From Phormidesmis priestleyi BC1401 (GTDB lineage: Bacteria; Cyanobacteriota; Cyanobacteriia; Leptolyngbyales; Leptolyngbyaceae): a stretch of 64,000 nucleotides of DNA. The position numbers were made by a program, and so were the translations under genes. The notes under the pieces are model-generated. The model was not told the DNA's origin and did no database searches. It saw only the letters and a list, made by a program, of their open reading frames with translations. The stretch lies in contig NZ_LXYR01000014.1 in NCBI RefSeq assembly GCF_001650195.1, forward strand, positions 1 through 64,000, read 5' to 3'. Positions 1 to 64,000 of this stretch are shown one piece after another; within the stretch, counting starts at the first letter, position 1, and every line of letters starts with the position of its first letter.

Positions 1-123
1 TCAAGCAAAGTTTATCGAAGAACTCTTTGGAATTAGCGCTTAACGGAACGCGAACGAGATACTTCGTTTGTCACTAAAAAGTATTTGCGACACAACCATC
101 GATCGCGCGTTGACCCGACAGCC

Positions 124-150
124 TAGAGACGTTCCATCGAAACGTCTCTA
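124..150. repeat. GAGACGTT dispersed palindrome
   Basis: Ten-base arms TAGAGACGTT and AACGTCTCTA flank a 7-nt loop. Related copies occur near 4768-4888 and 16244-16273. This is a dispersed intergenic palindrome of the type common in filamentous cyanobacteria. The function is unknown. Confidence 0.8.
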
Positions 151-234
151 CCTAATTTTGCGATGACCCACGATCGGGCGCATTCAAAAACAAAATTGGG
201 ATTGGTGAAGAGCGATCGCGGATTTTTCTAAAAA

Positions 235-321
235 GCATCCGGGTTTGTCCCTCATTTTGGGAATAAAGGAATGGTAGATGCACCCTGATTATTCACCCCG
301 GCTTCACGGCTGGGGTTTTTT
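235..321 (+). ncRNA. Candidate small RNA unit, copy 1 (copies at +132 and +264)
   Basis: The predicted transcript folds into a 5' element (GCATC at 235-239 with GATGC at 277-281, enclosing TCCC at 248-251 with GGGA at 259-262) followed by an intrinsic terminator at 296-321. The terminator has a CCCCGGC arm, a short loop, a GGCTGGGG arm and six T. The same structure recurs at 367-453 and 499-585. No clear -35/-10 pair was recognised, so the 5' end and the strand of transcription are inferred from the terminator's T-run. Confidence 0.45.
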
Positions 322-328
322 GTTTTAA
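278..328 (+). CDS. Putative 16-aa peptide MHPDYSPRLHGWGFLF, copy 1
   Basis: An ATG at 278 lies 7 nt after AAGGA (266-270), good Shine-Dalgarno spacing, and opens 16 codons ending in TAA at 326-328. The terminator hairpin lies inside the reading frame, so a translating ribosome would melt it, as in leader-peptide attenuators. Identical copies lie at 410-460 and 542-592. It may be fortuitous: with identical copies there is no substitution pattern to judge coding potential. No matching family is known to me. Confidence 0.3.
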   Translation: MHPDYSPRLHGWGFLF

Positions 329-409
329 AGGCAGAGTCTTAGCGCGATCGCGGATTTTTCTAAAAAGCATCCGGGTTTGTCCCTCATTTTGGGAATAAAG
401 GAATGGTAG

Positions 410-460
410 ATGCACCCTGATTATTCACCCCGGCTTCACGGCTGGGGTTTTTTGTTTTAA
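410..460 (+). CDS. Putative 16-aa peptide, copy 2
   Basis: Same sequence, Shine-Dalgarno-like motif and internal hairpin as the copy at 278-328, displaced by exactly 132 bp. Confidence 0.3.
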   Translation: MHPDYSPRLHGWGFLF

Positions 461-541
461 AGGCAGAGTCTTAGCGCGATCGCGGATTTTTCTAAAAAGC
501 ATCCGGGTTTGTCCCTCATTTTGGGAATAAAGGAATGGTAG

Positions 542-592
542 ATGCACCCTGATTATTCACCCCGGCTTCACGGCTGGGGTTTTTTGTTTTAA
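542..592 (+). CDS. Putative 16-aa peptide, copy 3
   Basis: Third identical copy. The repeat unit breaks off five bases after its stop codon, ten bases before the end of the convergent gene at 603. Confidence 0.3.
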   Translation: MHPDYSPRLHGWGFLF

Positions 593-602
593 AGGCACTT
601 GC

Positions 603-1205
603 CTATCGCATTGCGCCCATCGTGGTTTTCCATGCCAACTCTCGACAGAGCACGATAAGAGCGCGTTCTTCGGCATCTCGGAAGAGTTTTGACTCAATCA
701 ATTCTTGCAAAATCTGGTGAGTAAGCTGAGTTGAAAACGTGCCGCCACAGTGCAGAAGGTGACTGTAATAGCAGAACTGCGATCGGCGCTCCTGATTCAA
801 ATGAAACTGGTGAACTTCTGCGGATGTCATGGTTGACACAGGCGTATTGACCGGAACCACCACTCGCGGAATGCCCTGCACTCCATAGAATTCGCCATTG
901 TGTTGGTCTAAACAGCCAACAAGAACGGTCCACAACAAAGTGCGAGTCTCGTTGATCAAATCTGGCGTGAAAAGCGGATCGGGTTCGCTCGATAGGCGAG
1001 GACCCATATTCATAAACATTGGGTTGAGCAATTGCGAATTGTAGACAATGCCGATCGCCCAATGACGTTCTTCGGTTTCGAGCTTAACGAAGGTGCCGAA
1101 CCCATAGTCATCGGCTTTAGGGGCATCGATAAAATCCATCTCGTCATCCAACTGCACCACATAATCACAGTGGGAATTTGATTTGACTACTTTACCCAAT
1201 CGCAT
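603..1205 (-). CDS. Conserved cyanobacterial protein, possible HAS-barrel domain
   Basis: This encodes 200 aa starting MRLGKVVKSN. That start is chosen because AGAGGAA lies about 6 nt upstream of its ATG; the frame continues seven codons further to another ATG with a weaker context. The N-terminal 60 residues (lysine/valine strands, then FGTFVKLE and WAIGIVYNSQLLNP) look like the small beta-barrel seen at the N-terminus of HerA-type ATPases, but no P-loop follows, so it would be a stand-alone barrel plus a helical C-terminal half. The HAS-barrel assignment is from memory of cyanobacterial annotations and is not certain. No signal peptide or membrane segment is seen. It is convergent with the 132-bp repeat array. 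Confidence 0.7.
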   Translation of the reverse strand: MRLGKVVKSNSHCDYVVQLDDEMDFIDAPKADDYGFGTFVKLETEERHWAIGIVYNSQLLNPMFMNMGPRLSSEPDPLFTPDLINETRTLLWTVLVGCLDQHNGEFYGVQGIPRVVVPVNTPVSTMTSAEVHQFHLNQERRSQFCYYSHLLHCGGTFSTQLTHQILQELIESKLFRDAEERALIVLCRELAWKTTMGAMR

Positions 1206-1415
1206 AGTGGTTCCTCTCGCATTCACTGGAATTGTACAGTGGTAAGAGTTTTTGTACTACAAAATCTAATCATTGCTGCGTTGGAGTTTGTTGGAGAGCA
1301 ATTTTGTTCTTTGGGCTTTCGATCGTCATTAATCCCTGACTAAGTGCCTCGAACCCCTTAACTTGTGCGGTAGAATCTAGGCTCAAGGATTCTGTATAAG
1401 TCACGACAAAACGCC

Positions 1416-2819
1416 ATGAGTAAAGGGACGCTGTTTGATAAGGTTTGGGACGCGCACACTGTGAGCACTCTTCCATCGGGTCAGACCCAGCTTTTTATTG
1501 GGCTGCATCTGATTCACGAAGTCACCAGCCCTCAAGCGTTTGCGATGCTGAGAGAACGTGGACTTAAAGTGTCGTTTTCAGAACGGACGATCGCCACCGT
1601 TGATCACATCGTCCCAACTGAAGATCAGTCGCGTCCCTATGCTGACTCGCTGGCAGAAGAAATGATGCAAGCCTTAGAAAAGAACTGTCAAGAGAATGAC
1701 ATCACGTTCTACAACGTCGGGTCGGGCAGTCAGGGAATTGTGCACGTCATTGCCCCCGAACAGGGATTCACTCAGCCCGGAATGACGATCGCCTGTGGAG
1801 ACAGCCACACGTCAACTCATGGCGCGTTTGGCGCGATCGCGTTTGGCATCGGCACCAGTCAAGTTCGAGATGTGCTTGCGTCGCAAACGCTCTCGCTCTC
1901 GAAGCTCAAAGTTCGCAAAATCGAGGTCAACGGTGCTTTAAAGCCCGGAGTCTACGCCAAGGACGTAATTCTGCACATCATCCGCAAATTAGGCGTGAAG
2001 GGCGGCGTGGGCTACGCTTACGAGTTCGCCGGGACAACATTCCAACAGATGAATATGGAAGAGCGAATGACCGTTTGCAATATGGCGATCGAGGGCGGCG
2101 CTCGCTGTGGATATGTGAACCCCGATCGAGTCACTTATGATTATCTTCAAGGTCGTGATTTTGCTCCTAAAGGCGACGATTGGGACAAAGCGATCGCGTG
2201 GTGGAATAATATCCGCAGTGATGTAGATGCCGTTTACGACGACGCGATCGTGTTTGATGCGGCTGACATTGCTCCGACCATTACTTGGGGCATTACTCCG
2301 GGTCAGGGCATTGCCGTTGATGAGTTTGTTCCTATGCAGGATGGCATCGCAGACGATGAGAGAGCGATCGCTGAAGAAGCGTATCTCTATATGGATTTAG
2401 CTCCGGGTCAACCGATCCGAGGCACAAAAGTCGATGTCTGTTTTGTTGGAAGCTGCACCAACGGCAGAATCAGCGATCTGCGAGAAGCTGCGAAGTTTGC
2501 CAAAGGGCGACACGTTGCCAATGGCGTAAAAGCCTTCATCGTCCCCGGCTCCGAGCGGGTGAAGAAACAGGCAGAAGCGGAAGGCTTACACGAAGTTTTC
2601 TTAACCGCAGGCTTTGAATGGCGAGAAGCCGGATGCTCAATGTGTTTGGCGATGAACCCTGATAAGCTGCAAGGTCGGCAGCTCAGTGCGTCTTCGTCAA
2701 ACCGCAACTTTAAAGGTCGTCAAGGCTCATCGTCAGGGCGAACGCTGCTAATGAGTCCAGCGATGGTGGTGGCGGCGGCGGTGACAGGTCAAGTAACCGA
2801 CGTGCGTGAGTTGATCTGA
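1416..2819 (+). CDS. leuC: 3-isopropylmalate dehydratase large subunit LeuC
   Basis: This 467-aa aconitase-family enzyme isomerises 2-isopropylmalate to 3-isopropylmalate in leucine synthesis, in a complex with LeuD. The three cysteines that hold the 4Fe-4S cluster are at 347 (SCTNG), 407 and 410 (GCSMC), at the usual LeuC positions. [20 protein letters not shown] marks the aconitase active-site region. The length is normal and complete. The small subunit gene leuD is not in this window, so the two subunits are unlinked, as in several cyanobacteria. It is transcribed alone, divergently from the gene at 603-1205. A dispersed hairpin repeat follows its stop. Confidence 0.97.
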
Positions 2820-2823
2820 GATC

Positions 2824-2897
2824 AACCCTCACCCTAGCCCTCTCCTCAAGGAGAGGGGACAAGAGTTCCAGCTCCCTTCTCCTTGGGGATGAGGGCA
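2824..2897. repeat. CCCTCACCCTAGCCCTCTCC dispersed hairpin repeat
   Basis: Two imperfect inverted halves, one ending in CTCAAGGAGAGG and one in TTCTCCTTGGGGA, lie between leuC and lipB. It is one of about eight copies of this family in the window (others near 9150, 18430, 22560, 27250, 38220, 39905 and 54240). Here it sits between convergent genes and could help end transcription. Confidence 0.8.
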
Positions 2898-2908
2898 ATT
2901 CATAAACG

Positions 2909-3583
2909 TCAGGCGTTTACGAGCTTGACCCCAAACACTGCTGCGAACGCGATCGCGACCTCATGCCGCATTTCTTCTACCGTGATTGTGGGGACGAACT
3001 GCGCCAAACTGCCCACAGGTTGATCAGAAATGCCGCAGGGCACAATGCGATCGAACCCCTTCAAGTTGGGACAGACGTTTAGCGCGAAGCCGTGCATGGT
3101 GATCCAACGGCTGACCTTGATGCCGATCGCCGCCACTTTTTGCCCCTCAACCCAAACGCCCGTTAGACCGGGAATGCGCGTTCCTTCCAATCCGTAAACG
3201 CCGACAGCTCGAATGATCACGTCTTCTAACTGCCGCAGATACCAATGCAGATCTTTGCAGTAGTCATTTAAGTTGAGAATTGGGTAGCCGACCAGTTGAC
3301 CGGGGCAATGATAAGTCACTTCGCCCCCGCGCTCAATGCGGTGTAGTTCATACTCACGTCGGGTCGGGTCAAACTTAAGAAATTCTGTCGTTGCCCCCTG
3401 TCCTAATGTGTAGACAGGCGGATGTTCTAACAAAATCAGAACGTCTTTTAGAGCGGGATTGAGCTTACGATCGCTGACTAAACGCTTCTGCCATTCCCAG
3501 GCTTCTAGATAAGGCATCAAGCCCCGGTTTTCGAGCAAGCAGCAGCGCGTAGAAGCAAAATCAGAAGATGCGGAGTTGTTCAC
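2909..3583 (-). CDS. lipB: Octanoyltransferase LipB
   Basis: This 224-aa enzyme moves octanoyl groups from acyl-carrier protein to lipoyl domains, the first step of protein lipoylation. Family motifs are intact: [46 protein letters not shown], and the PCGI segment carrying the catalytic cysteine, with the AIGIK lysine. The first ~20 residues are a variable extension. A substrate encoded in this window is GcvH (61569-61952). The start at 3583 is the only good ATG. The gene stands alone, divergent from hpf. Confidence 0.95.
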
Positions 3584-3817
3584 AAATCGCGGTCAACCTT
3601 GCAAACAAACAGAATAAACATTGAGTTATTAGCCCGTTTTCTAGCTTGCGTTAGAGAGTTGCAAAAATCAAGTGGGAAGCACCGTAATTTTGGGATAAAT
3701 CTGATCAGATTTAGTCAAGAATTATCAAGGGATGCAAAACATCTTGAAGACGAGTGTTTGCCCGAATACAAAGTGTTAATGTGAATCCATCACCCAAATC
3801 TTCAGGGGAGTAGCTTT

Positions 3818-4468
3818 ATGAAGCTTGTCATTCACGGCAAAAACATCGAGATCACTGATGCGATTCGTGAGTATGTCAATCAAAAAATTGAGAAGGCGGT
3901 TAACCACTTTCAGACGCTTACCACTCAAGTAGATGTGCACTTGTCGGTCGCTCGTAACCCCCGCATCAATCCTCAACAAATCGCTGAGGTCACGATTTAT
4001 GCCAATGGTTCAGTCGTTAGAGCTGAGGAGGGCAGCGACAGCCTCTACGCTAGCATTGACCTAGTTGCTGACAAGATTGCTCGCCAGCTCCGCAAATATA
4101 AAGAGAAGCGCTCTGACAAACGCTACGAGGACACCCTCAAGCTTGAAGAACCCCTCAGCGAAACGCTTGTCGTGTCAGAATTGGCGCTCGATCGCACTCC
4201 CGAACTCCCCGCCACAGTTGTGCGAACCAAATATTTCGCGATGCCGCCGATGACAGTTGAAGACGCGATGGAACAGCTAGAACTCGTTGACCACGATTTT
4301 TATATGTTTCGCAATGCTGAAACGGGTGAGATCAACGTGATCTACGATCGTAACCACGGAGGTTATGGGGTGATTCAACCTCGCAGCAATAACGGTCACA
4401 CTCACTCCAACAGCAAAAACGGCAAAGCTAATCATTCTGCTTCAGAGCGAAAAAGCTCTGCGGTTTAG
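3818..4468 (+). CDS. hpf: Long ribosome hibernation promoting factor (LrtA type)
   Basis: This 216-aa protein has the N-terminal ribosome-binding domain (about 1-100: [20 protein letters not shown] through a basic helix [14 protein letters not shown]), a linker, and the C-terminal dimerisation domain (about 140-195: [39 protein letters not shown]). The long form joins two 70S ribosomes into inactive 100S dimers in the dark or in stationary phase. A strong AGGGGAG lies before the ATG. The ~230-nt leader upstream (3584-3817) fits the long 5' leader known for cyanobacterial lrtA; this regulation is known for the family, not shown here. Confidence 0.95.
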
Positions 4469-4513
4469 CGAGAGAGTCGGGGCGAGTGATGGAGTGAGAA
4501 AGACGATGACGTG

Positions 4514-4702
4514 ATGGTGCTATTGCCTCAGGCTGAGATGCAAAATCTGATTGCGAAGCTACGATCGCTGTCCGTGGGCGTGGGTTATTTTCATTGGCAA
4601 GACGATCATCTGCAAGAAGTGCCTGATAAATTAGCGGAACAAGTTTTACACTTAACCGCTAACAGCAACGCGAATGGAAGTCACACCAGTAAATCACAGT
4701 AA
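4514..4702 (+). CDS. Small hypothetical protein downstream of hpf
   Basis: This 62-aa frame begins 45 bp after hpf on the same strand, with overlapping GTG and ATG starts (4511, 4514). The sequence is helix-prone (MQNLIAKLRSL, DKLAEQVLHL) with no signal peptide, membrane segment or known motif. Its end runs into the GAGACGTT repeat region. I do not recognise it, and it may be an unselected frame. Confidence 0.35.
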   Translation: MVLLPQAEMQNLIAKLRSLSVGVGYFHWQDDHLQEVPDKLAEQVLHLTANSNANGSHTSKSQ

Positions 4703-4754
4703 TTCTCACCTGCATTTGATTCCAGAATTATCCGTGAACCCGATCGAGGATGGA

Positions 4755-4890
4755 TTCACCCGATACCGTAGAGACGTTTCGGTGGAACATCTCCCTAACG
4801 ATTTTGCCACGACTACACATTTACCCGATGCCATAGAGACGTTACGGTTACCCGATGCCACAGAGACGTTCCACCGAAACGTCTCTACCC
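4755..4890. repeat. Clustered GAGACGTT palindromes, three successive copies
   Basis: The block ACCCGATRCCRYAGAGACGTT occurs three times (about 4759-4779, 4823-4843 and 4851-4870). The last copy is completed into a near-perfect palindrome ending AACGTCTCTAC at 4888. The first carries GATTCACCCGATACCG on its left, which reappears in reverse complement beside the copy at 16244-16290. Short reading frames crossing this block look spurious. Confidence 0.8.
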
Positions 4891-4905
4891 GATATTGCAA
4901 TGACC

Positions 4906-6009
4906 TTAGATGCTCTTGGGATCTATTTTTCTCATGGCTACCGTGCGATTTTGTAGAGCGATCGCGTCGTCTGGTTTTAGGGCTAACACCTTGTCATAGC
5001 TGTCAACGGCTTCTGCAAATCGTTTGAGGCTTACTAAGAGACTGCCTCGATTATTCCAGCCGCGAAAATCGTTCGGCTTAAGTGCCAAAGCGCGATCGTA
5101 ACTGGCGATCGCGTCTTCTAACCGATTCAGCGTTTTGAGAACGACTCCCCGGTTATACCAGGCTTCATAATAGTCGGCGTTGAGATGCACTGCTTGATCA
5201 AACTGAGCGAGTGCATCTTCATAGTCACCGAGTTTCATGCACGAGCAAGCCTGGTTATACCAGGTGACCGCGTGATCTGGCTGCAAGTTCAGCACTTTTT
5301 GATAGCTCTCGATCGCGGCTTCGTGCCGATTGAGTTGTTTGAACGCGATGCCTCGATAAAACCAAGAATCTGCATCGTCTTCCTCGATCGCCAGAGCTTT
5401 CTCGTAGCTAGCAATGGCTGCTTCATAATCTCCCAAACACAATAGCGCATTGCCTCGATTGATCAGCGCGTCTTGATAATCGGGGCGTATCTCTAGGGAT
5501 CGATTGAAGTGAGTCACCGCCCCTTCATAGCGATGGGTGACATAGAGCGTCACGCCCTGCATACACCAGGCATCTGCAAAAGTGGGCATCTGCTCTAGTG
5601 CTTTGCCAAACTGAGAAACCGCCTCGTCGTAGCGTTTGAGCGCAAACAGCGTCAAGCCTTGACTGTAGTAAGCGTGAGGATAATCAGATTTCAGGGTTAC
5701 TAACTGATTAAAGCTGGCGATCGCCGTCTCAAAATCTCTAGCGACATACGCTGCCCAACCTCTGCTGTATTGAAGATCAGGCGAATTGGGATAATAGACG
5801 ATCGCACGCTCAAAGCAGGATATTGCGGCTTCGTGCTGCCCCAAGCTAATTAAGACGCTGCCTTTTTCGCTGAGAGCATCATAAAAATCGGGTTTGCGAG
5901 AAATTGCTTGGTCAAAGTAGCCGATCGCAGAGGCATAATCTCCGACCTGGCTAAAGTTTAATCCTTCTTGAAAAAGGCTTTCAGCAGTGGCGTGTTCGGT
6001 CTGCATCAT
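4906..6009 (-). CDS. Tetratricopeptide-repeat protein
   Basis: The 367-aa protein is almost entirely TPR units of 34 residues, about ten in a row. Each shows the usual W/Y...G...Y..A...F..A....P pattern (AIGYFDQAISRKPDFYDAL, AIASYEKALAIEEDDADSW, AIASYDRALALKPNDFRGW). There is no signal peptide, membrane helix or catalytic domain, so it is likely a cytoplasmic protein-binding scaffold. Partner unknown. It lies 114 bp downstream of the efflux operon on the same strand, but nothing else ties it to that operon. Confidence 0.9.
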   Translation of the reverse strand: MMQTEHATAESLFQEGLNFSQVGDYASAIGYFDQAISRKPDFYDALSEKGSVLISLGQHEAAISCFERAIVYYPNSPDLQYSRGWAAYVARDFETAIASFNQLVTLKSDYPHAYYSQGLTLFALKRYDEAVSQFGKALEQMPTFADAWCMQGVTLYVTHRYEGAVTHFNRSLEIRPDYQDALINRGNALLCLGDYEAAIASYEKALAIEEDDADSWFYRGIAFKQLNRHEAAIESYQKVLNLQPDHAVTWYNQACSCMKLGDYEDALAQFDQAVHLNADYYEAWYNRGVVLKTLNRLEDAIASYDRALALKPNDFRGWNNRGSLLVSLKRFAEAVDSYDKVLALKPDDAIALQNRTVAMRKIDPKSI

Positions 6010-6123
6010 AGAGCGTCGATCGGGTCTCCCGTCAGTAGAAATCTGGGTATGAGTGCTTTAAATAAAGTACCCGGATCGGTCTTGACGATTGATATCTATT
6101 CGATTTGGCAAACTTCTGGGAGT

Positions 6124-7701
6124 TTAATGCACAGGTGCCCCGCCCGTTGGCTTGACTTTCTTGAGAAAGAGAACTGCAATGCCACTCACCAGCAAAGCAC
6201 ACGCAATGAAATAAAAGCAGTCATTAAATGCCATCACCGATGCCTCGCGACGAACTGTGCTGGCAATCGCTGCGATCGCCTGGTTTTTAGCCGTTGCCAA
6301 GTCAGATCCCCGGCTGACAAAAAACTGCGTGTAGCGATTGATCGCTTCTTGAGTCGCAGGGCTGAAGACAGAGACGGCTTCTCCGAGACGGTTGGAATGA
6401 AATTGTTCTCGATTGGTGAGTAGTGTGGCGATCGTCGCGATGCCAAACGAGCCGCCCAAATTTCGCATCATGTTAAATAAACCAGATGCAGATCCGGCTT
6501 GAGAAGGCGGCAAGCCTGCTGTGGCGATCGAGGAAATCGGCACCATAATTAACGGTTGCCCCGCCGCCCGAACCAACTGCGACCAGCGTAATTGGTCGAT
6601 TCCAGATAGGTTAGTCAACTCGGAGTTCATAAAGCAGCTAGCGGCAAATAGACTGATCCCAATGCCGATCAAGATTCGCACATCAATGCGCTGCATTAAT
6701 TTGGGTACGAAGGGAATAATAAACAGTTGCGGAAAGCCAACCCACATCAAGACTTCACCGATCTGCATCGCGCTATAGTCCTGAATTTGACCCAAATAGA
6801 GGGGCAGAATATAGACTGATCCATAGAGTCCTAAACCCAACGACACGTTAATGACGCTGGCTAAACCAAAATTGCGTCCTTTGAGCAGTCGCAGATTGAT
6901 AAACGGTTTTTTGCGCCTTAACTCAATCCAAAAAAAGATTGCTAGAAAAATAGATGACACGATAGCTAACTGGGCAATCAGATTTGAGCTAAACCAGTCT
7001 TTACGGCTGCCCTCTTCGAGCACGACTTGCAGAGAACCTAGCCCGATCGCCATCGCTGCAATTCCGCCCCAGTCTCCTTGTTTGAGCAGATTTAACTGCA
7101 TCGGACGAGCATCGATCGCATACCAAACTGCCGCGACTAGCAAAGCGCCTGGAACGATGTTTAGATAGAAGACATAATGCCAGCTAAAGTTTTCGGTTAA
7201 CCAACCGCCGAATGTCGGACCAATTGAAGGCGCAAACGTAGCTGTGATTGCAAATAGTGCCATTCCGATCGACTGTTTAGAGGGCGGCAATGTTGTCAAC
7301 AATATCGTAAACGCCATTGGAATTAAGACACCCCCCGTAAATCCCTGCAATGCCCGAAACACAATCATCGATGGTAGATTCCAGGCTGATGCACAGCACA
7401 CTGAGAAGAACACAAACAGGATTGCATTGACCAACAGATAGCGACGGGTTGAAAACACTTGAGAGAGCCAACCCGTTAACGGAATGACCACAATTTCAGC
7501 AACCAGGTAAGAAGTCGAGATCCACGAGCCTTCTTCGAGTGTTGCACCTAGAGCTGCCTGAATGTCGCGCAGAGAGGAATTGGTGATTTGAATATCCAAC
7601 ACTGCCATAAACGCACCCAGAACCGTACCAAGTACCCCAATCCAGGTTTTAAGAGAGACACGATCGGAGCTAGGTTGAGACATTGCAGAAGAACTGGTCA
7701 C
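6124..7701 (-). CDS. DHA2-family (EmrB/QacA-like) drug efflux MFS transporter
   Basis: This 525-aa inner-membrane proton antiporter has about 14 predicted helices. Family signatures are visible: FMAVLDIQITNSSLRDIQ in helix 1, STSYLVAEIVVIPLTGWL, RALQGFTGGVLIPMAF and the antiporter motif GPTFGGWLTENFSWHYVFYL. The start is GTG at 7701, preceded by AGGAGG with 5-nt spacing; the ATG six codons later lacks such a site. It follows the MFS gene at 7714-8991 by 12 bp and the HlyD gene upstream, so adaptor and pump probably form an EmrAB-like tripartite exporter with an outer-membrane channel encoded elsewhere. The exported substrate cannot be read from sequence. Confidence 0.93.
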   Translation of the reverse strand: MTSSSAMSQPSSDRVSLKTWIGVLGTVLGAFMAVLDIQITNSSLRDIQAALGATLEEGSWISTSYLVAEIVVIPLTGWLSQVFSTRRYLLVNAILFVFFSVCCASAWNLPSMIVFRALQGFTGGVLIPMAFTILLTTLPPSKQSIGMALFAITATFAPSIGPTFGGWLTENFSWHYVFYLNIVPGALLVAAVWYAIDARPMQLNLLKQGDWGGIAAMAIGLGSLQVVLEEGSRKDWFSSNLIAQLAIVSSIFLAIFFWIELRRKKPFINLRLLKGRNFGLASVINVSLGLGLYGSVYILPLYLGQIQDYSAMQIGEVLMWVGFPQLFIIPFVPKLMQRIDVRILIGIGISLFAASCFMNSELTNLSGIDQLRWSQLVRAAGQPLIMVPISSIATAGLPPSQAGSASGLFNMMRNLGGSFGIATIATLLTNREQFHSNRLGEAVSVFSPATQEAINRYTQFFVSRGSDLATAKNQAIAAIASTVRREASVMAFNDCFYFIACALLVSGIAVLFLKKVKPTGGAPVH

Positions 7702-7713
7702 AAAAACCTCCTG

Positions 7714-8991
7714 TTAGTGATGCTCGGTTAATAAGCCCATGCGATCGTAGATGGGCAAAACAATCTCGCGCAGTGATGGAAACTGGCGAGAGAAGTAGAT
7801 CGAAGCCGCAATGCAAATCACTCCACTAATCACGAGCGTATAAGGGGCACCAATACGACTCGCGAGACTTCCAGCAAACAAATTGCCAAACGTCGCCATG
7901 CTGATAAACGCGATCGTAAATAAACTCAAGACTCGTCCTCGCTTATCTTCTTCGACGATTGTTTGCAAAATCGTGTTGCTCGAAGTCGATTGCAAAATCA
8001 AGCTGCCTCCCAGCACAAACATGGCAATCAGAGACAGCCAGAGAACTTTAGAAAGCGCAAAGACAATCAGGGCGGCTCCAAAGACACTAGGAGCGATCGC
8101 GATAATTCTGCCTAGCCCCACGATCGTGCTGCGCGAACTTAGATAAACGGCACTGATCAATGCCCCTAACCCAGAGGATGCCATTAAAAAGCCCAGCGTT
8201 TGAGGTCCGCCGTGGAGAATATTAGTCGCAAAAATGGGCGCTAAGACGGTGTAGGGCATTCCCACCAGACTTACCAACCCAATCAGCAGCAGAATCGATC
8301 GAATCGGTGGAAACCCAAACGCATAGTCAAAACCCTCTTTGAGTCGATGCAAAATCGTGTCTGACGAGGCGATCGGGTCAATCTTTCGAGGACGGATTCG
8401 CATTGCCAGCAGTCCCGCAATCACCGCAATATAACTCACTCCATCGATCAAAAAGCACGTTGAAGCGCCGACTGATGCAATTACTAATCCCGCGATCGCA
8501 GGTCCAATCAACCGCGCCCCGCTAAACACTGAGGAATTGAGCGCGATCGCGTTACTTAAATTCTCTCGTCGCTCAACTAATTCGACCACAAACGTTTGAC
8601 GGGTCGGCATATCGATCGCATTGACGCAGCCTTGAAAGATGCTCAACACAATGATGTGCCAAATGTGAATCGTACCGCTAAACGCCAATGCTGCCAATAT
8701 CAGAGACTGGATCATTGACAGAATCTGAGTGACAATCAAAATTCGATGGCGATTTAAGCGATCGACTAACACCCCCGCAAATGGACTCAGCAAAAAATTG
8801 GGCAACTGTTGGGCGAATCCCACTACGCCCAGCAGCAGCGCCGAATTTGTCAGGCTATAAACTAGCCAAATCACCGCTGTCTGCGTCATCCAAGTCCCGA
8901 TTAGGGAGATGCCCTGTCCAGCAAAAAACAGACGATAATTTCGAGACGAAAAAGCGCGAAAAACGGGGCTGATCTTCTCCCTGATGTGCAT
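7714..8991 (-). CDS. MFS transporter, MFS_3 (EntS-like) family
   Basis: This is a 425-aa membrane protein with 12 predicted helices. RAFSSRNYRLFFAGQGISLI and TWMTQTAVIWLVYSLTNSAL at the N-terminus and AGVLVDRLNRHRILIVTQ are typical of the DHA3/MFS_3 group, which includes siderophore and macrolide exporters. It is the middle gene of the efflux operon, 258 bp after the HlyD gene (with a repeat between) and 12 bp before the DHA2 pump. Two different MFS pumps with one adaptor is less usual than a single emrAB pair. Confidence 0.9.
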   Translation of the reverse strand: MHIREKISPVFRAFSSRNYRLFFAGQGISLIGTWMTQTAVIWLVYSLTNSALLLGVVGFAQQLPNFLLSPFAGVLVDRLNRHRILIVTQILSMIQSLILAALAFSGTIHIWHIIVLSIFQGCVNAIDMPTRQTFVVELVERRENLSNAIALNSSVFSGARLIGPAIAGLVIASVGASTCFLIDGVSYIAVIAGLLAMRIRPRKIDPIASSDTILHRLKEGFDYAFGFPPIRSILLLIGLVSLVGMPYTVLAPIFATNILHGGPQTLGFLMASSGLGALISAVYLSSRSTIVGLGRIIAIAPSVFGAALIVFALSKVLWLSLIAMFVLGGSLILQSTSSNTILQTIVEEDKRGRVLSLFTIAFISMATFGNLFAGSLASRIGAPYTLVISGVICIAASIYFSRQFPSLREIVLPIYDRMGLLTEHH

Positions 8992-9098
8992 AACGATCGT
9001 GGCTTAGTGATGAATTAAGAGATGCCCTATTATTCAAGACTTTCTCAGAGATAAATACCCCCTGAAGAATGAGACCTTAAACGAGAAAGGATGAATTA

Positions 9099-9231
9099 GC
9101 CCTCACCATTAAGTAGACAGACTTAATTAAACACAAAATGCCGGAGATGCCCTCTCCCGCAGGAGAGGGGGTCAGAATCTAGTTCCTCTTCTCCTTGGGG
9201 AGAAGGGGTTAGGGGATGAGGGTCTTCAGTT
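9099..9231. repeat. Dispersed hairpin repeat inside the efflux operon
   Basis: A copy of the CCCTCTCC...GGAGAGGG family (CTCTCCCGCAGGAGAGGGGG, TTCTCCTTGGGGAGAAGGGG) is bounded by an imperfect inverted pair TTAAGTAG...ATTAAAC / GTTTAATT...CTACTTA (about 9110-9134 and 9228-9251). It separates the HlyD gene from the first MFS gene and could reduce downstream expression. Confidence 0.7.
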
Positions 9232-9249
9232 TAATTGTGCCTACCCTAC

Positions 9250-10641
9250 TTACTGCACCGCAACGGTGACTTCTGCCGACATCCCAGGCGTGATCAACGA
9301 CTCATAGCCTCGAATGCTATCGGCATCTAACGTCACTCTCACCGGAACTCGCTGAACGACCTTTGTAAAGTTGCCCGTCGCATTATCAGGAGGCAGCAGC
9401 GCAAACGAGGCACCCGACGCAGGAGAGAGGCTCTCAATGCGACCTCTAAACGTCTGACTCGGAAACGCGTCAAGCTTTACCTCAGCCACTTGCCCCGGAC
9501 GCATCTTCTCTAACTGCGTCTCTTTAAAGTTAGCAGTCACCCAATATTGGTCATCGACGATCGCCATCAACGGGTTACCAGGCTGAACCGATTGACCCAC
9601 TTGAACGGTTTTGCGACCGACGCGACCTGCCACCGGAGCCGTAATATTCGTGTAAGAAAGCTGAAGGGCTGCATTTTTGAGAGCAACCTGCGCCTGGTTA
9701 ATCGCTGACTGTGCGGTCTGATAGTCACTGCGGCTGACATCGGTTTGAACGCTTTTGGCTTGTGCCTCTTGCACATTGCCTTGAGAAGAATTCAACCCAG
9801 CTTGAGCAGTCGCAATCCCTTGTTGCGCTTGTGCCAATTTTGCCTGAGCTTGAGCAACGCCCTGATCAGCCCCAGCCTTTTGAGCGCGCGCTACCGCAGA
9901 TGCCTGTTGAGCGGTATCGAGATCACGACGGGCGATCGCACCCTCCTTAAAGAGTTGCTGAAAACGAGCCAAGTCACTCTGAGCTTTTCTCAAGTTGGCA
10001 TCGGCTTGAGCCACTTGCGCCTGAGCTTGAGGAATGCCTGACTGGGCTTCGGAGACTTGAGCTTGGGCACTGGCGATCGCGGCGACTGCCCCCCCGACTC
10101 CACCTTGAGCTTGAGTGCTGGCAGCCTGAGCGTTTTTAGAAGCGAGATCAATATTCACCTGAGCCGTGTTTGCCTTACGACGAGCCGATTCTAAGTCGGC
10201 TTGGGCTTGTTGAAGTTTGATCTGATAATCGCGAGGGTCAAGCTTTAAGAGAGGCTGTCCTACTGTGACTGTCTGGTTGTCATCGACTAAGACCTGATTA
10301 ACCGTGCCCGAAATGCGCGAACTGATTTGGTGGATGTTGCCCGTCACCGTCGCGTTGTCGGTAGACTGGTGCGTCGAGGCAAACTGCCAGTAGTGATAGC
10401 CAAATGTGCCAGCGACGATCGCGCCCCCGATGCCAACACCTGCCAAAATTGCTTTAATCGGTTTTTTACGAGGAGTCTCAGCAGGAGGCTGTGTGTCAGG
10501 GGTGACGGGACGATCGGTGACGATCGGAGTCTCTTGAGCAGGCGTTTTGTCTAAAACAACTGTCGGTAAGTTTGAAAGATCGCGATCGTCTTGAACAACT
10601 GCCTTGTGACCATTGGTAGATCCAGTGCGAATGCCTTTCAT
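9250..10641 (-). CDS. HlyD/EmrA-family membrane fusion protein
   Basis: This 463-aa periplasmic adaptor links an inner-membrane pump to an outer-membrane channel. In order it shows a polar N-terminus, one membrane helix (about 65-85, AILAGVGIGGAIVAGTFGYH), a lipoyl-like half motif (ISGTVNQVLVDDNQTVTVGQ), a very long alanine/glutamine-rich coiled-coil hairpin (about 140-330), the second lipoyl half (ITAPVAGRVGRKTVQVGQSV) and a beta-barrel (ANFKETQLEKMRPGQVAEVK). The long hairpin matches EmrA-type adaptors of MFS pumps. It is the first gene of the three-gene operon. A candidate operator lies 72 bp upstream. Confidence 0.93.
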   Translation of the reverse strand: MKGIRTGSTNGHKAVVQDDRDLSNLPTVVLDKTPAQETPIVTDRPVTPDTQPPAETPRKKPIKAILAGVGIGGAIVAGTFGYHYWQFASTHQSTDNATVTGNIHQISSRISGTVNQVLVDDNQTVTVGQPLLKLDPRDYQIKLQQAQADLESARRKANTAQVNIDLASKNAQAASTQAQGGVGGAVAAIASAQAQVSEAQSGIPQAQAQVAQADANLRKAQSDLARFQQLFKEGAIARRDLDTAQQASAVARAQKAGADQGVAQAQAKLAQAQQGIATAQAGLNSSQGNVQEAQAKSVQTDVSRSDYQTAQSAINQAQVALKNAALQLSYTNITAPVAGRVGRKTVQVGQSVQPGNPLMAIVDDQYWVTANFKETQLEKMRPGQVAEVKLDAFPSQTFRGRIESLSPASGASFALLPPDNATGNFTKVVQRVPVRVTLDADSIRGYESLITPGMSAEVTVAVQ

Positions 10642-10712
10642 GAAAATGACGTTCCTTGGTGTAGATGAGGATTGAAAGATTGGGATCTTAAAGAATTGAA
10701 CCGTTAAAAAAT

Positions 10713-10730
10713 TATTTAGTGCTCTAAATA
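10713..10730. promoter_or_regulatory. Candidate operator upstream of the efflux operon
   Basis: A perfect 7-bp inverted repeat, TATTTAG TGCT CTAAATA, lies 72 bp upstream of the HlyD start within AT-rich DNA. Its size and symmetry fit a dimeric MarR- or TetR-type repressor, but no regulator gene is adjacent. The rest of 10642-10960 shows nothing else I can name. Confidence 0.4.
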
Positions 10731-10960
10731 TTTCACTTCAATCAGAATATCATATTTTTATTTAGGGTGCGTAGTACTTTAGGAGGAAAGCCGATCTAAC
10801 CCAGTAGTGTGTTCCATATAGATTCCAATCTTCTTCAAGATTCACCCGGCTAGACTATCCACCCAACTCTCTTTATCCATCTCGACAAAGAGGCACAATC
10901 CCAGCAATTTCAAGATAATTAGAAAATCCTCCTTTAGATCTAGCAACCAGAACACTGTAG

Positions 10961-11439
10961 ATGGATTTAAATGAGCTGGCTCAACAAATCAGTGCAGACT
11001 TAACTAAAACAGTTGCAGCACACGATCGCCCCCTTGCCTCAGACAGAAACTCAGGCAACGCAGATCAGTCAGAAGTTTGAAGATTTGTTTGCTTGGATCA
11101 GAATTTGCGAGGGTGATTCAGTCTGAAGACCGCGATCGAGTCATACCTGAGTGGTTTGCTTTAGCCAAAGCTGGGCAGCAACACGCCGATGAGCTTCGAG
11201 TCGTCAATTGCGACGGGGCAGTCTGGGTGCAGGACGGCTCCAATTTGGGTGAGTTGTTGGGACACACAGGCACTGTTGAAGACATCACGAAACAAAAGCA
11301 AGCCGAAGCGCAAATCACAGCTTTGAGAGGAAAGGAAGTTCTGCCAAAAGAAGTCCATCACCGAGTTAAAAACAACTTGCAGATCATTAATGGGCAAGTT
11401 AATGGTGGAATCAAACGGTTAGAAACTGCTGCACAATAA
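10961..11439 (+). pseudogene. Decayed PAS-HisKA_2 sensor kinase remnant
   Basis: An ATG frame at 10961 (MDLNELAQQISADL...) stops at 11078-11080. The next frame, from about 11077, continues with PAS-like sequence (RVIPEWFALAKAGQQHADEL, GHTGTVEDITKQKQAEAQIT) and ends in the HisKA_2 phospho-acceptor motif KEVHHRVKNNLQII. The protein then stops at 11437-11439, so the ATPase domain is missing and the N-terminus is out of frame. It is best read as a truncated, frameshifted histidine kinase. It lies 9 bp before the response regulator gene, which was probably its partner. Confidence 0.65.
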
Positions 11440-11448
11440 TCTGCGAAC

Positions 11449-12828
11449 ATGGCAAAAATATTAGTCGTTGAAGATGAAAGTGTGGTTGCGTGGCATGTTC
11501 AAGAGACATTGCAAAAACTAGGGCACGAAGTGACTAAAATTGCGGCAACAGGCAAAGAAGCGATTTTGATCACGGCTCAAACCAAACCGCATCTAGTGTT
11601 GATGGATATTGGCTTGCAGGGTGATGTCGATGGAGTTGCAGCCGCAAAGACGATTTACTTTGAATTAGACGTGCCTGTGGTTTATTTGACCGCTCATGCA
11701 GACGAACAAACCCTGCAACGAGCAACCGAAACGTCTCCATTTGGGTATCTCGTCAAGCCGTTTCAAGAGGCAGAACTGCACGCAACGATTAAGATCGCTC
11801 TTCAGCGACATCAGTTAGAAAAAGCGTTGAAAGAAACTCAGCAGTGGTATGCGACTACATTGATTAGCATTGGCGATGCCACGATCGCGACTGACATTGA
11901 TGGGTGTGTCACCTTCATGAATCCGACGGCAGAGATTCTCACGGGCTGGAATCAAGAACAGGCACTTGGAGCCTTCATCACGCAAATTTTAGACCTTGTG
12001 GATGGAGAAACGAGAGACCTGATCGAGAATCCTCTACTCGCTGCGATGCGCCGAGGTGACACGATGACGCTGCCCCAAGGCGCTCTGCTGCGCGCCAGAG
12101 ATGGAACTGAACGGGTGATCGGAGACAGTGCCTCCCCGATTCGTAACCGCGATGGACAGATCATTGGCGGGGTAATGGTGTTTCAAGACCTGAGCGATCG
12201 TCGCCGCGTTGAAGTCAGTCTCCAGCAGCAAAACCAGTGGCTAGAGCATCGTTACGACCAATTGATGCTTCAGCTACACCAGCGCAATGAACAGCTTCAG
12301 CAAGCGATTTCCTGCACTCAACTGCTGCAATGCGTCTTAGAACAGACTCGCGAGACCCCCGATCGACTCCAAATTCTGCAACTCACTTTAAAAGAGTTGG
12401 GGCAGACGTTAGAGGCAGATTATTGTTGGGCGACGCTGCACGATGAAGCCTACGAGATCGCGACGATCGTCTGCAATCACAGTCAAGGAGTCGAAACCCC
12501 GACTTCTCTGGTGGGCAACCAGATCGAGCTACAGGATTTTTCTCGGTTTTATCTGCGGTTATTTCAGCGTGACTGTTGGGTTGACCCCAGTTTAGATTTG
12601 CTGCCGCCCATCTATCAATCCTTGCTAGATTCGACGACTCAGATGTTGATTTGTCCGATCGCAGACGAGCGGCGCGTGATTGGCGAAGTGGGGATTTTGA
12701 TTCAGGGCAAGCCTGTTTGGTCACGACTTCAGGCAGGATTGGTGGCTCAAGTGGTTAGCCAAGCGACGATCGTGCTGCGACAGGCACCACTCGATCAGAT
12801 CACTCACACTCAGGTCGGAGATCTGTAG
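11449..12828 (+). CDS. Response regulator with REC, PAS and GAF domains
   Basis: This 459-aa protein has a receiver domain at 1-120 (acidic pocket E8/D9, phospho-acceptor D53 in LMDIGLQGDVDG, LTAHADE, LVKPFQ), a PAS domain at about 128-255 (GDATIATDIDGCVTFMNPTA, ILTGW), a short coiled coil, and a GAF domain at about 300-450. There is no kinase, GGDEF or DNA-binding output domain, so its output is unclear. Many cyanobacterial proteins of this kind carry a kinase C-terminally, so this may be a shortened derivative. The adjacent sensor remnant (10961-11439) suggests it has lost its original kinase. Confidence 0.88.
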   Translation: MAKILVVEDESVVAWHVQETLQKLGHEVTKIAATGKEAILITAQTKPHLVLMDIGLQGDVDGVAAAKTIYFELDVPVVYLTAHADEQTLQRATETSPFGYLVKPFQEAELHATIKIALQRHQLEKALKETQQWYATTLISIGDATIATDIDGCVTFMNPTAEILTGWNQEQALGAFITQILDLVDGETRDLIENPLLAAMRRGDTMTLPQGALLRARDGTERVIGDSASPIRNRDGQIIGGVMVFQDLSDRRRVEVSLQQQNQWLEHRYDQLMLQLHQRNEQLQQAISCTQLLQCVLEQTRETPDRLQILQLTLKELGQTLEADYCWATLHDEAYEIATIVCNHSQGVETPTSLVGNQIELQDFSRFYLRLFQRDCWVDPSLDLLPPIYQSLLDSTTQMLICPIADERRVIGEVGILIQGKPVWSRLQAGLVAQVVSQATIVLRQAPLDQITHTQVGDL

Positions 12829-12881
12829 CTTCTCAACAGGTTGATCTGTCTTTTTGATAGGATGCAAAGCCTTCCCAGACT

Positions 12882-12904
12882 CCCAGCTTTTTTGAGAAGC
12901 CGGG
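12882..12904. terminator. Candidate bidirectional terminator between regulator and moeB
   Basis: CCCAGCTT (12882-12889) pairs with AAGCCGGG (12897-12904) with one mismatch, the loop being TTTTTGA. It lies in the 92-bp space between two convergent genes. Confidence 0.4.
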
Positions 12905-12920
12905 AACCTGTTTAGAATCT

Positions 12921-14093
12921 CTAATACTCTGGCACCGAAGCATCGACTTCCTGGCTCCAGGCAGTGATGCCGCCCTTCACATTCGTTCCCTCGATTCCAG
13001 CGTCTTTGAGAATGGCTAGAGCTTTTGCCGATCGTCCGCCCAGTTTGCAGTGAGCGATCAGTTTGTGACCGTTCAGCAACTCTTTGACCTTGGCGACTCC
13101 GCTGCCGTTTTCGATATCGGGCAACGGCACCAACACAGAACCCGGAATCCGCGCGATCTCATACTCATTGGGGTTCCGCACATCTAGCAGCACATAATCG
13201 TCTGTGTTGCTGTCTAGCAGTTGCTTCAGTTCTTGCACCGTCATCTCTTTCATACCTGCACGCTCCTTTTCTTCGGCTGCTTTTGCTTGTGGAATGCCAC
13301 AAAACTCTTCATAGTCAATCAACTTCTCAATCACAGGGCGCACCGGGTTGGGTCGCAGTTTTAACTCACGAAACTTCATTTCTAAAGCGTCATACAGCAA
13401 CAGCCGTCCGCTTAAGGTGTTGCCCTGCCCCAAAATAATCTTGATCGCTTCGGTCGCTTGAATCGTGCCGATAATGCCGCACAGCACACCCAAAACGCCG
13501 CCTTCTGCACACGAGGGCACAAGTCCAGGGGGCGGCGGCTCTGGATAGAGATCGCGATAGTTGGGTCCTCCTTCATAGTTAAAGACGGTCGCCTGTCCTT
13601 CAAATCGAAAAATCGAGCCATAGACGTTGGGTTTGCCTAGCAAAACGCAAACATCGTTGACCAAATAGCGAGTCGGAAAGTTATCGGTGCCGTCAATCAC
13701 GAGATCATAAGGTCGGGCAATCTCCAAGGCATTTTCAGCACTTAATCGCGTTTCATACAAATCAACCTGACAGGTCGGATTGATCTCTAGAATGCGATGT
13801 TTGGCAGATTCGATCTTCGGCTTATCGACCCAAGAGACTCCGTGAATAATTTGACGATGCAGGTTAGAGGTGTCTACCACGTCAAAATCGACGATGCCGA
13901 TGCGCCCGATGCCTGCTGCGGCAAGGTAGAGCAACAGAGGTGAACCGAGTCCGCCTGTGCCGACGCAGAGCACACTGGCAGCTTTGAGGCGCTTTTGTCC
14001 GTCTAGCCCGACTTCTGGCAAGATAATATGCCGAGAATATCGTGCGTATTCGTCTTTTGATAACTGGATGTCATCCAGATTAGGGTTTAGCAT
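12921..14093 (-). CDS. moeB: MoeB/ThiF-type adenylyltransferase with rhodanese domain
   Basis: This 390-aa E1-like enzyme adenylates the C-terminal glycine of a small sulfur carrier (MoaD or ThiS type). The N-terminal ThiF domain (about 15-260) has the nucleotide loop GTGGLGSPLLLYLAAAGIG, DTSNLHRQ and the DGTDNFPTRYLVND motif. The C-terminal rhodanese domain (about 285-390) has DYVLLDVRNPNEYEIA and the active-site loop AHCKLGGRS with its cysteine. Start MLNPNLDDIQLSKDEYARYSRH is the family start; an upstream TTG would add 16 residues. It follows the JAMM peptidase gene on the same strand, a known pairing in sulfur-carrier handling. Confidence 0.93.
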   Translation of the reverse strand: MLNPNLDDIQLSKDEYARYSRHIILPEVGLDGQKRLKAASVLCVGTGGLGSPLLLYLAAAGIGRIGIVDFDVVDTSNLHRQIIHGVSWVDKPKIESAKHRILEINPTCQVDLYETRLSAENALEIARPYDLVIDGTDNFPTRYLVNDVCVLLGKPNVYGSIFRFEGQATVFNYEGGPNYRDLYPEPPPPGLVPSCAEGGVLGVLCGIIGTIQATEAIKIILGQGNTLSGRLLLYDALEMKFRELKLRPNPVRPVIEKLIDYEEFCGIPQAKAAEEKERAGMKEMTVQELKQLLDSNTDDYVLLDVRNPNEYEIARIPGSVLVPLPDIENGSGVAKVKELLNGHKLIAHCKLGGRSAKALAILKDAGIEGTNVKGGITAWSQEVDASVPEY

Positions 14094-14168
14094 GGCGATT
14101 GTGATTAAAACAGAGTTCGAGAGCGGACAGTTTAAACTCAAAATTTAAGCAGGGTAATGGGGAACCGT

Positions 14169-14657
14169 TCACCGTTGAATGAATCGCCCATTACCCTTGC
14201 TCATTCGCTCACCAGCGATCGGCGGCATCCAGATTTCTTCAGGCTGAAACTGATGGGTGTCATCTAAGCTCCAGCTTTGCCAGTCGATCGCGACTCCTTG
14301 CTCGACTGACATGATCACATAAGAATAGTGCTGCCAAGCCAGTTGACGATCGCACTCTGACGGCACCGCCGGATTGTCAGGATGCGAGTGATAAATGCCG
14401 ACGATCGTTAGGTTGCGATCGCGACCTTCTCGCATGGCTGCCAGCATTGACTGGGGTGCAATCTCATAGCGACGAGTTTTGTCAAACGATTCGGCAGGTT
14501 CAGCACTCCAATTATTCTCAACGGGCTGCACCTCCACGACTGTATTGCTTGTGGAGTCAGCGATCCCCAACAGCAACCCACAGCACTCTTCGGGGTAGGT
14601 GCTTTCTGCGTGAGCGACGATCGCTTGAATCTGAAAAGGGTCGAGTTTGAGAACCAC
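14169..14657 (-). CDS. JAMM/Mov34 (M67) family metallopeptidase
   Basis: This 162-aa zinc peptidase shows the complete JAMM signature HSHP-x5-PS-x2-D (GIYHSHPDNPAVPSECDRQL) plus the upstream glutamate in YPEECCGLLLG. Bacterial relatives (Mec+) clip ubiquitin-like sulfur carriers to free their C-terminal diglycine or release cysteine. The moeB gene lies 75 bp downstream on the same strand, which supports a role in activating the same carrier. No carrier gene is in the window. Cytoplasmic, with no signal peptide. Confidence 0.9.
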   Translation of the reverse strand: MVLKLDPFQIQAIVAHAESTYPEECCGLLLGIADSTSNTVVEVQPVENNWSAEPAESFDKTRRYEIAPQSMLAAMREGRDRNLTIVGIYHSHPDNPAVPSECDRQLAWQHYSYVIMSVEQGVAIDWQSWSLDDTHQFQPEEIWMPPIAGERMSKGNGRFIQR

Positions 14658-14786
14658 AACAAATGCTGGAGGGTGAGCCAGTAGTCTATTCTATGACACG
14701 ATCGCGATATATAACCGTTACAAAGTTGTGAAGAGAGTCGCGATCGGGCGTTTGAGTCATCATAGAGAGGTCGCAATTTTCTAAGA

Positions 14787-15062
14787 ATGATGACCATTAC
14801 TTTGAAACTCAAACCAGAAATTGAACAGCAATTGCTTGAGCAAGCAGCCGCCAAAGGGTTAGCGATCGAACCATTTCTCGAACAGTGGATTGAGACTCAA
14901 CTGGTTCAATCTCAGCCATCTAGCAAAATAACCTCTGATGACGAGCACGACTCAACCCAAGACGCGTTTATAAACAGCCCTTCTTTTGTAGATAAACCGC
15001 TTCTCGCTGAAGAAGAGACAAGCCGCGAAATCCTTTACACCAAAGAAGACGAGCAGCTATAA
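14787..15062 (+). CDS. Small hypothetical protein, antitoxin-like N-terminus
   Basis: This is 91 aa. Residues 1-40 (TITLKLKPEIEQQLLEQAAAKGLAIEPFLEQWIE) have the strand-helix-helix outline of small ribbon-helix-helix antitoxins. The rest is acidic and looks unstructured (SDDEHDSTQDA, EEETSREILYTKEDEQL). No toxin gene follows. Two adjacent ATG codons serve as start. The function is not known. Confidence 0.6.
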   Translation: MMTITLKLKPEIEQQLLEQAAAKGLAIEPFLEQWIETQLVQSQPSSKITSDDEHDSTQDAFINSPSFVDKPLLAEEETSREILYTKEDEQL

Positions 15063-15127
15063 CTCGCTTTCTAACATTCATCTCCAACCGCTAAGATCGC
15101 AATAGGACTAGTGTTTGAGTCGAAACC

Positions 15128-15796
15128 ATGAGGCGAGTGAACACGATCGTAGCCGGAATGCTTTTAGGCATTGGATTGCCGATCAGTCTTGTGTGTGTTT
15201 TGGATTTGATTCAAGGTAATTTGAACGATTCGGTGCAATCAGACATGATTACAGCGCTAATCTTTTTGGGACTTTTGCCGCTTGCGATCGGAAGTTGGTT
15301 GGCGTTTAACAATACTCGTCAAAGCAAAAAATCAGAACGCGATCGTCTCCAGAGAGTATTCTTCAACCTGTTGCGCGACGGAGACGGAAATATTAACGTC
15401 TTACGCTTCTCAATGGAGGCAAATATTAGCGGGGCGGAAGCAAAAATCTATTTAGATGAGCGAGCCAAAGAGTTTAACGCAGCGTTTAACGTCAGTGAAG
15501 AAGGCAGAGTCTTCTATTACTTCGATGGAGAATTCAAAACGCCGATTTTGAACTCGATCGCGGGTGAAGAAACCTATGATGTCGTTTTAGAGTACGTTCC
15601 GCCTCGGACTCGACAAGACGTAATGCGCGTCATTCAGCAGCTTACCGGGTTGGATGAGAAACCTGTTAAACGGGTCATTAAAGGGAGTCGAGCCAGCCCG
15701 ATTATGATTGCTGAAAACGTAACGCGATCGACGGCTGATCAGTTTCGTCGCCAATTAGAAGCCGTTGGCGCAAGCGTACTAATTGTTTTGAGATAG
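15128..15796 (+). CDS. Membrane protein with ribosomal L7/L12-like C-terminal domain
   Basis: In this 222-aa protein, two membrane helices (about 5-25 and 40-60) are followed by a cytoplasmic winged-helix-like middle part (RVFFNLLRDGDGNINVLRFS, ISGAEAKIYLDERAKEFN) and a C-terminal ~70-residue domain (YDVVLEYVPPRTRQDVMRVI, LTGLDEKPVKRVIKGS, ADQFRRQLEAVGASVLIVLR) that follows the pattern of the L7/L12 C-terminal domain. In L7/L12 that domain binds translation GTPases. A membrane-anchored version suggests a partner-binding or regulatory role, which is inference. It is 14 bp before the DUF423 gene. Confidence 0.8.
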   Translation: MRRVNTIVAGMLLGIGLPISLVCVLDLIQGNLNDSVQSDMITALIFLGLLPLAIGSWLAFNNTRQSKKSERDRLQRVFFNLLRDGDGNINVLRFSMEANISGAEAKIYLDERAKEFNAAFNVSEEGRVFYYFDGEFKTPILNSIAGEETYDVVLEYVPPRTRQDVMRVIQQLTGLDEKPVKRVIKGSRASPIMIAENVTRSTADQFRRQLEAVGASVLIVLR

Positions 15797-15810
15797 GATT
15801 GCAGAATTTT

Positions 15811-16188
15811 ATGGTAAGAGTTTTCTTAACGATCGCCGCTCTACTCGGTGGGTCAGCCGTTGGGTTTGGGGCATTTGGGGCACACGCCTTAAAAGAGCGA
15901 TTGAGTGAGCGATCGTTAGAGATCTTTGAAACCGCCGCCCGCTATCAGATGTATCACGCGTTGGCGTTGCTCTTAGTGGGCGTGCTGATGAGTCGATCAC
16001 AAGTAGAAGAGACGTTTCTAACGGCTTCGGGTTGGGCGTTTATCGTCGGCGTTGTGCTGTTTTGCGGCAGTTTATACGCCCTGAGTTTTTCGGGCATCAA
16101 CTGGCTGGGAGCCGTTGCACCTTTGGGCGGATTAGCGCTGATGGTGGGCTGGGCTGCGATCGCGGTTGCCGCCTGGAGTTATAAATAA
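15811..16188 (+). CDS. DUF423 (YgdD-like) small membrane protein
   Basis: The 125-aa protein has four predicted membrane helices and the DUF423 hallmark GFGAFGAHALKERL near the N-terminus, then TAARYQMYHALALL and GSLYALSFSGINWLGAVAPLGG. Function in bacteria is not established. The ATG at 15811 is used; a TTG at 15799 would add four residues but sits directly on the AGGA motif. Probably co-transcribed with the preceding gene. Confidence 0.88.
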   Translation: MVRVFLTIAALLGGSAVGFGAFGAHALKERLSERSLEIFETAARYQMYHALALLLVGVLMSRSQVEETFLTASGWAFIVGVVLFCGSLYALSFSGINWLGAVAPLGGLALMVGWAAIAVAAWSYK

Positions 16189-16243
16189 TTGTTGTGATGC
16201 CAATTTTATTTTTGAAGGTGAGAGATTGTGCGGCGCGATCGAC

Positions 16244-16290
16244 GGGAGACGTTCCACCGGAACGTCTCTACGGTATTGGGTGAATCTGTG
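16244..16290. repeat. GAGACGTT dispersed palindrome
   Basis: GAGACGTTCC ACC GGAACGTCTC is followed by TACGGTATTGGGTGAATC, the reverse complement of the flank seen beside the copy at 4755-4779. This shows that the mobile unit extends beyond the palindrome. Confidence 0.8.
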
Positions 16291-16372
16291 ATGGGTCGCT
16301 ATTAGAACCTGCAATGCCCCCTAAATTTAGATTCGTGTGGCAAGATCGGGAAACAAATCTTCATTGACTCAA

Positions 16373-17164
16373 ATGTGCCGTCTTTTAGGCTATCTCGGTT
16401 CGCCCATTCAGCTCGATCGGCTTCTCTATAAGCCTGAGCATTCTCTCATCGAGCAAAGCTATCAGCCCCGCGAAATGACCGCAGGGTTAGTCAACGCAGA
16501 CGGTTTTGGGGTCGGCTGGTATCATCCGCACCGTCAAACCGAACCCTTTATCTATAAAAACACGCTGCCGATTTGGAACGATGTCAATTTGCCCAATCTC
16601 AGCCGATATGTTGAGTCGGGCTGTGTGCTGGCAACGGTTCGCAGCGCCACGGCGGGGCTGTCGGTCGATTTGAGTAACTGTCAGCCGTTCCAGGATTCTC
16701 AGCTTCTAGGAATGCACAATGGCTTTGTCGAGGGCTTTCGGCAAACGCTCTATCGACCGATCTGCGATCGTCTCAGCGACACTGCTTATCAACTCATTCA
16801 AGGCTCGACCGACTCAGAGCATATTTTTGCATTGCTGATTGAGGAGTTGCTGTCTGATCCTAATCTGAGCCTGACAGAAGCGTTACGGCAAACTCTTAAC
16901 ATTCTGACAGAGCTGGGAGAGAAATATGAAACTCCGTTTTCTGCCAATTTGATCATCACCGATGGTCAACAGATAGTTGCCTCGCGGTTTGCCAGTCACA
17001 CGCCTATTCCGACTCTTTATTGGCTGCGAGATGATCAGTCCGCTTTGCCTGGATCTGTTGTGATTGCCTCTGAGCCTTTGTTTCCAGGCGACTGGAATTT
17101 GATGCCCGATCGTAGTCTTCTCACCGTTCATAATGACCTCAATCTTCAAGTCGAGCCGTTCTAA
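16373..17164 (+). CDS. egtC: Ergothioneine biosynthesis amidohydrolase EgtC
   Basis: This 263-aa class-II glutamine-amidotransferase-fold hydrolase removes glutamate from the gamma-glutamyl hercynylcysteine sulfoxide intermediate. The start is fixed by mechanism: MCRLLGYLG puts the nucleophile cysteine at position 2, so an upstream frame extension is rejected. LVNADGFGVGWY, ATVRSATAG and GMHNGFVEGF are the substrate-pocket motifs. It overlaps egtB by 32 bp, so the two are co-translated. The presence of EgtC implies the gamma-glutamylcysteine-dependent route. Confidence 0.93.
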   Translation: MCRLLGYLGSPIQLDRLLYKPEHSLIEQSYQPREMTAGLVNADGFGVGWYHPHRQTEPFIYKNTLPIWNDVNLPNLSRYVESGCVLATVRSATAGLSVDLSNCQPFQDSQLLGMHNGFVEGFRQTLYRPICDRLSDTAYQLIQGSTDSEHIFALLIEELLSDPNLSLTEALRQTLNILTELGEKYETPFSANLIITDGQQIVASRFASHTPIPTLYWLRDDQSALPGSVVIASEPLFPGDWNLMPDRSLLTVHNDLNLQVEPF

Positions 17165-18383
17165 AGACCTCACCCGCACCCAAATCGCTCAGTGGATGCA
17201 CGACTGCCGCGCTTCAACGTTGGCACTTTTTGACGACATGAACTATGAAACGTTCTGCTGTCAACCACATTCTGATTTCAGTCCAGTAGGCTGGCATTTA
17301 GGACACACTGCCTACACCGAGGCGCTTTGGCTGCTTGAACGCAGTGCGGGAAATCGTCCTCTTTTCCCCGAATACCACCGATTGTTTGCTCAAGATGGGA
17401 TGCCCAAAGGCGATCGGGTCAAACTTCCGCCACTTGCTGAGGTTTGTGACTATCTAGATGCTGTCAGAACAAACGTTTTGGACTATCTAAAAATCGCCCC
17501 GATCGAGCAACAAGAACGCCTCTGGCGATGGCTTTTACAACACGAAAGTCAACACTGCGAAACTATTACATTAATATTGGAATTACAGAAAACCACCACG
17601 AAACAGGAATCGGTTGGATTCCTCGATCGCACCTCCATTCTCAACATGGTTTGTATTCCTGCTGGATCGTTTGAGCAGGGAAATGAATCACTAGATGCGT
17701 TAGATAATGAACGTCCGGTGCATCAGGTTGATTTAGAAACTTATTGGATCGATCGCACACCCGTCACCTGCAAAGCGTATCGATCGTTTATTCAATCAAA
17801 TGGCTATCAAAATTCGCAATGGTGGTCATCTGAAGGTTGGCAATGGTTACAAGCAAATCCTGTAGTGCAACCGCTTTATTGGAGAGAAGATCCCACTTAC
17901 GCCAATCATCCGGTGTGTGGAGTCAACTACTACGAAGCAGAAGCGTATGCTCAATTTGTAGGAAAGCGACTCCCAACCGAATCGGAATGGGAAAAAGCCG
18001 CAAGTTGGAACCCGATCGCGCACGCTCGATCACTCTATTCGTGGGGCAATCAGTTTCCCGATGCGACTCGTTGCAATCACAATCACGAATGGGGCACGAC
18101 TACACCTGTCGATCGCTACCCTTCTAATCCCGTTGGCTGCTACGATCTGTTAGGTAACGTCTGGGAATGGACATCCACCTGGTTTGATGGCTACTCAAAA
18201 TTTGAGAGTTATCCTTATCCAGGCTATTCTCAAACGTATTTTGATGACCAACATCGAGTGCTTAAAGGGGGCAGTTGGGCAACGCGCCCGTGGGCAATAC
18301 GATCTGCCTTTCGCAACTGGTATCACCCTCATATGCGGCAAATGCTGGCAGGTTTTCGCTGCGTCAGCGATGCCAAAGTCTGA
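17133..18383 (+). CDS. egtB: Ergothioneine synthase EgtB (non-heme iron sulfoxide synthase)
   Basis: This 416-aa enzyme couples hercynine to a thiol with oxygen. The N-terminal DinB-like four-helix domain provides the iron ligands: histidines in GWHLGHTAY (55/58) and in LQHESQHCE (137 and 141). The C-terminal formylglycine-generating-enzyme-like domain (about 165-416) has YWIDRTPVTCKAYRSFI, PVCGVNYYEAEAYAQFVGKR, LGNVWEWTSTWF and VLKGGSWATRP. The start lies inside the end of egtC. A dispersed repeat separates it from egtD, unusual inside an operon. Confidence 0.94.
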   Translation: MTSIFKSSRSKDLTRTQIAQWMHDCRASTLALFDDMNYETFCCQPHSDFSPVGWHLGHTAYTEALWLLERSAGNRPLFPEYHRLFAQDGMPKGDRVKLPPLAEVCDYLDAVRTNVLDYLKIAPIEQQERLWRWLLQHESQHCETITLILELQKTTTKQESVGFLDRTSILNMVCIPAGSFEQGNESLDALDNERPVHQVDLETYWIDRTPVTCKAYRSFIQSNGYQNSQWWSSEGWQWLQANPVVQPLYWREDPTYANHPVCGVNYYEAEAYAQFVGKRLPTESEWEKAASWNPIAHARSLYSWGNQFPDATRCNHNHEWGTTTPVDRYPSNPVGCYDLLGNVWEWTSTWFDGYSKFESYPYPGYSQTYFDDQHRVLKGGSWATRPWAIRSAFRNWYHPHMRQMLAGFRCVSDAKV

Positions 18384-18386
18384 AGA

Positions 18387-18486
18387 TGCCCTCATCCCCC
18401 ACCCCCTTCTCCCAGGCTTGGGAGAAGGGGAGCCAGATTTCAAAGTCCCTCTCCTAAGCTTGGGAGAGGGATTTAGGGTGAGGGCA
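18387..18486. repeat. Dispersed hairpin repeat between egtB and egtD
   Basis: Two stems (CTTCTCCCAGGCTTGGGAGAAG and CTCTCCTAAGCTTGGGAGAG in outline) belong to the CCCTCACC family. A strong double hairpin here could lower read-through from egtCB into egtD. Confidence 0.8.
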
Positions 18487-18594
18487 GGGACTTTTGCAAG
18501 AGGTCTATTAAAGATTCTGCCTCGTGAGAGATTTACTTAACTCTCTCGATCGACCCTTAATTAGAGAAACGTGTGAGGAAGCGAGAAAACGAAT

Positions 18595-19656
18595 ATGTCA
18601 ACATCTCAGTCCGCAGGGCAGAAGACTTCTGCGCGTCAGCCTAAACAGCCCATCTACTCGCCAGAAGCACGAGTGCAGATTGAGCATCTCATCAGCCAAA
18701 CTGAACCCTCAGAAGAAGAATTGCATCCGGGCAGCGATGTGACTCGGGGGTTGAGCCAACAGCCCAAAACATTGCCGCCTCGCTACTTTTATGACGATCG
18801 TGGCTCTCAACTCTTTGAGAAAATCTGTGATCTCCCAGAATATTATCTGACCCGCACCGAAACAGAGATTCTGCAAACCTGTGCCAGCGAGATCGCCGAC
18901 ATCACAGGCACTTGCGAAATTGTGGAACTAGGAAGCGGCAGTTCGACGAAAACGAGACTCTTGCTCGATGCTTATCAGCAGGCGGGGCACGCTCTTTGCT
19001 ATCGCCCGATCGACATCAGCGCAGGCATTCTCGAAAGCAGCGCTCACAGTTTGCTGCTTGACTATCCGACTCTGCACATTCACGGCTTAGTCGGCACCTA
19101 CGAACTCGCTTTGCAGCGGTTGGCAACCAGCCATCTGCCTACTCGCATGATCTGCTTTATCGGCAGCACATTAGGCAATCTCAATCCCCAAGAGTGTGAC
19201 GAGTTTCTTGACCAGATCAAAAACGCGCTGCAACCAGGCGAATATTTCTTATTAGGCATCGATTTGCAGAAGTCTAAAGCCCAACTAGAAGCCGCTTACA
19301 ACGACAGCCAAGGCATCACTGCTGAGTTTAATCTAAATATGTTGCGGCATCTTAACCAACGATTCGAGGGCACATTTGATCTAACTCGATTTGAGCATTT
19401 TGCGTTCTATAACGAGTCTGATCACCAGATCGAGATGCACCTACAGAGTTTAGACGCTCAAACCGTTCAACTTAAAGCATTAGGGTTAACCGTCGAGCTT
19501 AGTCAAGGAGAGTCGATTTTGAGTGAAATCTCTCGTAAATTTAGCCTGACCACCCTTCAACAAGATCTTGAGAAAAAAGGACTAAAATCCCGTCAAGTCT
19601 GGACAGATGCCAATCAGTGGTTTGGATTAATCCTGTGTCAGTTGCCACTGATCTAA
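18595..19656 (+). CDS. egtD: L-histidine N(alpha)-methyltransferase EgtD
   Basis: This 353-aa SAM-dependent enzyme trimethylates histidine to hercynine, the first step of ergothioneine synthesis. The PPRYFYDDRGSQLFEKICDL and PEYYLTRTETEIL motifs bind the substrate region. VELGSGSSTKTRLLLDAY is the SAM loop, and FIGSTLGNLNP and HLNQRFEGTFDLTRF follow. The first ~45 residues are low-complexity and variable. It is 211 bp after egtB. The egtA ligase and any EgtE lyase are not in the window. Confidence 0.94.
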   Translation: MSTSQSAGQKTSARQPKQPIYSPEARVQIEHLISQTEPSEEELHPGSDVTRGLSQQPKTLPPRYFYDDRGSQLFEKICDLPEYYLTRTETEILQTCASEIADITGTCEIVELGSGSSTKTRLLLDAYQQAGHALCYRPIDISAGILESSAHSLLLDYPTLHIHGLVGTYELALQRLATSHLPTRMICFIGSTLGNLNPQECDEFLDQIKNALQPGEYFLLGIDLQKSKAQLEAAYNDSQGITAEFNLNMLRHLNQRFEGTFDLTRFEHFAFYNESDHQIEMHLQSLDAQTVQLKALGLTVELSQGESILSEISRKFSLTTLQQDLEKKGLKSRQVWTDANQWFGLILCQLPLI

Positions 19657-19927
19657 ACCGAAAGACAGCTAAACCTCTGCGTGGAATCTGAATCATCTGC
19701 CTGCCTAAACCAACTATTTGGGATCAGTTTTGTGAATTCTAGATAAACTTGAGTGGATGTGGGCGTTTGTGTCATTGAATAGAACCAGGCATTTTATTGT
19801 CATTGTTCAAGGCAACTGATGTCATCATAGTAAAAGTTTTCCTGGATTGAGTCACCGATCGCTGAACAGACGTTCAGACCCAAGGTTTATCCGTTAAAAT
19901 TCAATCCAGGTGTGAAGGTGTGAGGAG

Positions 19928-20551
19928 ATGAGCGATACAACTTCGTTTTTAGGAGGAGCTGCGTTAGCAGGGCTAGCCGCCATTATCCTGTTGAAGGGTG
20001 GTGTCAGTGCGAACACGCCTATTTTTGCGCCGTCTCAGCCTCTCCCGATTCAGCCTTATCCCACTGCCACTATGCCGACGATCGGGATGCCTCCAACCGC
20101 CGCGCCCACAACCTATGATTTAGAGAAACAGAGGCTTGAGACCGATCAACTCAAGGCACAGTTTGAACAGCAGCGCGTTCAAACTGAGCAACTCAAGGCA
20201 CAGATTCAAAGTCAGCAAACCCTGATAGAAACCTTGACGACTCAGACTAAAAATACGGGCGTGATGCCCATCCCGGCGAGAACTCCTCAAGGGCAACCCC
20301 AATCTTTAGATCCATCTAACAATCCTGTGATGACGGGCATTCTCTGGGCATTGGGCGGAATGCTGCTTGCCTTTGGGGGTGGCATTGCTCTCGTCGGAAT
20401 CTTTGTTTTATTTGCTCGTCAGCAGCGACCGTCTCGCACGATCGAGGTGATTCACGACGACTATCCCAACTATTTGCCTGCTCGACGTAAATCGCAAGTG
20501 TTGCCCCAACGTCGCACCATCAAGCGCGTCGATGCAGACGACTGGGAATAG
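19928..20551 (+). CDS. Hypothetical membrane protein with coiled coil
   Basis: In this 207-aa protein an N-terminal hydrophobic segment (about 8-25, GGAALAGLAAIILLKGG) is followed by a proline-rich stretch, a Q/E/L coiled coil (about 62-105, with the repeat QLKAQFEQQRVQTEQLKAQI), a second membrane helix (about 135-160) and a basic/acidic tail. I do not recognise the family; the outline is common in cyanobacteria. The ABC permease gene starts 11 bp after its stop, so they may be co-transcribed. Confidence 0.75.
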   Translation: MSDTTSFLGGAALAGLAAIILLKGGVSANTPIFAPSQPLPIQPYPTATMPTIGMPPTAAPTTYDLEKQRLETDQLKAQFEQQRVQTEQLKAQIQSQQTLIETLTTQTKNTGVMPIPARTPQGQPQSLDPSNNPVMTGILWALGGMLLAFGGGIALVGIFVLFARQQRPSRTIEVIHDDYPNYLPARRKSQVLPQRRTIKRVDADDWE

Positions 20552-20562
20552 AAATTTTCGAC

Positions 20563-21459
20563 ATGGATAAGCAATTGCCCAAAAGCTGGCACATTGATCA
20601 ACGACAGTTAACCCCTTATTTATTCTTGCTGCCTGCCCTGCTGATTTTGGGGCTGACGGTTTTTTATCCGGCGATCCAAGCGTTTTATCTCAGCTTTACG
20701 CGCTATGACTTAATTGATTCACCGCAGTGGATTGGGGTTGCCAACTTTCGCCGCCTGTGGGCTGATCCGATTTTCTGGCAGACGTTGCGAAATACGATTC
20801 TTTATTTGGTCTGCGTCGTTCCAATTCTAGTGATCGCTCCTCTAGGATTGGCGATTTTAGTCAATCAAAAACTGCGAGGAATTCGCTGGTTTCGGGTGGC
20901 GTACTATACGCCTGTGATTATCTCGATGGTTGTTGCGGGCATCGCCTGGAAATGGCTCTACGCCGATAATGGGTTACTCAATCAGTTTCTCAAGTTTTCT
21001 GGGCTGTCCACTGAGGGAATTCCGTGGTTGACAAGTCCTGATTGGTCGATCTTTAGCGTCATGGTCGTCACCATTTGGAAAGGATTAGGCTACTACATGG
21101 TGATTTATCTAGCGGGATTGCAGTCTATTCCAGAAGATCTCTATGAAGCGGCAGCGATCGACGGCTCTGACGGGTTCCGCAAACATTGGGACATCACTAT
21201 TCCGCTGATGCATCCTTATCTCTTTTTGGTTGCTGTGATCTCTGCGATCTCTGCCACTAAAGTCTTTGAAGAGATTTACATCATGACGCAGGGCGGTCCG
21301 CTCAACAGTTCTAAGACGATCGTTTATTATGTCTATGAGCAGGCTTTCCAGAGTTTAGAAATTAGCTATGCGTGTACGATCGGGCTTGTGATGTTTATGA
21401 TAATTCTCGCTCTCTCGGTGCTGCGATTAGGCGTACAGCGATGGGAGCAGAGAGCTTGA
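20563..21459 (+). CDS. Sugar ABC transporter permease (MalF/UgpA type)
   Basis: This is a 298-aa inner-membrane permease with six predicted helices. The FLLPALLILGLTVFYPAIQA start, VGVANF-like GVANFRRLW, and the EAA loop EAAAIDGSDGFRKHWDITIP that docks the ATPase are diagnostic of carbohydrate importers. The second permease, binding protein and ATPase usually found alongside are absent here, so it is an orphan gene and its substrate cannot be named. Confidence 0.92.
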   Translation: MDKQLPKSWHIDQRQLTPYLFLLPALLILGLTVFYPAIQAFYLSFTRYDLIDSPQWIGVANFRRLWADPIFWQTLRNTILYLVCVVPILVIAPLGLAILVNQKLRGIRWFRVAYYTPVIISMVVAGIAWKWLYADNGLLNQFLKFSGLSTEGIPWLTSPDWSIFSVMVVTIWKGLGYYMVIYLAGLQSIPEDLYEAAAIDGSDGFRKHWDITIPLMHPYLFLVAVISAISATKVFEEIYIMTQGGPLNSSKTIVYYVYEQAFQSLEISYACTIGLVMFMIILALSVLRLGVQRWEQRA

Positions 21460-21464
21460 AATCG

Positions 21465-21499
21465 CAGAATCCCGACTTTTTGAAGCAGTCAGGATTCTG
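21465..21499. terminator. Hairpin between convergent permease and hydrolase genes
   Basis: CAGAATCC-C-GACT (21465-21477) pairs with AGTC-A-GGATTCTG (21487-21499), with one C/A mismatch and a loop containing TTTTT. It lies in the 48-bp gap between two convergent genes and is likely a shared terminator. Confidence 0.5.
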
Positions 21500-21507
21500 T
21501 CTGAGAC

Positions 21508-22404
21508 TTATTTAGCCGTCATGACATCCAGTGCCCAATTTTGGATCAACTCATTGATCTGATCAGGAACTTCATCGTGAGGACAATGCCCCGCATCGAG
21601 ATAATATTCTGTCAGTTGCGGATGATAACTGCGGAATTTTGCGCCTCGCTCTCGTGCATCAATCCAGGGATCGCCTTCACCCCAGAGCATTAAAAGCGGC
21701 TTCGTCAGTTGATTGAGCAGTACATCTACCTTTTCGCCTTGGGGTGTGCGAAAGACTGACGCAAACACTTTCTCAGCCCCGACATCACAAGACGGACGAT
21801 AAATCTCGTCTACAAGCTGGTCTGTGATCGCACTTTGATCGAGATAAACCTTCTCTAACGTCTTGCGAATCACCGATTTTTGCTTAATGTATTGAAACAG
21901 CAAAAAGCTCGCCCAATCTTGCCGAAATAGTCCACTTACGATCTCTCCCATCACTTTGCGAATGGGGTCTGGCTTGGTCGTGCCCTGAAGATCGGTAAAC
22001 GGACCTGCGCTGTTGATCAAAATCAGTCCCGCTGCCGATTCTGGACGCTGAGACGCAACGCACAGTGCAACATATCCTCCTAAAGAATTTCCGGCTATAA
22101 CGGCGGGTCGCCCGATCACCTCGGTGATGAATTCGTTAATCTGGTCGCGCCAGAGATCGCCGCTATAGCTCCAGTCAGGTTTGCCCGATCGCCCGAACCC
22201 CAAAAGGTCGATCGCCCAAACCTCAAACTCTTGGCTCAAGCTGATAATATTTTTTCGCCAGTGATCAGTCGATGCCCCAAACCCGTGAATTAAGAGCAGG
22301 GGTGGACGCTGCGGATGCCGTCCCGCTTTGACGTAGTAGATGGACTGTTGCCGCCAACTCCAATATTGACCTGGCACAGAAGTCACTGTGGGCGCTACCT
22401 GCAT
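21508..22404 (-). CDS. Alpha/beta-fold hydrolase
   Basis: This 298-aa hydrolase has the oxyanion motif LLLIHGFGASTDHWRKNI, the nucleophile elbow GNSLGGYVA (serine), LWGEGDPWID before the catalytic aspartate, and the late histidine in DAGHCPHDEVP. Start MQVAPTVTSVPGQYWSW is preferred as it resembles cyanobacterial homologues; upstream codons would add 24 unlikely residues. The substrate is unknown. No signal peptide or neighbour gives a pathway. Confidence 0.88.
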   Translation of the reverse strand: MQVAPTVTSVPGQYWSWRQQSIYYVKAGRHPQRPPLLLIHGFGASTDHWRKNIISLSQEFEVWAIDLLGFGRSGKPDWSYSGDLWRDQINEFITEVIGRPAVIAGNSLGGYVALCVASQRPESAAGLILINSAGPFTDLQGTTKPDPIRKVMGEIVSGLFRQDWASFLLFQYIKQKSVIRKTLEKVYLDQSAITDQLVDEIYRPSCDVGAEKVFASVFRTPQGEKVDVLLNQLTKPLLMLWGEGDPWIDARERGAKFRSYHPQLTEYYLDAGHCPHDEVPDQINELIQNWALDVMTAK

Positions 22405-22464
22405 GATGTAAAGATAAAAGTCACTTTTATTATTGTAGAGCTTGCAGAGGATGGACTGTAGATG

Positions 22465-22675
22465 GGCAAGGAGCAATCCGTAGAAATCCGGCGTTGCTGA
22501 ATGCAGATATGAAATGCCCCCCTCACGAAGTGGGGCAAGCCCTCGCTAACCCTTCTCCCTGGGAACAGAATTCCTGTCCCCTCTCCTTTTGGGAGAGGGC
22601 TAGGGAGAGGGTAGAACCTGTGCTTCATGGATCGATTCAGCAACGTCGAAAATCCTACCTCGATCGCTCCTTGCC
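22465..22675. mobile_element. MITE-like element, most complete copy
   Basis: Outer ends GGCAAGGAGC (22465-22474) and GCTCCTTGCC (22666-22675) are inverted, and the imperfect match continues inward to a perfect 11-bp pair CGTTGCTGAAT (22492-22502) / ATTCAGCAACG (22635-22645). The core contains a CACGAAGTG stem and the CCCTCTCC/GGGAGAGGG hairpins. No transposase is inside. Shorter relatives lie at 54169-54330, 38173-38301 and 27176-27318. Confidence 0.65.
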
Positions 22676-22686
22676 AATCTCACGAG

Positions 22687-23463
22687 TTAAGCCGCGTTCT
22701 CTAGAACCCGTTCACGCTGCGGAGTCAAAGATGCCTCCATCTCAACGGGTGCGCCTTCTTCAACCATCGATGCCATCTGACCGCCCTTTTGGACGAAATT
22801 TGTCACCATCGCAAGCATCGCATTGACCTTGCGAGTGCGCCATTCGTCGATCGCTTGCTCAGTTGCTGCGAGTCCTAGATGTCTCTCCATCGCGTCGTGC
22901 AGATAAGCGGCGTGACCCGTCTCATCTTGAGCAATGCTAGCCATACCTTTCTTGAGATTGGCGCTATGAGATTCATCCTCTGGCAGCGTATTCGCCATGC
23001 GAAGAAAATCCTTACTAGCATCTAATTCGAGAATATAGGTGCTGGCGAAAAAGACAGACCACTCCATATTTTCGGGCTTGAGTTGCTCTTGAGAATAGCC
23101 TTGAAAATAGGAACTAAAAAACGGACTCTGCTTGCGCTCATCGAGTCTGCCATCGACCATTTTTTGAGGCAGCTTTTTGAAATCAATGACTTGCTTGTTC
23201 AGTTGCTTCAACGCATGACCAAAGATTTGACCGTGCCGCTTCTCATCAGAGGCGTGTCGATCAAGCCGTTCAGCCAGCCAAACATTTCCTTCGGCTTGGG
23301 CACGATCGCGCAACGCTTCGAGAAATGGCACCGAGCCAGACTCAGCTAGTTGAAACGCAGCCAAAACATTAGGTCGGGTTTGCAAATCTCTCAAACTGCG
23401 GGCTGAGATAAACGCTGCCGCTCCAGACCCTGCCAAATGCATGATTTGAGTCAAAAAATTCAT
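22687..23463 (-). CDS. Ferritin-like di-iron protein
   Basis: This is a 258-aa all-helical protein. Carboxylate/histidine pairs on successive helices fit a ferritin-like di-iron site: QLAESGSVPFLEAL, ASDEKRHGQIFGH, ILELDASKDF and AQDETGHAAYLHDAMERH. The region around 95-125 is probably a loop. The outline resembles rubrerythrin- or MiaE-like oxygenases, but the reaction is not identifiable. There is no signal peptide. It stands alone between a MITE-like repeat and the divergent panC-cmk gene. Confidence 0.8.
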   Translation of the reverse strand: MNFLTQIMHLAGSGAAAFISARSLRDLQTRPNVLAAFQLAESGSVPFLEALRDRAQAEGNVWLAERLDRHASDEKRHGQIFGHALKQLNKQVIDFKKLPQKMVDGRLDERKQSPFFSSYFQGYSQEQLKPENMEWSVFFASTYILELDASKDFLRMANTLPEDESHSANLKKGMASIAQDETGHAAYLHDAMERHLGLAATEQAIDEWRTRKVNAMLAMVTNFVQKGGQMASMVEEGAPVEMEASLTPQRERVLENAA

Positions 23464-23635
23464 AAAGTTTCGTCAAGAATCAATTAAGTGCGATCGTAAC
23501 GCGCTTTTTACGAGAAGGAAGGGCAAGAAAAAAGAGAATCCTGAATTCGTCCTTTATTATTTTTCCCTCACACGTCATGAAGATGATTCTATACACTGAA
23601 GTGAGGTGAAAAGCGAAATCGTTTTGGGGGTTCTG

Positions 23636-25210
23636 GTGCGCCTGTTTACGACCGTTGCAGCCGTGCGCTGCTATCTAGATCTCTGTAGAGGAAGCCGACC
23701 TCATTCAGATGATTCTGTCAGCCCAGGCTATTTAGAAGTCGGACTTGTGCCGACGATGGGTGCCCTACACGCGGGGCATCTCAGTTTGATTCGACGCGCC
23801 AGACAAGACAACAAGATTGTGGTCGTCACCATTTTCGTCAACCCTTTGCAGTTTGGACCCAACGAAGACTATCAGCGATATCCTCGACCCTTAGAGCGCG
23901 ATCGAGCACTCTGCGAACAGGCAGGAGTCGATGCCCTATTTGCGCCATCGGTGAGCGAGCTAGGAGTCGATCGTCCGCACCCAATTCAGGTAATGCCTCC
24001 TGCGTCGATGATTTCTGGGCTGTGTGGTGCCTTTAGACCTGGACACTTTGATGGAGTTGCGACGATCGTCACCAAACTCTTAAACTTGATTCAGCCCGAT
24101 CGCGCTTATTTTGGACGTAAAGATGCTCAACAGTTAGCGATCATTCAGCGTTTAGTGACCGATTTGAATCTACCCGTCGAAGTTGTGCCCTGCGCGATCG
24201 TGCGAGAGCCAAGCGGTTTGGCGTTGAGTTCGCGCAATCAATACTTGAGTGTCGAGGAGCGTCAGCAAGCGACAGCTCTCCATCAAGGACTTTCTCAAGC
24301 CGAGAAAGCTTTTCGATCGGGAGAGCGCTTGAGTGCTAACTTGATTCAGGCAGTAAAGACAGAACTGGAGAAGGTGCCAGCCATGAAGACCGAATATGTT
24401 GAGTTAGTCCATCCGATCACCCTTGCGCCATTAGAAGTGATTGAAGACGCGGGGTTGCTGGCGGTGGCTGCCCGCATCAGTTCCACTCGGTTAATCGACA
24501 ATGGATTGCTTCGCACTCGCAAGCCGATTTTGGCGATCGACGGTCCGGCTGGAGCCGGAAAATCGACCGTTGCCCGTCAAGTTGCCGAAAAATTGAACCT
24601 GTTTTATCTCGATACCGGGGCGATGTATCGAGCGTTGACGTGGCTGGTTTTAGAATCTGGAGTCGCCGTTGATGATGAGCCTGCGATCGCAGAATTGGTG
24701 AGCCAATGTCACATTGAGTTTCAAGACCACGAATCCAATCAAGGCTCAAAGCATATTTTCATCAACGATCGCGATGTCACTCAAGAGATCCGCGATGTGG
24801 ACGTGACGGCAAATGTCTCAGCAATCTCTGCTCATGCGATCGTGCGAAAAGTCTTAGTCAAACAGCAACAGCGCTATGGCAGCAGGGGCGGCATCGTGAT
24901 CGAAGGTCGTGATATTGGAACGTGCGTCTTTCCCGATGCTGAACTGAAGATCTTTTTAACGGCTTCGGTGCAAGAACGAGCGCGACGCAGACAGCAAGAT
25001 CTCAAAAATCAGGGCAAAGCTGAAGTCAGTTTAGACGAGCTAGAACAATCGATTTTTGAGCGCGATCGCAAAGACAGCACTCGCGTTATCTCTCCGCTTA
25101 GAAAAGCCGATGATGCGATCGAGCTTCAAACCGATCATCTCAGCATTGATGATGTCGTGAGAGCGATCGTTCGGCTCTATCAAGAAAAGACCGATCGGGC
25201 TTCTCTTTGA
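23636..25210 (+). CDS. panC/cmk: Bifunctional pantoate-beta-alanine ligase / cytidylate kinase
   Basis: This ~524-aa fusion is typical of cyanobacteria. The N-terminal PanC domain (to about 275) makes pantothenate: VPTMGALHAGHLSLIRRA, FVNPLQFGPNEDY, PGHFDGVATIVTKL, FGRKDAQQLAII and LALSSRNQYLS. The C-terminal kinase (about 290-524) phosphorylates CMP/dCMP: P-loop AIDGPAGAGKSTVARQVAEK, DTGAMYRALTW and GRDIGTCVFPDA. GTG 23636 is preserved in family alignments (RLFTTVAA) and follows GGGGG by 5 nt; an alternative GTG at 23606 adds ten residues. Confidence 0.95.
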   Translation: MRLFTTVAAVRCYLDLCRGSRPHSDDSVSPGYLEVGLVPTMGALHAGHLSLIRRARQDNKIVVVTIFVNPLQFGPNEDYQRYPRPLERDRALCEQAGVDALFAPSVSELGVDRPHPIQVMPPASMISGLCGAFRPGHFDGVATIVTKLLNLIQPDRAYFGRKDAQQLAIIQRLVTDLNLPVEVVPCAIVREPSGLALSSRNQYLSVEERQQATALHQGLSQAEKAFRSGERLSANLIQAVKTELEKVPAMKTEYVELVHPITLAPLEVIEDAGLLAVAARISSTRLIDNGLLRTRKPILAIDGPAGAGKSTVARQVAEKLNLFYLDTGAMYRALTWLVLESGVAVDDEPAIAELVSQCHIEFQDHESNQGSKHIFINDRDVTQEIRDVDVTANVSAISAHAIVRKVLVKQQQRYGSRGGIVIEGRDIGTCVFPDAELKIFLTASVQERARRRQQDLKNQGKAEVSLDELEQSIFERDRKDSTRVISPLRKADDAIELQTDHLSIDDVVRAIVRLYQEKTDRASL

Positions 25211-25218
25211 CGAAACTG

Positions 25219-25485
25219 TTAGCTGATTTGCTCCAGTAGCACTTTATTGATCACCGTTTGATAGCCAATCTCTCGTTTCTTTGCCTCTTCTTTCGCCCAG
25301 GCTAGAATTTTAGGGTGGAGTCGAATGGAAATCGGCTCGTACTTTTCCTCTTCCTCTTTGGTGGGGCGACCTCGTTTCTTCAGTTTGATCTCGAATTGGT
25401 CGGCGATTGCCGCTCTAAATTCTTGGCTTTCTTCTGATGTGACTCGCCTTGCTCTTTCAAATGGAACCTCAGATTCCTGACTCAT
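25219..25485 (-). CDS. brnA: BrnA-type antitoxin
   Basis: This 88-aa antitoxin has an acidic N-terminal half that wraps the toxin and a C-terminal ribbon-helix-helix DNA-binding part (EPISIRLHPKILAWAKEEAK, IGYQTVINKVLLEQIS). KKRGRPTKEEEEKYEPIS is the family linker. ATG 25485 has GGAG upstream and lies inside the end of brnT, the usual overlapping order toxin-antitoxin. A longer frame upstream is just brnT read in another frame. Confidence 0.9.
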   Translation of the reverse strand: MSQESEVPFERARRVTSEESQEFRAAIADQFEIKLKKRGRPTKEEEEKYEPISIRLHPKILAWAKEEAKKREIGYQTVINKVLLEQIS

Positions 25486-25744
25486 ATCGCTGGCACTCCC
25501 TTTTTGTAGCCTTTCTTGCACTAATGATCCTGATCTGTTTAGCTCGCATCGTGAAAACAACGACAACAATCGAGCCGTTCTCTACTTCTCCGATCGCCCA
25601 TTCTCTCGCCTCTCCCTGAGAATGGTTAGCGTCTTCTGTAAACTGAAGATAAGGATCAGCGAAAACGGTTACAGCTTCCTCAAACGTGATGCCATGCGCT
25701 AGAACGTTTAACTCAGCTTTGGTGTCGTTCCACTCAAATCGTAT
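25469..25744 (-). CDS. brnT: BrnT-type RNase toxin, no standard start codon
   Basis: Reading without requiring ATG gives 91 codons: IRFEWNDTKAELNVLAHGIT, FEEAVTVFADP, and the catalytic-end motif RIISARKATKRECQRYE, all diagnostic of BrnT. The codon where the family has its initial Met is ATA (25742-25744). A TAA is immediately upstream in frame, and there is no ATG, GTG or TTG before the conserved core. It is either translated from ATA or inactivated by an ATG-to-ATA change. It overlaps brnA by 17 bp. BrnT cleaves mRNA; BrnA neutralises it and represses the pair. Confidence 0.8.
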   Translation of the reverse strand: MRFEWNDTKAELNVLAHGITFEEAVTVFADPYLQFTEDANHSQGEAREWAIGEVENGSIVVVVFTMRAKQIRIISARKATKRECQRYESGI

Positions 25745-25831
25745 TTAAAGTATATACCAAAATTATCGCCTGAGTTATTCTACACTGCTGTCTGAGTTGC
25801 AAAGGATGAGACCCTTAAGATATCTATAACC

Positions 25832-26431
25832 ATGACCACCGATTCTCCTCGCTTCAAGCCCGTTTTATTTCCCAAACAGGCGCTCCTCGCAAAAAGTTTT
25901 CACTGGGTGAATGTGGTGAGTTTATTCATCATGTTGGGCAGTGGATTGCAAATCTACAATGCGAATCCGGTATTTGGTGGACGACAAGGAATTCATCTGC
26001 CGCCTATTTTTATCGGCGGTTGGCTGGCTGGAGGGCGAGACTGGCACTTTGGCAGCATGTGGATTTTCTCGCTCAACCTTTTGTGGTACGGAGTCTACAT
26101 TCTGGCTAGCCGCCGCTGGAAGCATCGATTTGTCGGGCAACCTGATCTTAAAGCGCTGCAAGTGGGCAAGAACCCCAAACGCAAAGCCTACTCTTGGCAT
26201 CGAATTGTTTACACCGCGATCGTTCCAGTGTTGCTTTTAGCAATCTTGAGCGGCATCGGGATGTATAAACCCGCCCAGTTTTATTGGATTGTCGATTTAT
26301 TTGGCGATTGGCAAGCGCTGCGAATTGTTCACTTTATGACGGTGCCGATCGTGGTTGGGTTCACGATCGTCCATTCACTGCTCGCCCTCAAAGTCGGTGG
26401 CTCTCGTCTACTCGAATCCATGTTTTGGTAA
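25832..26431 (+). CDS. Cytochrome b-type membrane subunit
   Basis: This 199-aa di-heme b-type membrane protein has four to five helices. Histidines in membrane context (SFHWVNVVSLF, RDWHFGSMW, YSWHRIVYTAI, RIVHFMTVPIV, VHSLLAL) are candidate heme ligands. The outline matches the cytochrome b/b6 or thiosulfate-reductase cytochrome family. Its stop overlaps the ATG of the molybdoprotein gene by one base (TAATG), so the pair is translationally coupled. It is likely the quinone-side electron carrier for that partner. Confidence 0.87.
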   Translation: MTTDSPRFKPVLFPKQALLAKSFHWVNVVSLFIMLGSGLQIYNANPVFGGRQGIHLPPIFIGGWLAGGRDWHFGSMWIFSLNLLWYGVYILASRRWKHRFVGQPDLKALQVGKNPKRKAYSWHRIVYTAIVPVLLLAILSGIGMYKPAQFYWIVDLFGDWQALRIVHFMTVPIVVGFTIVHSLLALKVGGSRLLESMFW

Positions 26432-27138
26432 TGCCGTTCATGCAGTCTTTTAATCGTCGTCAATTTCTTCAAATGGCAGGGTTATCTAGCACGCTGCTGC
26501 TTAGTGGCTGCGGCTCAGACTTATTTGCGGGTGTGGTTGGACAGGTAACTGAACCGCTCAATCAACGTCTTGATGAACTCTTGCTCAATCCGCAAAAACC
26601 TGTGCCAGAGATGCCGATTAGCTCGATCGAGCCAGACAAACTGATTGTGAATACGTTCGACTTTACTCCAGTCATCGATCCCAAACTGTATCGGTTGACG
26701 ATCGACGGCGAGGTCAACAATCCCATGCAGCTAGGCGTAAAAGAACTCTACAAACTGCCGCTCACGTCCGTGGTGATGCGTCATGTTTGCGTGGAGGGTT
26801 GGGCAGCGATCGTGCAGTGGGGCGGCGTGCGGTTGCGCGATTTAATTCAGCTCGCACAGCCTAAAGAAACGGTGCGCTATGTCTATTTTCAGTCGGCTGA
26901 TGGCTATTACGAAAGTTGGGATCTGCGATCGTGTCTGCATCCCCAAACGCTAATGGCATATCAAAAAAATGGCGAACCACTGCCGATCGAGAATGGTGCC
27001 CCTTTACGATTAGCGGCTCCAATTAAACTCGGCTATAAGCACAGCAAATGGGTGACGCGAATTATGCTCACGAGCAATCTGCTGCCCCAAAGAGGCTATT
27101 GGGAAGATCGCGGCTATGAGTGGTTTGCGGGACTCTAG
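26431..27138 (+). CDS. Sulfite-oxidase-type molybdopterin oxidoreductase, Tat lipoprotein
   Basis: In this 235-aa protein the N-terminus carries a twin-arginine motif (NRRQFLQMAGLSS) followed by a lipobox-like LLLSGC, so export as a folded, lipid-anchored protein is likely. The catalytic domain has the molybdenum-ligand cysteine in VMRHVCVEGWAAIVQWGGV and the ENGAPLRLAAPIKLGYKHSKW motif, as in YedY/MsrP relatives. The substrate is unknown; MsrP repairs oxidised methionine in the periplasm. The start is the ATG overlapping the cytochrome stop. MoeB (12921-14093) may serve its cofactor. Confidence 0.88.
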   Translation: MPFMQSFNRRQFLQMAGLSSTLLLSGCGSDLFAGVVGQVTEPLNQRLDELLLNPQKPVPEMPISSIEPDKLIVNTFDFTPVIDPKLYRLTIDGEVNNPMQLGVKELYKLPLTSVVMRHVCVEGWAAIVQWGGVRLRDLIQLAQPKETVRYVYFQSADGYYESWDLRSCLHPQTLMAYQKNGEPLPIENGAPLRLAAPIKLGYKHSKWVTRIMLTSNLLPQRGYWEDRGYEWFAGL

Positions 27139-27175
27139 CCAGGATTAACGGTAAACTTTAAACATCGCTTACGAC

Positions 27176-27318
27176 AGTGCTGCTGGATTGATCAATGATT
27201 TGCCCTCATCCCCAACCCTTCTCCCCAAGGAGAAGAGAGCCAGAGTTCATGTTCCCTCTCCTTTTGGGAGAGGGCTAGGGTGAGGGCGGAGTTTGCAATT
27301 CATACTACGATTCAGCAA
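27176..27318. repeat. MITE-like relative with degraded ends
   Basis: A CCCTCATCC...GGGTGAGGG double hairpin (27203-27291) is bounded by GTGCTGCTGGATT on the left and GATTCAGCAATA on the right, which look like worn CGTTGCTGAATC ends. Confidence 0.5.
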
Positions 27319-27359
27319 TATTGCCGACGACTTCTCATTCTTTTGTAGAAGATCTAATT

Positions 27360-28829
27360 ATGGTTGCGCTCACGACTGGACTAGATTGGCAGACGATCGC
27401 CAAAGAATTTGAAGCTGTGGTCGGTAAAAATGGAGTCATTCGCAAGCGAGAAGAACTGCTCGTTTATGAATGTGATGGCTTAACCAGCTATCGAGAACGC
27501 CCCGAAATCGTTGTGTTGCCGCGGACGACTGAAGACGTTGCTGCCGTGGTGAAGATCTGCGATCGCCATCAAGTCCCCTTTATCGCCAGAGGCTCAGGAA
27601 CCGGATTATCGGGCGGAGCGTTGCCAATCAAAAACTGCGTTCTGATCGTCACGGCACTGATGAAACGCATTATCAGCGTTGACTTAGACAACCATCGAGT
27701 CGTTGTGCAACCTGGCGTAATTAACAATTGGGTAACTCAAGCTGTGAGCGGTGCAGGGTTTTATTATGCACCTGACCCATCGAGTCAGATTATTTGCTCG
27801 ATCGGAGGCAACGTTGCCGAAAATTCTGGCGGCGTTCACTGTCTGAAATATGGAGTCACCACCAATCACGTTTTGGGGTTAAAACTGGTGTTGCCCGATG
27901 GCTCGATCGCCGATGTTGGCGGCGAGATTCCTGAAATGCCGGGTTACGATCTCACGGGCGTTTTTGTTGGATCGGAGGGCACGTTAGGCATCGCGACGGA
28001 GATTACGCTAAAAATTCTCAAAACGCCTGAATCGATTCGCGTCTTGTTGGCGGATTTTACGAGCGTTGAAGCAGCCGGAGCGACCGTCTCAGATATCATC
28101 AGTTCGGGCATCATTCCGGGCGGCATGGAGATGATGGATAACTTCAGCATCAACGCGGTTGAAGATGTGGTCTGCACCAACTGTTATCCGCGCGATGCCG
28201 AAGCGATTTTGCTGATCGAAGTCGATGGGCTAGAAGTCGAAGCGGAGGCAAACAGCAAACGCATCGAAGCTATTTGTCACCAGAATGGGGCGCGAAACGT
28301 GACGATCGCTACCGAACCCGATGAGCGGCTAAGACTGTGGAAAGGACGCAAAGCTGCCTTTGCTGCGATGGGTAGAATCAGTCCTGATTACTATGTTCAG
28401 GATGGCGTGATTCCTCGCACAAAATTAGAAGAAGTGCTGCACGAAATCTCTGTGTTGGGCGAGAAGTTTGGCTATCACGTCGCCAATGTGTTTCACGCCG
28501 GAGACGGCAATTTACATCCTCTGATTCTTTACGATAATGCGGTTCCCGGTGCGCTTGAGAAAGTCGAAGAATTGGGCGGAGCTATTCTTAAACTGTGCGT
28601 AAAAGTCGGCGGCAGCATTTCGGGAGAACACGGCATTGGCGCAGATAAACGCTGCTATATGCCAGAGATGTTTTCACCCGCAGATCTAGAGACGATGCAA
28701 TATGTGCGTCACGCATTCAACCCCAAAGGCATTGCTAACCCGACTAAGATTTTTCCGACTCCTCGAACCTGCGGCGAAGGAGCCAAAGCAGGAGTCGCGA
28801 AGGAATTTGCGGGAGTCGAACTATTTTAG
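27360..28829 (+). CDS. glcD: FAD-linked glycolate oxidase subunit GlcD
   Basis: This 489-aa flavoprotein oxidises glycolate from photorespiration to glyoxylate (or D-lactate to pyruvate in some relatives). The FAD-binding PCMH domain has FIARGSGTGLSGGALP, SIGGNVAENSGGVHCLKYG and GSEGTLGIATEITLKIL. The C-terminal FAD-oxidase domain has VFHAGDGNLHPLIL, GSISGEHGIGADK and NPTKIFPTP. ATG 27360 gives the family start (LDWQTIAKEFE); a TTG at 27321 is less likely. GlcE/GlcF partners are not in the window. Glyoxylate-derived glycine would feed GcvP/GcvH encoded at 58-62 kb. Confidence 0.93.
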   Translation: MVALTTGLDWQTIAKEFEAVVGKNGVIRKREELLVYECDGLTSYRERPEIVVLPRTTEDVAAVVKICDRHQVPFIARGSGTGLSGGALPIKNCVLIVTALMKRIISVDLDNHRVVVQPGVINNWVTQAVSGAGFYYAPDPSSQIICSIGGNVAENSGGVHCLKYGVTTNHVLGLKLVLPDGSIADVGGEIPEMPGYDLTGVFVGSEGTLGIATEITLKILKTPESIRVLLADFTSVEAAGATVSDIISSGIIPGGMEMMDNFSINAVEDVVCTNCYPRDAEAILLIEVDGLEVEAEANSKRIEAICHQNGARNVTIATEPDERLRLWKGRKAAFAAMGRISPDYYVQDGVIPRTKLEEVLHEISVLGEKFGYHVANVFHAGDGNLHPLILYDNAVPGALEKVEELGGAILKLCVKVGGSISGEHGIGADKRCYMPEMFSPADLETMQYVRHAFNPKGIANPTKIFPTPRTCGEGAKAGVAKEFAGVELF

Positions 28830-28833
28830 ATTT

Positions 28834-29097
28834 CTACTCGACTTCAAGCTGAAAACTTTCGTCAATCTTAATTTCTTGCAGCGATCGCCAGCCTGCTTGC
28901 CACTGCGATCGGTTGTTTAACAATTTTGCATTCATCCAAAATCGCACCGTGGGGTCACAGGCGGCGACCATTTCAGCAAACACCCACTGCCCTTCGTTTT
29001 TGCGATTGACGACTTGAAAATGTCTCCATCCCCAAGCGGTTTGCTGTGCCGTCCATTTAGAACCAACCAGATAGGGAAACTTTTGCTTTTTAGACAT
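28834..29097 (-). CDS. Trp-rich conserved protein (TIGR02450 type)
   Basis: This is an 87-aa small protein with many tryptophans and the family start KFPYLVGSKWTAQQTAWGWRHFQVV. FAEMVAACDPTVRFWMNAKLL and RSQWQAGWRSL follow. Known from cyanobacteria and some marine bacteria, with no established function. It converges with glcD, its stop being 4 bp from that of glcD. Confidence 0.88.
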   Translation of the reverse strand: MSKKQKFPYLVGSKWTAQQTAWGWRHFQVVNRKNEGQWVFAEMVAACDPTVRFWMNAKLLNNRSQWQAGWRSLQEIKIDESFQLEVE

Positions 29098-29240
29098 GAT
29101 GCAGATATCTGGTTTTTAAGGGAACCTAAATCGATCGTGCCACAAATTACAAACAAACGTAGTATGGGTTATCGCGATCGACCCGTTGTGAAACACCCAA
29201 AATAAACCGTATTTAACCAGCGAAATTCGGCTGATAATTT

Positions 29241-30008
29241 ATGAACCTTAAATCTTTTACGATGTCTGCGCTGCTGTTGACGATCGCCATTCCTGCCCAA
29301 GCCGAAAACCTTGATCACGTTCAGCAGTTGATTTCGACAAAACAATGTCAACGCTGTGACCTGAGCCGAGCCGGATTAGTGTTAGCGCAGTTAACCGGGG
29401 CAAATCTAGGTCAAGCAAATTTGGCAGGAGCCAATCTCAGTCGAGCCGTCTTAGCCGGAGCCGATTTGAGTGGCGCAAAACTAGCCGGAGCCAGCCTCAA
29501 CGGCGCAGATTTGAGCGGCGCAAAATTAGTCGGCGCAGACTTGAGCGGCGCAGACTTGAGAGGAGCCTTCTTATCAGGAGCCGATCTCACCGATGCTCGA
29601 CTAGACAACGCTGCTCTGCAAGGCGCGATCGGGCTATCTCCCACCGCAGGTAACCCCGAAGATTTTTATCGTTGGGCAGTCGAAGCCGGAAAACAGCACA
29701 ACTATGAAAAAGCGATCGAGCAGTTCAATCAGGTTTTAATTCGCAAGCCTGATCATGCGCTGGCTTATTTTGGTCGAGCGGTTTCACGACTAGAATTAGG
29801 TGACAAAGAAGGAGCCATTCAAGACACCGAATTCGCATCTACTCTGTTTTCACAACAAGGGCAAAAAGAGAACGCTGACACGGCTCGATCGTTAGCGCAA
29901 ACGATTAAGAATCCGCCCAAAGAACGCAAAGAAAAAGAGGGTGGCGGATTCGGACAAAGTATTATTAGCGTAGTGGGTGGGTTACTTCAACTGCTGCTGT
30001 TTAGGTAA
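29241..30008 (+). CDS. Secreted pentapeptide-repeat and TPR protein
   Basis: In this 255-aa protein a signal peptide (about 1-21, ending IPAQA) is followed by CQRCDLSRA, then ~16 pentapeptide repeats A(D/N)LSG (about 40-130) forming a right-handed beta-helix. Two TPR-like units follow ([40 protein letters not shown]), and a C-terminal hydrophobic stretch (about 237-253). Probably in the periplasm or thylakoid lumen. The role is unknown. Confidence 0.88.
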
Positions 30009-30201
30009 TGAAAAGATTAGCTATAGCAAAGACGTTGATGCTCTGTTGATCGAACTTTCTGATGAGCCAATTGCCTACGCTGAAGAGGAAGGACAAGTGA
30101 TTTTGCATTATTCTCAAGATATCAAACTTGTTTTAGTTGAAGTTCTAGACTTCCGGCATTTGATATCAGACGAAGCAATTGCTGCATTGATGGCTTCTTG
30201 A
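29977..30201 (+). CDS. DUF2283 small protein, start region disrupted
   Basis: Residues from [20 protein letters not shown] to [11 protein letters not shown] are a full DUF2283 domain, which normally begins with the Met just before KI. Here an ATG at 30008 is out of frame by two bases (ATGAAAAG ATTAGC instead of ATGAAA ATTAGC). The only in-frame start is a GTG at 29977 that overlaps the previous gene and adds unrelated residues. Either a two-base insertion has disabled the gene or it uses an odd start. DUF2283 proteins often sit beside a small toxin-like partner (DUF4258); none is seen. Confidence 0.65.
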
Positions 30202-30244
30202 GAAAACAACTTGATGCTTTGAAAGCAACCCCGATCGTCGCTGC

Positions 30245-30556
30245 CTACTTGATTGGAATAAATGGAAAAAGGGTTTTAATAAATCTTCTCAGCCGTAAAA
30301 GCCCGATCGTCTTTCTCACTTTGGGCGAGAGTTGAGGTTGAATGGGTTGACCTTTTTGAATGTCAGCTTGCAGTTCAGCATATTCAGCCGCCGTCAGGGG
30401 TTTGCCGTCGATCGGCGATCGAGCATCGGTAATAATCTCCGATCGCAACACTTCTTCGGGCGGGTCATCAGCCGGAGGAAGGGCGAGAACGGCTAACGGA
30501 TGAAGAATGAGAGATGAAGTGAGGAAGAATCCTGCGGTTACTCTACGTCGCGTCAT
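30245..30556 (-). CDS. Small secreted hypothetical protein
   Basis: This 103-aa protein has a signal peptide (MTRRRVTAGFFLTSSLILHP through VLA) and then a mature part with DGKPLTAAEYAELQADIQKG and a basic C-terminus (KTIGLLRLRRFIKTLFPFIP). The outline recurs in cyanobacteria, without known function. It precedes the GST gene on the opposite side of the operon order, with a 22-bp gap. Confidence 0.75.
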   Translation of the reverse strand: MTRRRVTAGFFLTSSLILHPLAVLALPPADDPPEEVLRSEIITDARSPIDGKPLTAAEYAELQADIQKGQPIQPQLSPKVRKTIGLLRLRRFIKTLFPFIPIK

Positions 30557-30578
30557 AGCGGTTCATTGCGATCGGTCT

Positions 30579-31262
30579 TCAAATTTTACTCTCAAATCCG
30601 GGTGGTAACGGTTCGTTGCACTGTTGATGAACGTCAATTAGACGATCGAACAACCACGGATAGCTGTCTCGATAACTAGGAATTCGTGCCAGTGGACTGA
30701 GCAACGCGGCGGCTGCAATATCTGCCACACTCAAGCGATCGCCGACTAAAAAAGGCTGATCTTGCCAACGCAGTCTCAACGCTTCTAAGCCAGTCTCCAA
30801 GCGCTTCTCGGCTAACTCGACACTGGCGGAATTAATACGATATTGCCGCTTTACGACTTGGATCACCATCTGACTCATCAGTGACGCATCCAGTGACTTG
30901 CCCTCTCTCGATCGAAACTGATAATAGACAAATCGAGACGCAATTCCAAGACTTTCATCGAGCCAATCTTCAAGCAGCCAAGCCTGCGATCGCTCACACG
31001 CATCAACCGGGACGAGTGGAGGATCGGGACAATAACCTTCGAGAAAGTGAAAGATTTGAGTCGAGTCTGCGATCGCCACGGGCTGTCCTTCAAGCTGCGG
31101 CATTAAAACCGGGAGCGTGGTCAATCCTCCGGTGAGCGGCTTGAGTTTGAGGGCGTGCAGTCCGGGGGTAAGGTTTTCGACCTGATAGGAAACTTGCTTA
31201 TAGCCCAACGCTAATCGAGCTTTTCGACAATAATGAGAGGTGCTGAATTGCAGAAGCAGCAT
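30579..31262 (-). CDS. Glutathione S-transferase family protein
   Basis: In this 227-aa protein an N-terminal thioredoxin-like domain (LLLQFSTSHYCRKARLALGY with the SHYC motif, TTLPVLMPQLEGQPVAIADS) is joined to a C-terminal helical domain (QPFLVGDRLSVADIAAAALL). ATG 31262 is the family start. A longer frame to 31415 would overlap the divergent Uma2 gene and is rejected. Substrate unknown. Confidence 0.9.
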   Translation of the reverse strand: MLLLQFSTSHYCRKARLALGYKQVSYQVENLTPGLHALKLKPLTGGLTTLPVLMPQLEGQPVAIADSTQIFHFLEGYCPDPPLVPVDACERSQAWLLEDWLDESLGIASRFVYYQFRSREGKSLDASLMSQMVIQVVKRQYRINSASVELAEKRLETGLEALRLRWQDQPFLVGDRLSVADIAAAALLSPLARIPSYRDSYPWLFDRLIDVHQQCNEPLPPGFESKI

Positions 31263-31330
31263 AGTGACCAACGCGTTATTTTCTCGAAATGTTATTTTAG
31301 ACGAGTGCCATTGAGTTGAGGGTTTTTGAC

Positions 31331-32080
31331 ATGACTCTTTCAATTGATCAACTCGATATAGAAAATCTTTATCCCGACTCTGATGGTTTACCGATGGCAG
31401 AGAGCGACCCCGCACGCGATTATCTCCTCTACAGCGTTGAAGCTCTGAGCCTTTATTTTCAAGCCCGATCGGATGTCTATGTCTCTGGCAATCTCTTCAT
31501 TTATTACAAACGTGGCGTGCCCGATGCAGTCGTTGCGCCTGATGTGTTTGTCATCTTTGGAGTCGAAAACAAAAAACGCAGAAGTTATAAAGTTTGGGAA
31601 GAAGATGGCAAACTTCCTGCCTTTGTTTTAGAAATTACTTCCAAGACGACTCAGGAAAACGACGAAGAAGATAAGCCCAAAAAATATCAAAGTCTGGGAG
31701 TTTTAGAATATTTTCAATACGATCCGACGGGGGATTATTTGCGACCTCATCTCAAAGGGGTGCGTCTGATTGAGAATCGGTATGTCCCGATCGCCAGTCA
31801 CTTCTCAAATAATACGTTCTCGCTGCACAGTCAAACTCTCGGATTAGATTTGCGACTCATCGACGGAGAACTCCGATTTTATGAGCCTGAGACTGATAAA
31901 CGGCTCCTGAGTCACGCTGAGTTAGACGCAGCCCGACAGCAAGCCGAAGAAGCCCGACAACAAGCAGAACAAGCTCAACAACAAGCCGTTCCGCGATTAT
32001 TGAGATTAGGGCTAACCGAGGAACAGGTCGCAGAGGCGTTGAGTTTGTCTGTTGAGGAGGTCGATCGCTTCAAAAATTGA
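31331..32080 (+). CDS. Uma2-family (DUF820) PD-(D/E)XK endonuclease-like protein
   Basis: In this 249-aa protein the nuclease-like core (about 15-190) has GNLFIYYKRGVPDAVVAPDV, and PAFVLEITSKTTQENDEEDK as the D...E-x-K site. A Q/A-rich coiled coil (ARQQAEEARQQAEQAQQQA) and a short helix-turn-helix-like tail (LGLTEEQVAEALSLSVEEVD) follow. Uma2 genes are hugely expanded in cyanobacteria and their role is unknown. ATG 31331 is chosen over an upstream TTG. Confidence 0.9.
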   Translation: MTLSIDQLDIENLYPDSDGLPMAESDPARDYLLYSVEALSLYFQARSDVYVSGNLFIYYKRGVPDAVVAPDVFVIFGVENKKRRSYKVWEEDGKLPAFVLEITSKTTQENDEEDKPKKYQSLGVLEYFQYDPTGDYLRPHLKGVRLIENRYVPIASHFSNNTFSLHSQTLGLDLRLIDGELRFYEPETDKRLLSHAELDAARQQAEEARQQAEQAQQQAVPRLLRLGLTEEQVAEALSLSVEEVDRFKN

Positions 32081-32143
32081 GTGCAGCAGTCAAAGTGTGG
32101 GTGATGTGTGGGGGCGATCGCTGCCAGCCACAGGAATCTGTAA

Positions 32144-32280
32144 ATATGTAGAAAGATTCTGCCCATTCATCTAAATGAGTAGTATATTATGCAGAAAGAT
32201 TACACCTATCTACCTAATTTAGAATAATATGCGGAAACTATTTGCCTATCCACCCGTTTTGGAGTGATATGCGGAAATTT
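32144..32280. repeat. Four iteron-like direct repeats, 40-43 bp period
   Basis: The core ATATGYRGAAA recurs with its G at 32148, 32191, 32231 and 32271 (spacings 43, 40, 40). The first three are followed by a similar CC(C/T)AT(C/T)-rich stretch. The array ends about 40 bp before the start of the gene at 32318. Regular spacing of about four helical turns suggests a multimer-binding operator or an iteron array. It is not a CRISPR: the repeat is too short and the intervening DNA is itself similar. Confidence 0.7.
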
Positions 32281-32317
32281 TCTCTCTAAAAAGAAGTTAG
32301 GCTTATGAGAATTTGTG

Positions 32318-33034
32318 ATGACTCCATATCTTTATGAAGGGCTTATTCTTCCAGAGCGAGCGCAACTCTCGCTCCAATTTCAAGTTCATTTCAAGCATCT
32401 TACGTCAAGTGTTAGTGCTATAGCACATGTTAGCGTCGTGCTGAATCAGGTTGCGGTGTGGCTCTACTCTGATGTGGAATGGGACATTTTCGATTTAAGA
32501 AATGTTGTCAAAACCATACTTCAAAATCAAGTTGCTGCTATAGGATATTTGAAAGGATATGCTTACGAGGTCGAAATACGACGTGTGCTTCATCCTGAAC
32601 TAGGCATAGACTGTGTTTTTGGAATTGATATTCCATGTATTGCAGAACGCAATGAGTCTATTGATCTCGATGCAAGAATTGCATTGATCCGGGAGAAAAC
32701 TACTGGTGTAGAGGGTGTTTTATTGAATCGATGTTTCAATGATCTCGTGATGGCTATGAAAAGTCCTGACGACACTGGGTTCTATTGTTACAGAGCGATT
32801 GAGTCATTGCGTCAACACTGCATTATAAAATTCAAGCTCAACCCAGAAAATAAATCGATGCAATGGGAGAAGCTCAGAGAAATTGCCCAGTGCGACGAAA
32901 GCACTACTAGATATATAAAAAAGTCAGCCGATCCTGTACGACACGGCGATGTCATGTCAATAACGTCAGAAGACAGGAAAACTCTTTTTTTAAAGACGTG
33001 GGATATAGTTGATAGCTATATCGAAAATGCCTGA
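32318..33034 (+). CDS. Unknown protein, possible HEPN-like C-terminus
   Basis: This is a 238-aa soluble protein, AT-richer than its surroundings. The N-terminal half (LYSDVEWDIFDLRNVVKTIL, VAAIGYLKGYAYEVEIRRVL) gives no recognisable fold. The C-terminal half (FYCYRAIESLRQHCIIKFKL, WEKLREIAQ, VRHGDVMSITSEDRKTLFLK) resembles helical HEPN/abortive-infection-type domains, with R..E and RHGD as possible functional residues. This is weak inference. ATG 32318 overlaps a GTG. It follows the iteron-like array and precedes the broken hicBA, so it sits in an accessory block. Confidence 0.75.
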   Translation: MTPYLYEGLILPERAQLSLQFQVHFKHLTSSVSAIAHVSVVLNQVAVWLYSDVEWDIFDLRNVVKTILQNQVAAIGYLKGYAYEVEIRRVLHPELGIDCVFGIDIPCIAERNESIDLDARIALIREKTTGVEGVLLNRCFNDLVMAMKSPDDTGFYCYRAIESLRQHCIIKFKLNPENKSMQWEKLREIAQCDESTTRYIKKSADPVRHGDVMSITSEDRKTLFLKTWDIVDSYIENA

Positions 33035-33115
33035 AAACCACGCTGCACCAGAACCCCCCAAAATAGTCCTCTGAGTTGCAAAGGTAATCTGCGTCCAGTG
33101 AGCGTGACCGTTATC

Positions 33116-33161
33116 GCGTCAGACTCAAAAGCCAACGTTAAGGTTTAGATACGATCGCCCT
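33116..33161. repeat. 46-bp direct repeat, left copy, flanking hicBA
   Basis: It begins GCGTCAGACTCAAAAGCC and ends CGATCGCCCT. It matches 33756-33801 with five mismatches, exactly 640 bp away in the same orientation. The hicBA remnant lies between the two copies. The rest of 33035-33249 holds nothing I can identify. Confidence 0.85.
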
Positions 33162-33320
33162 GTTCCCGTTCACGATCGAAGTCTCTTTGATTTTTCCGTC
33201 TGGCAAACCTCGTGCATATTAGAGGAAAGTAGTTATGGAGCCATTTTGAATGTCAGTCCTATTTGACGGACAAGCAGACATGGCTGTTACCCTACTCTCA
33301 GCAATTAGCTCAACAGGTGT

Positions 33321-33485
33321 ATGAAAATCAGAGCGATCGTTCATTCAGCAGAAGAAGGGGGTTATTGGGCAGAGGTTCCCGCACTTCCCGGTTGTGTGAC
33401 TGAAGGGGACAAGATCGAGGGAGTAGTGGCTAACTTGCAAGATGCGATCGAGTCAACTGATCAAGTTGTCGAAATTGCGGTATGA
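33321..33485 (+). CDS. hicB: HicB-type antitoxin, short
   Basis: This is 54 aa. MKIRAIVHSAEEGGYWAEVP, ALPGCVTEGD and ANLQDAIE are the partial RNase-H-like fold of HicB antitoxins. It is shorter than the usual ~70 aa and lacks a separate DNA-binding domain, as in the small hicB class. Its stop overlaps the ATG of the hicA frame (ATGA). Confidence 0.8.
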   Translation: MKIRAIVHSAEEGGYWAEVPALPGCVTEGDKIEGVVANLQDAIESTDQVVEIAV

Positions 33486-33691
33486 AGTCTATTTCTGGCA
33501 AGTGACTGTGCAAGATTGTGGAGCAAAAAGGATGGGTTTTGCGAAGAGTTACGGGCAGTCATCACATCTACGAAAACTCTGAAGTAGAGCAAATTCCGTC
33601 AATTCCTATTCACCGTAATCAAGATCTGAAGATCGGCACCTTGAGAGCTTTGATGAAAATAGCCCAGCTATCTGAGGAAGATTTACTTTGA
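33482..33691 (+). pseudogene. hicA: HicA-type mRNA interferase toxin with in-frame TGA
   Basis: Seventy codons in one frame: MKSISGK, then TGA at 33503-33505, then LCKIVEQKGWVLRRVTGSHH, and IPSIPIHRNQDLKIGTLRAL with MKIAQLSEEDLL to a TGA at 33689-33691. Apart from the eighth codon it is a normal double-stranded-RNA-binding-fold HicA with the catalytic histidine in GSHH. Family members have Glu at the stop position (KELCK), so one base change (GAA to TGA) explains it. It is probably inactive, unless translation restarts at an internal GTG. Confidence 0.85.
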
Positions 33692-33755
33692 GTGTAAATT
33701 GTTGAGGTAATGAGTAGGTGTCAGCGGATGTCTGCGGCTCAGCTTGGTTATTAGT

Positions 33756-33801
33756 GCATCAGACTCAAAAGCCGACGTTAAGGATTAGATGCAATCGCCC
33801 T
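33756..33801. repeat. 46-bp direct repeat, right copy
   Basis: Second copy of the direct repeat described at 33116-33161. The stretch 33692-34048 contains this repeat and two possible operators but no credible gene. Confidence 0.85.
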
Positions 33802-33883
33802 CATCTGTTGAAGAAGTCAGGCAATTTTTTGAAGCTCGATCGCTCAATAGTTGCATTCCAAACAATCTAGCGCTATAGTCTAA

Positions 33884-33912
33884 TCATTCGAGAATGTCGA
33901 ACTATCGAATGA
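33884..33912. promoter_or_regulatory. Inverted repeat upstream of the OYE gene
   Basis: A perfect 8-bp inverted repeat TCATTCGA / TCGAATGA with a 13-nt spacer lies about 140 bp before the OYE start. It could be a regulator site. Confidence 0.3.
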
Positions 33913-33965
33913 GTAATTCTTTCATCCGTTGATTAACGCTGTAACACACGCTGAAAAAACATTTG

Positions 33966-33980
33966 TAGACTGCTAGTCTG
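33966..33980. promoter_or_regulatory. TetR/NemR-like operator upstream of the OYE gene
   Basis: TAGACTGCTAGTCTG contains a perfect AGACT-gct-AGTCT inverted repeat. It resembles the TAGACC...GGTCTA box bound by NemR, which controls old-yellow-enzyme genes in E. coli. It lies about 70 bp upstream of the OYE start. No tetR gene is adjacent, so a regulator in trans would be needed. Confidence 0.4.
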
Positions 33981-34048
33981 AATGCGATCGTGACAGATTT
34001 ATATCGCGACTACGACTTCTTGTATTCACTCATTCCCACAGTTTTTTT

Positions 34049-35137
34049 ATGGATCTCTTCACTCCAATTCAAGTCGGATGCTACACCCTTCCTAATCGTA
34101 TTGTCATGGCACCTTTAACGCGCCGTCGTGCTGGAGAAGGAAATGTCCCCACGCTTTTGAACGTGAATTATTATGTTCAGCGGGCATCGGCTGGGCTAAT
34201 TATTAGCGAGGCAAGTCAGGTTTCTCAGCAGGGAATGGGCTATCCGGCGACTCCTGGCATTTACTCGTCTGAGCAGATTGCAGGGTGGCGACTGGTGACG
34301 GATGCGGTGCATCAACAGGGCGGACTTATTTTTCTGCAACTGTGGCACGTCGGCAGAAGTTCGCACTCTTCGTTTCAGCCCGATCGAGCTTTGCCCGTTG
34401 CCCCTAGCGCGATCTCCATTGAGGGCGAGTTGCTCACCTACGAGGGCATGAAGCCTTATGAGACTCCTCGTGCTTTAGAGTTGTCTGAGATTCCGGGCAT
34501 TGTCGAGCAGTTTCGTCAGGGTGCTAAAAATGCGCTGGAGGCTGGCTTCGATGGGGTTGAGATTCATGGGGCAAATGGCTATTTGTTGGATCAGTTTTTG
34601 CGAGATGGGGCAAACAAACGGACGGATGAGTATGGCGGCTCGATCGAAAACCGTGCCCGTCTGCATCTAGAAGTCACTGAGGCGGTTGTTGAAGTTTGGG
34701 GCAGCGACCGGGTGGGCATTCGTCTCTCGCCCAGCAGCACGTTTAACAGTATGTCTGACTCAAATCCTGAAGCCACTTTTGGCTATTTGGTCGAGCAACT
34801 GAATCGCTTTAACCTGGCGTATTTGCACTTGTTAGAGCCAAGCGAATCGGATCTGAGACACGGAGGACATGCCGTTCCGACTGCTTATTTTCGTCCTATC
34901 TATCAGGGCAATCTGATGGCAAATTGGGACTATGATCAGGTAAAAGCCAACGCCGTGATCGCGAGTGGCAACGCTGATCTGATCTCGTTTGGCAAAGCGT
35001 TTATTGCCAATCCAGATTTGCCAGAGCGATTTAAGCTCAACGCGCCGTTAAATTCGCCCGATCCCGACACGTTTTATGGCGGCGGTGAACACGGTTACAC
35101 GGATTATCCAACGCTGAAAGAATTGCAGCTTGCCTGA
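34049..35137 (+). CDS. Old yellow enzyme-family alkene reductase (NemA-like)
   Basis: This 362-aa FMN TIM-barrel enzyme reduces activated C=C bonds of electrophiles with NADPH. LPNRIVMAPLTRRRA is the FMN-binding start. QLWHVGRSSH, GFDGVEIHGANGYLLDQFLR (catalytic His/Asn pair), RTDEYGGSIENRARLHLEV and the end SFGKAFIANPDLPERF follow. It is 45 bp before a GST gene, a common electrophile-stress pairing. Confidence 0.94.
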   Translation: MDLFTPIQVGCYTLPNRIVMAPLTRRRAGEGNVPTLLNVNYYVQRASAGLIISEASQVSQQGMGYPATPGIYSSEQIAGWRLVTDAVHQQGGLIFLQLWHVGRSSHSSFQPDRALPVAPSAISIEGELLTYEGMKPYETPRALELSEIPGIVEQFRQGAKNALEAGFDGVEIHGANGYLLDQFLRDGANKRTDEYGGSIENRARLHLEVTEAVVEVWGSDRVGIRLSPSSTFNSMSDSNPEATFGYLVEQLNRFNLAYLHLLEPSESDLRHGGHAVPTAYFRPIYQGNLMANWDYDQVKANAVIASGNADLISFGKAFIANPDLPERFKLNAPLNSPDPDTFYGGGEHGYTDYPTLKELQLA

Positions 35138-35182
35138 GCCAGCTAAACTTTATTCAACTTGAAAATCAGGAGAATCTTATCC

Positions 35183-35881
35183 ATGATTGAGCTTTATTAT
35201 TGGACAACGCCCAACGGTCACAAAGTCACGATGGCTTTAGAAGAGGTCGAACTGCCTTATACGATCGTGCCCATCAACATCGGAACGGGCGATCAGTTTA
35301 AGCCAGAGTTTCTCAAAATCTCGCCTAACAATCGCATTCCGGCGATCGTCGATCACGATCCTGTGGGCGGAGGCGATCCGATTTCGGTGTTTGAGTCGGG
35401 CGCAATCTTGCTCTACTTGGCAGAAAAAACGGGGAAGCTGATTCCGACTGATGTGCGGGGTCGAGTTGAAGCCTTGCAGTGGTTGTTTTGGCAGATGGGC
35501 GGGTTAGGTCCGATGGCAGGACAAAACCATCACTTCAGTCAATATGCACCTGAGAAAATCCCTTATGCGATCGACCGCTATGTCAACGAGACAGGACGGC
35601 TGTATGCAGTGCTAAACAAGCGATTAGCCGATCGCGAGTTTGTCGCAGGGGAGTATTCGATCGCGGACATCGCTGCTTATCCGTGGATTGTTCCTTACGA
35701 TCTTCAAGGACAAAAATTAGACGATTTTCCCCATCTCAAGCGATGGTTTGAGGCGATTCAGTCTCGCCCTGCGACGATTCGCGCTTACGAAAAAGCCGAG
35801 GCATTTAAGAGTCAGCAAGTCGATATGGAGAAGTCTCGATCGCTGTTATTTAATCAATCGGCAACCACCATTCAAAAATAA
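35183..35881 (+). CDS. Glutathione S-transferase, YfcG/YghU-like
   Basis: In this 232-aa protein MIELYYWTTPNGHKVTMALE and ISPNNRIPAIVDHDP form the thioredoxin-like glutathione site, and the cis-proline IPAI and ESGAILLYLAEK are intact. The C-terminal helical domain has VAGEYSIADIAAYPWI. The Thr-Pro-Asn motif near the N-terminus is typical of the disulfide-bond oxidoreductase subgroup. ATG 35183 follows AGGAGAA, so the upstream TTG is rejected. Probably co-transcribed with the OYE gene and used in the same electrophile defence. Confidence 0.93.
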   Translation: MIELYYWTTPNGHKVTMALEEVELPYTIVPINIGTGDQFKPEFLKISPNNRIPAIVDHDPVGGGDPISVFESGAILLYLAEKTGKLIPTDVRGRVEALQWLFWQMGGLGPMAGQNHHFSQYAPEKIPYAIDRYVNETGRLYAVLNKRLADREFVAGEYSIADIAAYPWIVPYDLQGQKLDDFPHLKRWFEAIQSRPATIRAYEKAEAFKSQQVDMEKSRSLLFNQSATTIQK

Positions 35882-35957
35882 ACTTTAGGAGCGAATATTA
35901 TTTGCCCCTACCAAAAAACCAAGGCTTTGCCTTCGGAGGCGTTTTTGCCAAGATTGA

Positions 35958-37289
35958 CTATTCACGCTCGATCGGTAGCTCTAGCCAGTTACTCAACTCC
36001 TGCGCTAACCAAGCTATTTCCTCTCTAGTTCCAAAAAATTCAAAGGTTTCTGTACCTGCCCAAAGGCGTAAATGTTTTCCAAGATCTAGTAAGGTTAATT
36101 TCCAGAGATATCTTCGCTTGACCGAGAAAGGTCGGGCATAGTTAAGTCCAAACAGTTTACAACTGAAGAAAACCATTTGTTCGGCGATGACTACTTTAGC
36201 TATGGCAAAGCTCAAGAGAGTCCTGATAGCAGGTATCAGAAGAAGGTTAGCGAACACCAGAAACGGCAAGGGTAAGATAAGGAGCGAACTTAAGTAATAA
36301 ATACAGACCGTCACGCAGACTGCTGAAGCGATCGAACGAACCCTTAAGATGTGTCCTACAGACTTATTTAACATGAGTCTTGGAGAGGGAAGCGTGATTT
36401 CCAACGCGCCTGCCTCCTCAACGATTGAAATTTTGCTGTAGGACGGCTTTATCTTGACAACAGATATCTCAGGAGCAATGGTACAGTCCTGCGATCGCTC
36501 CAACTTCAACAACGCCGCTTGAATCGAATCTGGGCGTTTGCTCACGCTCGGCTCAGTCAACCACTTTAACCAACGGGTGAAACCTGGACTAATGTTCGCA
36601 AGATGCTCGAACTGAAGCCGCAAATCGTCTTGAGGCAGATCGGCAGGATGTTGACCCGTAACCAAATAAATCAGCGTCGCCCCCAAACTATAGAGATCGG
36701 ATGCCGAAGTCGTCCGTCCGCCAAACTGTTCGGGAGGCATATAGCCGTAAGTGCCGACGATCGTCATCGTGCCTCCGTCTCTCGCCGCCAGCGTTTGCAC
36801 CGACCCAAAATCAACTAGATAAACCTGCCCCGCGCTGTTGCCCGATCGATTCGTCAACAGCACGTTACTCGGCTTGATGTCGCGATGAATTACCGGAGGC
36901 TGACGATCGTGCAAATAACCCAAAATTTCCAATAACTCTTTGGCAAGCTGCTTCACCTCTAACTCGCTAAACGTCCGTCCCGATTTGAGATGCTGCTCTA
37001 GCGATTGCGCCTCAATGTAAGTTTGAACAAGCGCGAACCCTTTGCGATCGTCCGAGTCGAATTCAAAAAAATCTAGATATTGAGGAATCGCAGGATGAGA
37101 CAGCGATCGCAGCGTCGCGGCTTCCCGTTCAAAGAGTTTCAGGTCATCCCACTCAAAATCGTGGCTAAACGTCAGCAGTTTGACCACAACGAGTTCCTGC
37201 GTGTGAAGATCTCGCGCCAGCCAGGTTTGCCGCCCTGCCTTCTTGCCAAGTGACTGTTGAGGTTGATATCGGTCAGCCAGCAACTGCAT
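35958..37289 (-). CDS. Ser/Thr protein kinase with C-terminal membrane region
   Basis: In this 443-aa protein the kinase domain (about 5-270) has the ATP lysine K37 in VVVKLL, the catalytic loop IHRDIKPSNVLL (D137), metal-binding DFG at 160-162 and the GTYGYMPPEQFGG activation-end motif. The glycine loop is reduced (LGKKAGR). A linker and two hydrophobic segments (about 325-375) follow, then a soluble tail with SVKRRYLWKLTL. It starts 3 bp after the end of the upstream kinase gene, so the two are co-translated. Confidence 0.92.
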   Translation of the reverse strand: MQLLADRYQPQQSLGKKAGRQTWLARDLHTQELVVVKLLTFSHDFEWDDLKLFEREAATLRSLSHPAIPQYLDFFEFDSDDRKGFALVQTYIEAQSLEQHLKSGRTFSELEVKQLAKELLEILGYLHDRQPPVIHRDIKPSNVLLTNRSGNSAGQVYLVDFGSVQTLAARDGGTMTIVGTYGYMPPEQFGGRTTSASDLYSLGATLIYLVTGQHPADLPQDDLRLQFEHLANISPGFTRWLKWLTEPSVSKRPDSIQAALLKLERSQDCTIAPEISVVKIKPSYSKISIVEEAGALEITLPSPRLMLNKSVGHILRVRSIASAVCVTVCIYYLSSLLILPLPFLVFANLLLIPAIRTLLSFAIAKVVIAEQMVFFSCKLFGLNYARPFSVKRRYLWKLTLLDLGKHLRLWAGTETFEFFGTREEIAWLAQELSNWLELPIERE

Positions 37290-37292
37290 CGG

Positions 37293-38093
37293 TTATGCCC
37301 TTTGAATCTGTCCTGACTCTAAAACTTGCAGCGCTTCTTTGGCAGATTGAATGCGGCGATCGAGACTCGTCTCAGTCAACCAACTCAACCAATCGCCAAA
37401 CGCCGGACTGAGATCAACGACTTGCTGAAAGTCTAGTTTAGTTCCCTTATGGGGCAGTTGAGATGGCGATTTGCCTGTGATGATGGCGATCAGCGTCGCG
37501 CCTAAACTATAGAGATCAGAAACCGTCAACGCCCGTCCAGCAAACTGTTCGGGTGGCGTATAATCGTGCGCCTTCATCTGAGTGAAAGCTGAACGATCGG
37601 AACTCAGCAGCATCTTCACCGACCCAAAGTTAATCAAATGGGTGCGACGCTGTGCCAGCACAATGTTGCTGGGTTTAATATCGCGATGCACCGTCGTCGG
37701 CTGTCGTCCGTGCAGATAAATCAGAATGTAGAGCAGCGATTTGGCGATTTGCTTCGCCTCTTCCTCGGTGAACGTGCGTCCAATCTGCATACATTCCTCA
37801 AGCGACTTTCCGGGCACGTAGGTTTGCACCAATGCTAACGCCTTGCCCGTAGGAAGCTGATGCTCAAAATAGTCTAAATATTGTGGCACACAGGGATGAG
37901 AGAGGGCTTTCAGCGTTTCCGCCTCACGTTCAAACAGCTTCAAGTCGTCTGATCGCAGGGTTTCATCTGGGCACAAAAGCTTAATCACAACTTGCTCATG
38001 AGTGTCGAGACTACGCGCTAGCAGTGTCCAGCGCCCTGACTGTCGCCCCAACTCTCGCTCGATCTCATAGTGTCCTAATATCTGCCCTGCCAT
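37293..38093 (-). CDS. Ser/Thr kinase-like protein with NFG in place of DFG
   Basis: This is a 266-aa single kinase domain, closely related to the downstream neighbour. The ATP lysine (K38, VVIKLL), E in FEREAETL and catalytic VHRDIKPSN (D138) are present, but the metal-binding Asp of DFG is Asn (LINFGSV, N155, codon AAC). This usually lowers or abolishes phosphoryl transfer, so it may act as a pseudokinase regulator of the active kinase next door. It has no membrane part. First gene of the two-gene unit. Confidence 0.9.
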   Translation of the reverse strand: MAGQILGHYEIERELGRQSGRWTLLARSLDTHEQVVIKLLCPDETLRSDDLKLFEREAETLKALSHPCVPQYLDYFEHQLPTGKALALVQTYVPGKSLEECMQIGRTFTEEEAKQIAKSLLYILIYLHGRQPTTVHRDIKPSNIVLAQRRTHLINFGSVKMLLSSDRSAFTQMKAHDYTPPEQFAGRALTVSDLYSLGATLIAIITGKSPSQLPHKGTKLDFQQVVDLSPAFGDWLSWLTETSLDRRIQSAKEALQVLESGQIQRA

Positions 38094-38172
38094 AGTCGAT
38101 GTAAGGTTTACAGTAATTTTTAATTTCTTGCACGAGTCGATCGCCTTTGCATTGCTTTTGTTGAGTATAGGA

Positions 38173-38301
38173 CGTTGCTGATGACCCTCACCCCCAACCC
38201 CTCTCCCACAGGAGAGGAGAGCTAGAAATCTTGTCCCCTCTCCTGTGGGAGAGGGCTAGGGTGAGGGCGAATTCATTGGTTTATGCCCAGATTCAGCAAC
38301 A
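38173..38301. mobile_element. MITE-like element
   Basis: CGTTGCTGAT on the left and ATTCAGCAAC on the right bound two hairpins (CTCTCCCACAGGAGAGG and CTCTCCTGTGGGAGAGG). It belongs to the same family as 22465-22675 and 54169-54330. Confidence 0.6.
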
Positions 38302-38324
38302 CCGAGCACAGATTCAACCGTCAA

Positions 38325-39254
38325 TCAGTCGTTAGTATTTAATGGAATGATACCTAAAACGGCTTGCCGCAAATTTCCCTGATGAGTCGCTAAGAGTCGC
38401 TCGCTCTCTGCCTTTTCTAATCCTGTCCAGTGCATCAAGAGCGCGAGTTTCGCCGATCGTCCGCTTTGCTCTAATAATGATCGGGCATCTTCACGGCTTA
38501 ACTCAGTCAGGTCTTGCAGAATCCCGATCGCGCGATCGTGCAGTTTTTGATTTGTCACCGCAACATCAATCATGCGATTGCCGTAGACTTTGCCGAGCTT
38601 CACCATTACGCTCGTTGAGAGAATATTCAGCGCCAGTTTTGTGACCGTCCCGGCTTTAAGGCGAGTCGAGCCTGCCACCACTTCTGCACCGACCAGCAAC
38701 CGAATGTTGACATCCACCTCAGCGCTCACCTGCTCGATCGGAACACAGGTTATAAAAATCGTGGCTGCGCCTCGCTGTCGTGCGGCTCGAAGTGCGCCGT
38801 GAACATAAGGAGTTGTGCCCCCAGCGGCAATGCCGACCACGACATCTAGTTGAGTGATGTGATGATGAGCGATCGCGGCGGCTCCATCGTCCGATCGGTC
38901 TTCTAACCCTTCAGAACTTCGCACCAAAGCACTTGCGCCCCCGGCGATGATGCCCTGCACCAGATCAGGCGGGGTGCAAAACGTGGGTGGACATTCTGCC
39001 GCATCAAGCACGCCTAACCGTCCGCTAGTTCCGGCACCGACGTAAAAGAGCCGTCCGCCTCGACGGAGAGCGGTTGCAGTCAGATCGATCGCGTCTGCCA
39101 GCGATGATTTTGCCTCAGCAATCGCAGCGATCGTTTTGGCATCTTCACGATTGAATAGCTCGACCAGCTCGATCGAGGACAATTGATCGAGATTCAAACT
39201 GTCGGGATTCACCTGCTCGGTTAGCAAATGACTCCGCATTTCGAGTGGTTGCAT
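38325..39254 (-). CDS. murQ: N-acetylmuramic acid 6-phosphate etherase MurQ
   Basis: This 309-aa SIS-domain enzyme cleaves the lactyl ether of MurNAc-6-phosphate during cell-wall recycling. LFYVGAGTSGRLGVLDAAEC and PPTF mark the sugar-phosphate site. GGASALVRSSEGLEDRSDDG, GIAAGGTTPYVHGAL and RLKAGTVTKLALNILST are also family motifs. The ATG is 2 bp after the DUF3110 gene, so they form one unit. Confidence 0.95.
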   Translation of the reverse strand: MQPLEMRSHLLTEQVNPDSLNLDQLSSIELVELFNREDAKTIAAIAEAKSSLADAIDLTATALRRGGRLFYVGAGTSGRLGVLDAAECPPTFCTPPDLVQGIIAGGASALVRSSEGLEDRSDDGAAAIAHHHITQLDVVVGIAAGGTTPYVHGALRAARQRGAATIFITCVPIEQVSAEVDVNIRLLVGAEVVAGSTRLKAGTVTKLALNILSTSVMVKLGKVYGNRMIDVAVTNQKLHDRAIGILQDLTELSREDARSLLEQSGRSAKLALLMHWTGLEKAESERLLATHQGNLRQAVLGIIPLNTND

Positions 39255-39256
39255 GA

Positions 39257-39655
39257 TTATAGCAGTCCTTCTAGCTTGCGTCGCATCCGCTCAATTTCGG
39301 GGTCTGGAGCCTCAGCGTCTTCGACCTCAATGCTGCCTTCGGGCTTCCAGTCAGTGTTTTCGAGGTTCGCTTCGGGCGGAGAAAGCAAGATACGATCGAA
39401 CTCGTCTTGAGGCACAAATCCTTGAGGAATCAGTTTGCACTCATAGCCTGCGCCACTGCAAAAGTCTTCGACTTCATCCTGGTCGAGCGCTTCAACGGCG
39501 GGTTCAGGAAAGTCTTGGGCTTCGAGCAGCAGAGCATAGCGAGTCGCATCGTCTTCTTCGGCAAACATTAACACCACGTTGCGATCGCCAATGCTAATCG
39601 TATGAATTCCCTCGTTTTCAGTTCGGGCATTAAATAAGAGAACAAAAACTCGCAT
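39257..39655 (-). CDS. DUF3110 protein
   Basis: This 132-aa small protein of cyanobacteria and plastids has a strand-rich N-terminus (MRVFVLLFNARTENEGIHTI, NVVLMFAEEDDATRYALLLE), an acidic middle and a helical tail EIERMRRKLEGLL. ECKLIPQGFV is a typical family segment. Function not established. Tightly linked to murQ, but a shared pathway is not known. Confidence 0.88.
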   Translation of the reverse strand: MRVFVLLFNARTENEGIHTISIGDRNVVLMFAEEDDATRYALLLEAQDFPEPAVEALDQDEVEDFCSGAGYECKLIPQGFVPQDEFDRILLSPPEANLENTDWKPEGSIEVEDAEAPDPEIERMRRKLEGLL

Positions 39656-39861
39656 GGTTAAGACAGGTTAGTGAATCGTTTCTACTCAGGTTACTGCAAG
39701 ATCAGTCTCAATACACTTAGCTTGACGGTCTAGTAACCCCTTTTGCAGCGGGACTCAGCGACTTGCCCACAAAATAGGAGCCTCAAGACTGACCCTGCTT
39801 GCCAACCTCAAGACGTTCCCTTAATAACGCGGATTTATTAGACCTCCTGCACGAATACTTC

Positions 39862-39952
39862 GCCCTCACCCTAGCCCTCTCCCTAAGGAGAGGGAACCGG
39901 AACTCTAGCCCCCCCTCTCCTTAGGGAGAGGGGCTGGGGGTGAGGGCAAACC
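39862..39952. repeat. Dispersed hairpin repeat between cpcS and DUF3110
   Basis: Two stems of the CCCTCACCC family (CTCTCCCTAAGGAGAG and CTCTCCTTAGGGAGAG) form a larger near-palindrome GCCCTCACCC...GGGTGAGGGC. It lies in a 346-bp gene-free stretch with nothing else recognisable. Confidence 0.85.
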
Positions 39953-40001
39953 CACTTTGCAATGACCGATCTTATTCAATTCACGATCCTCAGATGAAGC
40001 G

Positions 40002-40613
40002 TCACCAGCCAAAATTAGACGAAAAGGCTCTCGAATCAGGGACATTTTTGACCTGTTGGGAAGCCAAATCTGCCTCTCCCGGTGCCGTCTCCTGAATCCG
40101 CGTCTCGGTGCAGAATGAGGCGGTGCTAAACCCTCCAAATCGTTTGACGGTTCCACTGCGAATTCGCACATCGGGGCTGGCAAACCAGAAGTGTTCTTTA
40201 GAACTCATCGTGTCATATTCGGTAATCAGCACCAGTCCGTCTTCGTCGTCCATTTCATAGCGACCGATGACGGGCACGATTTCGGCATATCCGACTTCTC
40301 GCAGCAGTCTGCCGTTGCGCGGATTGTCTTCGTCAGGCACCAAGACAAACACCGTCGAGCCTTCGTGGTTTTCTTCACTGGATCGATCCCACGCCATTGT
40401 GCCCATCCACTGCACTTGAGCGCCGCCGATCGCCAGGCTAGGATCAACGTTGTGCAGTTTGCAAATCTCAAGAATCTTCGGATCTTCAACAGTCAGCGCC
40501 TCGACTGAGATTTCTGATTCTCCGCCCTCCGATCGCTTGAATGCCAAATGATGGGTTGTGCGCTGAGACAGCCACTTGCCTGCACTCTGCTGAAAGAACT
40601 CCATGACGTTCAT
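40002..40613 (-). CDS. cpcS: Phycobiliprotein lyase of the CpcS/CpeS family
   Basis: This is a 203-aa lipocalin-fold lyase that attaches phycocyanobilin to a cysteine of phycobiliproteins. The start MNVMEFFQQSAGKWLSQRTT is the family signature, followed by GESEISVEAL, GRYEMDDEDGLVLITEYDTM, and the end NVRIRSGTV-like PDVRIRSGTVKRFGGFSTAS. The bilin substrate (phycocyanobilin versus other) and target subunit cannot be told from sequence. Confirms a phycobilisome-containing organism. Confidence 0.92.
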   Translation of the reverse strand: MNVMEFFQQSAGKWLSQRTTHHLAFKRSEGGESEISVEALTVEDPKILEICKLHNVDPSLAIGGAQVQWMGTMAWDRSSEENHEGSTVFVLVPDEDNPRNGRLLREVGYAEIVPVIGRYEMDDEDGLVLITEYDTMSSKEHFWFASPDVRIRSGTVKRFGGFSTASFCTETRIQETAPGEADLASQQVKNVPDSRAFSSNFGW

Positions 40614-40796
40614 TTTAAGTCTGACTCCTAAAGGGCAATAAATCCGTCTCTTTCATAATAAAACCCCGGTTCCCTTTAGGGTGAAGCCGCCTCAAAAAGA
40701 CGATCGAGGCTGAGAATTTTTGTAGGGTAGTGGATTGGAGACGATCGGCTCAAAGTCTCCAGAGACTATTCTCAAGGTGGAGTTGAAAGCTTAGAT

Positions 40797-41417
40797 TTAT
40801 TTTGACGGTTTTACTGACACCTGTTTGAACGGTTGCGATAATATCCCCAAAATTTGAGGTAACTGAGAAATTGAATATTCGCTCAAGTCCACTTCGAGGT
40901 CTCGACCACCCCGCAGTCTCAAAAACCGCCAATTACTTCCCGTGGTAACGACACCCCAAATCACGCGATCGGGGCAACCTTGGCGATCGTTAAAGATCCA
41001 AGCAGCAACCATTTCCGCAGCGCACTGACCCAAGCCAGAGCGAATGTCATTGTCTTTTGCTTCTACGATCGCCACGACGGGCGCATCGATAACAACCTGA
41101 TTTGCGCTGGCGGTCAACAAGAAATCACACACTCCGGTCAGGCTCTTCGATTCGTCTACGTTGAATGTGTTTCCCGAAAAGTATCCAACCTGGAACAATG
41201 CCCGGATTTCAAGCAGAATGGGCGTGATGATTAGCTCAGACCGCGCTTTTTCGGTGCTAATGGTTGTAGCCAAATCCACTGTATTCGATAGCCAATCCAC
41301 CAACCATTTAGACGGTTCAACTGACTCGATCGAGGCGAACAGATGGTAATCATTTTTGATCGTAAGATCAAATGCGGCGATCGCCTGCTCTAATGTTTTG
41401 AAGTCGCTGTAACTCAT
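40797..41417 (-). CDS. Hypothetical PD-(D/E)XK nuclease-like protein
   Basis: In this 206-aa protein an Asp-strand-(E)-x-K pattern is visible: TGVCDFLLTAS followed by APVVAIVEAKDNDIRSGLGQ, then a helix (CAAEMVAAWIFND) and a strand pair WGVVTTGSNWRFLRL. This order matches the type I restriction HsdR-like or Uma2-like nuclease fold found in many cyanobacterial orphan proteins. No helicase or methylase is nearby. The function is not known. Confidence 0.8.
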   Translation of the reverse strand: MSYSDFKTLEQAIAAFDLTIKNDYHLFASIESVEPSKWLVDWLSNTVDLATTISTEKARSELIITPILLEIRALFQVGYFSGNTFNVDESKSLTGVCDFLLTASANQVVIDAPVVAIVEAKDNDIRSGLGQCAAEMVAAWIFNDRQGCPDRVIWGVVTTGSNWRFLRLRGGRDLEVDLSEYSISQLPQILGILSQPFKQVSVKPSK

Positions 41418-41453
41418 GGTAGAAATTCAACAAGTTGACTCAAAAATAGCGAG

Positions 41454-41657
41454 TTATGCCAACCGCTGGTACAGTTCGGCATTTTTGTGCAACACGTAAT
41501 CGGCAGCTTGAGCAAACTCGTTTTCTGAATTATTCAACTAGCTCTTGATACTAATTTGCAGCAATTCTTCAGGGGTTAGTCCAAGCTGTTTTGCAAGATT
41601 TTGCACTGCCTGAAGTTGCTGGTCAGAAAGGTCGATCGTAATAGAAGCCACAGCCAT
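41454..41657 (-). pseudogene. Doc-type antitoxin with in-frame TAG
   Basis: Reading through gives 67 codons: MAVASITIDLSDQQLQAVQN, LAKQLGLTPEELLQISIKS, TAG at 41538-41540, then LNNSENEFAQAADYVLHKNA and ELYQRLA to TAA. The tail YVL-KNAELY-RLA is characteristic, as I recall, of cyanobacterial antitoxins paired with death-on-curing (Fic-fold) toxins, where Trp stands at the stop position, so TGG to TAG would explain it. A 39-aa peptide could still be made. No toxin follows. Confidence 0.7.
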
Positions 41658-41758
41658 TCCTCTCTATCTGCTGTCAGCGCTACATTCTCCAGCATTTTAG
41701 CATCTACCCTAGCTTGGCGATGGTTGCCTCGGAACTACCTCAGAATCACTACAGAAGG

Positions 41759-41965
41759 TTATTCAGACTGACTCAGCTTGTCTCTAAAAATGGCTTCGAC
41801 TTCATTCGGATCAGCTAAGTCGAAGGGATAAGGTTGGCGATTGGCTGGGTTGCGACGACTCATCAGAACCTCTAGCCCTGCTCGAAACGCGTCTTGATCG
41901 TTCCGATGCTCGGAGAGATAGCGTTTTAGTTCGACGTTCGTCATCTCAGGTAAATTTGGTGTCAT
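41759..41965 (-). CDS. Small conserved cyanobacterial protein (DUF6887-like)
   Basis: This is 68 aa, starting MTPNLPEMTNVELKRYLSEH, with a helical middle and ending FDLADPNEVEAIFRDKL. It resembles a small family regularly encoded just after a DUF6888-type gene in cyanobacteria. Its ATG overlaps the stop of that upstream partner by 4 bp. Family name is from memory. Function unknown; the pairing resembles a toxin-antitoxin-like module. Confidence 0.7.
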   Translation of the reverse strand: MTPNLPEMTNVELKRYLSEHRNDQDAFRAGLEVLMSRRNPANRQPYPFDLADPNEVEAIFRDKLSQSE

Positions 41966-42144
41966 AAAACAAACTCCCAACTTCCATCTTCATCAATGAT
42001 AAGGGCACGCTCATCGGCTATGCCAGCTTGAATGTAGATTGTCTTGAGTCTCCGATCGTAGCGAAAAACCTGGACTGGCTGGTAAAGATTAGAAAGTAGT
42101 TGACAAACAAATATCGCGGTGTCTGATTATTCTCGCGTAGGCAA
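41962..42144 (-). pseudogene. DUF6888-like partner gene with in-frame TAA at codon 6
   Basis: A TTG at 42144, 7 nt after AAGAGGT, opens MPTRE, then TAA, then SDTAIFVCQLLSNLYQPVQV, FRYDRRLKTIYIQAG and LIIDEDGSWEFVL to a TGA at 41962-41964. CQ-LSNLYQPV-FRYD-R-K-IYIQAG and the WEF end are the family's core. No other start exists before the core. A CAA to TAA change at codon 6 would account for the break. Its stop overlaps the ATG of the next gene. Confidence 0.65.
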
Positions 42145-42205
42145 CCGTAAGACCTCTTGACGTGCTCTGATTGTAGAGTGTCAGGTGCTTTGCGCGGTTT
42201 CTACC

Positions 42206-43138
42206 TTAGTGCTCTCGGAGATACTGTTCAATCTCTGCGGGAGTTAGCTGGATAACATTGTAATCACCGATCCAATTCAGGATATCGTTGCAATCCTTGA
42301 GGTCAAGCTCAATAGATATATTAGGATTCATTTTCAGTTCTTTTGCATCTTCAGTGAAAGTGCTTGTTGTTGCTAAAATAACACCTGTCGGCAGTTCGTC
42401 TTGAGTTACAGCGACTCCTATAAGGTTACGAATTGGTTTAACATCAATTTTTGCTTGCCAATGCTTACACTCAATTAGTAATCGCTCTGTAACTTTGTCG
42501 CCATTTTTACGCAGTGCAATAATGTCCTTGCCTCCATCTCTAGTTTTCTTGGTTAATTCTATTTCATATCCAAACTTTCTAAACATCTCAGCAACCATCT
42601 CCTCAAAGACTCTCCAACCTGTTTTAGTAGGAATGTCTTGAAGAATCGCTGAATTTGCCGACATTTTGTTGATGAGTAAACCTATGGCTTCTTTAGAATC
42701 AATTGGATTTGAATATATTCCGTTACTTAAGTAAAACTGATTTGACCAATATTCATAGCTATTCTGCTTGACAAAAGCCTCACGACTTGTAACACATGGT
42801 TCACATACGACGATGTATCCCCCGTAGAAGAGTTTCTGTGAGCTTCCAACCACTCTATATATTCTAGGTATTTTTTTACCCCGCCTCTTCTGGTTAATAT
42901 GTATAATATTGAACCTTTTCCAGAAAGCATCTGCGATTTCTTCTACATATAAATCTCTATTAATGCTCAATTGAAGTAAATGATATTGTCTGCTACGATA
43001 CCTACCTCTTGATTCACCGAATTGAGCAAGAATGCCCGGCAAGATTTCAACTTCAAACTTCGATTGTGGGTGAGCATTATAGTAGCGAGAACGCCTAAAG
43101 ATGTAATGTTTTCTACTTTTGATGAAGTTCATTCTCAA
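42206..43138 (-). CDS. Mrr-like restriction endonuclease-domain protein
   Basis: In this 310-aa protein the C-terminal half (about 170-290) is an Mrr_cat domain: GWRVFEEMVAEMFRKFGYEI, TRDGGKDIIALRKNGDKVTE, then LLIECKHWQAKIDVKPIRNL (the D...E-x-K metal site) and GVILATTSTFTEDAKEL. The N-terminal half (YNAHPQSKFEVEILPG, REAFVKQNSYEYW) is basic, probably for nucleic-acid binding. It is AT-richer than its neighbours and has no methyltransferase partner, so it is either a stand-alone modification-dependent nuclease or a remnant. Likely horizontally acquired. Confidence 0.85.
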   Translation of the reverse strand: MRMNFIKSRKHYIFRRSRYYNAHPQSKFEVEILPGILAQFGESRGRYRSRQYHLLQLSINRDLYVEEIADAFWKRFNIIHINQKRRGKKIPRIYRVVGSSQKLFYGGYIVVCEPCVTSREAFVKQNSYEYWSNQFYLSNGIYSNPIDSKEAIGLLINKMSANSAILQDIPTKTGWRVFEEMVAEMFRKFGYEIELTKKTRDGGKDIIALRKNGDKVTERLLIECKHWQAKIDVKPIRNLIGVAVTQDELPTGVILATTSTFTEDAKELKMNPNISIELDLKDCNDILNWIGDYNVIQLTPAEIEQYLREH

Positions 43139-43382
43139 GCAGCACTATTAAAGTGTTGTCCTATTGATGATTCTAATGAAACTTAGTCTGGAGCAGCAAC
43201 GGAAAAGCTTTAAGTACAGATTCAATCTAGGATTAGAGTAAAGCCGCATAGCAATTAACCCAAGTATGGACATTCCCATACTCTGCTTGTCGCCTCATCT
43301 CACTCGGCTCATAAGATCGCTCCCACACACCCAATCAAGGGCAATGAATTAAGTCTAATTACTCATCACCCCGATCGCTCCA

Positions 43383-45422
43383 TTAAGGCGACAAATACGT
43401 ATACCCGCTCAAACTGCGCTCATAGTTTTGCAGCAAAATCTGAGACTCCTCTAGCGTGATCCGATGCTCTTCTAGCGCTTGCTCAGTTTGGCGGCGAATG
43501 CTCTCAATCATATCCTCCGCGTCATACTGCACATAGCCCAAGACTTCCTTCATCGTGTCGCCTCGCACCACATGCTCAATCTGGTAGCCCTTCGGCGTGA
43601 GTTGAATATGCACCGTATTGGTGTCACCAAACAGATTGTGCAGGTTGCCCATAATCTCCTGATAGGCACCGTTGAGAAACATTCCCAGATAATAAGACTC
43701 ACCGGGCTTCAGTTTGTGCAGCTCCAGCACCGACTTGACATCGCGCAGATCGATAAATTGGTCAATCTTGCCATCACTGTCACAGGTCAAATCAGACAGC
43801 GTTGCCCGTTGCGTCGGCTCCTCATCTAATCGATGAATCGGCATGATTGGGAACAGTTGATCGATCGCCCACGCATCCGGCGCAGATTGAAACACCGAGA
43901 GATTCATGTAATACATCGAAGCCATGATTTTCTCAAGGTCTTCTAAATCGTCGGGCACATAGTCGAGTTGACGCACGATCGCCAAAATTTTGTGACAACA
44001 CGCCCAATACAATCGCTCTGCCCGTGCGCGTTCTGGCAGACTCAGATAGCCAAAGCCAAACAGACTTACCGCTTCTTCTTTAAACTGAGTCGCGTCGTGA
44101 TAAGTCTCCTGGAAGTTATCTGGCTTAATCGAGTCGTAGACTTCGTAGAGATTGCGAATGATCAGATGCTCGTTTTCCTGCAACGGTTCGGGTTTGTCAG
44201 ACGGAACCTCACTCGTGCCCAGCACATCAAAGACTAAGACAGATTGGTGAGACGCGATCGCCCGTCCGCTTTCACTCACCAACGTCGGCACCGGAATCTT
44301 CGCTCCTGTACACGCATCTTTGACCGCCGCGACGACATCATTCGCATAGTTCTGCGTGTTGTAATTTTTGGAGGCGTGAAAATTGGTTTGCGACCCGTCA
44401 TAATCCACACCCAACCCGCCGCCGCAGTCAAAATACTGCATATTTGCGCCCAGTTTTACGAGTTCGACGTAAATCTGACCCGCCTCACGCAACGCATCTT
44501 TAATGACGCTAATGGCAGAAATCTGTGAGCCGATGTGGAAGTGCAGCAGTTGCAGCGAATCCAGCATATTGGCTTCGCGCAGTTGCTCGATCGCCCGAAT
44601 AATCTCAGGAATCGTCAAGCCGAATTTTGCTCGATCGCCCGCCGAGGTTCCCCAACGTCCGATGCCTTTGGCGCTCAGTTTTGCCCGAACTCCGAGAATC
44701 GGCTGCACTCCAAGTTTTTTACTGGCTGCGATCGCCAGATCCACTTCTTCGACTTGCTCTAAAACGATGATCGGAGTTTGTCCTAACCGTCTCGATAGCA
44801 TTGCCGTTTCAATATATTCACGGTCTTTATAACCGTTGCAGATTAGTAATGCTCCCGGTGTTTTTAGCGATGCTAATGCAATCATCAGTTCTGGTTTAGA
44901 TCCCGCTTCTAACCCAAACTGATGCGGTTCACCAAAACGAACAAGATCTTCGATCAAGTGGCGTTGTTGATTGCACTTCGTCGGAAAAACGCCCTTGTAA
45001 ACCCCGGTGTAGTTATAGCGAGCGATCGCTTTCGCAAATGCCGCATTCAGTCGCTCGATCCGATCTTCTAAAATATCTGAAAATCGGATCAGTAATGGCA
45101 ACCCTAAATTACGCTGCTTGAGCGCATTGGTGAGTTCATACAAATCTAACGAGCCGCCGCGATCGCCCTTGGGTGAAACCGTCACATGCCCAGCCGCATT
45201 GATCGAAAAATAAGGAGCGCCCCAGCCTTGAATGCGATAGAGTTCTTCGCTGTCTTCGATCGTCCAACCTTTCTTAGCGTCAGTCGCGGACGATGAGCTA
45301 GACGACTGCGATCGCCCTTCAGGAAGCTCGCTTTTTATTGCCTTCCCATTCGGTTCTGGCTGCACGCTAACCAGTGCTTTTTCCGCCTCTGCTTTCGCTG
45401 AAGTGTGGCGTTCCCCCATCAT
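43383..45422 (-). CDS. speA: Biosynthetic arginine decarboxylase SpeA
   Basis: This 679-aa PLP enzyme converts arginine to agmatine for polyamine synthesis. The PLP lysine lies in YKGVFPTKCNQQRHLIEDLV. LQLLHFHIGSQISAISVIKD and MQYFDCGGGLGVDYDGSQTN are the barrel motifs, and ESGRAIASHQSVLVFDVLG the Cys/Glu region before the C-terminal beta domain. The N-terminal ~50 residues, with a serine run, are a variable extension. Full family length. It stands alone. Confidence 0.96.
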   Translation of the reverse strand: MMGERHTSAKAEAEKALVSVQPEPNGKAIKSELPEGRSQSSSSSSATDAKKGWTIEDSEELYRIQGWGAPYFSINAAGHVTVSPKGDRGGSLDLYELTNALKQRNLGLPLLIRFSDILEDRIERLNAAFAKAIARYNYTGVYKGVFPTKCNQQRHLIEDLVRFGEPHQFGLEAGSKPELMIALASLKTPGALLICNGYKDREYIETAMLSRRLGQTPIIVLEQVEEVDLAIAASKKLGVQPILGVRAKLSAKGIGRWGTSAGDRAKFGLTIPEIIRAIEQLREANMLDSLQLLHFHIGSQISAISVIKDALREAGQIYVELVKLGANMQYFDCGGGLGVDYDGSQTNFHASKNYNTQNYANDVVAAVKDACTGAKIPVPTLVSESGRAIASHQSVLVFDVLGTSEVPSDKPEPLQENEHLIIRNLYEVYDSIKPDNFQETYHDATQFKEEAVSLFGFGYLSLPERARAERLYWACCHKILAIVRQLDYVPDDLEDLEKIMASMYYMNLSVFQSAPDAWAIDQLFPIMPIHRLDEEPTQRATLSDLTCDSDGKIDQFIDLRDVKSVLELHKLKPGESYYLGMFLNGAYQEIMGNLHNLFGDTNTVHIQLTPKGYQIEHVVRGDTMKEVLGYVQYDAEDMIESIRRQTEQALEEHRITLEESQILLQNYERSLSGYTYLSP

Positions 45423-45591
45423 TGCTTACCCCTTAAAACATCTAGATCGAGATGTCAGTCTACCGCATCCGTCCCTACTCTGTGAGTTCAGCAGAACACC
45501 TCGACTTACTCAGACTTCATCCATTCCCGATCGTCTCCGTTCTGGGCTAACCTTGTCTTGTAAAAAGGCGTAAATTTCTTGGGAGCGACTC

Positions 45592-46041
45592 GTGGAAAGG
45601 ACATTTTTGGCAATCAAACCAGATGGTGTGCAGCGCAAGCTGATTAGTGAGATTATTGGACGCTTTGAGACGAAAGGATTTACCCTCGTGGGCTTGAAAT
45701 TCATGAACGTCAGCCGCGAACTTGCCGAACAGCACTATGGCGTTCACAAAGAACGTCCTTTTTTCGGCAGCTTGGTTGAGTTCATCACCTCCGGTCCCGT
45801 TGTGGCGATGGTCTGGGAAGGCGATGGCGTGATTGCGGCAGCGAGAAAAGTGATTGGAGCCACCAATCCCCTCACCGCAGAACCCGGCACCATTCGCGGA
45901 GATTTGGGCGCAAATATTGGACGCAATCTGATTCACGGATCAGATGCCCCCGAAACGGCTCAAAGCGAAATTTCTCTGTGGTTTAAAGCAGAAGAACTCG
46001 TTAGCTGGCAACCGACTATTCTTTCCTGGATCTACGAATAA
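45592..46041 (+). CDS. ndk: Nucleoside diphosphate kinase
   Basis: This 149-aa enzyme balances NTP pools. [20 protein letters not shown] at the start and [20 protein letters not shown] with the phosphohistidine are intact. The start is GTG 45592, 6 nt after GGGAG. Divergent from speA and followed by a strong bidirectional hairpin. Confidence 0.96.
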
Positions 46042-46057
46042 CGGTTTATAGTTCTAA

Positions 46058-46095
46058 AAAAAGAGGGGACGTTCCGTAGAATGTCCCCTCTTTTT
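46058..46095. terminator. Bidirectional terminator between ndk and terC-like gene
   Basis: AAAAAGAGGGGAC (46058-46070) is perfectly complementary to GTCCCCTCTTTTT (46083-46095) around a 12-nt loop. A/T tails on both sides allow termination of both convergent genes. Confidence 0.9.
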
Positions 46096-46107
46096 AATCG
46101 TGATTCC

Positions 46108-46866
46108 TCAGACTTCTATTTTCTTCTCGTCAGATTCAACCAGCGTTTCTGTCTCAGGTTCAGCCAATACCTCAGCAGCCTCTTCACCATCGGGATTGCG
46201 CTTAGAAAAACCCCAGACAAATATCAGGGCAACGGCGGTCACCATCATCCATTCGGGCGGCACCAGACTATCGTTAATTACCCGCATCAAAAGACGCAAT
46301 CCGACCAGGGCAACGGTGATATAACCCGCGTCTTCTAAGTGAGTAAACTCGTCTAACCAGCGAATAAACAACCCTGCCATAAACCGCAGCACAATGATCC
46401 CGATCGTCGCTCCAACTAAAATCAGCCAGGTTTCTTTAGAAATCGCGATCGCTGTCGTCACGCTGTCTAGAGAGAACGCTAAATCGGTGATTGCCAGAAC
46501 GGGGATCGCCTGCCACAGCGACGTAAATCGCGGTCCGTGATGCTCGTCTTCATCGTCTGAGTCGGACGAAAAATATTGAAAGACTAGCCACAGTAAATAG
46601 ATTGCCCCTGCCAACTCAAACTGCCAATATTTGCTCACCCACGAGGCTGTCAAAATCAGGCTCATCCGCAGAATGTAGGCAAACACTAGCCCGATGTTGA
46701 GGGCGCGCCGTTCGAGTTCAGGTTTTTGCAAACCTTGAGCGATCGTCGCCAGCGCGATCGCGTTGTCTGCCGACAGCACTGCTTCTAATGCCACCAAAAC
46801 CAGCAGCAATAAAAGGGTTTGAACATCAAAGGTGACAGGTAAGTCTGAAAATTGGTCTAGCATCAA
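46108..46866 (-). CDS. TerC-family integral membrane protein
   Basis: In this 252-aa membrane protein with seven or more helices, the twin acidic motifs in membrane, EAVLSADNAIALATIA and DLAFSLDSVTTAIAI, define TerC, a family of metal exporters (manganese or calcium in characterised members) and of thylakoid-assembly factors in plants. The C-terminal tail is acidic and soluble. The ion cannot be told from sequence. Confidence 0.92.
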   Translation of the reverse strand: MMLDQFSDLPVTFDVQTLLLLLVLVALEAVLSADNAIALATIAQGLQKPELERRALNIGLVFAYILRMSLILTASWVSKYWQFELAGAIYLLWLVFQYFSSDSDDEDEHHGPRFTSLWQAIPVLAITDLAFSLDSVTTAIAISKETWLILVGATIGIIVLRFMAGLFIRWLDEFTHLEDAGYITVALVGLRLLMRVINDSLVPPEWMMVTAVALIFVWGFSKRNPDGEEAAEVLAEPETETLVESDEKKIEV

Positions 46867-47109
46867 TGATTTCTAGTTAAGCGTTATGGACAGGTCTTGA
46901 CACTAATCCTGATTTAGGAAAAAGCTTTGCTTACTAATCAGCCTACCGTAAGTAGGAGTTCTGAGGCAGGCAAAGAGCTAGGAGACAGCCAAAATATCGA
47001 CCTCCTGAGTGTTCTCTTGTGTTGAATCTTGTAACAAAATCTTCCGAAAGCGGATAGTTTGATCGACATTGAGAAACGATAACCCTGAGATTAAGGAGTT
47101 TCAAACCCA

Positions 47110-47205
47110 ATGCCTCTGTCAGATACTCAAGTTTTAGTTGCCCTGGTGGTTGCCCTCATTCCTGGCATTCTTGCCTTCCGGCTATCCACCGAGCTATATA
47201 AGTAA
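47110..47205 (+). CDS. psaM: Photosystem I reaction centre subunit XII PsaM
   Basis: This 31-aa single-helix thylakoid protein of photosystem I has the complete sequence [20 protein letters not shown] followed by [11 protein letters not shown], which matches the family along its whole length (the [17 protein letters not shown] core). An AAGGAG lies upstream of the ATG. It stabilises PSI trimers and the nearby chlorophylls. Confidence 0.95.
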
Positions 47206-47209
47206 CCCT

Positions 47210-47503
47210 TTACTTATGGGGCAGGAACGCTGCTTTGTCTGATTCCCGCAGCCATAAATGATGCCCTTCACAAGTTGGGTGATCGTTTTTTAGGAAGCGG
47301 GGTAAACTGACAGGACAGTTTTCCTGCCAGCCAGTCGGATCGCTGACCCAGACGGGTTCTTCGGAAACACTGCTTAGTTCGCACGTACTTCTTGATTTTG
47401 GTGCTGATATTTGCGATTTTGGGCTAACTCTTCCATAGAGATTAGTTAAAGCGTCAAAGTCAGTCTGGCTTGATTCATTCAGAAACGATCGAGCCAAAAT
47501 CAA
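47210..47503 (-). CDS. Small hypothetical protein convergent with psaM
   Basis: This is a 97-aa frame with a TTG start. The C-terminal third (TGWQENCPVSLPRFLKNDHP, TCEGHHLWLRESDKAAFLP) looks protein-like, with Cys/His residues that could bind metal (C..H..C..HH). The N-terminal part is low in signal. I do not recognise it. Ends 4 bp from psaM. Confidence 0.4.
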   Translation of the reverse strand: MILARSFLNESSQTDFDALTNLYGRVSPKSQISAPKSRSTCELSSVSEEPVWVSDPTGWQENCPVSLPRFLKNDHPTCEGHHLWLRESDKAAFLPHK

Positions 47504-47573
47504 TCGCTCAAGGCAGTTACTCTTCCATCAAGGCTGTTAAAGTCTTCCGTCTGCACTCGCATCCGTTGAACTC

Positions 47574-47975
47574 ATGAACGCACTTCAATCGCCCACTACG
47601 CCCCTCCAGCCTGTTAGAACGCCTCGATCACATCCTCGATTAGGTCAGCAGAAAAAACGCCAGCACAACCGAGCGATCGCCATTGAGACCTCCATCAAGC
47701 TTGGGGTCAATCTCGCTTTATCAGGAGTCGCGATCGCTGCACTCGTTCAACTTCTGCCCTACAGCATCGCTCAACATACAAAGCTGCAAGAAATCAAGTC
47801 TGAAGTCAAGACGACCGAAGGGCGAGTTGAAAAAGTCAAAGTAGAGTTTAATCGCTACTTTGATCCCCGTCAGGCAAAAGCCATTATGCAAGAGCAGACA
47901 AATCGCAGCGACCCCAATCAGCGTCAGATCGTTTGGGGTGATGCAACGTCCGAAACTGCCGCGCAACTCCCTTAA
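47574..47975 (+). CDS. Conserved hypothetical protein, one membrane helix and coiled coil
   Basis: In this 133-aa protein a basic N-terminus (LGQQKKRQHNRAIAIETSIK) leads into one membrane helix (about 45-65, NLALSGVAIAALVQLLPYSI) and a periplasmic/lumenal coiled coil (HTKLQEIKSEVKTTEGRVEK). The topology resembles FtsB/FtsL-like bitopic proteins, but no family motif was recognised. The end (DPNQRQIVWGD) looks conserved. Confidence 0.78.
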   Translation: MNALQSPTTPLQPVRTPRSHPRLGQQKKRQHNRAIAIETSIKLGVNLALSGVAIAALVQLLPYSIAQHTKLQEIKSEVKTTEGRVEKVKVEFNRYFDPRQAKAIMQEQTNRSDPNQRQIVWGDATSETAAQLP

Positions 47976-48001
47976 AGAGCTTTTAAAATCATTGATTTTG
48001 A

Positions 48002-48024
48002 GGCGCTCGATCGAGCGTCTTTTT
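48002..48024 (+). terminator. Intrinsic terminator
   Basis: GGCGCTCGATCGAGCGTC forms a compact hairpin (one G-U pair) followed by TTTTT, 26 bp after the stop at 47975. The remaining gene-free stretch 48025-48505 shows no gene; its last ~150 bases are AT-rich and probably carry the promoter of the next gene. Confidence 0.8.
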
Positions 48025-48505
48025 GCTGTATCTAAAAGCTTTACTATCTTTCTGGCTCAAGTGTGGAGAATCCACCTTCTATATGCGGAGATCACGCCTT
48101 CTTCATTCAGAATTTGCATCACTGACACCCGTTTGTAGCGTAGGTAACCCAACGATCGCTTCAGGACTGCCTAGAATGATGGCTGAACCGTTTCCTTAAC
48201 GCTACGGATATAGCTGATATGTTTACCTAGAACGCACCTTTCCTCACCCGACGCATTCACCAACCAGCCACACTCTACAAAGTTCAGTAATTCTTCGCAT
48301 TTGCCCTGCTGAAACTTTAGGCAAGATGGTCACGTCAGATAGAATTATGTAACAATAAGTTTACAATCGTGAACCATTCACCCTTGAGAATTTTACTGTA
48401 ACGGTCTCACCATTCGAGACTATTGCTTCTAGTTCGATCGGGATTCCACCACAGCTTTGCTCCTCTCCCTTTACGCACTTCAATAGAGTCGAGGAAACGA
48501 TAGAC

Positions 48506-48880
48506 ATGAAATTGCAAGCCACCCAACGCCGGATCGCTCTCGCAAGTTGGGTAAAACTCTCTCCAGAAGCACACTCTACCCAAGCTGCTTCAACTGCCCA
48601 GTCTCCTAACCGTGTTCAAAAGTTTGATCTACTGCGCCCACTCCGCGCCGCAGTCGATCGCACTCAAGTTCGCAGCCCTGAGTTAGCTCACCGTCTTTGT
48701 AAGCTAATTCCGTCTCAGTGCCCGTTTGAGCGCGATGTCAAAGTTTTTGGGAAGACCTTGTTTCACATTCCGCCAATGTGCAAGCTTAACCCTCTTTATG
48801 ACGAAGTAGTTGCACTGCGATTTCGAGCAATGTGCTATCTAGCAGATGAGTGCGGTGAAGACGTTAGCTGTTATTGCTAA
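48506..48880 (+). CDS. Mo-dependent nitrogenase C-terminal domain protein
   Basis: In this 124-aa protein a variable N-terminus precedes the conserved domain: RSPELAHRLCKLIPSQCPFE, RDVKVFGKTLFHIPPMCKLN and LYDEVVALRFRAMCYLADEC, ending in CGEDVSCYC with clustered cysteines. The Pfam name comes from a fusion to nitrogenase. Stand-alone copies are widespread in cyanobacteria, including non-fixers, and their role is unknown. No nif gene is here, so this does not indicate nitrogen fixation. Confidence 0.88.
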   Translation: MKLQATQRRIALASWVKLSPEAHSTQAASTAQSPNRVQKFDLLRPLRAAVDRTQVRSPELAHRLCKLIPSQCPFERDVKVFGKTLFHIPPMCKLNPLYDEVVALRFRAMCYLADECGEDVSCYC

Positions 48881-48965
48881 CGATCCATCCCTATCCAAAG
48901 AGGGATATCCTTCATCTGATCCCCAGAGTAGACTCCTCTCCTAAAAAATTAGTTTAGATTCATAA

Positions 48966-48996
48966 AAAAGAGATGTCCTTGATGGGCATCTCTTTT
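48966..48996. terminator. Bidirectional terminator before ilvE
   Basis: AAAAGAGATGTCC pairs along 13 positions (one U-G) with GGGCATCTCTTTT around a 5-nt loop TTGAT, between two convergent genes. Confidence 0.9.
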
Positions 48997-48999
48997 GGT

Positions 49000-49914
49000 T
49001 TAAGTGAGGGCGATCGGAAACACCCAACCCCGATAATCTGGCTCTAGGTTTTCGGTGATTGCGGTCAGTTTTGCCTTTAAGCGATCGGTGATCGGATGAG
49101 TTTCAGGAGTCTGATAAGTCTCGATTTTTTTAACTGGCGTAATCTTGGCAGCCGTGCCGCTCAAAAAGACTTCATCGGCGATAAACAATTCTGACTTGTC
49201 TACAGGTCTTTCGACCGTCTTGATGCCCAAATCGCGAGCGATCGTCAAAATGCTGTCCCTGGTGATTCCTTCGAGAATGTCTTGCTCATAGCCTGGGGTA
49301 ATTAATTCTCCATTGCGAATTAAGAAGATATTCATTCCCGATGCTTCGCTAACTTTGCCTTGAGTATTCAGCAAAATTGCCTCATCAAAGCCAGATTCGA
49401 CCGCTTCAGTTTTGGCGAGAGAGGACGTAATATATGCGCCGCTAATCTTTCCTCTGAGCGGTAAACTGCGGTCTTCTTGACGACACCAAGAACTGATGCG
49501 GCAGGTCACGCCATCCGCCGAGAGATAGTCTCCTAGCTCAAGCCCGTAGACAAAAAAGTCCTTCTCAATGTTGTGAAGTCGCGGCGCAATGCCTAGCCCC
49601 GAAGTGTAGACAAACGGACGAATATAGAATGACTGAGTGGGTTTATTCTTCTGGACAAATTCAGTAATAATCGCCTGAATTTTATCGGCAGGTAACTCGT
49701 AGTTGATCAGCTTGGCACTGTTGCTTAGTCGCTGACAGTGACGATCGAGCCGAAACAACAAAATCTGATTGGCGTTCTTAGGGTCAGGAATGCCTCGCAG
49801 CCCCCCAAATGCCCCGGTGCCATAGTGAAGGGCGTGAGTCGCGATCGAAAGATTTGCCTCCGCAAAAGGGACAAACTGATTTTTGAAATAAGCGATCGGC
49901 AGAAAGTTATGCAT
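49000..49914 (-). CDS. ilvE: Branched-chain amino acid aminotransferase IlvE
   Basis: This is a 304-aa class-IV PLP aminotransferase, the last step of Val, Ile and Leu synthesis. ALHYGTGAFGGLRGI, SFYIRPFVYTSGLGIAPRL, RGKISGAYITSSLAKTEAVE (PLP lysine region) and EASGMNIFLIRNGELITPG are intact. Start MHNFLPIAYF is the family start; the frame extends upstream without homology. Together with leuC it supplies leucine. Confidence 0.94.
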   Translation of the reverse strand: MHNFLPIAYFKNQFVPFAEANLSIATHALHYGTGAFGGLRGIPDPKNANQILLFRLDRHCQRLSNSAKLINYELPADKIQAIITEFVQKNKPTQSFYIRPFVYTSGLGIAPRLHNIEKDFFVYGLELGDYLSADGVTCRISSWCRQEDRSLPLRGKISGAYITSSLAKTEAVESGFDEAILLNTQGKVSEASGMNIFLIRNGELITPGYEQDILEGITRDSILTIARDLGIKTVERPVDKSELFIADEVFLSGTAAKITPVKKIETYQTPETHPITDRLKAKLTAITENLEPDYRGWVFPIALT

Positions 49915-50067
49915 AGCAGCAGTTGAGGAGGATTGAACGAAGAAAACTTTTTGCCACCAGGCACCGTTCATCAGGTCGTTTTTGACGAATCCAACAAACC
50001 CATGACAACTTGCCATTGACACCCGTAGCATTCACTGATGATAATGGGAGTTTGTTGAAAACTCTAG

Positions 50068-51423
<1,356 letters not shown>

Positions 51424-51492
51424 CCAAATTTTGGATTGAACCTGCTTGAAATCCAAAGTCCACCGTCCCTCTCTCACATTTTCAAGGTCATT

Positions 51493-52092
51493 ATGCAAAT
51501 CACGATCGACTGTCACAAACGCGCCGCCGGAAGTAAGCCCAATGCCCTACGCCGCTCAGGACAAATTCCGGCAGTGCTCTATGGTCACAAAGGCACCGAG
51601 TCTCTTGAGTTGACCATTGATGCCAAAAAAGCTGAACTTTTGGTGCGCGATGCCTCAGTGAACAACACGCTGATCGATGTCAGCATTCCTGAGTTGCCCT
51701 GGACTGGGAAAGCCCTGCTGCGTGAAATTCAGGTGCATCCCTGGAAGCGTTACCTCTATCACCTCAGCTTTTTCTCAGTGTCGGCTGAGAGCGTTCTTGA
51801 AATCACCGTGCCTCTGCACTTTGTGGGCGAAGCCTATGGAGTCAAGCAAGAAAGCGGCGTAATGGAATCTGAACTGACGGAATTAACGGTGAAGTGTCTG
51901 CCCGATCGCATTCCCGAAAGCATCGAAATCGATGTGACGGATCTCAAAGTTGGTGATGCCCTCCACGTTCACGAGTTGCCTTTGCCTGAAGGCGTAACCG
52001 CTCAGGGTGAAGCCAGTCGAGTCGTGGTGATGATCTCTGCCACTCGTGCCGGAACCGGAGAAACTGCCGCAGAAGCAGCCGCAGCCGTATAG
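51493..52092 (+). CDS. rplY: 50S ribosomal protein L25 (CTC/TL5 form)
   Basis: This is 199 aa. The N-terminal 5S-rRNA-binding L25 domain (CHKRAAGSKPNALRRSGQIP, AVLYGHKG) joins the C-terminal CTC beta domain (VPLHFVGEAYGVKQESGVME, LTVKCLPDRIPESIEIDVTD) with an Ala/Glu-rich tail. ATG 51493 follows AAGGT; the upstream frame extension is rejected. Confidence 0.94.
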   Translation: MQITIDCHKRAAGSKPNALRRSGQIPAVLYGHKGTESLELTIDAKKAELLVRDASVNNTLIDVSIPELPWTGKALLREIQVHPWKRYLYHLSFFSVSAESVLEITVPLHFVGEAYGVKQESGVMESELTELTVKCLPDRIPESIEIDVTDLKVGDALHVHELPLPEGVTAQGEASRVVVMISATRAGTGETAAEAAAAV

Positions 52093-52125
52093 CTCGGTTC
52101 GTGTCAATCTAAAGTGTATACAGAA

Positions 52126-52154
52126 CCAGGGAGGAACCATTCCCTGGCTTTTTT
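52126..52154 (+). terminator. Intrinsic terminator after rplY
   Basis: CCAGGGA (52126-52132) and TCCCTGG (52141-52147) enclose an 8-nt loop and are followed by CTTTTTT. Confidence 0.9.
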
Positions 52155-52173
52155 ATGAGCGTCTCAACGAACT

Positions 52174-53700
52174 ATGACCCAAACAAATCTGCCTCCCTTA
52201 ATTCAGCAAATGCTGCGATCGGAGTTTTATCCTCATCCAGTGACAGAGCCAATCGAACTGATTCAGACTCACATTTCTTATGTGTTGCTCACGGGTGAGG
52301 TGGTTTATAAACTTAAGAAGCCTGTGAACTTTGGCTTTCTAGATTTCTCGACGCTGGAGAAACGGGAGCATTTTTGTCATGAAGAGTTTCGTCTCAATCA
52401 ACGAGGAGCCGCTGAACTTTATTTGGGCGTTGAGCCAGTCACGCAGAACGGAGAAACCTTTCAGCTTGGCGGTACCGGGGAACCTGTTGAGTATGTCGTC
52501 AAGATGGTGCAGTTTCCGCAAGAGACGTTGCTGAGTGCGATGTTCGATCGCGGCGAACTCACTGAACAACACTTAGAAGATTTGGCGCGAGAACTGGCGG
52601 CGTTCCACTTAAAGGCACCGACTAGCGATTACATCCTCAGCTTTGGGGAAGCCTCGCAAATTCGTCAAGCGATCGACGAAAACTACGATCAAACGGTGGG
52701 TTATGTTGGACGATCGCAAACCCAAGTCCAATTTGATGAGACTCGCGCTTACACAGACAAGCTATTTGATCAGCAGCAAGAACTTTTTGCTAATCGAGTT
52801 CAAAATAAATGGATTCGCGAATGTCATGGCGACGTTCATCTGAGAAATATCTGCTTTTGGCACGACAAAATTTTGCTGTTCGACTGCATCGAATTCAATG
52901 AGCCGTTTCGCTTTGTCGATGTGATGTTCGATGTTGCCTACATTGTGATGGATCTCGATGCTCGCGATCGTCCTGACTTGAGCAATCTATTTCTGAATGC
53001 TTACATCGAGCAAACAGGCGACTGGGAAGGCTTACAGGTGTTGCCGCTCTACCTCAGCCGTCAGTCTTATGTCCGAGCTAAGGTGACTTCGTTCTTATTA
53101 GATGATCCGACCATTCCAGAATCGGTGAAGCAGGAAGCCAGTGAAACCGCCTCTCGCTACTATCGGTTAGCGTGGGAATACACTCGTCACAGATCGGGAC
53201 GATTGACGATGATGTCCGGGTTGTCGGGTTCTGGAAAAAGCACTGTGGCGCGTCAGTTAGCTCGCCAGACAGGGGCAATTCATCTGCGATCGGATGCCGT
53301 TCGCAAACATCTCGGTGGTGTTGCGCTAGATGCCAAAGGAGACGCTGATCTCTATACATCTGAGATGACTGAGAAGACTTACGATCATCTCCTCAATCTC
53401 GGCATCATGTTAGCGTCGCAGGGTTATTCTGTAATTTTGGATGCCAAGTACGATCGTCAAGCGCTGCGATCGCCCGTCATCGCCCAAGCCGTTGCTCATC
53501 AGATTCCTTTAGACATTCTCTATTGTGATGCGCCAATGTCGGTGTTGAACGATCGAGTGCAGCAGCGTCAAGGCGATATCTCAGATGCCACGGCTGATCT
53601 ACTCAAAACCCAACACATGGAAGCCTTTAGCAAAGCCGAAAAGCCTTATCTAAAGACGCTAGATGCCACTCAAACTTTAGAAGGACAACTACCCCAATAG
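52174..53700 (+). CDS. Fusion of aminoglycoside-phosphotransferase-like and P-loop kinase domains
   Basis: In this 508-aa protein residues ~30-330 form an APH/choline-kinase-like fold: VVYKLKKPVNFGFLDFST, then the catalytic RECHGDVHLRNICFW and metal site LFDCIEFNEPFRFVDVMFD. Residues ~345-508 are a P-loop kinase: MMSGLSGSGKSTVARQLARQ, HLRSDAVRKHLGG and VILDAKYDRQALR, similar to gluconate/zeta-type kinases. This two-domain protein is common in cyanobacteria and proteobacteria. The substrate is not known, and antibiotic resistance should not be assumed. Confidence 0.9.
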   Translation: MTQTNLPPLIQQMLRSEFYPHPVTEPIELIQTHISYVLLTGEVVYKLKKPVNFGFLDFSTLEKREHFCHEEFRLNQRGAAELYLGVEPVTQNGETFQLGGTGEPVEYVVKMVQFPQETLLSAMFDRGELTEQHLEDLARELAAFHLKAPTSDYILSFGEASQIRQAIDENYDQTVGYVGRSQTQVQFDETRAYTDKLFDQQQELFANRVQNKWIRECHGDVHLRNICFWHDKILLFDCIEFNEPFRFVDVMFDVAYIVMDLDARDRPDLSNLFLNAYIEQTGDWEGLQVLPLYLSRQSYVRAKVTSFLLDDPTIPESVKQEASETASRYYRLAWEYTRHRSGRLTMMSGLSGSGKSTVARQLARQTGAIHLRSDAVRKHLGGVALDAKGDADLYTSEMTEKTYDHLLNLGIMLASQGYSVILDAKYDRQALRSPVIAQAVAHQIPLDILYCDAPMSVLNDRVQQRQGDISDATADLLKTQHMEAFSKAEKPYLKTLDATQTLEGQLPQ

Positions 53701-53824
53701 TTCTAAATTGTTCGTCATTAAGTTTGCTTTACAGATTGGTTTCTTCTTCAAGAGTAATTCAAAAGTGACGAATGATCTACGATGAATGAGGTATCCTTTG
53801 TAGTGACTATCAAGGGTTGAGCCA

Positions 53825-54163
53825 GTGAGAAGACAACCGATCTCAAAGGGATTTTCGACAGGACTGAAGATTTGGCTGCTGTTCCTGATTGGACTATTTG
53901 GGATGGGATACCCCGCACTATTGAGTATTTCGCTGGGTGCGATCGGCGGTCTAGCGAGCAGCTTAATTGTCGGTTGGTGGCTGTCAAAAGACGAGAAAAC
54001 CGAGCCAGATAAAAAAGAACTTCCAGACGATGGGTTAGCCGAAGAAACCAAAGTCCGAAGACGGCGCAGCCAATACTCTAGCTTGAGACAGCGAAGTCAG
54101 AAACGCAAACAGCAGCACGAAAAAGCGGGGAAATGGTGGCAGCAGATGGGGCGACGATCGTAG
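53825..54163 (+). CDS. Small hypothetical membrane protein
   Basis: In this 112-aa protein with a GTG start, one or two membrane helices (about 12-55, LKIWLLFLIGLFGMGYPALL and GAIGGLASSLIVGWWL) are followed by an acidic linker (DEKTEPDKKELPDDG) and a strongly basic tail rich in R, Q and K, likely cytoplasmic. The outline is seen in several cyanobacteria. Function unknown. Confidence 0.7.
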   Translation: MRRQPISKGFSTGLKIWLLFLIGLFGMGYPALLSISLGAIGGLASSLIVGWWLSKDEKTEPDKKELPDDGLAEETKVRRRRSQYSSLRQRSQKRKQQHEKAGKWWQQMGRRS

Positions 54164-54168
54164 TCTGG

Positions 54169-54330
54169 CGTTGCTGGCTGCAGATATGCAATGCCCTCCT
54201 CACGAAGTGGGGCAAGCCCTCGCCAACCCTTCTCCCTGGGGAGAAGGGAGCCAGAACTCCTGTCCCCTCTCCCTAGGGAGAGGGCTAGGGTGAGGGTAGA
54301 ATCCGTGCTTTATAGATCGATTCAGCAACG
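54169..54330. mobile_element. MITE-like element
   Basis: CGTTGCTGGCTGCAGATATG on the left and ATTCAGCAACG on the right enclose a core nearly identical to that of 22492-22645 (CTCACGAAGTGGGGCAAGCC, then CTTCTCCCTGGG and CTCTCCCTAGGGAGAG). This is the closest pair in the window. Confidence 0.65.
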
Positions 54331-54339
54331 ATCGTAATT

Positions 54340-55428
54340 TTAACGATCGCCACACTGTCCGCGCTGACGCAGTAGATGATCACATAAGACGAGCGCCACC
54401 ATTGCTTCAACCATCGGCACTGCCCTCGGCAACACACAGGGATCATGACGACCTTTTGCGGCTAACGTCACTTCTTCTCCGTCGTTGGTGACGGTGCGCT
54501 GCTCTTTGCGAATCGTCGCCGTTGGCTTGAAGGCAACCCGAATCAGAATGTTCTCCCCATTTGAGATGCCGCCTTGAACCCCGCCCGATCGATTCGTTAC
54601 GGTGCGAATCTCGCCATTCTCATCGGTATAGAATTCGTCGTTGTGTTCGCTGCCTGTCATCACGGTGCCTGCAAAGCCAGAGCCAATCTCAAAGCCTTTC
54701 GTCGCGGGAAGAGACATCACGGCTTTAGCCAGATCCGCTTCGAGTTTGTCAAACACCGGGTCGCCTAACCCGCGTGGCACTCGTCGCGCTACACATTCCA
54801 CCACGCCTCCGATCGAGTCGCCCTGATTGCGAACGCTCTCGATCAAATCCACCATTTGCTCGGCGCATTCAGAGTCGGGACAGCGCACAATATTGCTCTC
54901 AACCGCCTCAAGCGTCACAGTGTTGGGATCGATCACGCCTTCTAGATCTTTGATGCGCTTCACATAGGCAATAATTTCAACGCCTGCGAGGTCGTGCAGA
55001 ATTTTTTTAGCGATCGCGCCTGCTGCCACCCGTCCAATGGTTTCTCGTGCAGACGATCGTCCGCCACCCTGCCAGTTGCGAATGCCATACTTCGCGTCAT
55101 AAGTTGCGTCGGCGTGAGAAGGACGATATTTCACCGCCATCTCGTCATAGTCTTGCGATCGCTGATCTTGGTTGCGAACCAGAATCGCGATCGGCGTTCC
55201 TAATGTTTTGCCCTCAAACAGCCCAGACAGAATTTCGCAGCGATCGGCTTCATTGCGAGGAGTCGTGATTTTGCTCTGCCCCGGTCTTCGTCGATCTAAC
55301 TCAAACTGAATCTCATCGACCGAAATCTCAATTTGGGGAGGGCACCCATCAATCACCACGCCTACACCGCCCCCGTGAGATTCGCCAAATGTAGAGATGC
55401 GAAACAAATGACCGAAGTTGCTGCCCAT
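54340..55428 (-). CDS. aroC: Chorismate synthase AroC
   Basis: This 362-aa FMN-dependent enzyme is the last of the shikimate pathway. [73 protein letters not shown] and [20 protein letters not shown] are all family signatures. Full length. The MITE-like repeat ends 10 bp after its stop. Confidence 0.96.
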
Positions 55429-55508
55429 GATGTTTGAAGGAATAGAAGGGTGCGATCGTACCTGAAAAAATGAATAGGGAGCCAGCGTTTGCTAACTCCC
55501 TACTTTAT

Positions 55509-55579
55509 GGGTTGCCCGGGATTCGAACCCGGGACCAGTCGGTTAAAAGCCGAATGCTCTACCACTGAGCTAGCAACCC
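55509..55579 (-). tRNA. tRNA-Lys (anticodon UUU)
   Basis: On the minus strand GGGTTGC...GCAACCC forms the 7-bp acceptor stem. The D arm GCTCAGTGGTAGAGC, anticodon loop CTTTTAA (TTT anticodon) and T arm CCGGGTTCGAATCCCGG complete a 71-nt cloverleaf. CCA is not encoded. Confidence 0.96.
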
Positions 55580-55668
55580 TTATTTGCGCGCATTGAACGT
55601 GCGTATGCAAATATAGCACGAATTCTAATAGACTTGGCAACAAATTGACGGCTTTTGGCTTAAAGCAC

Positions 55669-55947
55669 TCACTCCTCGCGCCATTGGCTCTCTGGCACTC
55701 GCCAATAAACCCCATTTTCTCGCTGCATCATCTAGCCAGCCGATCACTTCTCGTCGCAGAGTTGCGGTATCGGAGTGACTGCGTTTAATGATCTCATTCA
55801 GCGATCGTTCGGGATAGAGTTCATCGATCTCAAATTGATTCACAAGCCATCTGAGAATCACCCAGCGTTTTCTGCGACTTGCGGGAAGTTTTTTGAGCCG
55901 ATCGCCTTCAAAAAAAGGTTCTCAACACTCTCTAGTTCGACGAACAT
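55669..55947 (-). pseudogene. DUF2087 gene with two frameshifts
   Basis: An ATG at 55947 starts MFVELESVENLF, but a run of seven T (55911-55917) throws it out of frame. Adding one T restores EGDRLKKLPASRRKRWVILR, WLVNQFEIDELYPERSLNEI and HSDTATLRREVIGW. A second shift near 55730 is needed to recover the family ending MMQRENGVYWRVPESQWREE, ending TGA at 55669-55671. Both halves fit DUF2087, a helical domain seen alone or fused to regulators. The gene is disabled unless both are sequencing errors or slippage sites. Confidence 0.75.
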
Positions 55948-56015
55948 CTAATTAGAAGTGTATCAATTTAGTTAGCTTGATATGATTTTTTGATTGCCCT
56001 TTCTAAAACGTTCCT

Positions 56016-56897
56016 GTGACCAAACCAGAGAATAAAACCGCGATCGCTGCCCTCCTCGTTCTTGCCGTGCTCTGGGGCTATAACTGGGTGCAAATGAAAA
56101 TTGCGGTGCAGTATGCCTCACCCTTCGTCTTTGCTGGATTGCGAATCGTCTTAGGGGCGGCGAGTCTGTTGCTGAGTCTGGCACTGTTGCGAAAGCCGAT
56201 CGTGCCTAAAGAAATTCCGGGCACGCTGCTGACAGGATTGCTGCAAATCTCTGGAATGTATGGCTTTGCAACGTGGGCGCTAGTGAGTGGCGGAGCCGGA
56301 AAAACGGCAGTTTTGGTGTATGTGATGCCGTTTTGGGTGTTGATTTTAGCGTGGTTATTTTTGGGCGAACGGGTGAAAGGAATGCAGTGGGTGGCGATCG
56401 CGATCAGCGTCTGCGGATTGCTCTTCATTTTGGAACCCACAAATCTCAACGGCACAATTCTCAGTAAGGTGCTGGCACTGCTCTCTGGGCTGAGTTGGGC
56501 AGGCGGCGTGATTGTAGCAAAAAAACTGCGTCAAACCGTGGAATTAGATTTACTCTCGTTCACTGCTTGGCAAACAGTGTTCGGTGCAATTCCGTTAGTG
56601 TTAGCGGCTGTGTTGGTGCCTTCGACTCCGATCGTGTGGTCTACTCCATTCATCATCGCATTGATCTATGCTGTCATTCCTGGAACCGCGATCGCGACTC
56701 TGCTCTGGCTTTATGTTCTCAACTGTCTCCCCGCAGGAATCGCCGGATTAGGGCTGTTAATGAATCCTGTTGTTGGTGTATTAGCCGCTTGGGCACAACT
56801 GGGCGAACAGCCAGGATTCATGGAAGTGATTGGAATGGGATTGATTGCGATCGCGCTTCTGCTCAACACCCTGCAAGCGATGCAATCCCAGACTTAA
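56016..56897 (+). CDS. EamA/DMT-family transporter
   Basis: In this 293-aa membrane protein with ten helices in two EamA halves, the first half contains AVLWGYNWVQMKIAVQYASP and YVMPFWVLILAWLFLGERVK. The second contains LLSGLSWAGGVIVAKKL and GLLMNPVVGVLAAWAQLGEQ. Members export amino acids, nucleotides or other metabolites; the substrate is unknown. The start is GTG at 56016. Confidence 0.92.
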   Translation: MTKPENKTAIAALLVLAVLWGYNWVQMKIAVQYASPFVFAGLRIVLGAASLLLSLALLRKPIVPKEIPGTLLTGLLQISGMYGFATWALVSGGAGKTAVLVYVMPFWVLILAWLFLGERVKGMQWVAIAISVCGLLFILEPTNLNGTILSKVLALLSGLSWAGGVIVAKKLRQTVELDLLSFTAWQTVFGAIPLVLAAVLVPSTPIVWSTPFIIALIYAVIPGTAIATLLWLYVLNCLPAGIAGLGLLMNPVVGVLAAWAQLGEQPGFMEVIGMGLIAIALLLNTLQAMQSQT

Positions 56898-57100
56898 CGG
56901 CACTTTACTCAACCGTGATTCTTGGACTGTAGCCGCCTTGTGTTCTTTTGGCTGGAGTGAGTTCTGTGGCATAAACTAAATTCATAATTTTCTGGAGAGC
57001 TATACTTTCTTTAGCCTAAAGCTAGAGAGCTTTATTCTCTAGGCATAGTGTTTAATGACACTTTCCCAATGTCCTCTGACGGGTTTTAAAATAAAAGGTA

Positions 57101-58243
57101 ATGAAAAAAATTAAAGAAGTTTCAGTATTTACGAATGGAGATTCGTGCAAATTAAGCACTTGGTCGAATGTTCCATATTTTTTTACGCAGGCTTTGACCG
57201 CAAAAGGGATAAAAGTAAATAGAATCGATTTGAGTCCAGATCCATCTCTTGAAAAAAGATGGAATAAATTCATGGGTCGTGTTATGCGCAGAATATTCAA
57301 GGGAACTTCATATTGTTATTTCCGATCTTTCACTCACTTTAAGAATATTAGATCTAGGCTAAAAAAAGCATTAGATTCGTATCCTGAAGCGGACGCAAAT
57401 ATATTTTTAACCTTTAGCTTCTCATCTACAGGTTTAACTCAAAAGCCTACTATTTTGTTTTGTGACTGGACGTATGAACATTATTTTAATTATCACGCAA
57501 ATAGAAAGCCTGATTTTTTAGAGAAGCAATGTATTAAGCGCGAAAATACACAAGTAGAAGTCGCAGATTTAGTGTTGCCGCTTTTTCCAAGTATTGCAGA
57601 GCATATGCAAAAGCACTACAGAAACAAAAATATTAAGTATTTAGGGAACGTCATTAATTCAGTATATGATGTCTCAGAAACGGACATAATAAAAGAAAAG
57701 GAGAACTCATGGGATCTAATATTTGTTGGCAGATCAGCCTACAAAGAAGGTGCTTTAGCATTGATAAATGCCCTCCAGAATTTAAAAGATGATTACCCAC
57801 AATTAAAACTTCACATCATAGGAATGAATAAAGATGATTTTGCTATACCATCTAAAGATATCTATTGCTATGGTTATTTGGATAAAGGTAAAGACGAGGA
57901 TAGAAAAACTTATTACGATCTATTTAGAAGAGCAAAAATTTTCATCAATACAACGCCAAAATGGGGTGCATTTTCGGCAACAATTGAAGCAATGTATTTT
58001 TACACTCCCGTAATTGTAGCTCCATACAATGAATTCGTAAAAACGTTTGGTGGCGACATCCAATTCGGTGCTTATTGCGATCAAAACTTACCTGACGAAA
58101 TAGAGAAAAATATTAGAAGTGTCTTAAATAATTCGTCTTATAGCTCTTTTTGTCTTAATGCTCACAACTCGGTAAGAGAATATACTTGGAGTTCTTATAT
58201 TGATAAAGTGATTAAAGAAATTGAACTCATCGACAATGATTAA
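57101..58243 (+). CDS. Glycosyltransferase, GT4-like, AT-rich
   Basis: This is a 380-aa enzyme. The C-terminal GT-B half shows SWDLIFVGRSAYKEGALALI, LHIIGMNKDDF, IYCYGYLDKGKDEDR and KIFINTTPKWGAFSATIEAM, the E-rich motif binding the nucleotide sugar. The N-terminal half carries TILFCDWTYEHYFNYH as part of the acceptor domain. No signal peptide or membrane helix. The gene is clearly richer in A and T than its neighbours, with Lys/Asn/Ile-heavy codons, so it is probably horizontally acquired. No other capsule or glycan gene accompanies it. Confidence 0.87.
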   Translation: MKKIKEVSVFTNGDSCKLSTWSNVPYFFTQALTAKGIKVNRIDLSPDPSLEKRWNKFMGRVMRRIFKGTSYCYFRSFTHFKNIRSRLKKALDSYPEADANIFLTFSFSSTGLTQKPTILFCDWTYEHYFNYHANRKPDFLEKQCIKRENTQVEVADLVLPLFPSIAEHMQKHYRNKNIKYLGNVINSVYDVSETDIIKEKENSWDLIFVGRSAYKEGALALINALQNLKDDYPQLKLHIIGMNKDDFAIPSKDIYCYGYLDKGKDEDRKTYYDLFRRAKIFINTTPKWGAFSATIEAMYFYTPVIVAPYNEFVKTFGGDIQFGAYCDQNLPDEIEKNIRSVLNNSSYSSFCLNAHNSVREYTWSSYIDKVIKEIELIDND

Positions 58244-58397
58244 CAAAACCGTTTAACTCTATCAAGTGGTTTTGAACTGAATGAAAGTCGGAAAGAAAGA
58301 AGCAACTGGCGCTAATTCAATAGCTTCAGCTTCACTCCAAGATCAAGAGTAAAAACAGAAGTGATATTAGTTTTTGCGGTTGTTCTGTCATGATTAG

Positions 58398-58449
58398 CTA
58401 TTTTTGGTGCTAATTAGTCTTGATTACGGCTAATTAGCACCAAAAATAG
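58398..58449. repeat. Perfect 20-bp inverted repeat with 12-nt loop
   Basis: CTATTTTTGGTGCTAATTAG and its exact reverse complement enclose TCTTGATTACGG. It lies between the convergent glycosyltransferase and gcvP genes, directly beside a lone CGTTGCTGAA (58453-58462) like the MITE ends. It could terminate both genes or be a mobile-element remnant. Confidence 0.85.
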
Positions 58450-58481
58450 TCGCGTTGCTGAAATTTGGAATAAAACCCCTC

Positions 58482-61454
58482 TTAACTCTCGTAAGCCTCC
58501 ATCGGTAGACAAGAACAGACGAGATTCCGATCGCCATAGGCATTATCAATCCGTCCGGTAGCTGCCCAAAATTTGTTCTCTCGCGTCCAAGCAGTCGGAT
58601 AGGCGGCACGTTGGCGAGAATAGGGACGACTCCACTCATCAGCCGTTAAATCTGCGGCAGTGTGAGGGGCATTTTTGAGGAGATTATTGTCTCGATCGAC
58701 CTTCCCTTCCTCAACTTCCCGAATCTCTTCTCGAATCGCAATCATCGCATCACAAAAGCGATCGAGTTCTGCTTTCGATTCGCTCTCGGTAGGTTCGACC
58801 ATCACCGTTCCTGCCACGGGCCAAGACACGGTAGGCGGATGAAACCCGTAATCGATCAGTCGTTTGGCAATGTCATCAACTTCAACTTCGGCGGTCTTTT
58901 TAAACTGCCGCAAATCGAGAATACACTCGTGAGCCACCCAACCATTTTTGCCTTTATAAAGAACGGGGTAGTGATTTTCGAGCCGTTTTGCAATGTAGTT
59001 GGCGTTGAGAATCGCGACCTCAGTAGCTTTGGTCAAGCCAGCCCCGCCCATCAGCGCGATATACATCCAGGAGATGGGCAAAATGCTCGAACTGCCCCAC
59101 GGAGCAGCAGAGACGGCTCCGATCGCGTCCTGATTTTTAGCATGAGGAGGAATGACGGAATGACCGGGTAAGAACGGCACGAGATGAGAGGCGACTCCGA
59201 TCGGACCCATCCCCGGACCGCCGCCCCCGTGAGGAATGCAGAACGTTTTGTGCAGGTTCAGGTGACAGACATCCGCCCCAAAGTCACCCGGACGGCACAG
59301 ACCGACTTGAGCGTTGAGATTTGCCCCATCCATGTAGACTTGCCCGCCGTGGTGATGCACGATCGTACAAATCTCCTGAATGCCCTCTTCAAAAACACCG
59401 TGAGTTGATGGATACGTGACCATCAGCGCCGCTAAGTTGCTTTGATGCTTTTCGGCTTTTGACTTCAGATCAGCAATGTCGATATTGCCATCGGGGTCAC
59501 AGGCGACAGGCACGACTTTCATGCCTGCCATGACTGCACTAGCAGGGTTTGTACCGTGCGCCGATTGGGGAATTAAACAGATATTGCGATGCCCTTCGCC
59601 ACGCTGTTGGTGATATTGCCGAATCACAAGCAGCCCCGTGTACTCGCCCTGAGAGCCTGCATTTGGCTGAAGCGAGATGCCTGCAAATCCGGTGATTTCT
59701 GCCAGCCAGTCTTCTAGCTGTTGAAACAGAATTTGATAGCCCTGAGTTTGCTCGACGGGCGCAAAGGGGTGAATCTGCCCAAACTCAGCCCAGGTGACGG
59801 GTACCATTTCAGAGGTGCCGTTGAGCTTCATGGTGCAAGAGCCAAGGGGAATCATCGCCGTCGTCAACGACAAATCTTTTGACTGGAGGCGATACATATA
59901 ACGCAGCAGTTCGGTCTCGGAGTGGCAACGGGTGAAGACGGGGTGAGTGAGGTAGAGGGTGGTGCGGGAGAGGGAAGCAGGAAGGACGGAGGACGGAGCA
60001 CAGAGGACGGAGATAGAGTGACCGGAGAAGATTTCTAAGAGGTCGAGGAGATCTTGTTTTGAGGTGGTTTCGTCGATCGCCACTCCGATCGCACTGTCTC
60101 CGATTTTGCGTAAATTGATTTGATGGACGATTGCGCGGTCTAAAATTTCGGTTTGTTTATCCCCAACTTCGATTCGCAGGGTGTCGAAGAATGGCTCTAA
60201 CCCAAGCGTATAGCCGAGTTTTTGTAACTCCGCAGCTAAGGTCGCGGTCATGTTGTGAATGCGTTCTGCAATCCGTTTGAGTCCTTGAGCACCATGATAG
60301 ACGGCATACGTCCCGGCGATGATCGCTAATAGAACTTGTGCCGTACAAATGTTGCTCGTCGCTTTGTCTCGACGGATGTGTTGCTCACGAGTTTGCAAGG
60401 CGAGTCGCAGGGCAGGCTGCCCGTTGACATCTTTAGAGACTCCCACCAAACGACCGGGAATCTGACGCTTATAGACTTCTTTAGTCGCAAAGTATGCGGC
60501 GTGAGGTCCGCCATAGCCAAGTGGCACTCCAAAGCGTTGAGTGTTGCCCACTGCAATGTCTGCCCCAAACTCTCCGGGTGGTTTTAACAAGGTGAGACTG
60601 AGCAGATCAGCCGCAACGGTGACCAACGCGCCTGCGGTGTGGGCACGATCGACAAATTCTTGATAGTCATAAATCGCGCCATCGGTTGCCGGATACTGTA
60701 ATAGCGCCCCAAAGATGGGTATTTCAAACTGAAATGTGCGGTGATCGCCGACGATCACCGCAATCTCTAACGGCAGTGCCCGTGTGCGAATCACGTCGAT
60801 CGTTTGGGGGTGACACGCTTCTGACACCCAAAAGACTTTTGCGCCCGTTTTGCACAATCCGTAGCTCATTGCCATTGCCTCAGCCGCCGCCGTGCCTTCA
60901 TCTAACAGCGATGCATTGGCGATTTCTAGCCCAGTCAGGTCAATCACCATCGTCTGAAAGTTGAGCAGCGCTTCTAGACGACCCTGAGCGATTTCGGGCT
61001 GATAGGGCGTGTATTGCGTATACCAACCCGGATTTTCGAGAATGTTGCGCTGAATCACCGGAGGCGTGATGCAGTTGTGATAGCCCATGCCGATAAAGGA
61101 GCGGAAAATTTGATTCTTCTGCGCGATCGCTTTCAGGTCTGCCAATAGCTCATATTCACCCCGGCTCTCCCCTAACTTCAACGGACGCTTGATCCGAATT
61201 CCTGGCGGAACTGCGTGGTCAATCAAAGCATCCAATGAAGACAGTCCCAGTGTTTGCAGCATTTGCTGCACGTCGAGATCTCTCGGTCCGATGTGACGAT
61301 CGAGGAAGCGATCGGGATGATCAAACGAGTCAGTCGTCGAACCGTTGCGAGAAGAATCAGATCCAGTGGCGAAATCGCGTTCAGACTCGGTTGTCTCATG
61401 CTCGTCGTGACTCAGTTCAGCCGTTGATTGCGCTTGAGTAATAAGCTCTGACAT
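58482..61454 (-). CDS. gcvP: Glycine dehydrogenase (decarboxylating), P-protein GcvP
   Basis: This 990-aa PLP enzyme of the glycine cleavage system decarboxylates glycine and passes the aminomethyl group to Gcv[21 protein letters not shown] opens the N-terminal half. [20 protein letters not shown] and [20 protein letters not shown] (PLP lysine) mark the C-terminal half. ATG 61454 ([10 protein letters not shown]) is preferred to a TTG 16 codons upstream. The stretch around residue 500 ([12 protein letters not shown]) is encoded by a GGACGGAG-type simple repeat and is probably a local expansion. It follows gcvH by 114 bp; gcvT is absent here. Confidence 0.96.
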
Positions 61455-61568
61455 AGGGGAGTTTTTAGAGGGAGTAAGCTGCCTGTAAATATTCTGCAAC
61501 AATTAACCCGATCGCAGCGCGACTGAGCGTAAAAGAACGATGAAGTTGGGCAACAAACTCGAAATTCT

Positions 61569-61952
61569 CTAATCGCCTTCTACCTGTTCGCGATATTCAG
61601 CCGCCGTGAGCGCGTCATCCAGGTCGTCAAAATCATTCACCCTGACTTTGAGCAACCAGCCTTCAAGGTAAGGATCGTCTGCCAGTTGTTCGGGTGCGTC
61701 AACCATTGCAGCATTGCTCTCAATCACGGTGCCCGTCACCGGAGACTTCAAATCCTCCACCGCTTTAACTGATTCGATCGTGCCAAAGCTTTCTCCTTTT
61801 TCGACCGCAGTGCCCACATCAGGCAACTCTAAAAATACAACGTCGCCGAGTTGGTCGATCGCAAAGGCACTGATGCCCACGGTGGCAATTTCGCCTTCAA
61901 GCCGCACATATTCGTGAGTGTCGAGATACTTTAGGTCTTCGGGATATTCCAT
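61569..61952 (-). CDS. gcvH: Glycine cleavage system H protein
   Basis: In this 127-aa lipoyl carrier protein the lipoylated lysine lies in [40 protein letters not shown] and [13 protein letters not shown] are also conserved. It shuttles the aminomethyl group between GcvP, GcvT and the lipoamide dehydrogenase, and is a LipB substrate (lipB at 2909-3583). First gene of a gcvH-gcvP unit. Confidence 0.95.
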
Positions 61953-62016
61953 TGCTGTGTAATTTTGGGTCGATCGCTAAGTTCACTCTGCCTCAGAAAT
62001 CTTACAAGAAAACAGA

Positions 62017-62041
62017 AAGGGTAGACGCTTTGCCTACCCTT
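62017..62041 (-). terminator. Terminator after the RRM protein gene
   Basis: AAGGGTAG (62017-62024) and CTACCCTT (62034-62041) form a perfect 8-bp stem. On the minus strand it lies 26 bp after the RRM gene stop and is followed by TTCTGTTTTC. Confidence 0.75.
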
Positions 62042-62066
62042 CGCAAATTGCAGTGTGTGTCAGGGC

Positions 62067-62369
62067 TTAATAACGGCGAGAAGACCGATTGTCGTTTGAC
62101 CAGTTGCCGCCCGAAGACCCTCTCTCTTCACGGGGTCTAGCCTTATTGACCTTCAGGTCGCGACCCATCCATGCGGCACCGTCAAGGGCTTCGATCGCGG
62201 CTGTTTCTTCTGCCTCGGTTCCCATTTCAACAAAGGCAAACCCACGCATCCGACCTGTTTCTCGATCAGTCGGGAGTTGCACTCGCTTCACCGTTCCGTG
62301 TGCAGCAAATGCTTGATTTAAATCATCTTCTTTTACGTCGTAAGACAGATTGCCAACGTAGAGTGACAT
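62067..62369 (-). CDS. RNA-binding protein with one RRM domain (Rbp family)
   Basis: In this 100-aa protein RNP2 (LYVGNLS) and RNP1 (RGFAFVEM) are intact within an 80-residue RRM, followed by a short Gly/Ser/Asn/Arg-rich tail (SSGGNWSNDNRSSRRY). This is the cyanobacterial Rbp type, several of which are cold-induced and some of which guide photosystem mRNAs to thylakoids. The upstream 62370-62723 (354 bp) has no gene and likely carries both its leader and the bvdR promoter. Confidence 0.94.
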   Translation of the reverse strand: MSLYVGNLSYDVKEDDLNQAFAAHGTVKRVQLPTDRETGRMRGFAFVEMGTEAEETAAIEALDGAAWMGRDLKVNKARPREERGSSGGNWSNDNRSSRRY

Positions 62370-62723
62370 AGAGTTTCTCCAGAATCAAAGAGTGTGGGGA
62401 GCTACATTCGGAGAAACGTCTATTCAACGAATTCACGACCGAAAATAAACCTTGTTACTAACGCTAGCACAGGACAAGGATCTTGACGATGACGGGATAA
62501 TTCGAGCCAATAAATCCAGCCATCAATCCTAGTTTCAACCTTGTGTAACGTTGAGTAAATAACTGAATAGACGAGCAGACTTCCTATTTGAGTTAAGACA
62601 TTTTGTGCGATCGTTCCTGCTAGCAAATCATCGCTTTAAAGTTTTCTTGAATGCGGTGCTATGGACAGAGTGGAGTGATTAATTTAGGGTAGATTGATCA
62701 ATGGCTCTTATTCTCCAAGCGCA

Positions 62724-63722
62724 ATGACTTCTTCTTTTTCGGTTAGTCTCCCCATTCGAGTCGGGTTGGTAGGCACCGGGTATGCCGCTAAACTGCGGGC
62801 TGAAACGGTGAACGCAGATTCTAGAGCAAAACTGATGGGCGTAGCGGGGCATACCCCAGAAAAAACGCAGGAGTTTGGTCACGTTTATCAGACTCAATCG
62901 TTTAGCGTCTGGGCGGAGTTGGTCGAAAACCCTCACATTGATCTGGTGATTGTGTCTGGCGTAAATCGGGATCATGGGACGATCGTTCAAGCTGCCCTCT
63001 CAGCCGGAAAGCATGTTGTCGTCGAATATCCTCTCGCGCTTACCGTTGAGAAAGCAGAAACCGCGATCGCGCTGGCACACTCTCGCCATTTATTGCTGCA
63101 CGTCGAGCATATTGAACTGTTGGGCGGAGTGCATCAGGCGCTAATTAAGACGTTGCCTCAGATTGGCACTCCTTTTTATGCGAGGTATGTCACGATGACT
63201 CCTCAAAATCCGGCTCCGCAAAAGTGGACGTACCAGCCAGAACTATTTGGCTTTCCGTTCGTCGGCGCGTTGTCTCGTCTCCATCGTCTGACTCACGCAT
63301 TTGGTGAGGTTGCCACCGTGAGTTGTCAAAATCGCTACTGGAAGTCAACGTCCGATTCTAGTCATTATTCTGCCTGTGTTTGTGTCGCCCAGCTTCGATT
63401 CAAAAGCGGGCTGATTGCTGAAGCGGTCTATGGCAAAGGCGAAGCGGTTTGGCAACCAGAACGCAAGTTTGAAGTGCAGGGCGACACTGGAGGACTGATC
63501 TTTGATGGCGATGGCGGGGTGTTGATCAATCGTGAAGGAGGTCACTCGATCGAGGTCGGAGGTCGTCGCGGTATCTTCGCGAGAGACACCACTGCGGTGC
63601 TAGATTGTTTAATCGACGGCACTCCTTTGTATGTCACGCCAGAAGACAGTTTGTATGCGCTGAGAGTGGCAGAGGCAGCGCGGCGATCGGCAGAAACGGG
63701 AGACGTAATTCACGTAGTATAA
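62724..63722 (+). CDS. bvdR: Biliverdin reductase BvdR (Gfo/Idh/MocA fold)
   Basis: This 332-aa enzyme reduces biliverdin to bilirubin with NADPH. PIRVGLVGTGYAAKLRAE is the Rossmann loop. The segments VVEYPLALTVEKAE, LLLHVEHIELLGGVHQA, FYARYVTMTPQNPAPQKWTY and LIAEAVYGKGE match Synechocystis BvdR closely, as I remember it, more than generic sugar dehydrogenases. ATG 62724 is chosen; a TTG ten codons upstream is weaker. Bilirubin may influence phycobilisome pigment balance. Confidence 0.88.
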   Translation: MTSSFSVSLPIRVGLVGTGYAAKLRAETVNADSRAKLMGVAGHTPEKTQEFGHVYQTQSFSVWAELVENPHIDLVIVSGVNRDHGTIVQAALSAGKHVVVEYPLALTVEKAETAIALAHSRHLLLHVEHIELLGGVHQALIKTLPQIGTPFYARYVTMTPQNPAPQKWTYQPELFGFPFVGALSRLHRLTHAFGEVATVSCQNRYWKSTSDSSHYSACVCVAQLRFKSGLIAEAVYGKGEAVWQPERKFEVQGDTGGLIFDGDGGVLINREGGHSIEVGGRRGIFARDTTAVLDCLIDGTPLYVTPEDSLYALRVAEAARRSAETGDVIHVV

Positions 63723-64000
63723 TCAGCGCCCCAACTTATTGGGAATGCCTTCACATCCGCCGGGAATCGTTGCCCTCGTTTTTGAGCCGCCCCAGGCACA
63801 GCAGTAGTAGTGTTGCTCTGGAGACATATCTTCAGCGTCGGTGAAATCGGCGTTTTCGACAACAGACCCGGTGCAGGCACCTGTTTTATAGTTGGGTGGC
63901 TCAGTGCGGCTGCGAGGTGAGGCGGTTTCGGCAGTGCCATAGAAGAGACGCAGCCCATTGAAGTCTGCTCCTCGAAGGCTGGCGCTAAATAAAATGGTTC
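63723..64000 (-). CDS. Pentapeptide-repeat protein, C-terminal part (continues past window)
   Basis: The open frame runs in from the window edge: LFSASLRGADFNGLRLFYGT, then PPNYKTGACTGSVVENADFT, DAEDMSPEQHYYCCAWGGSK and TRATIPGGCEGIPNKLGR to a TGA at 63723-63725. The first residues are pentapeptide repeats. The Cys-rich end (GACTG, YYCCAWGG, GGCEG) is characteristic of a cyanobacterial group. The stop abuts the bvdR stop with no gap. The N-terminus is beyond base 64000. Confidence 0.8.
   Translation of the reverse strand, partial: TILFSASLRGADFNGLRLFYGTAETASPRSRTEPPNYKTGACTGSVVENADFTDAEDMSPEQHYYCCAWGGSKTRATIPGGCEGIPNKLGR

Follow-up and report, generated by a model that had tools for sequence, protein, structure and literature searches.

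In Nostoc/Anabaena sp. PCC 7120, 12 copies of the small RNA NsiR1 are reported upstream of hetF with opposite transcription; NsiR1.1 is described as antisense to the hetF 5' UTR and NsiR1.4 as a repressor of alr3234 (PMC9045159; PMC8406250). The DIF1 promoter consensus is given as TCCGGA, the published motif set accepted one mismatch, and DIF+ promoters are reported to be unlike the classical type (PMC6133370). An NsiR1-like RNA, RNA162, has also been described in Limnospira indica PCC 8005, a strain with neither heterocysts nor nitrogen fixation (PMC8400943). Leptolyngbya sp. BL0902 is reported to keep patX-hetR without forming heterocysts and to have a predicted DIF1 promoter before patX-hetR (PMC11298460).

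The locus analyzed here shares with PCC 7120 the Rfam family, the tandem array, a predicted DIF1-type promoter per unit, and a short predicted RNA with a terminator (PMC9045159; PMC8406250), but it differs in having three copies that lie beside leuC, none at hetF, no detected nifD, and a -35 box that is one mismatch off. NsiR1 hosts among the described strains fix nitrogen in heterocysts, whereas nifD falls below the cut-off in this genome; as Limnospira illustrates, nitrogen fixation is not a defining feature. Expression dependent on HetR/NtcA and pairing with the hetF and alr3234 mRNAs likewise belong to NsiR1 as described. The PCC 8005 case also has an NsiR1-like RNA in a filamentous host, one that does not fix nitrogen where the present host has no detected nifD, although RNA162 is a single 57-nt gene with radiation-linked expression and no array is mentioned in the available text, in contrast to the three-copy array found here (PMC8400943). 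The host resembles BL0902 in keeping heterocyst regulators, but that case concerns protein regulators, and the main text is silent on "sRNA" and "small RNA" (PMC11298460). NsiR1, its tandem arrays, and a DIF1 promoter for each unit are already known, and the array locus itself is one more array of a known RNA.

Identity and layout of the array

The window, the whole 64,000-nucleotide stretch that was analyzed, corresponds to C14:1-64000 of a 5.55-Mb draft genome in 213 contigs. Tandem Repeats Finder, applied to the window, reported a repeat at 212-597 with a period of 132, 2.9 copies, 100% matches, and 0 indels. The units measure 132 + 132 + 122 bp with no differences across their overlap. A sequence-only reading of this DNA had described three identical 132-bp units; the perfect tandem repeat stands, but the third unit lacks the final 10 bases and stops at 122 bp. 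The features of the array and its surroundings are as follows.

1..97, no strand assigned: IS-element end at the contig start; L006 402-498, next to a DDE_Tnp_IS240 transposase ORF, matches it at 100% identity
212..343, + strand: repeat unit 1, 132 bp (tandem-repeat detection)
238..243, + strand: DIF1-like -35 box TCCGGG of unit 1, 1 mismatch to TCCGGA
262..267, + strand: putative -10 element AATAAA of unit 1, an inferred assignment (extended to units 2 and 3 through repeat identity)
272..324, + strand: NsiR1 copy 1, RF02399, 54 bits, model 1-60/60; the conserved 5' segment is the initial 17 nt
295-316, 427-448, and 559-580, + strand: terminator hairpins, one per unit, each with a 9-bp stem and T-rich tail
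344..475, + strand: repeat unit 2, 132 bp, identical to unit 1 (tandem-repeat detection)
370-375 and 502-507, + strand: DIF1-like -35 boxes TCCGGG of units 2 and 3, 1 mismatch to TCCGGA
404..456, + strand: NsiR1 copy 2, RF02399, 54 bits
476..597, + strand: repeat unit 3, the 5' 122 of the unit's 132 bp, identical (tandem-repeat detection)
536..588, + strand: NsiR1 copy 3, RF02399, 54 bits
603..1226, - strand: 207-aa ORF with no Pfam match; its orthologue adjoins the single NsiR1 of sister genome ULC007
1416..2819, + strand: leuC-like gene of the aconitase family, named by inference; gene order as in ULC007

A cmscan search of Rfam matched RF02399 (NsiR1) over its full length in each of the three units, at 54 bits against a gathering cut-off of 39. 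The earlier reading could name no known family and had used NsiR1 as a mere analogy, but the units are NsiR1 itself; a novel sRNA family was rejected because the match is over the cut-off in every unit. Judged from the DNA alone, the array shows the covariance-model score, the 3' terminator, the tandem arrangement, and the DIF1-type box of NsiR1. We are fairly confident that it comprises three tandem NsiR1 genes, a reading that includes their proposed transcription, HetR/DIF1 control, dose, recent duplication, and role in an older program. The other expectations of the earlier reading fared better: the presence of NsiR1, box, and terminator in each unit agrees with a predicted multi-copy sRNA locus in which every unit is a complete cassette, an intrinsic terminator with a 9-bp stem and T-rich tail does close all three units, and the neighbor is a leuC-like gene rather than hetF.

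Each unit is laid out as a palindrome, the DIF1-like box, an AT-rich -10 region, a putative RNA start at about 272 (unit 1), the 17-nt segment, a short linker, and the terminator with its T-rich tail. The palindrome, GCGATCGC, which we take to be the cyanobacterial HIP1 element, starts every unit (212, 344, and 476) as had been read, but the window holds 50 such sites against 2.06 expected and it is therefore not peculiar to the array, and HIP1 was rejected as a signal of the repeat unit. Elsewhere in the window, a 15/45-bp tandem repeat at 29456-29560 looks like pentapeptide-repeat coding sequence.

Promoter box, conserved segment, and fold

The DIF1-like TCCGGG lies at -34 in all three units, compared to the consensus TCCGGA. 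A generic sigma-70 scan of the array returned no promoter, a result that speaks neither for nor against one because DIF+ promoters depart from the classical type. The position of the box recurs widely: among 225 distinct NsiR1 copies, taken from extracted loci with the 15-nt core of the 17-mer as search key and one mismatch allowed, a box no more than one mismatch from TCCGGA occurred 34-36 bp 5' of the seed in 217, versus 2/225 at a control place, and TCCKGA occupied the same interval in 195 copies versus 1 at the control place. The exact 17-mer was present in 182/225 copies, a conservation that is partly built in because its core was the search key. In 31 NsiR1 copies taken by Rfam match (mostly each genome's best-scoring), the initial 17 columns were invariant.

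When 65 diverse NsiR1 copies were folded singly, a hairpin 3' of the seed appeared in 57; the 3' sequence drifts while the hairpin stays. The seed itself had a mean unpaired probability of 0.64, so it is not clearly open. RNAalifold applied to the 31 copies predicted five pairs, none of them changed on both sides, and thus no covariation. Its consensus paired the conserved segment with the 3' arm of the terminator, which we ascribe to the variable-length linker shifting the 5' arms out of register; the covariation result is still negative. The 53-nt NsiR1 RNA alone folded mildly better than shuffles (z -1.48). For the whole unit the fold was no better than that of shuffled sequences (z -0.59, with 50 of 200 shuffles equal or better), which counts against two further internal pairings claimed earlier; functional internal pairings in the unit were rejected on this basis, and the sequence 5' of 272 would by analogy be promoter rather than RNA.

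Occurrence with HetR and position at hetF

NsiR1 was found over the cut-off in 42/42 genomes and 19/19 genera of the host's order. In an evenly drawn sample of 388 genomes of the class, 211 had a match and 200 had one over the cut-off; a single match, below the cut-off, came from the control genomes. HetR (PF03574) was present in 195 of the 388. The two occurred together in 193 genomes, NsiR1 alone in 7, HetR alone in 2, and neither in 186 (phi 0.954). As NsiR1 presence follows families, these genomes do not count as independent observations and P-values say little; the pattern could stem from few ancestral events. Both HetR-only genomes carry a match under the cut-off, and nine other such matches, in genomes without HetR, are probably due to chance. 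Completeness is 62-99% in the seven NsiR1-only genomes, all of which have HetF. At E 1e-50, HetF was detected in 193 genomes of the class, all with NsiR1, and seven NsiR1 genomes gave no such match. In 108 of the 200 NsiR1 genomes nifD was absent, its presence being defined as a best profile match of E 1e-100 or better, which includes truncated genes and a few paralogue-only nif genomes. The literature searched gave no report of NsiR1-HetR co-occurrence; Ionescu 2010 and mBio 2014 may already cover homologues in non-heterocystous strains.

For 130 of the 193 genomes with HetF, the regions upstream of hetF were scanned, in sets of 30 and 100. An NsiR1 copy on the opposite strand was located there at 18/30 and 48/100 loci (66/130), a same-strand copy alone at 0/130, and one genome, G186, has copies on both strands. 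Twelve of the 18 linked loci in the smaller set belong to a genome without nifD, and eight further linked cases, identified from coordinates, occur in the host's order outside the 130. Three of the non-linked loci (G036, G067, and G206) have less than 400 bp upstream of hetF in sequence. Linkage was not found at any of the 26 loci of family f13 or at the sampled loci of f34 (4), f11 (2), f4 (2), and f22 (2). Only f32 showed multiple copies in the stretch scanned at hetF (15/18 loci), and its nifD is often cut short; such truncation is presumably what heterocystous strains would be expected to show. Genome G287, which has no nifD, carries ten tandem copies in 1.3 kb (C1:1239911-1241196), 11 kb from hetF. 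Our literature search, which did not extend to the founding Ionescu 2010 paper, turned up no report of opposite-strand NsiR1-hetF linkage in genomes lacking nifD.

NsiR1 may thus be an ancient part of the HetR/PatX/HetF program and not an invention of heterocysts, a proposition for which we consider the odds even. The ancestral arrangement would be a single hetF-opposed copy controlling HetF, and through it the level of HetR and cell division, in filaments never fixing nitrogen; that copy would have been amplified to a long array in heterocystous lineages, and different copies would have been amplified in other lineages, this one among them.

Origin and possible role of the array

The window genome has one hetR, preceded by a patX-like ORF with RGSGR that has a TCCTGA box upstream, and a hetF on contig C49. 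The best nifD profile match reached 54.6 bits, far below the cut-off of 653.55. No NsiR1 copy was found at up to three mismatches in the region upstream of hetF (C49, L102); the congener Phormidesmis priestleyi ULC007 has one there. Besides the array, copies over the cut-off occur on C15 and C1, and a weak sixth copy (28.4 bits) lies on C28 before an ORF that we take to be argJ-like. The C15 copy has a one-mismatch DIF1 box like those of the array units; none was found at the C1 copy, and none is evident at the weak C28 copy. An IS copy with a DDE_Tnp_IS240 transposase (L006 402-1225) and the C15 NsiR1 lie about 150 bp apart. Also at this locus, a small ORF opposite the C15 NsiR1 (L006 1423-1840) looks frameshifted; its ULC007 counterpart is intact at 113 aa (L074 5858-6199). 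At window positions 124-150, past the IS end and ahead of the array, lies a 10-bp inverted repeat, and a similar arm pair is found near L006 1290-1320. In L100 (G000:C51 around 30814), repeats resemble a CRISPR array.

At the orthologous locus, defined by the 207-aa ORF and leuC, ULC007 carries a single NsiR1. A search of relatives, proposed on the basis of the earlier reading, thus gave the anticipated outcome, in that copy number differs (three here, one there) and the RNA is kept. An exact 28-base pattern occurred among the named genomes on two contigs, both of ULC007 (the window's own record possibly being outside the set). The array units are 97.8% identical to the unlinked C15 copy over 89 bp that take in the promoter part, and 95.8% identical to the orthologous ULC007 copy over 72 bp; the closer match to C15 is explicable by inter-copy exchange or by C15 seeding followed by tandem duplication. 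A recent tandem duplication at the leuC locus, together with sequence exchange among unlinked copies, is the probable origin of the array.

Because the array begins only 114 bp past the IS stretch at 1-97, near a contig start in a draft of 213 contigs, its true copy number is not certain, and the short contigs together with the single copy in ULC007 might suggest that the count of three arose in assembly and that the real number is one or some other. We consider this decidedly improbable, as the contig opens in IS sequence outside the array, unit 3 ends at 122 bp and passes into unique sequence, and 13 regions in further genomes of the order hold two or more tandem copies, in some cases in genomes assembled into 3-5 contigs. 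The occurrence of copies at several loci, two of them with IS copies nearby, would also fit an NsiR1 look-alike, a mobile or REP/MITE-like repeat spread by transposition with no RNA function. Such an element would not be expected to retain the 5' segment, a promoter box at constant spacing, and a terminator in which a hairpin persists (57/65 diverse copies) despite sequence drift, nor to share loci with sister genomes and follow HetR in its occurrence, and we regard this explanation as highly improbable. A genuine NsiR1 that is now a decaying relic after heterocyst loss would account for nifD not being over the cut-off, the missing hetF-linked copy, and the one weak copy; three identical copies with intact anatomy, and a 5' segment that is near-invariant in many genomes without nifD, make decay unlikely.

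We favor an intact array of NsiR1 genes, in which each unit would be transcribed separately to give an RNA of about 50 nt. By analogy with Nostoc, nitrogen limitation would act through HetR and the DIF1 promoter to switch on NsiR1, and HetZ, like HetR, is placed in this putative control. The conserved 5' segment would block translation of target mRNAs by pairing with their 5' regions. Identical units would add dose and no new specificity, and the dose tuning through copy number that had been suggested from the sequence is plausible. Searching the host's own genome for the complement of the 17-nt segment with up to three mismatches returned 12 sites, versus 5 for a reversed-pattern control; of these, five correspond to the NsiR1 RNAs and one to the weak sixth copy, and none of the remaining six is convincing at a start codon. 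Since no nifD was found, formation of nitrogen-fixing heterocysts is an unlikely role for NsiR1 here, and the RNA may instead tune the older HetR/PatX/HetF program of filament cells. Because its occurrence tracks HetR and it frequently lies at hetF in genomes lacking nifD, NsiR1 would offer a reporter of, and a handle on, the role of HetR in heterocyst-free filaments, and the survey suggests that the heterocyst program was built on a pre-existing small-RNA circuit.
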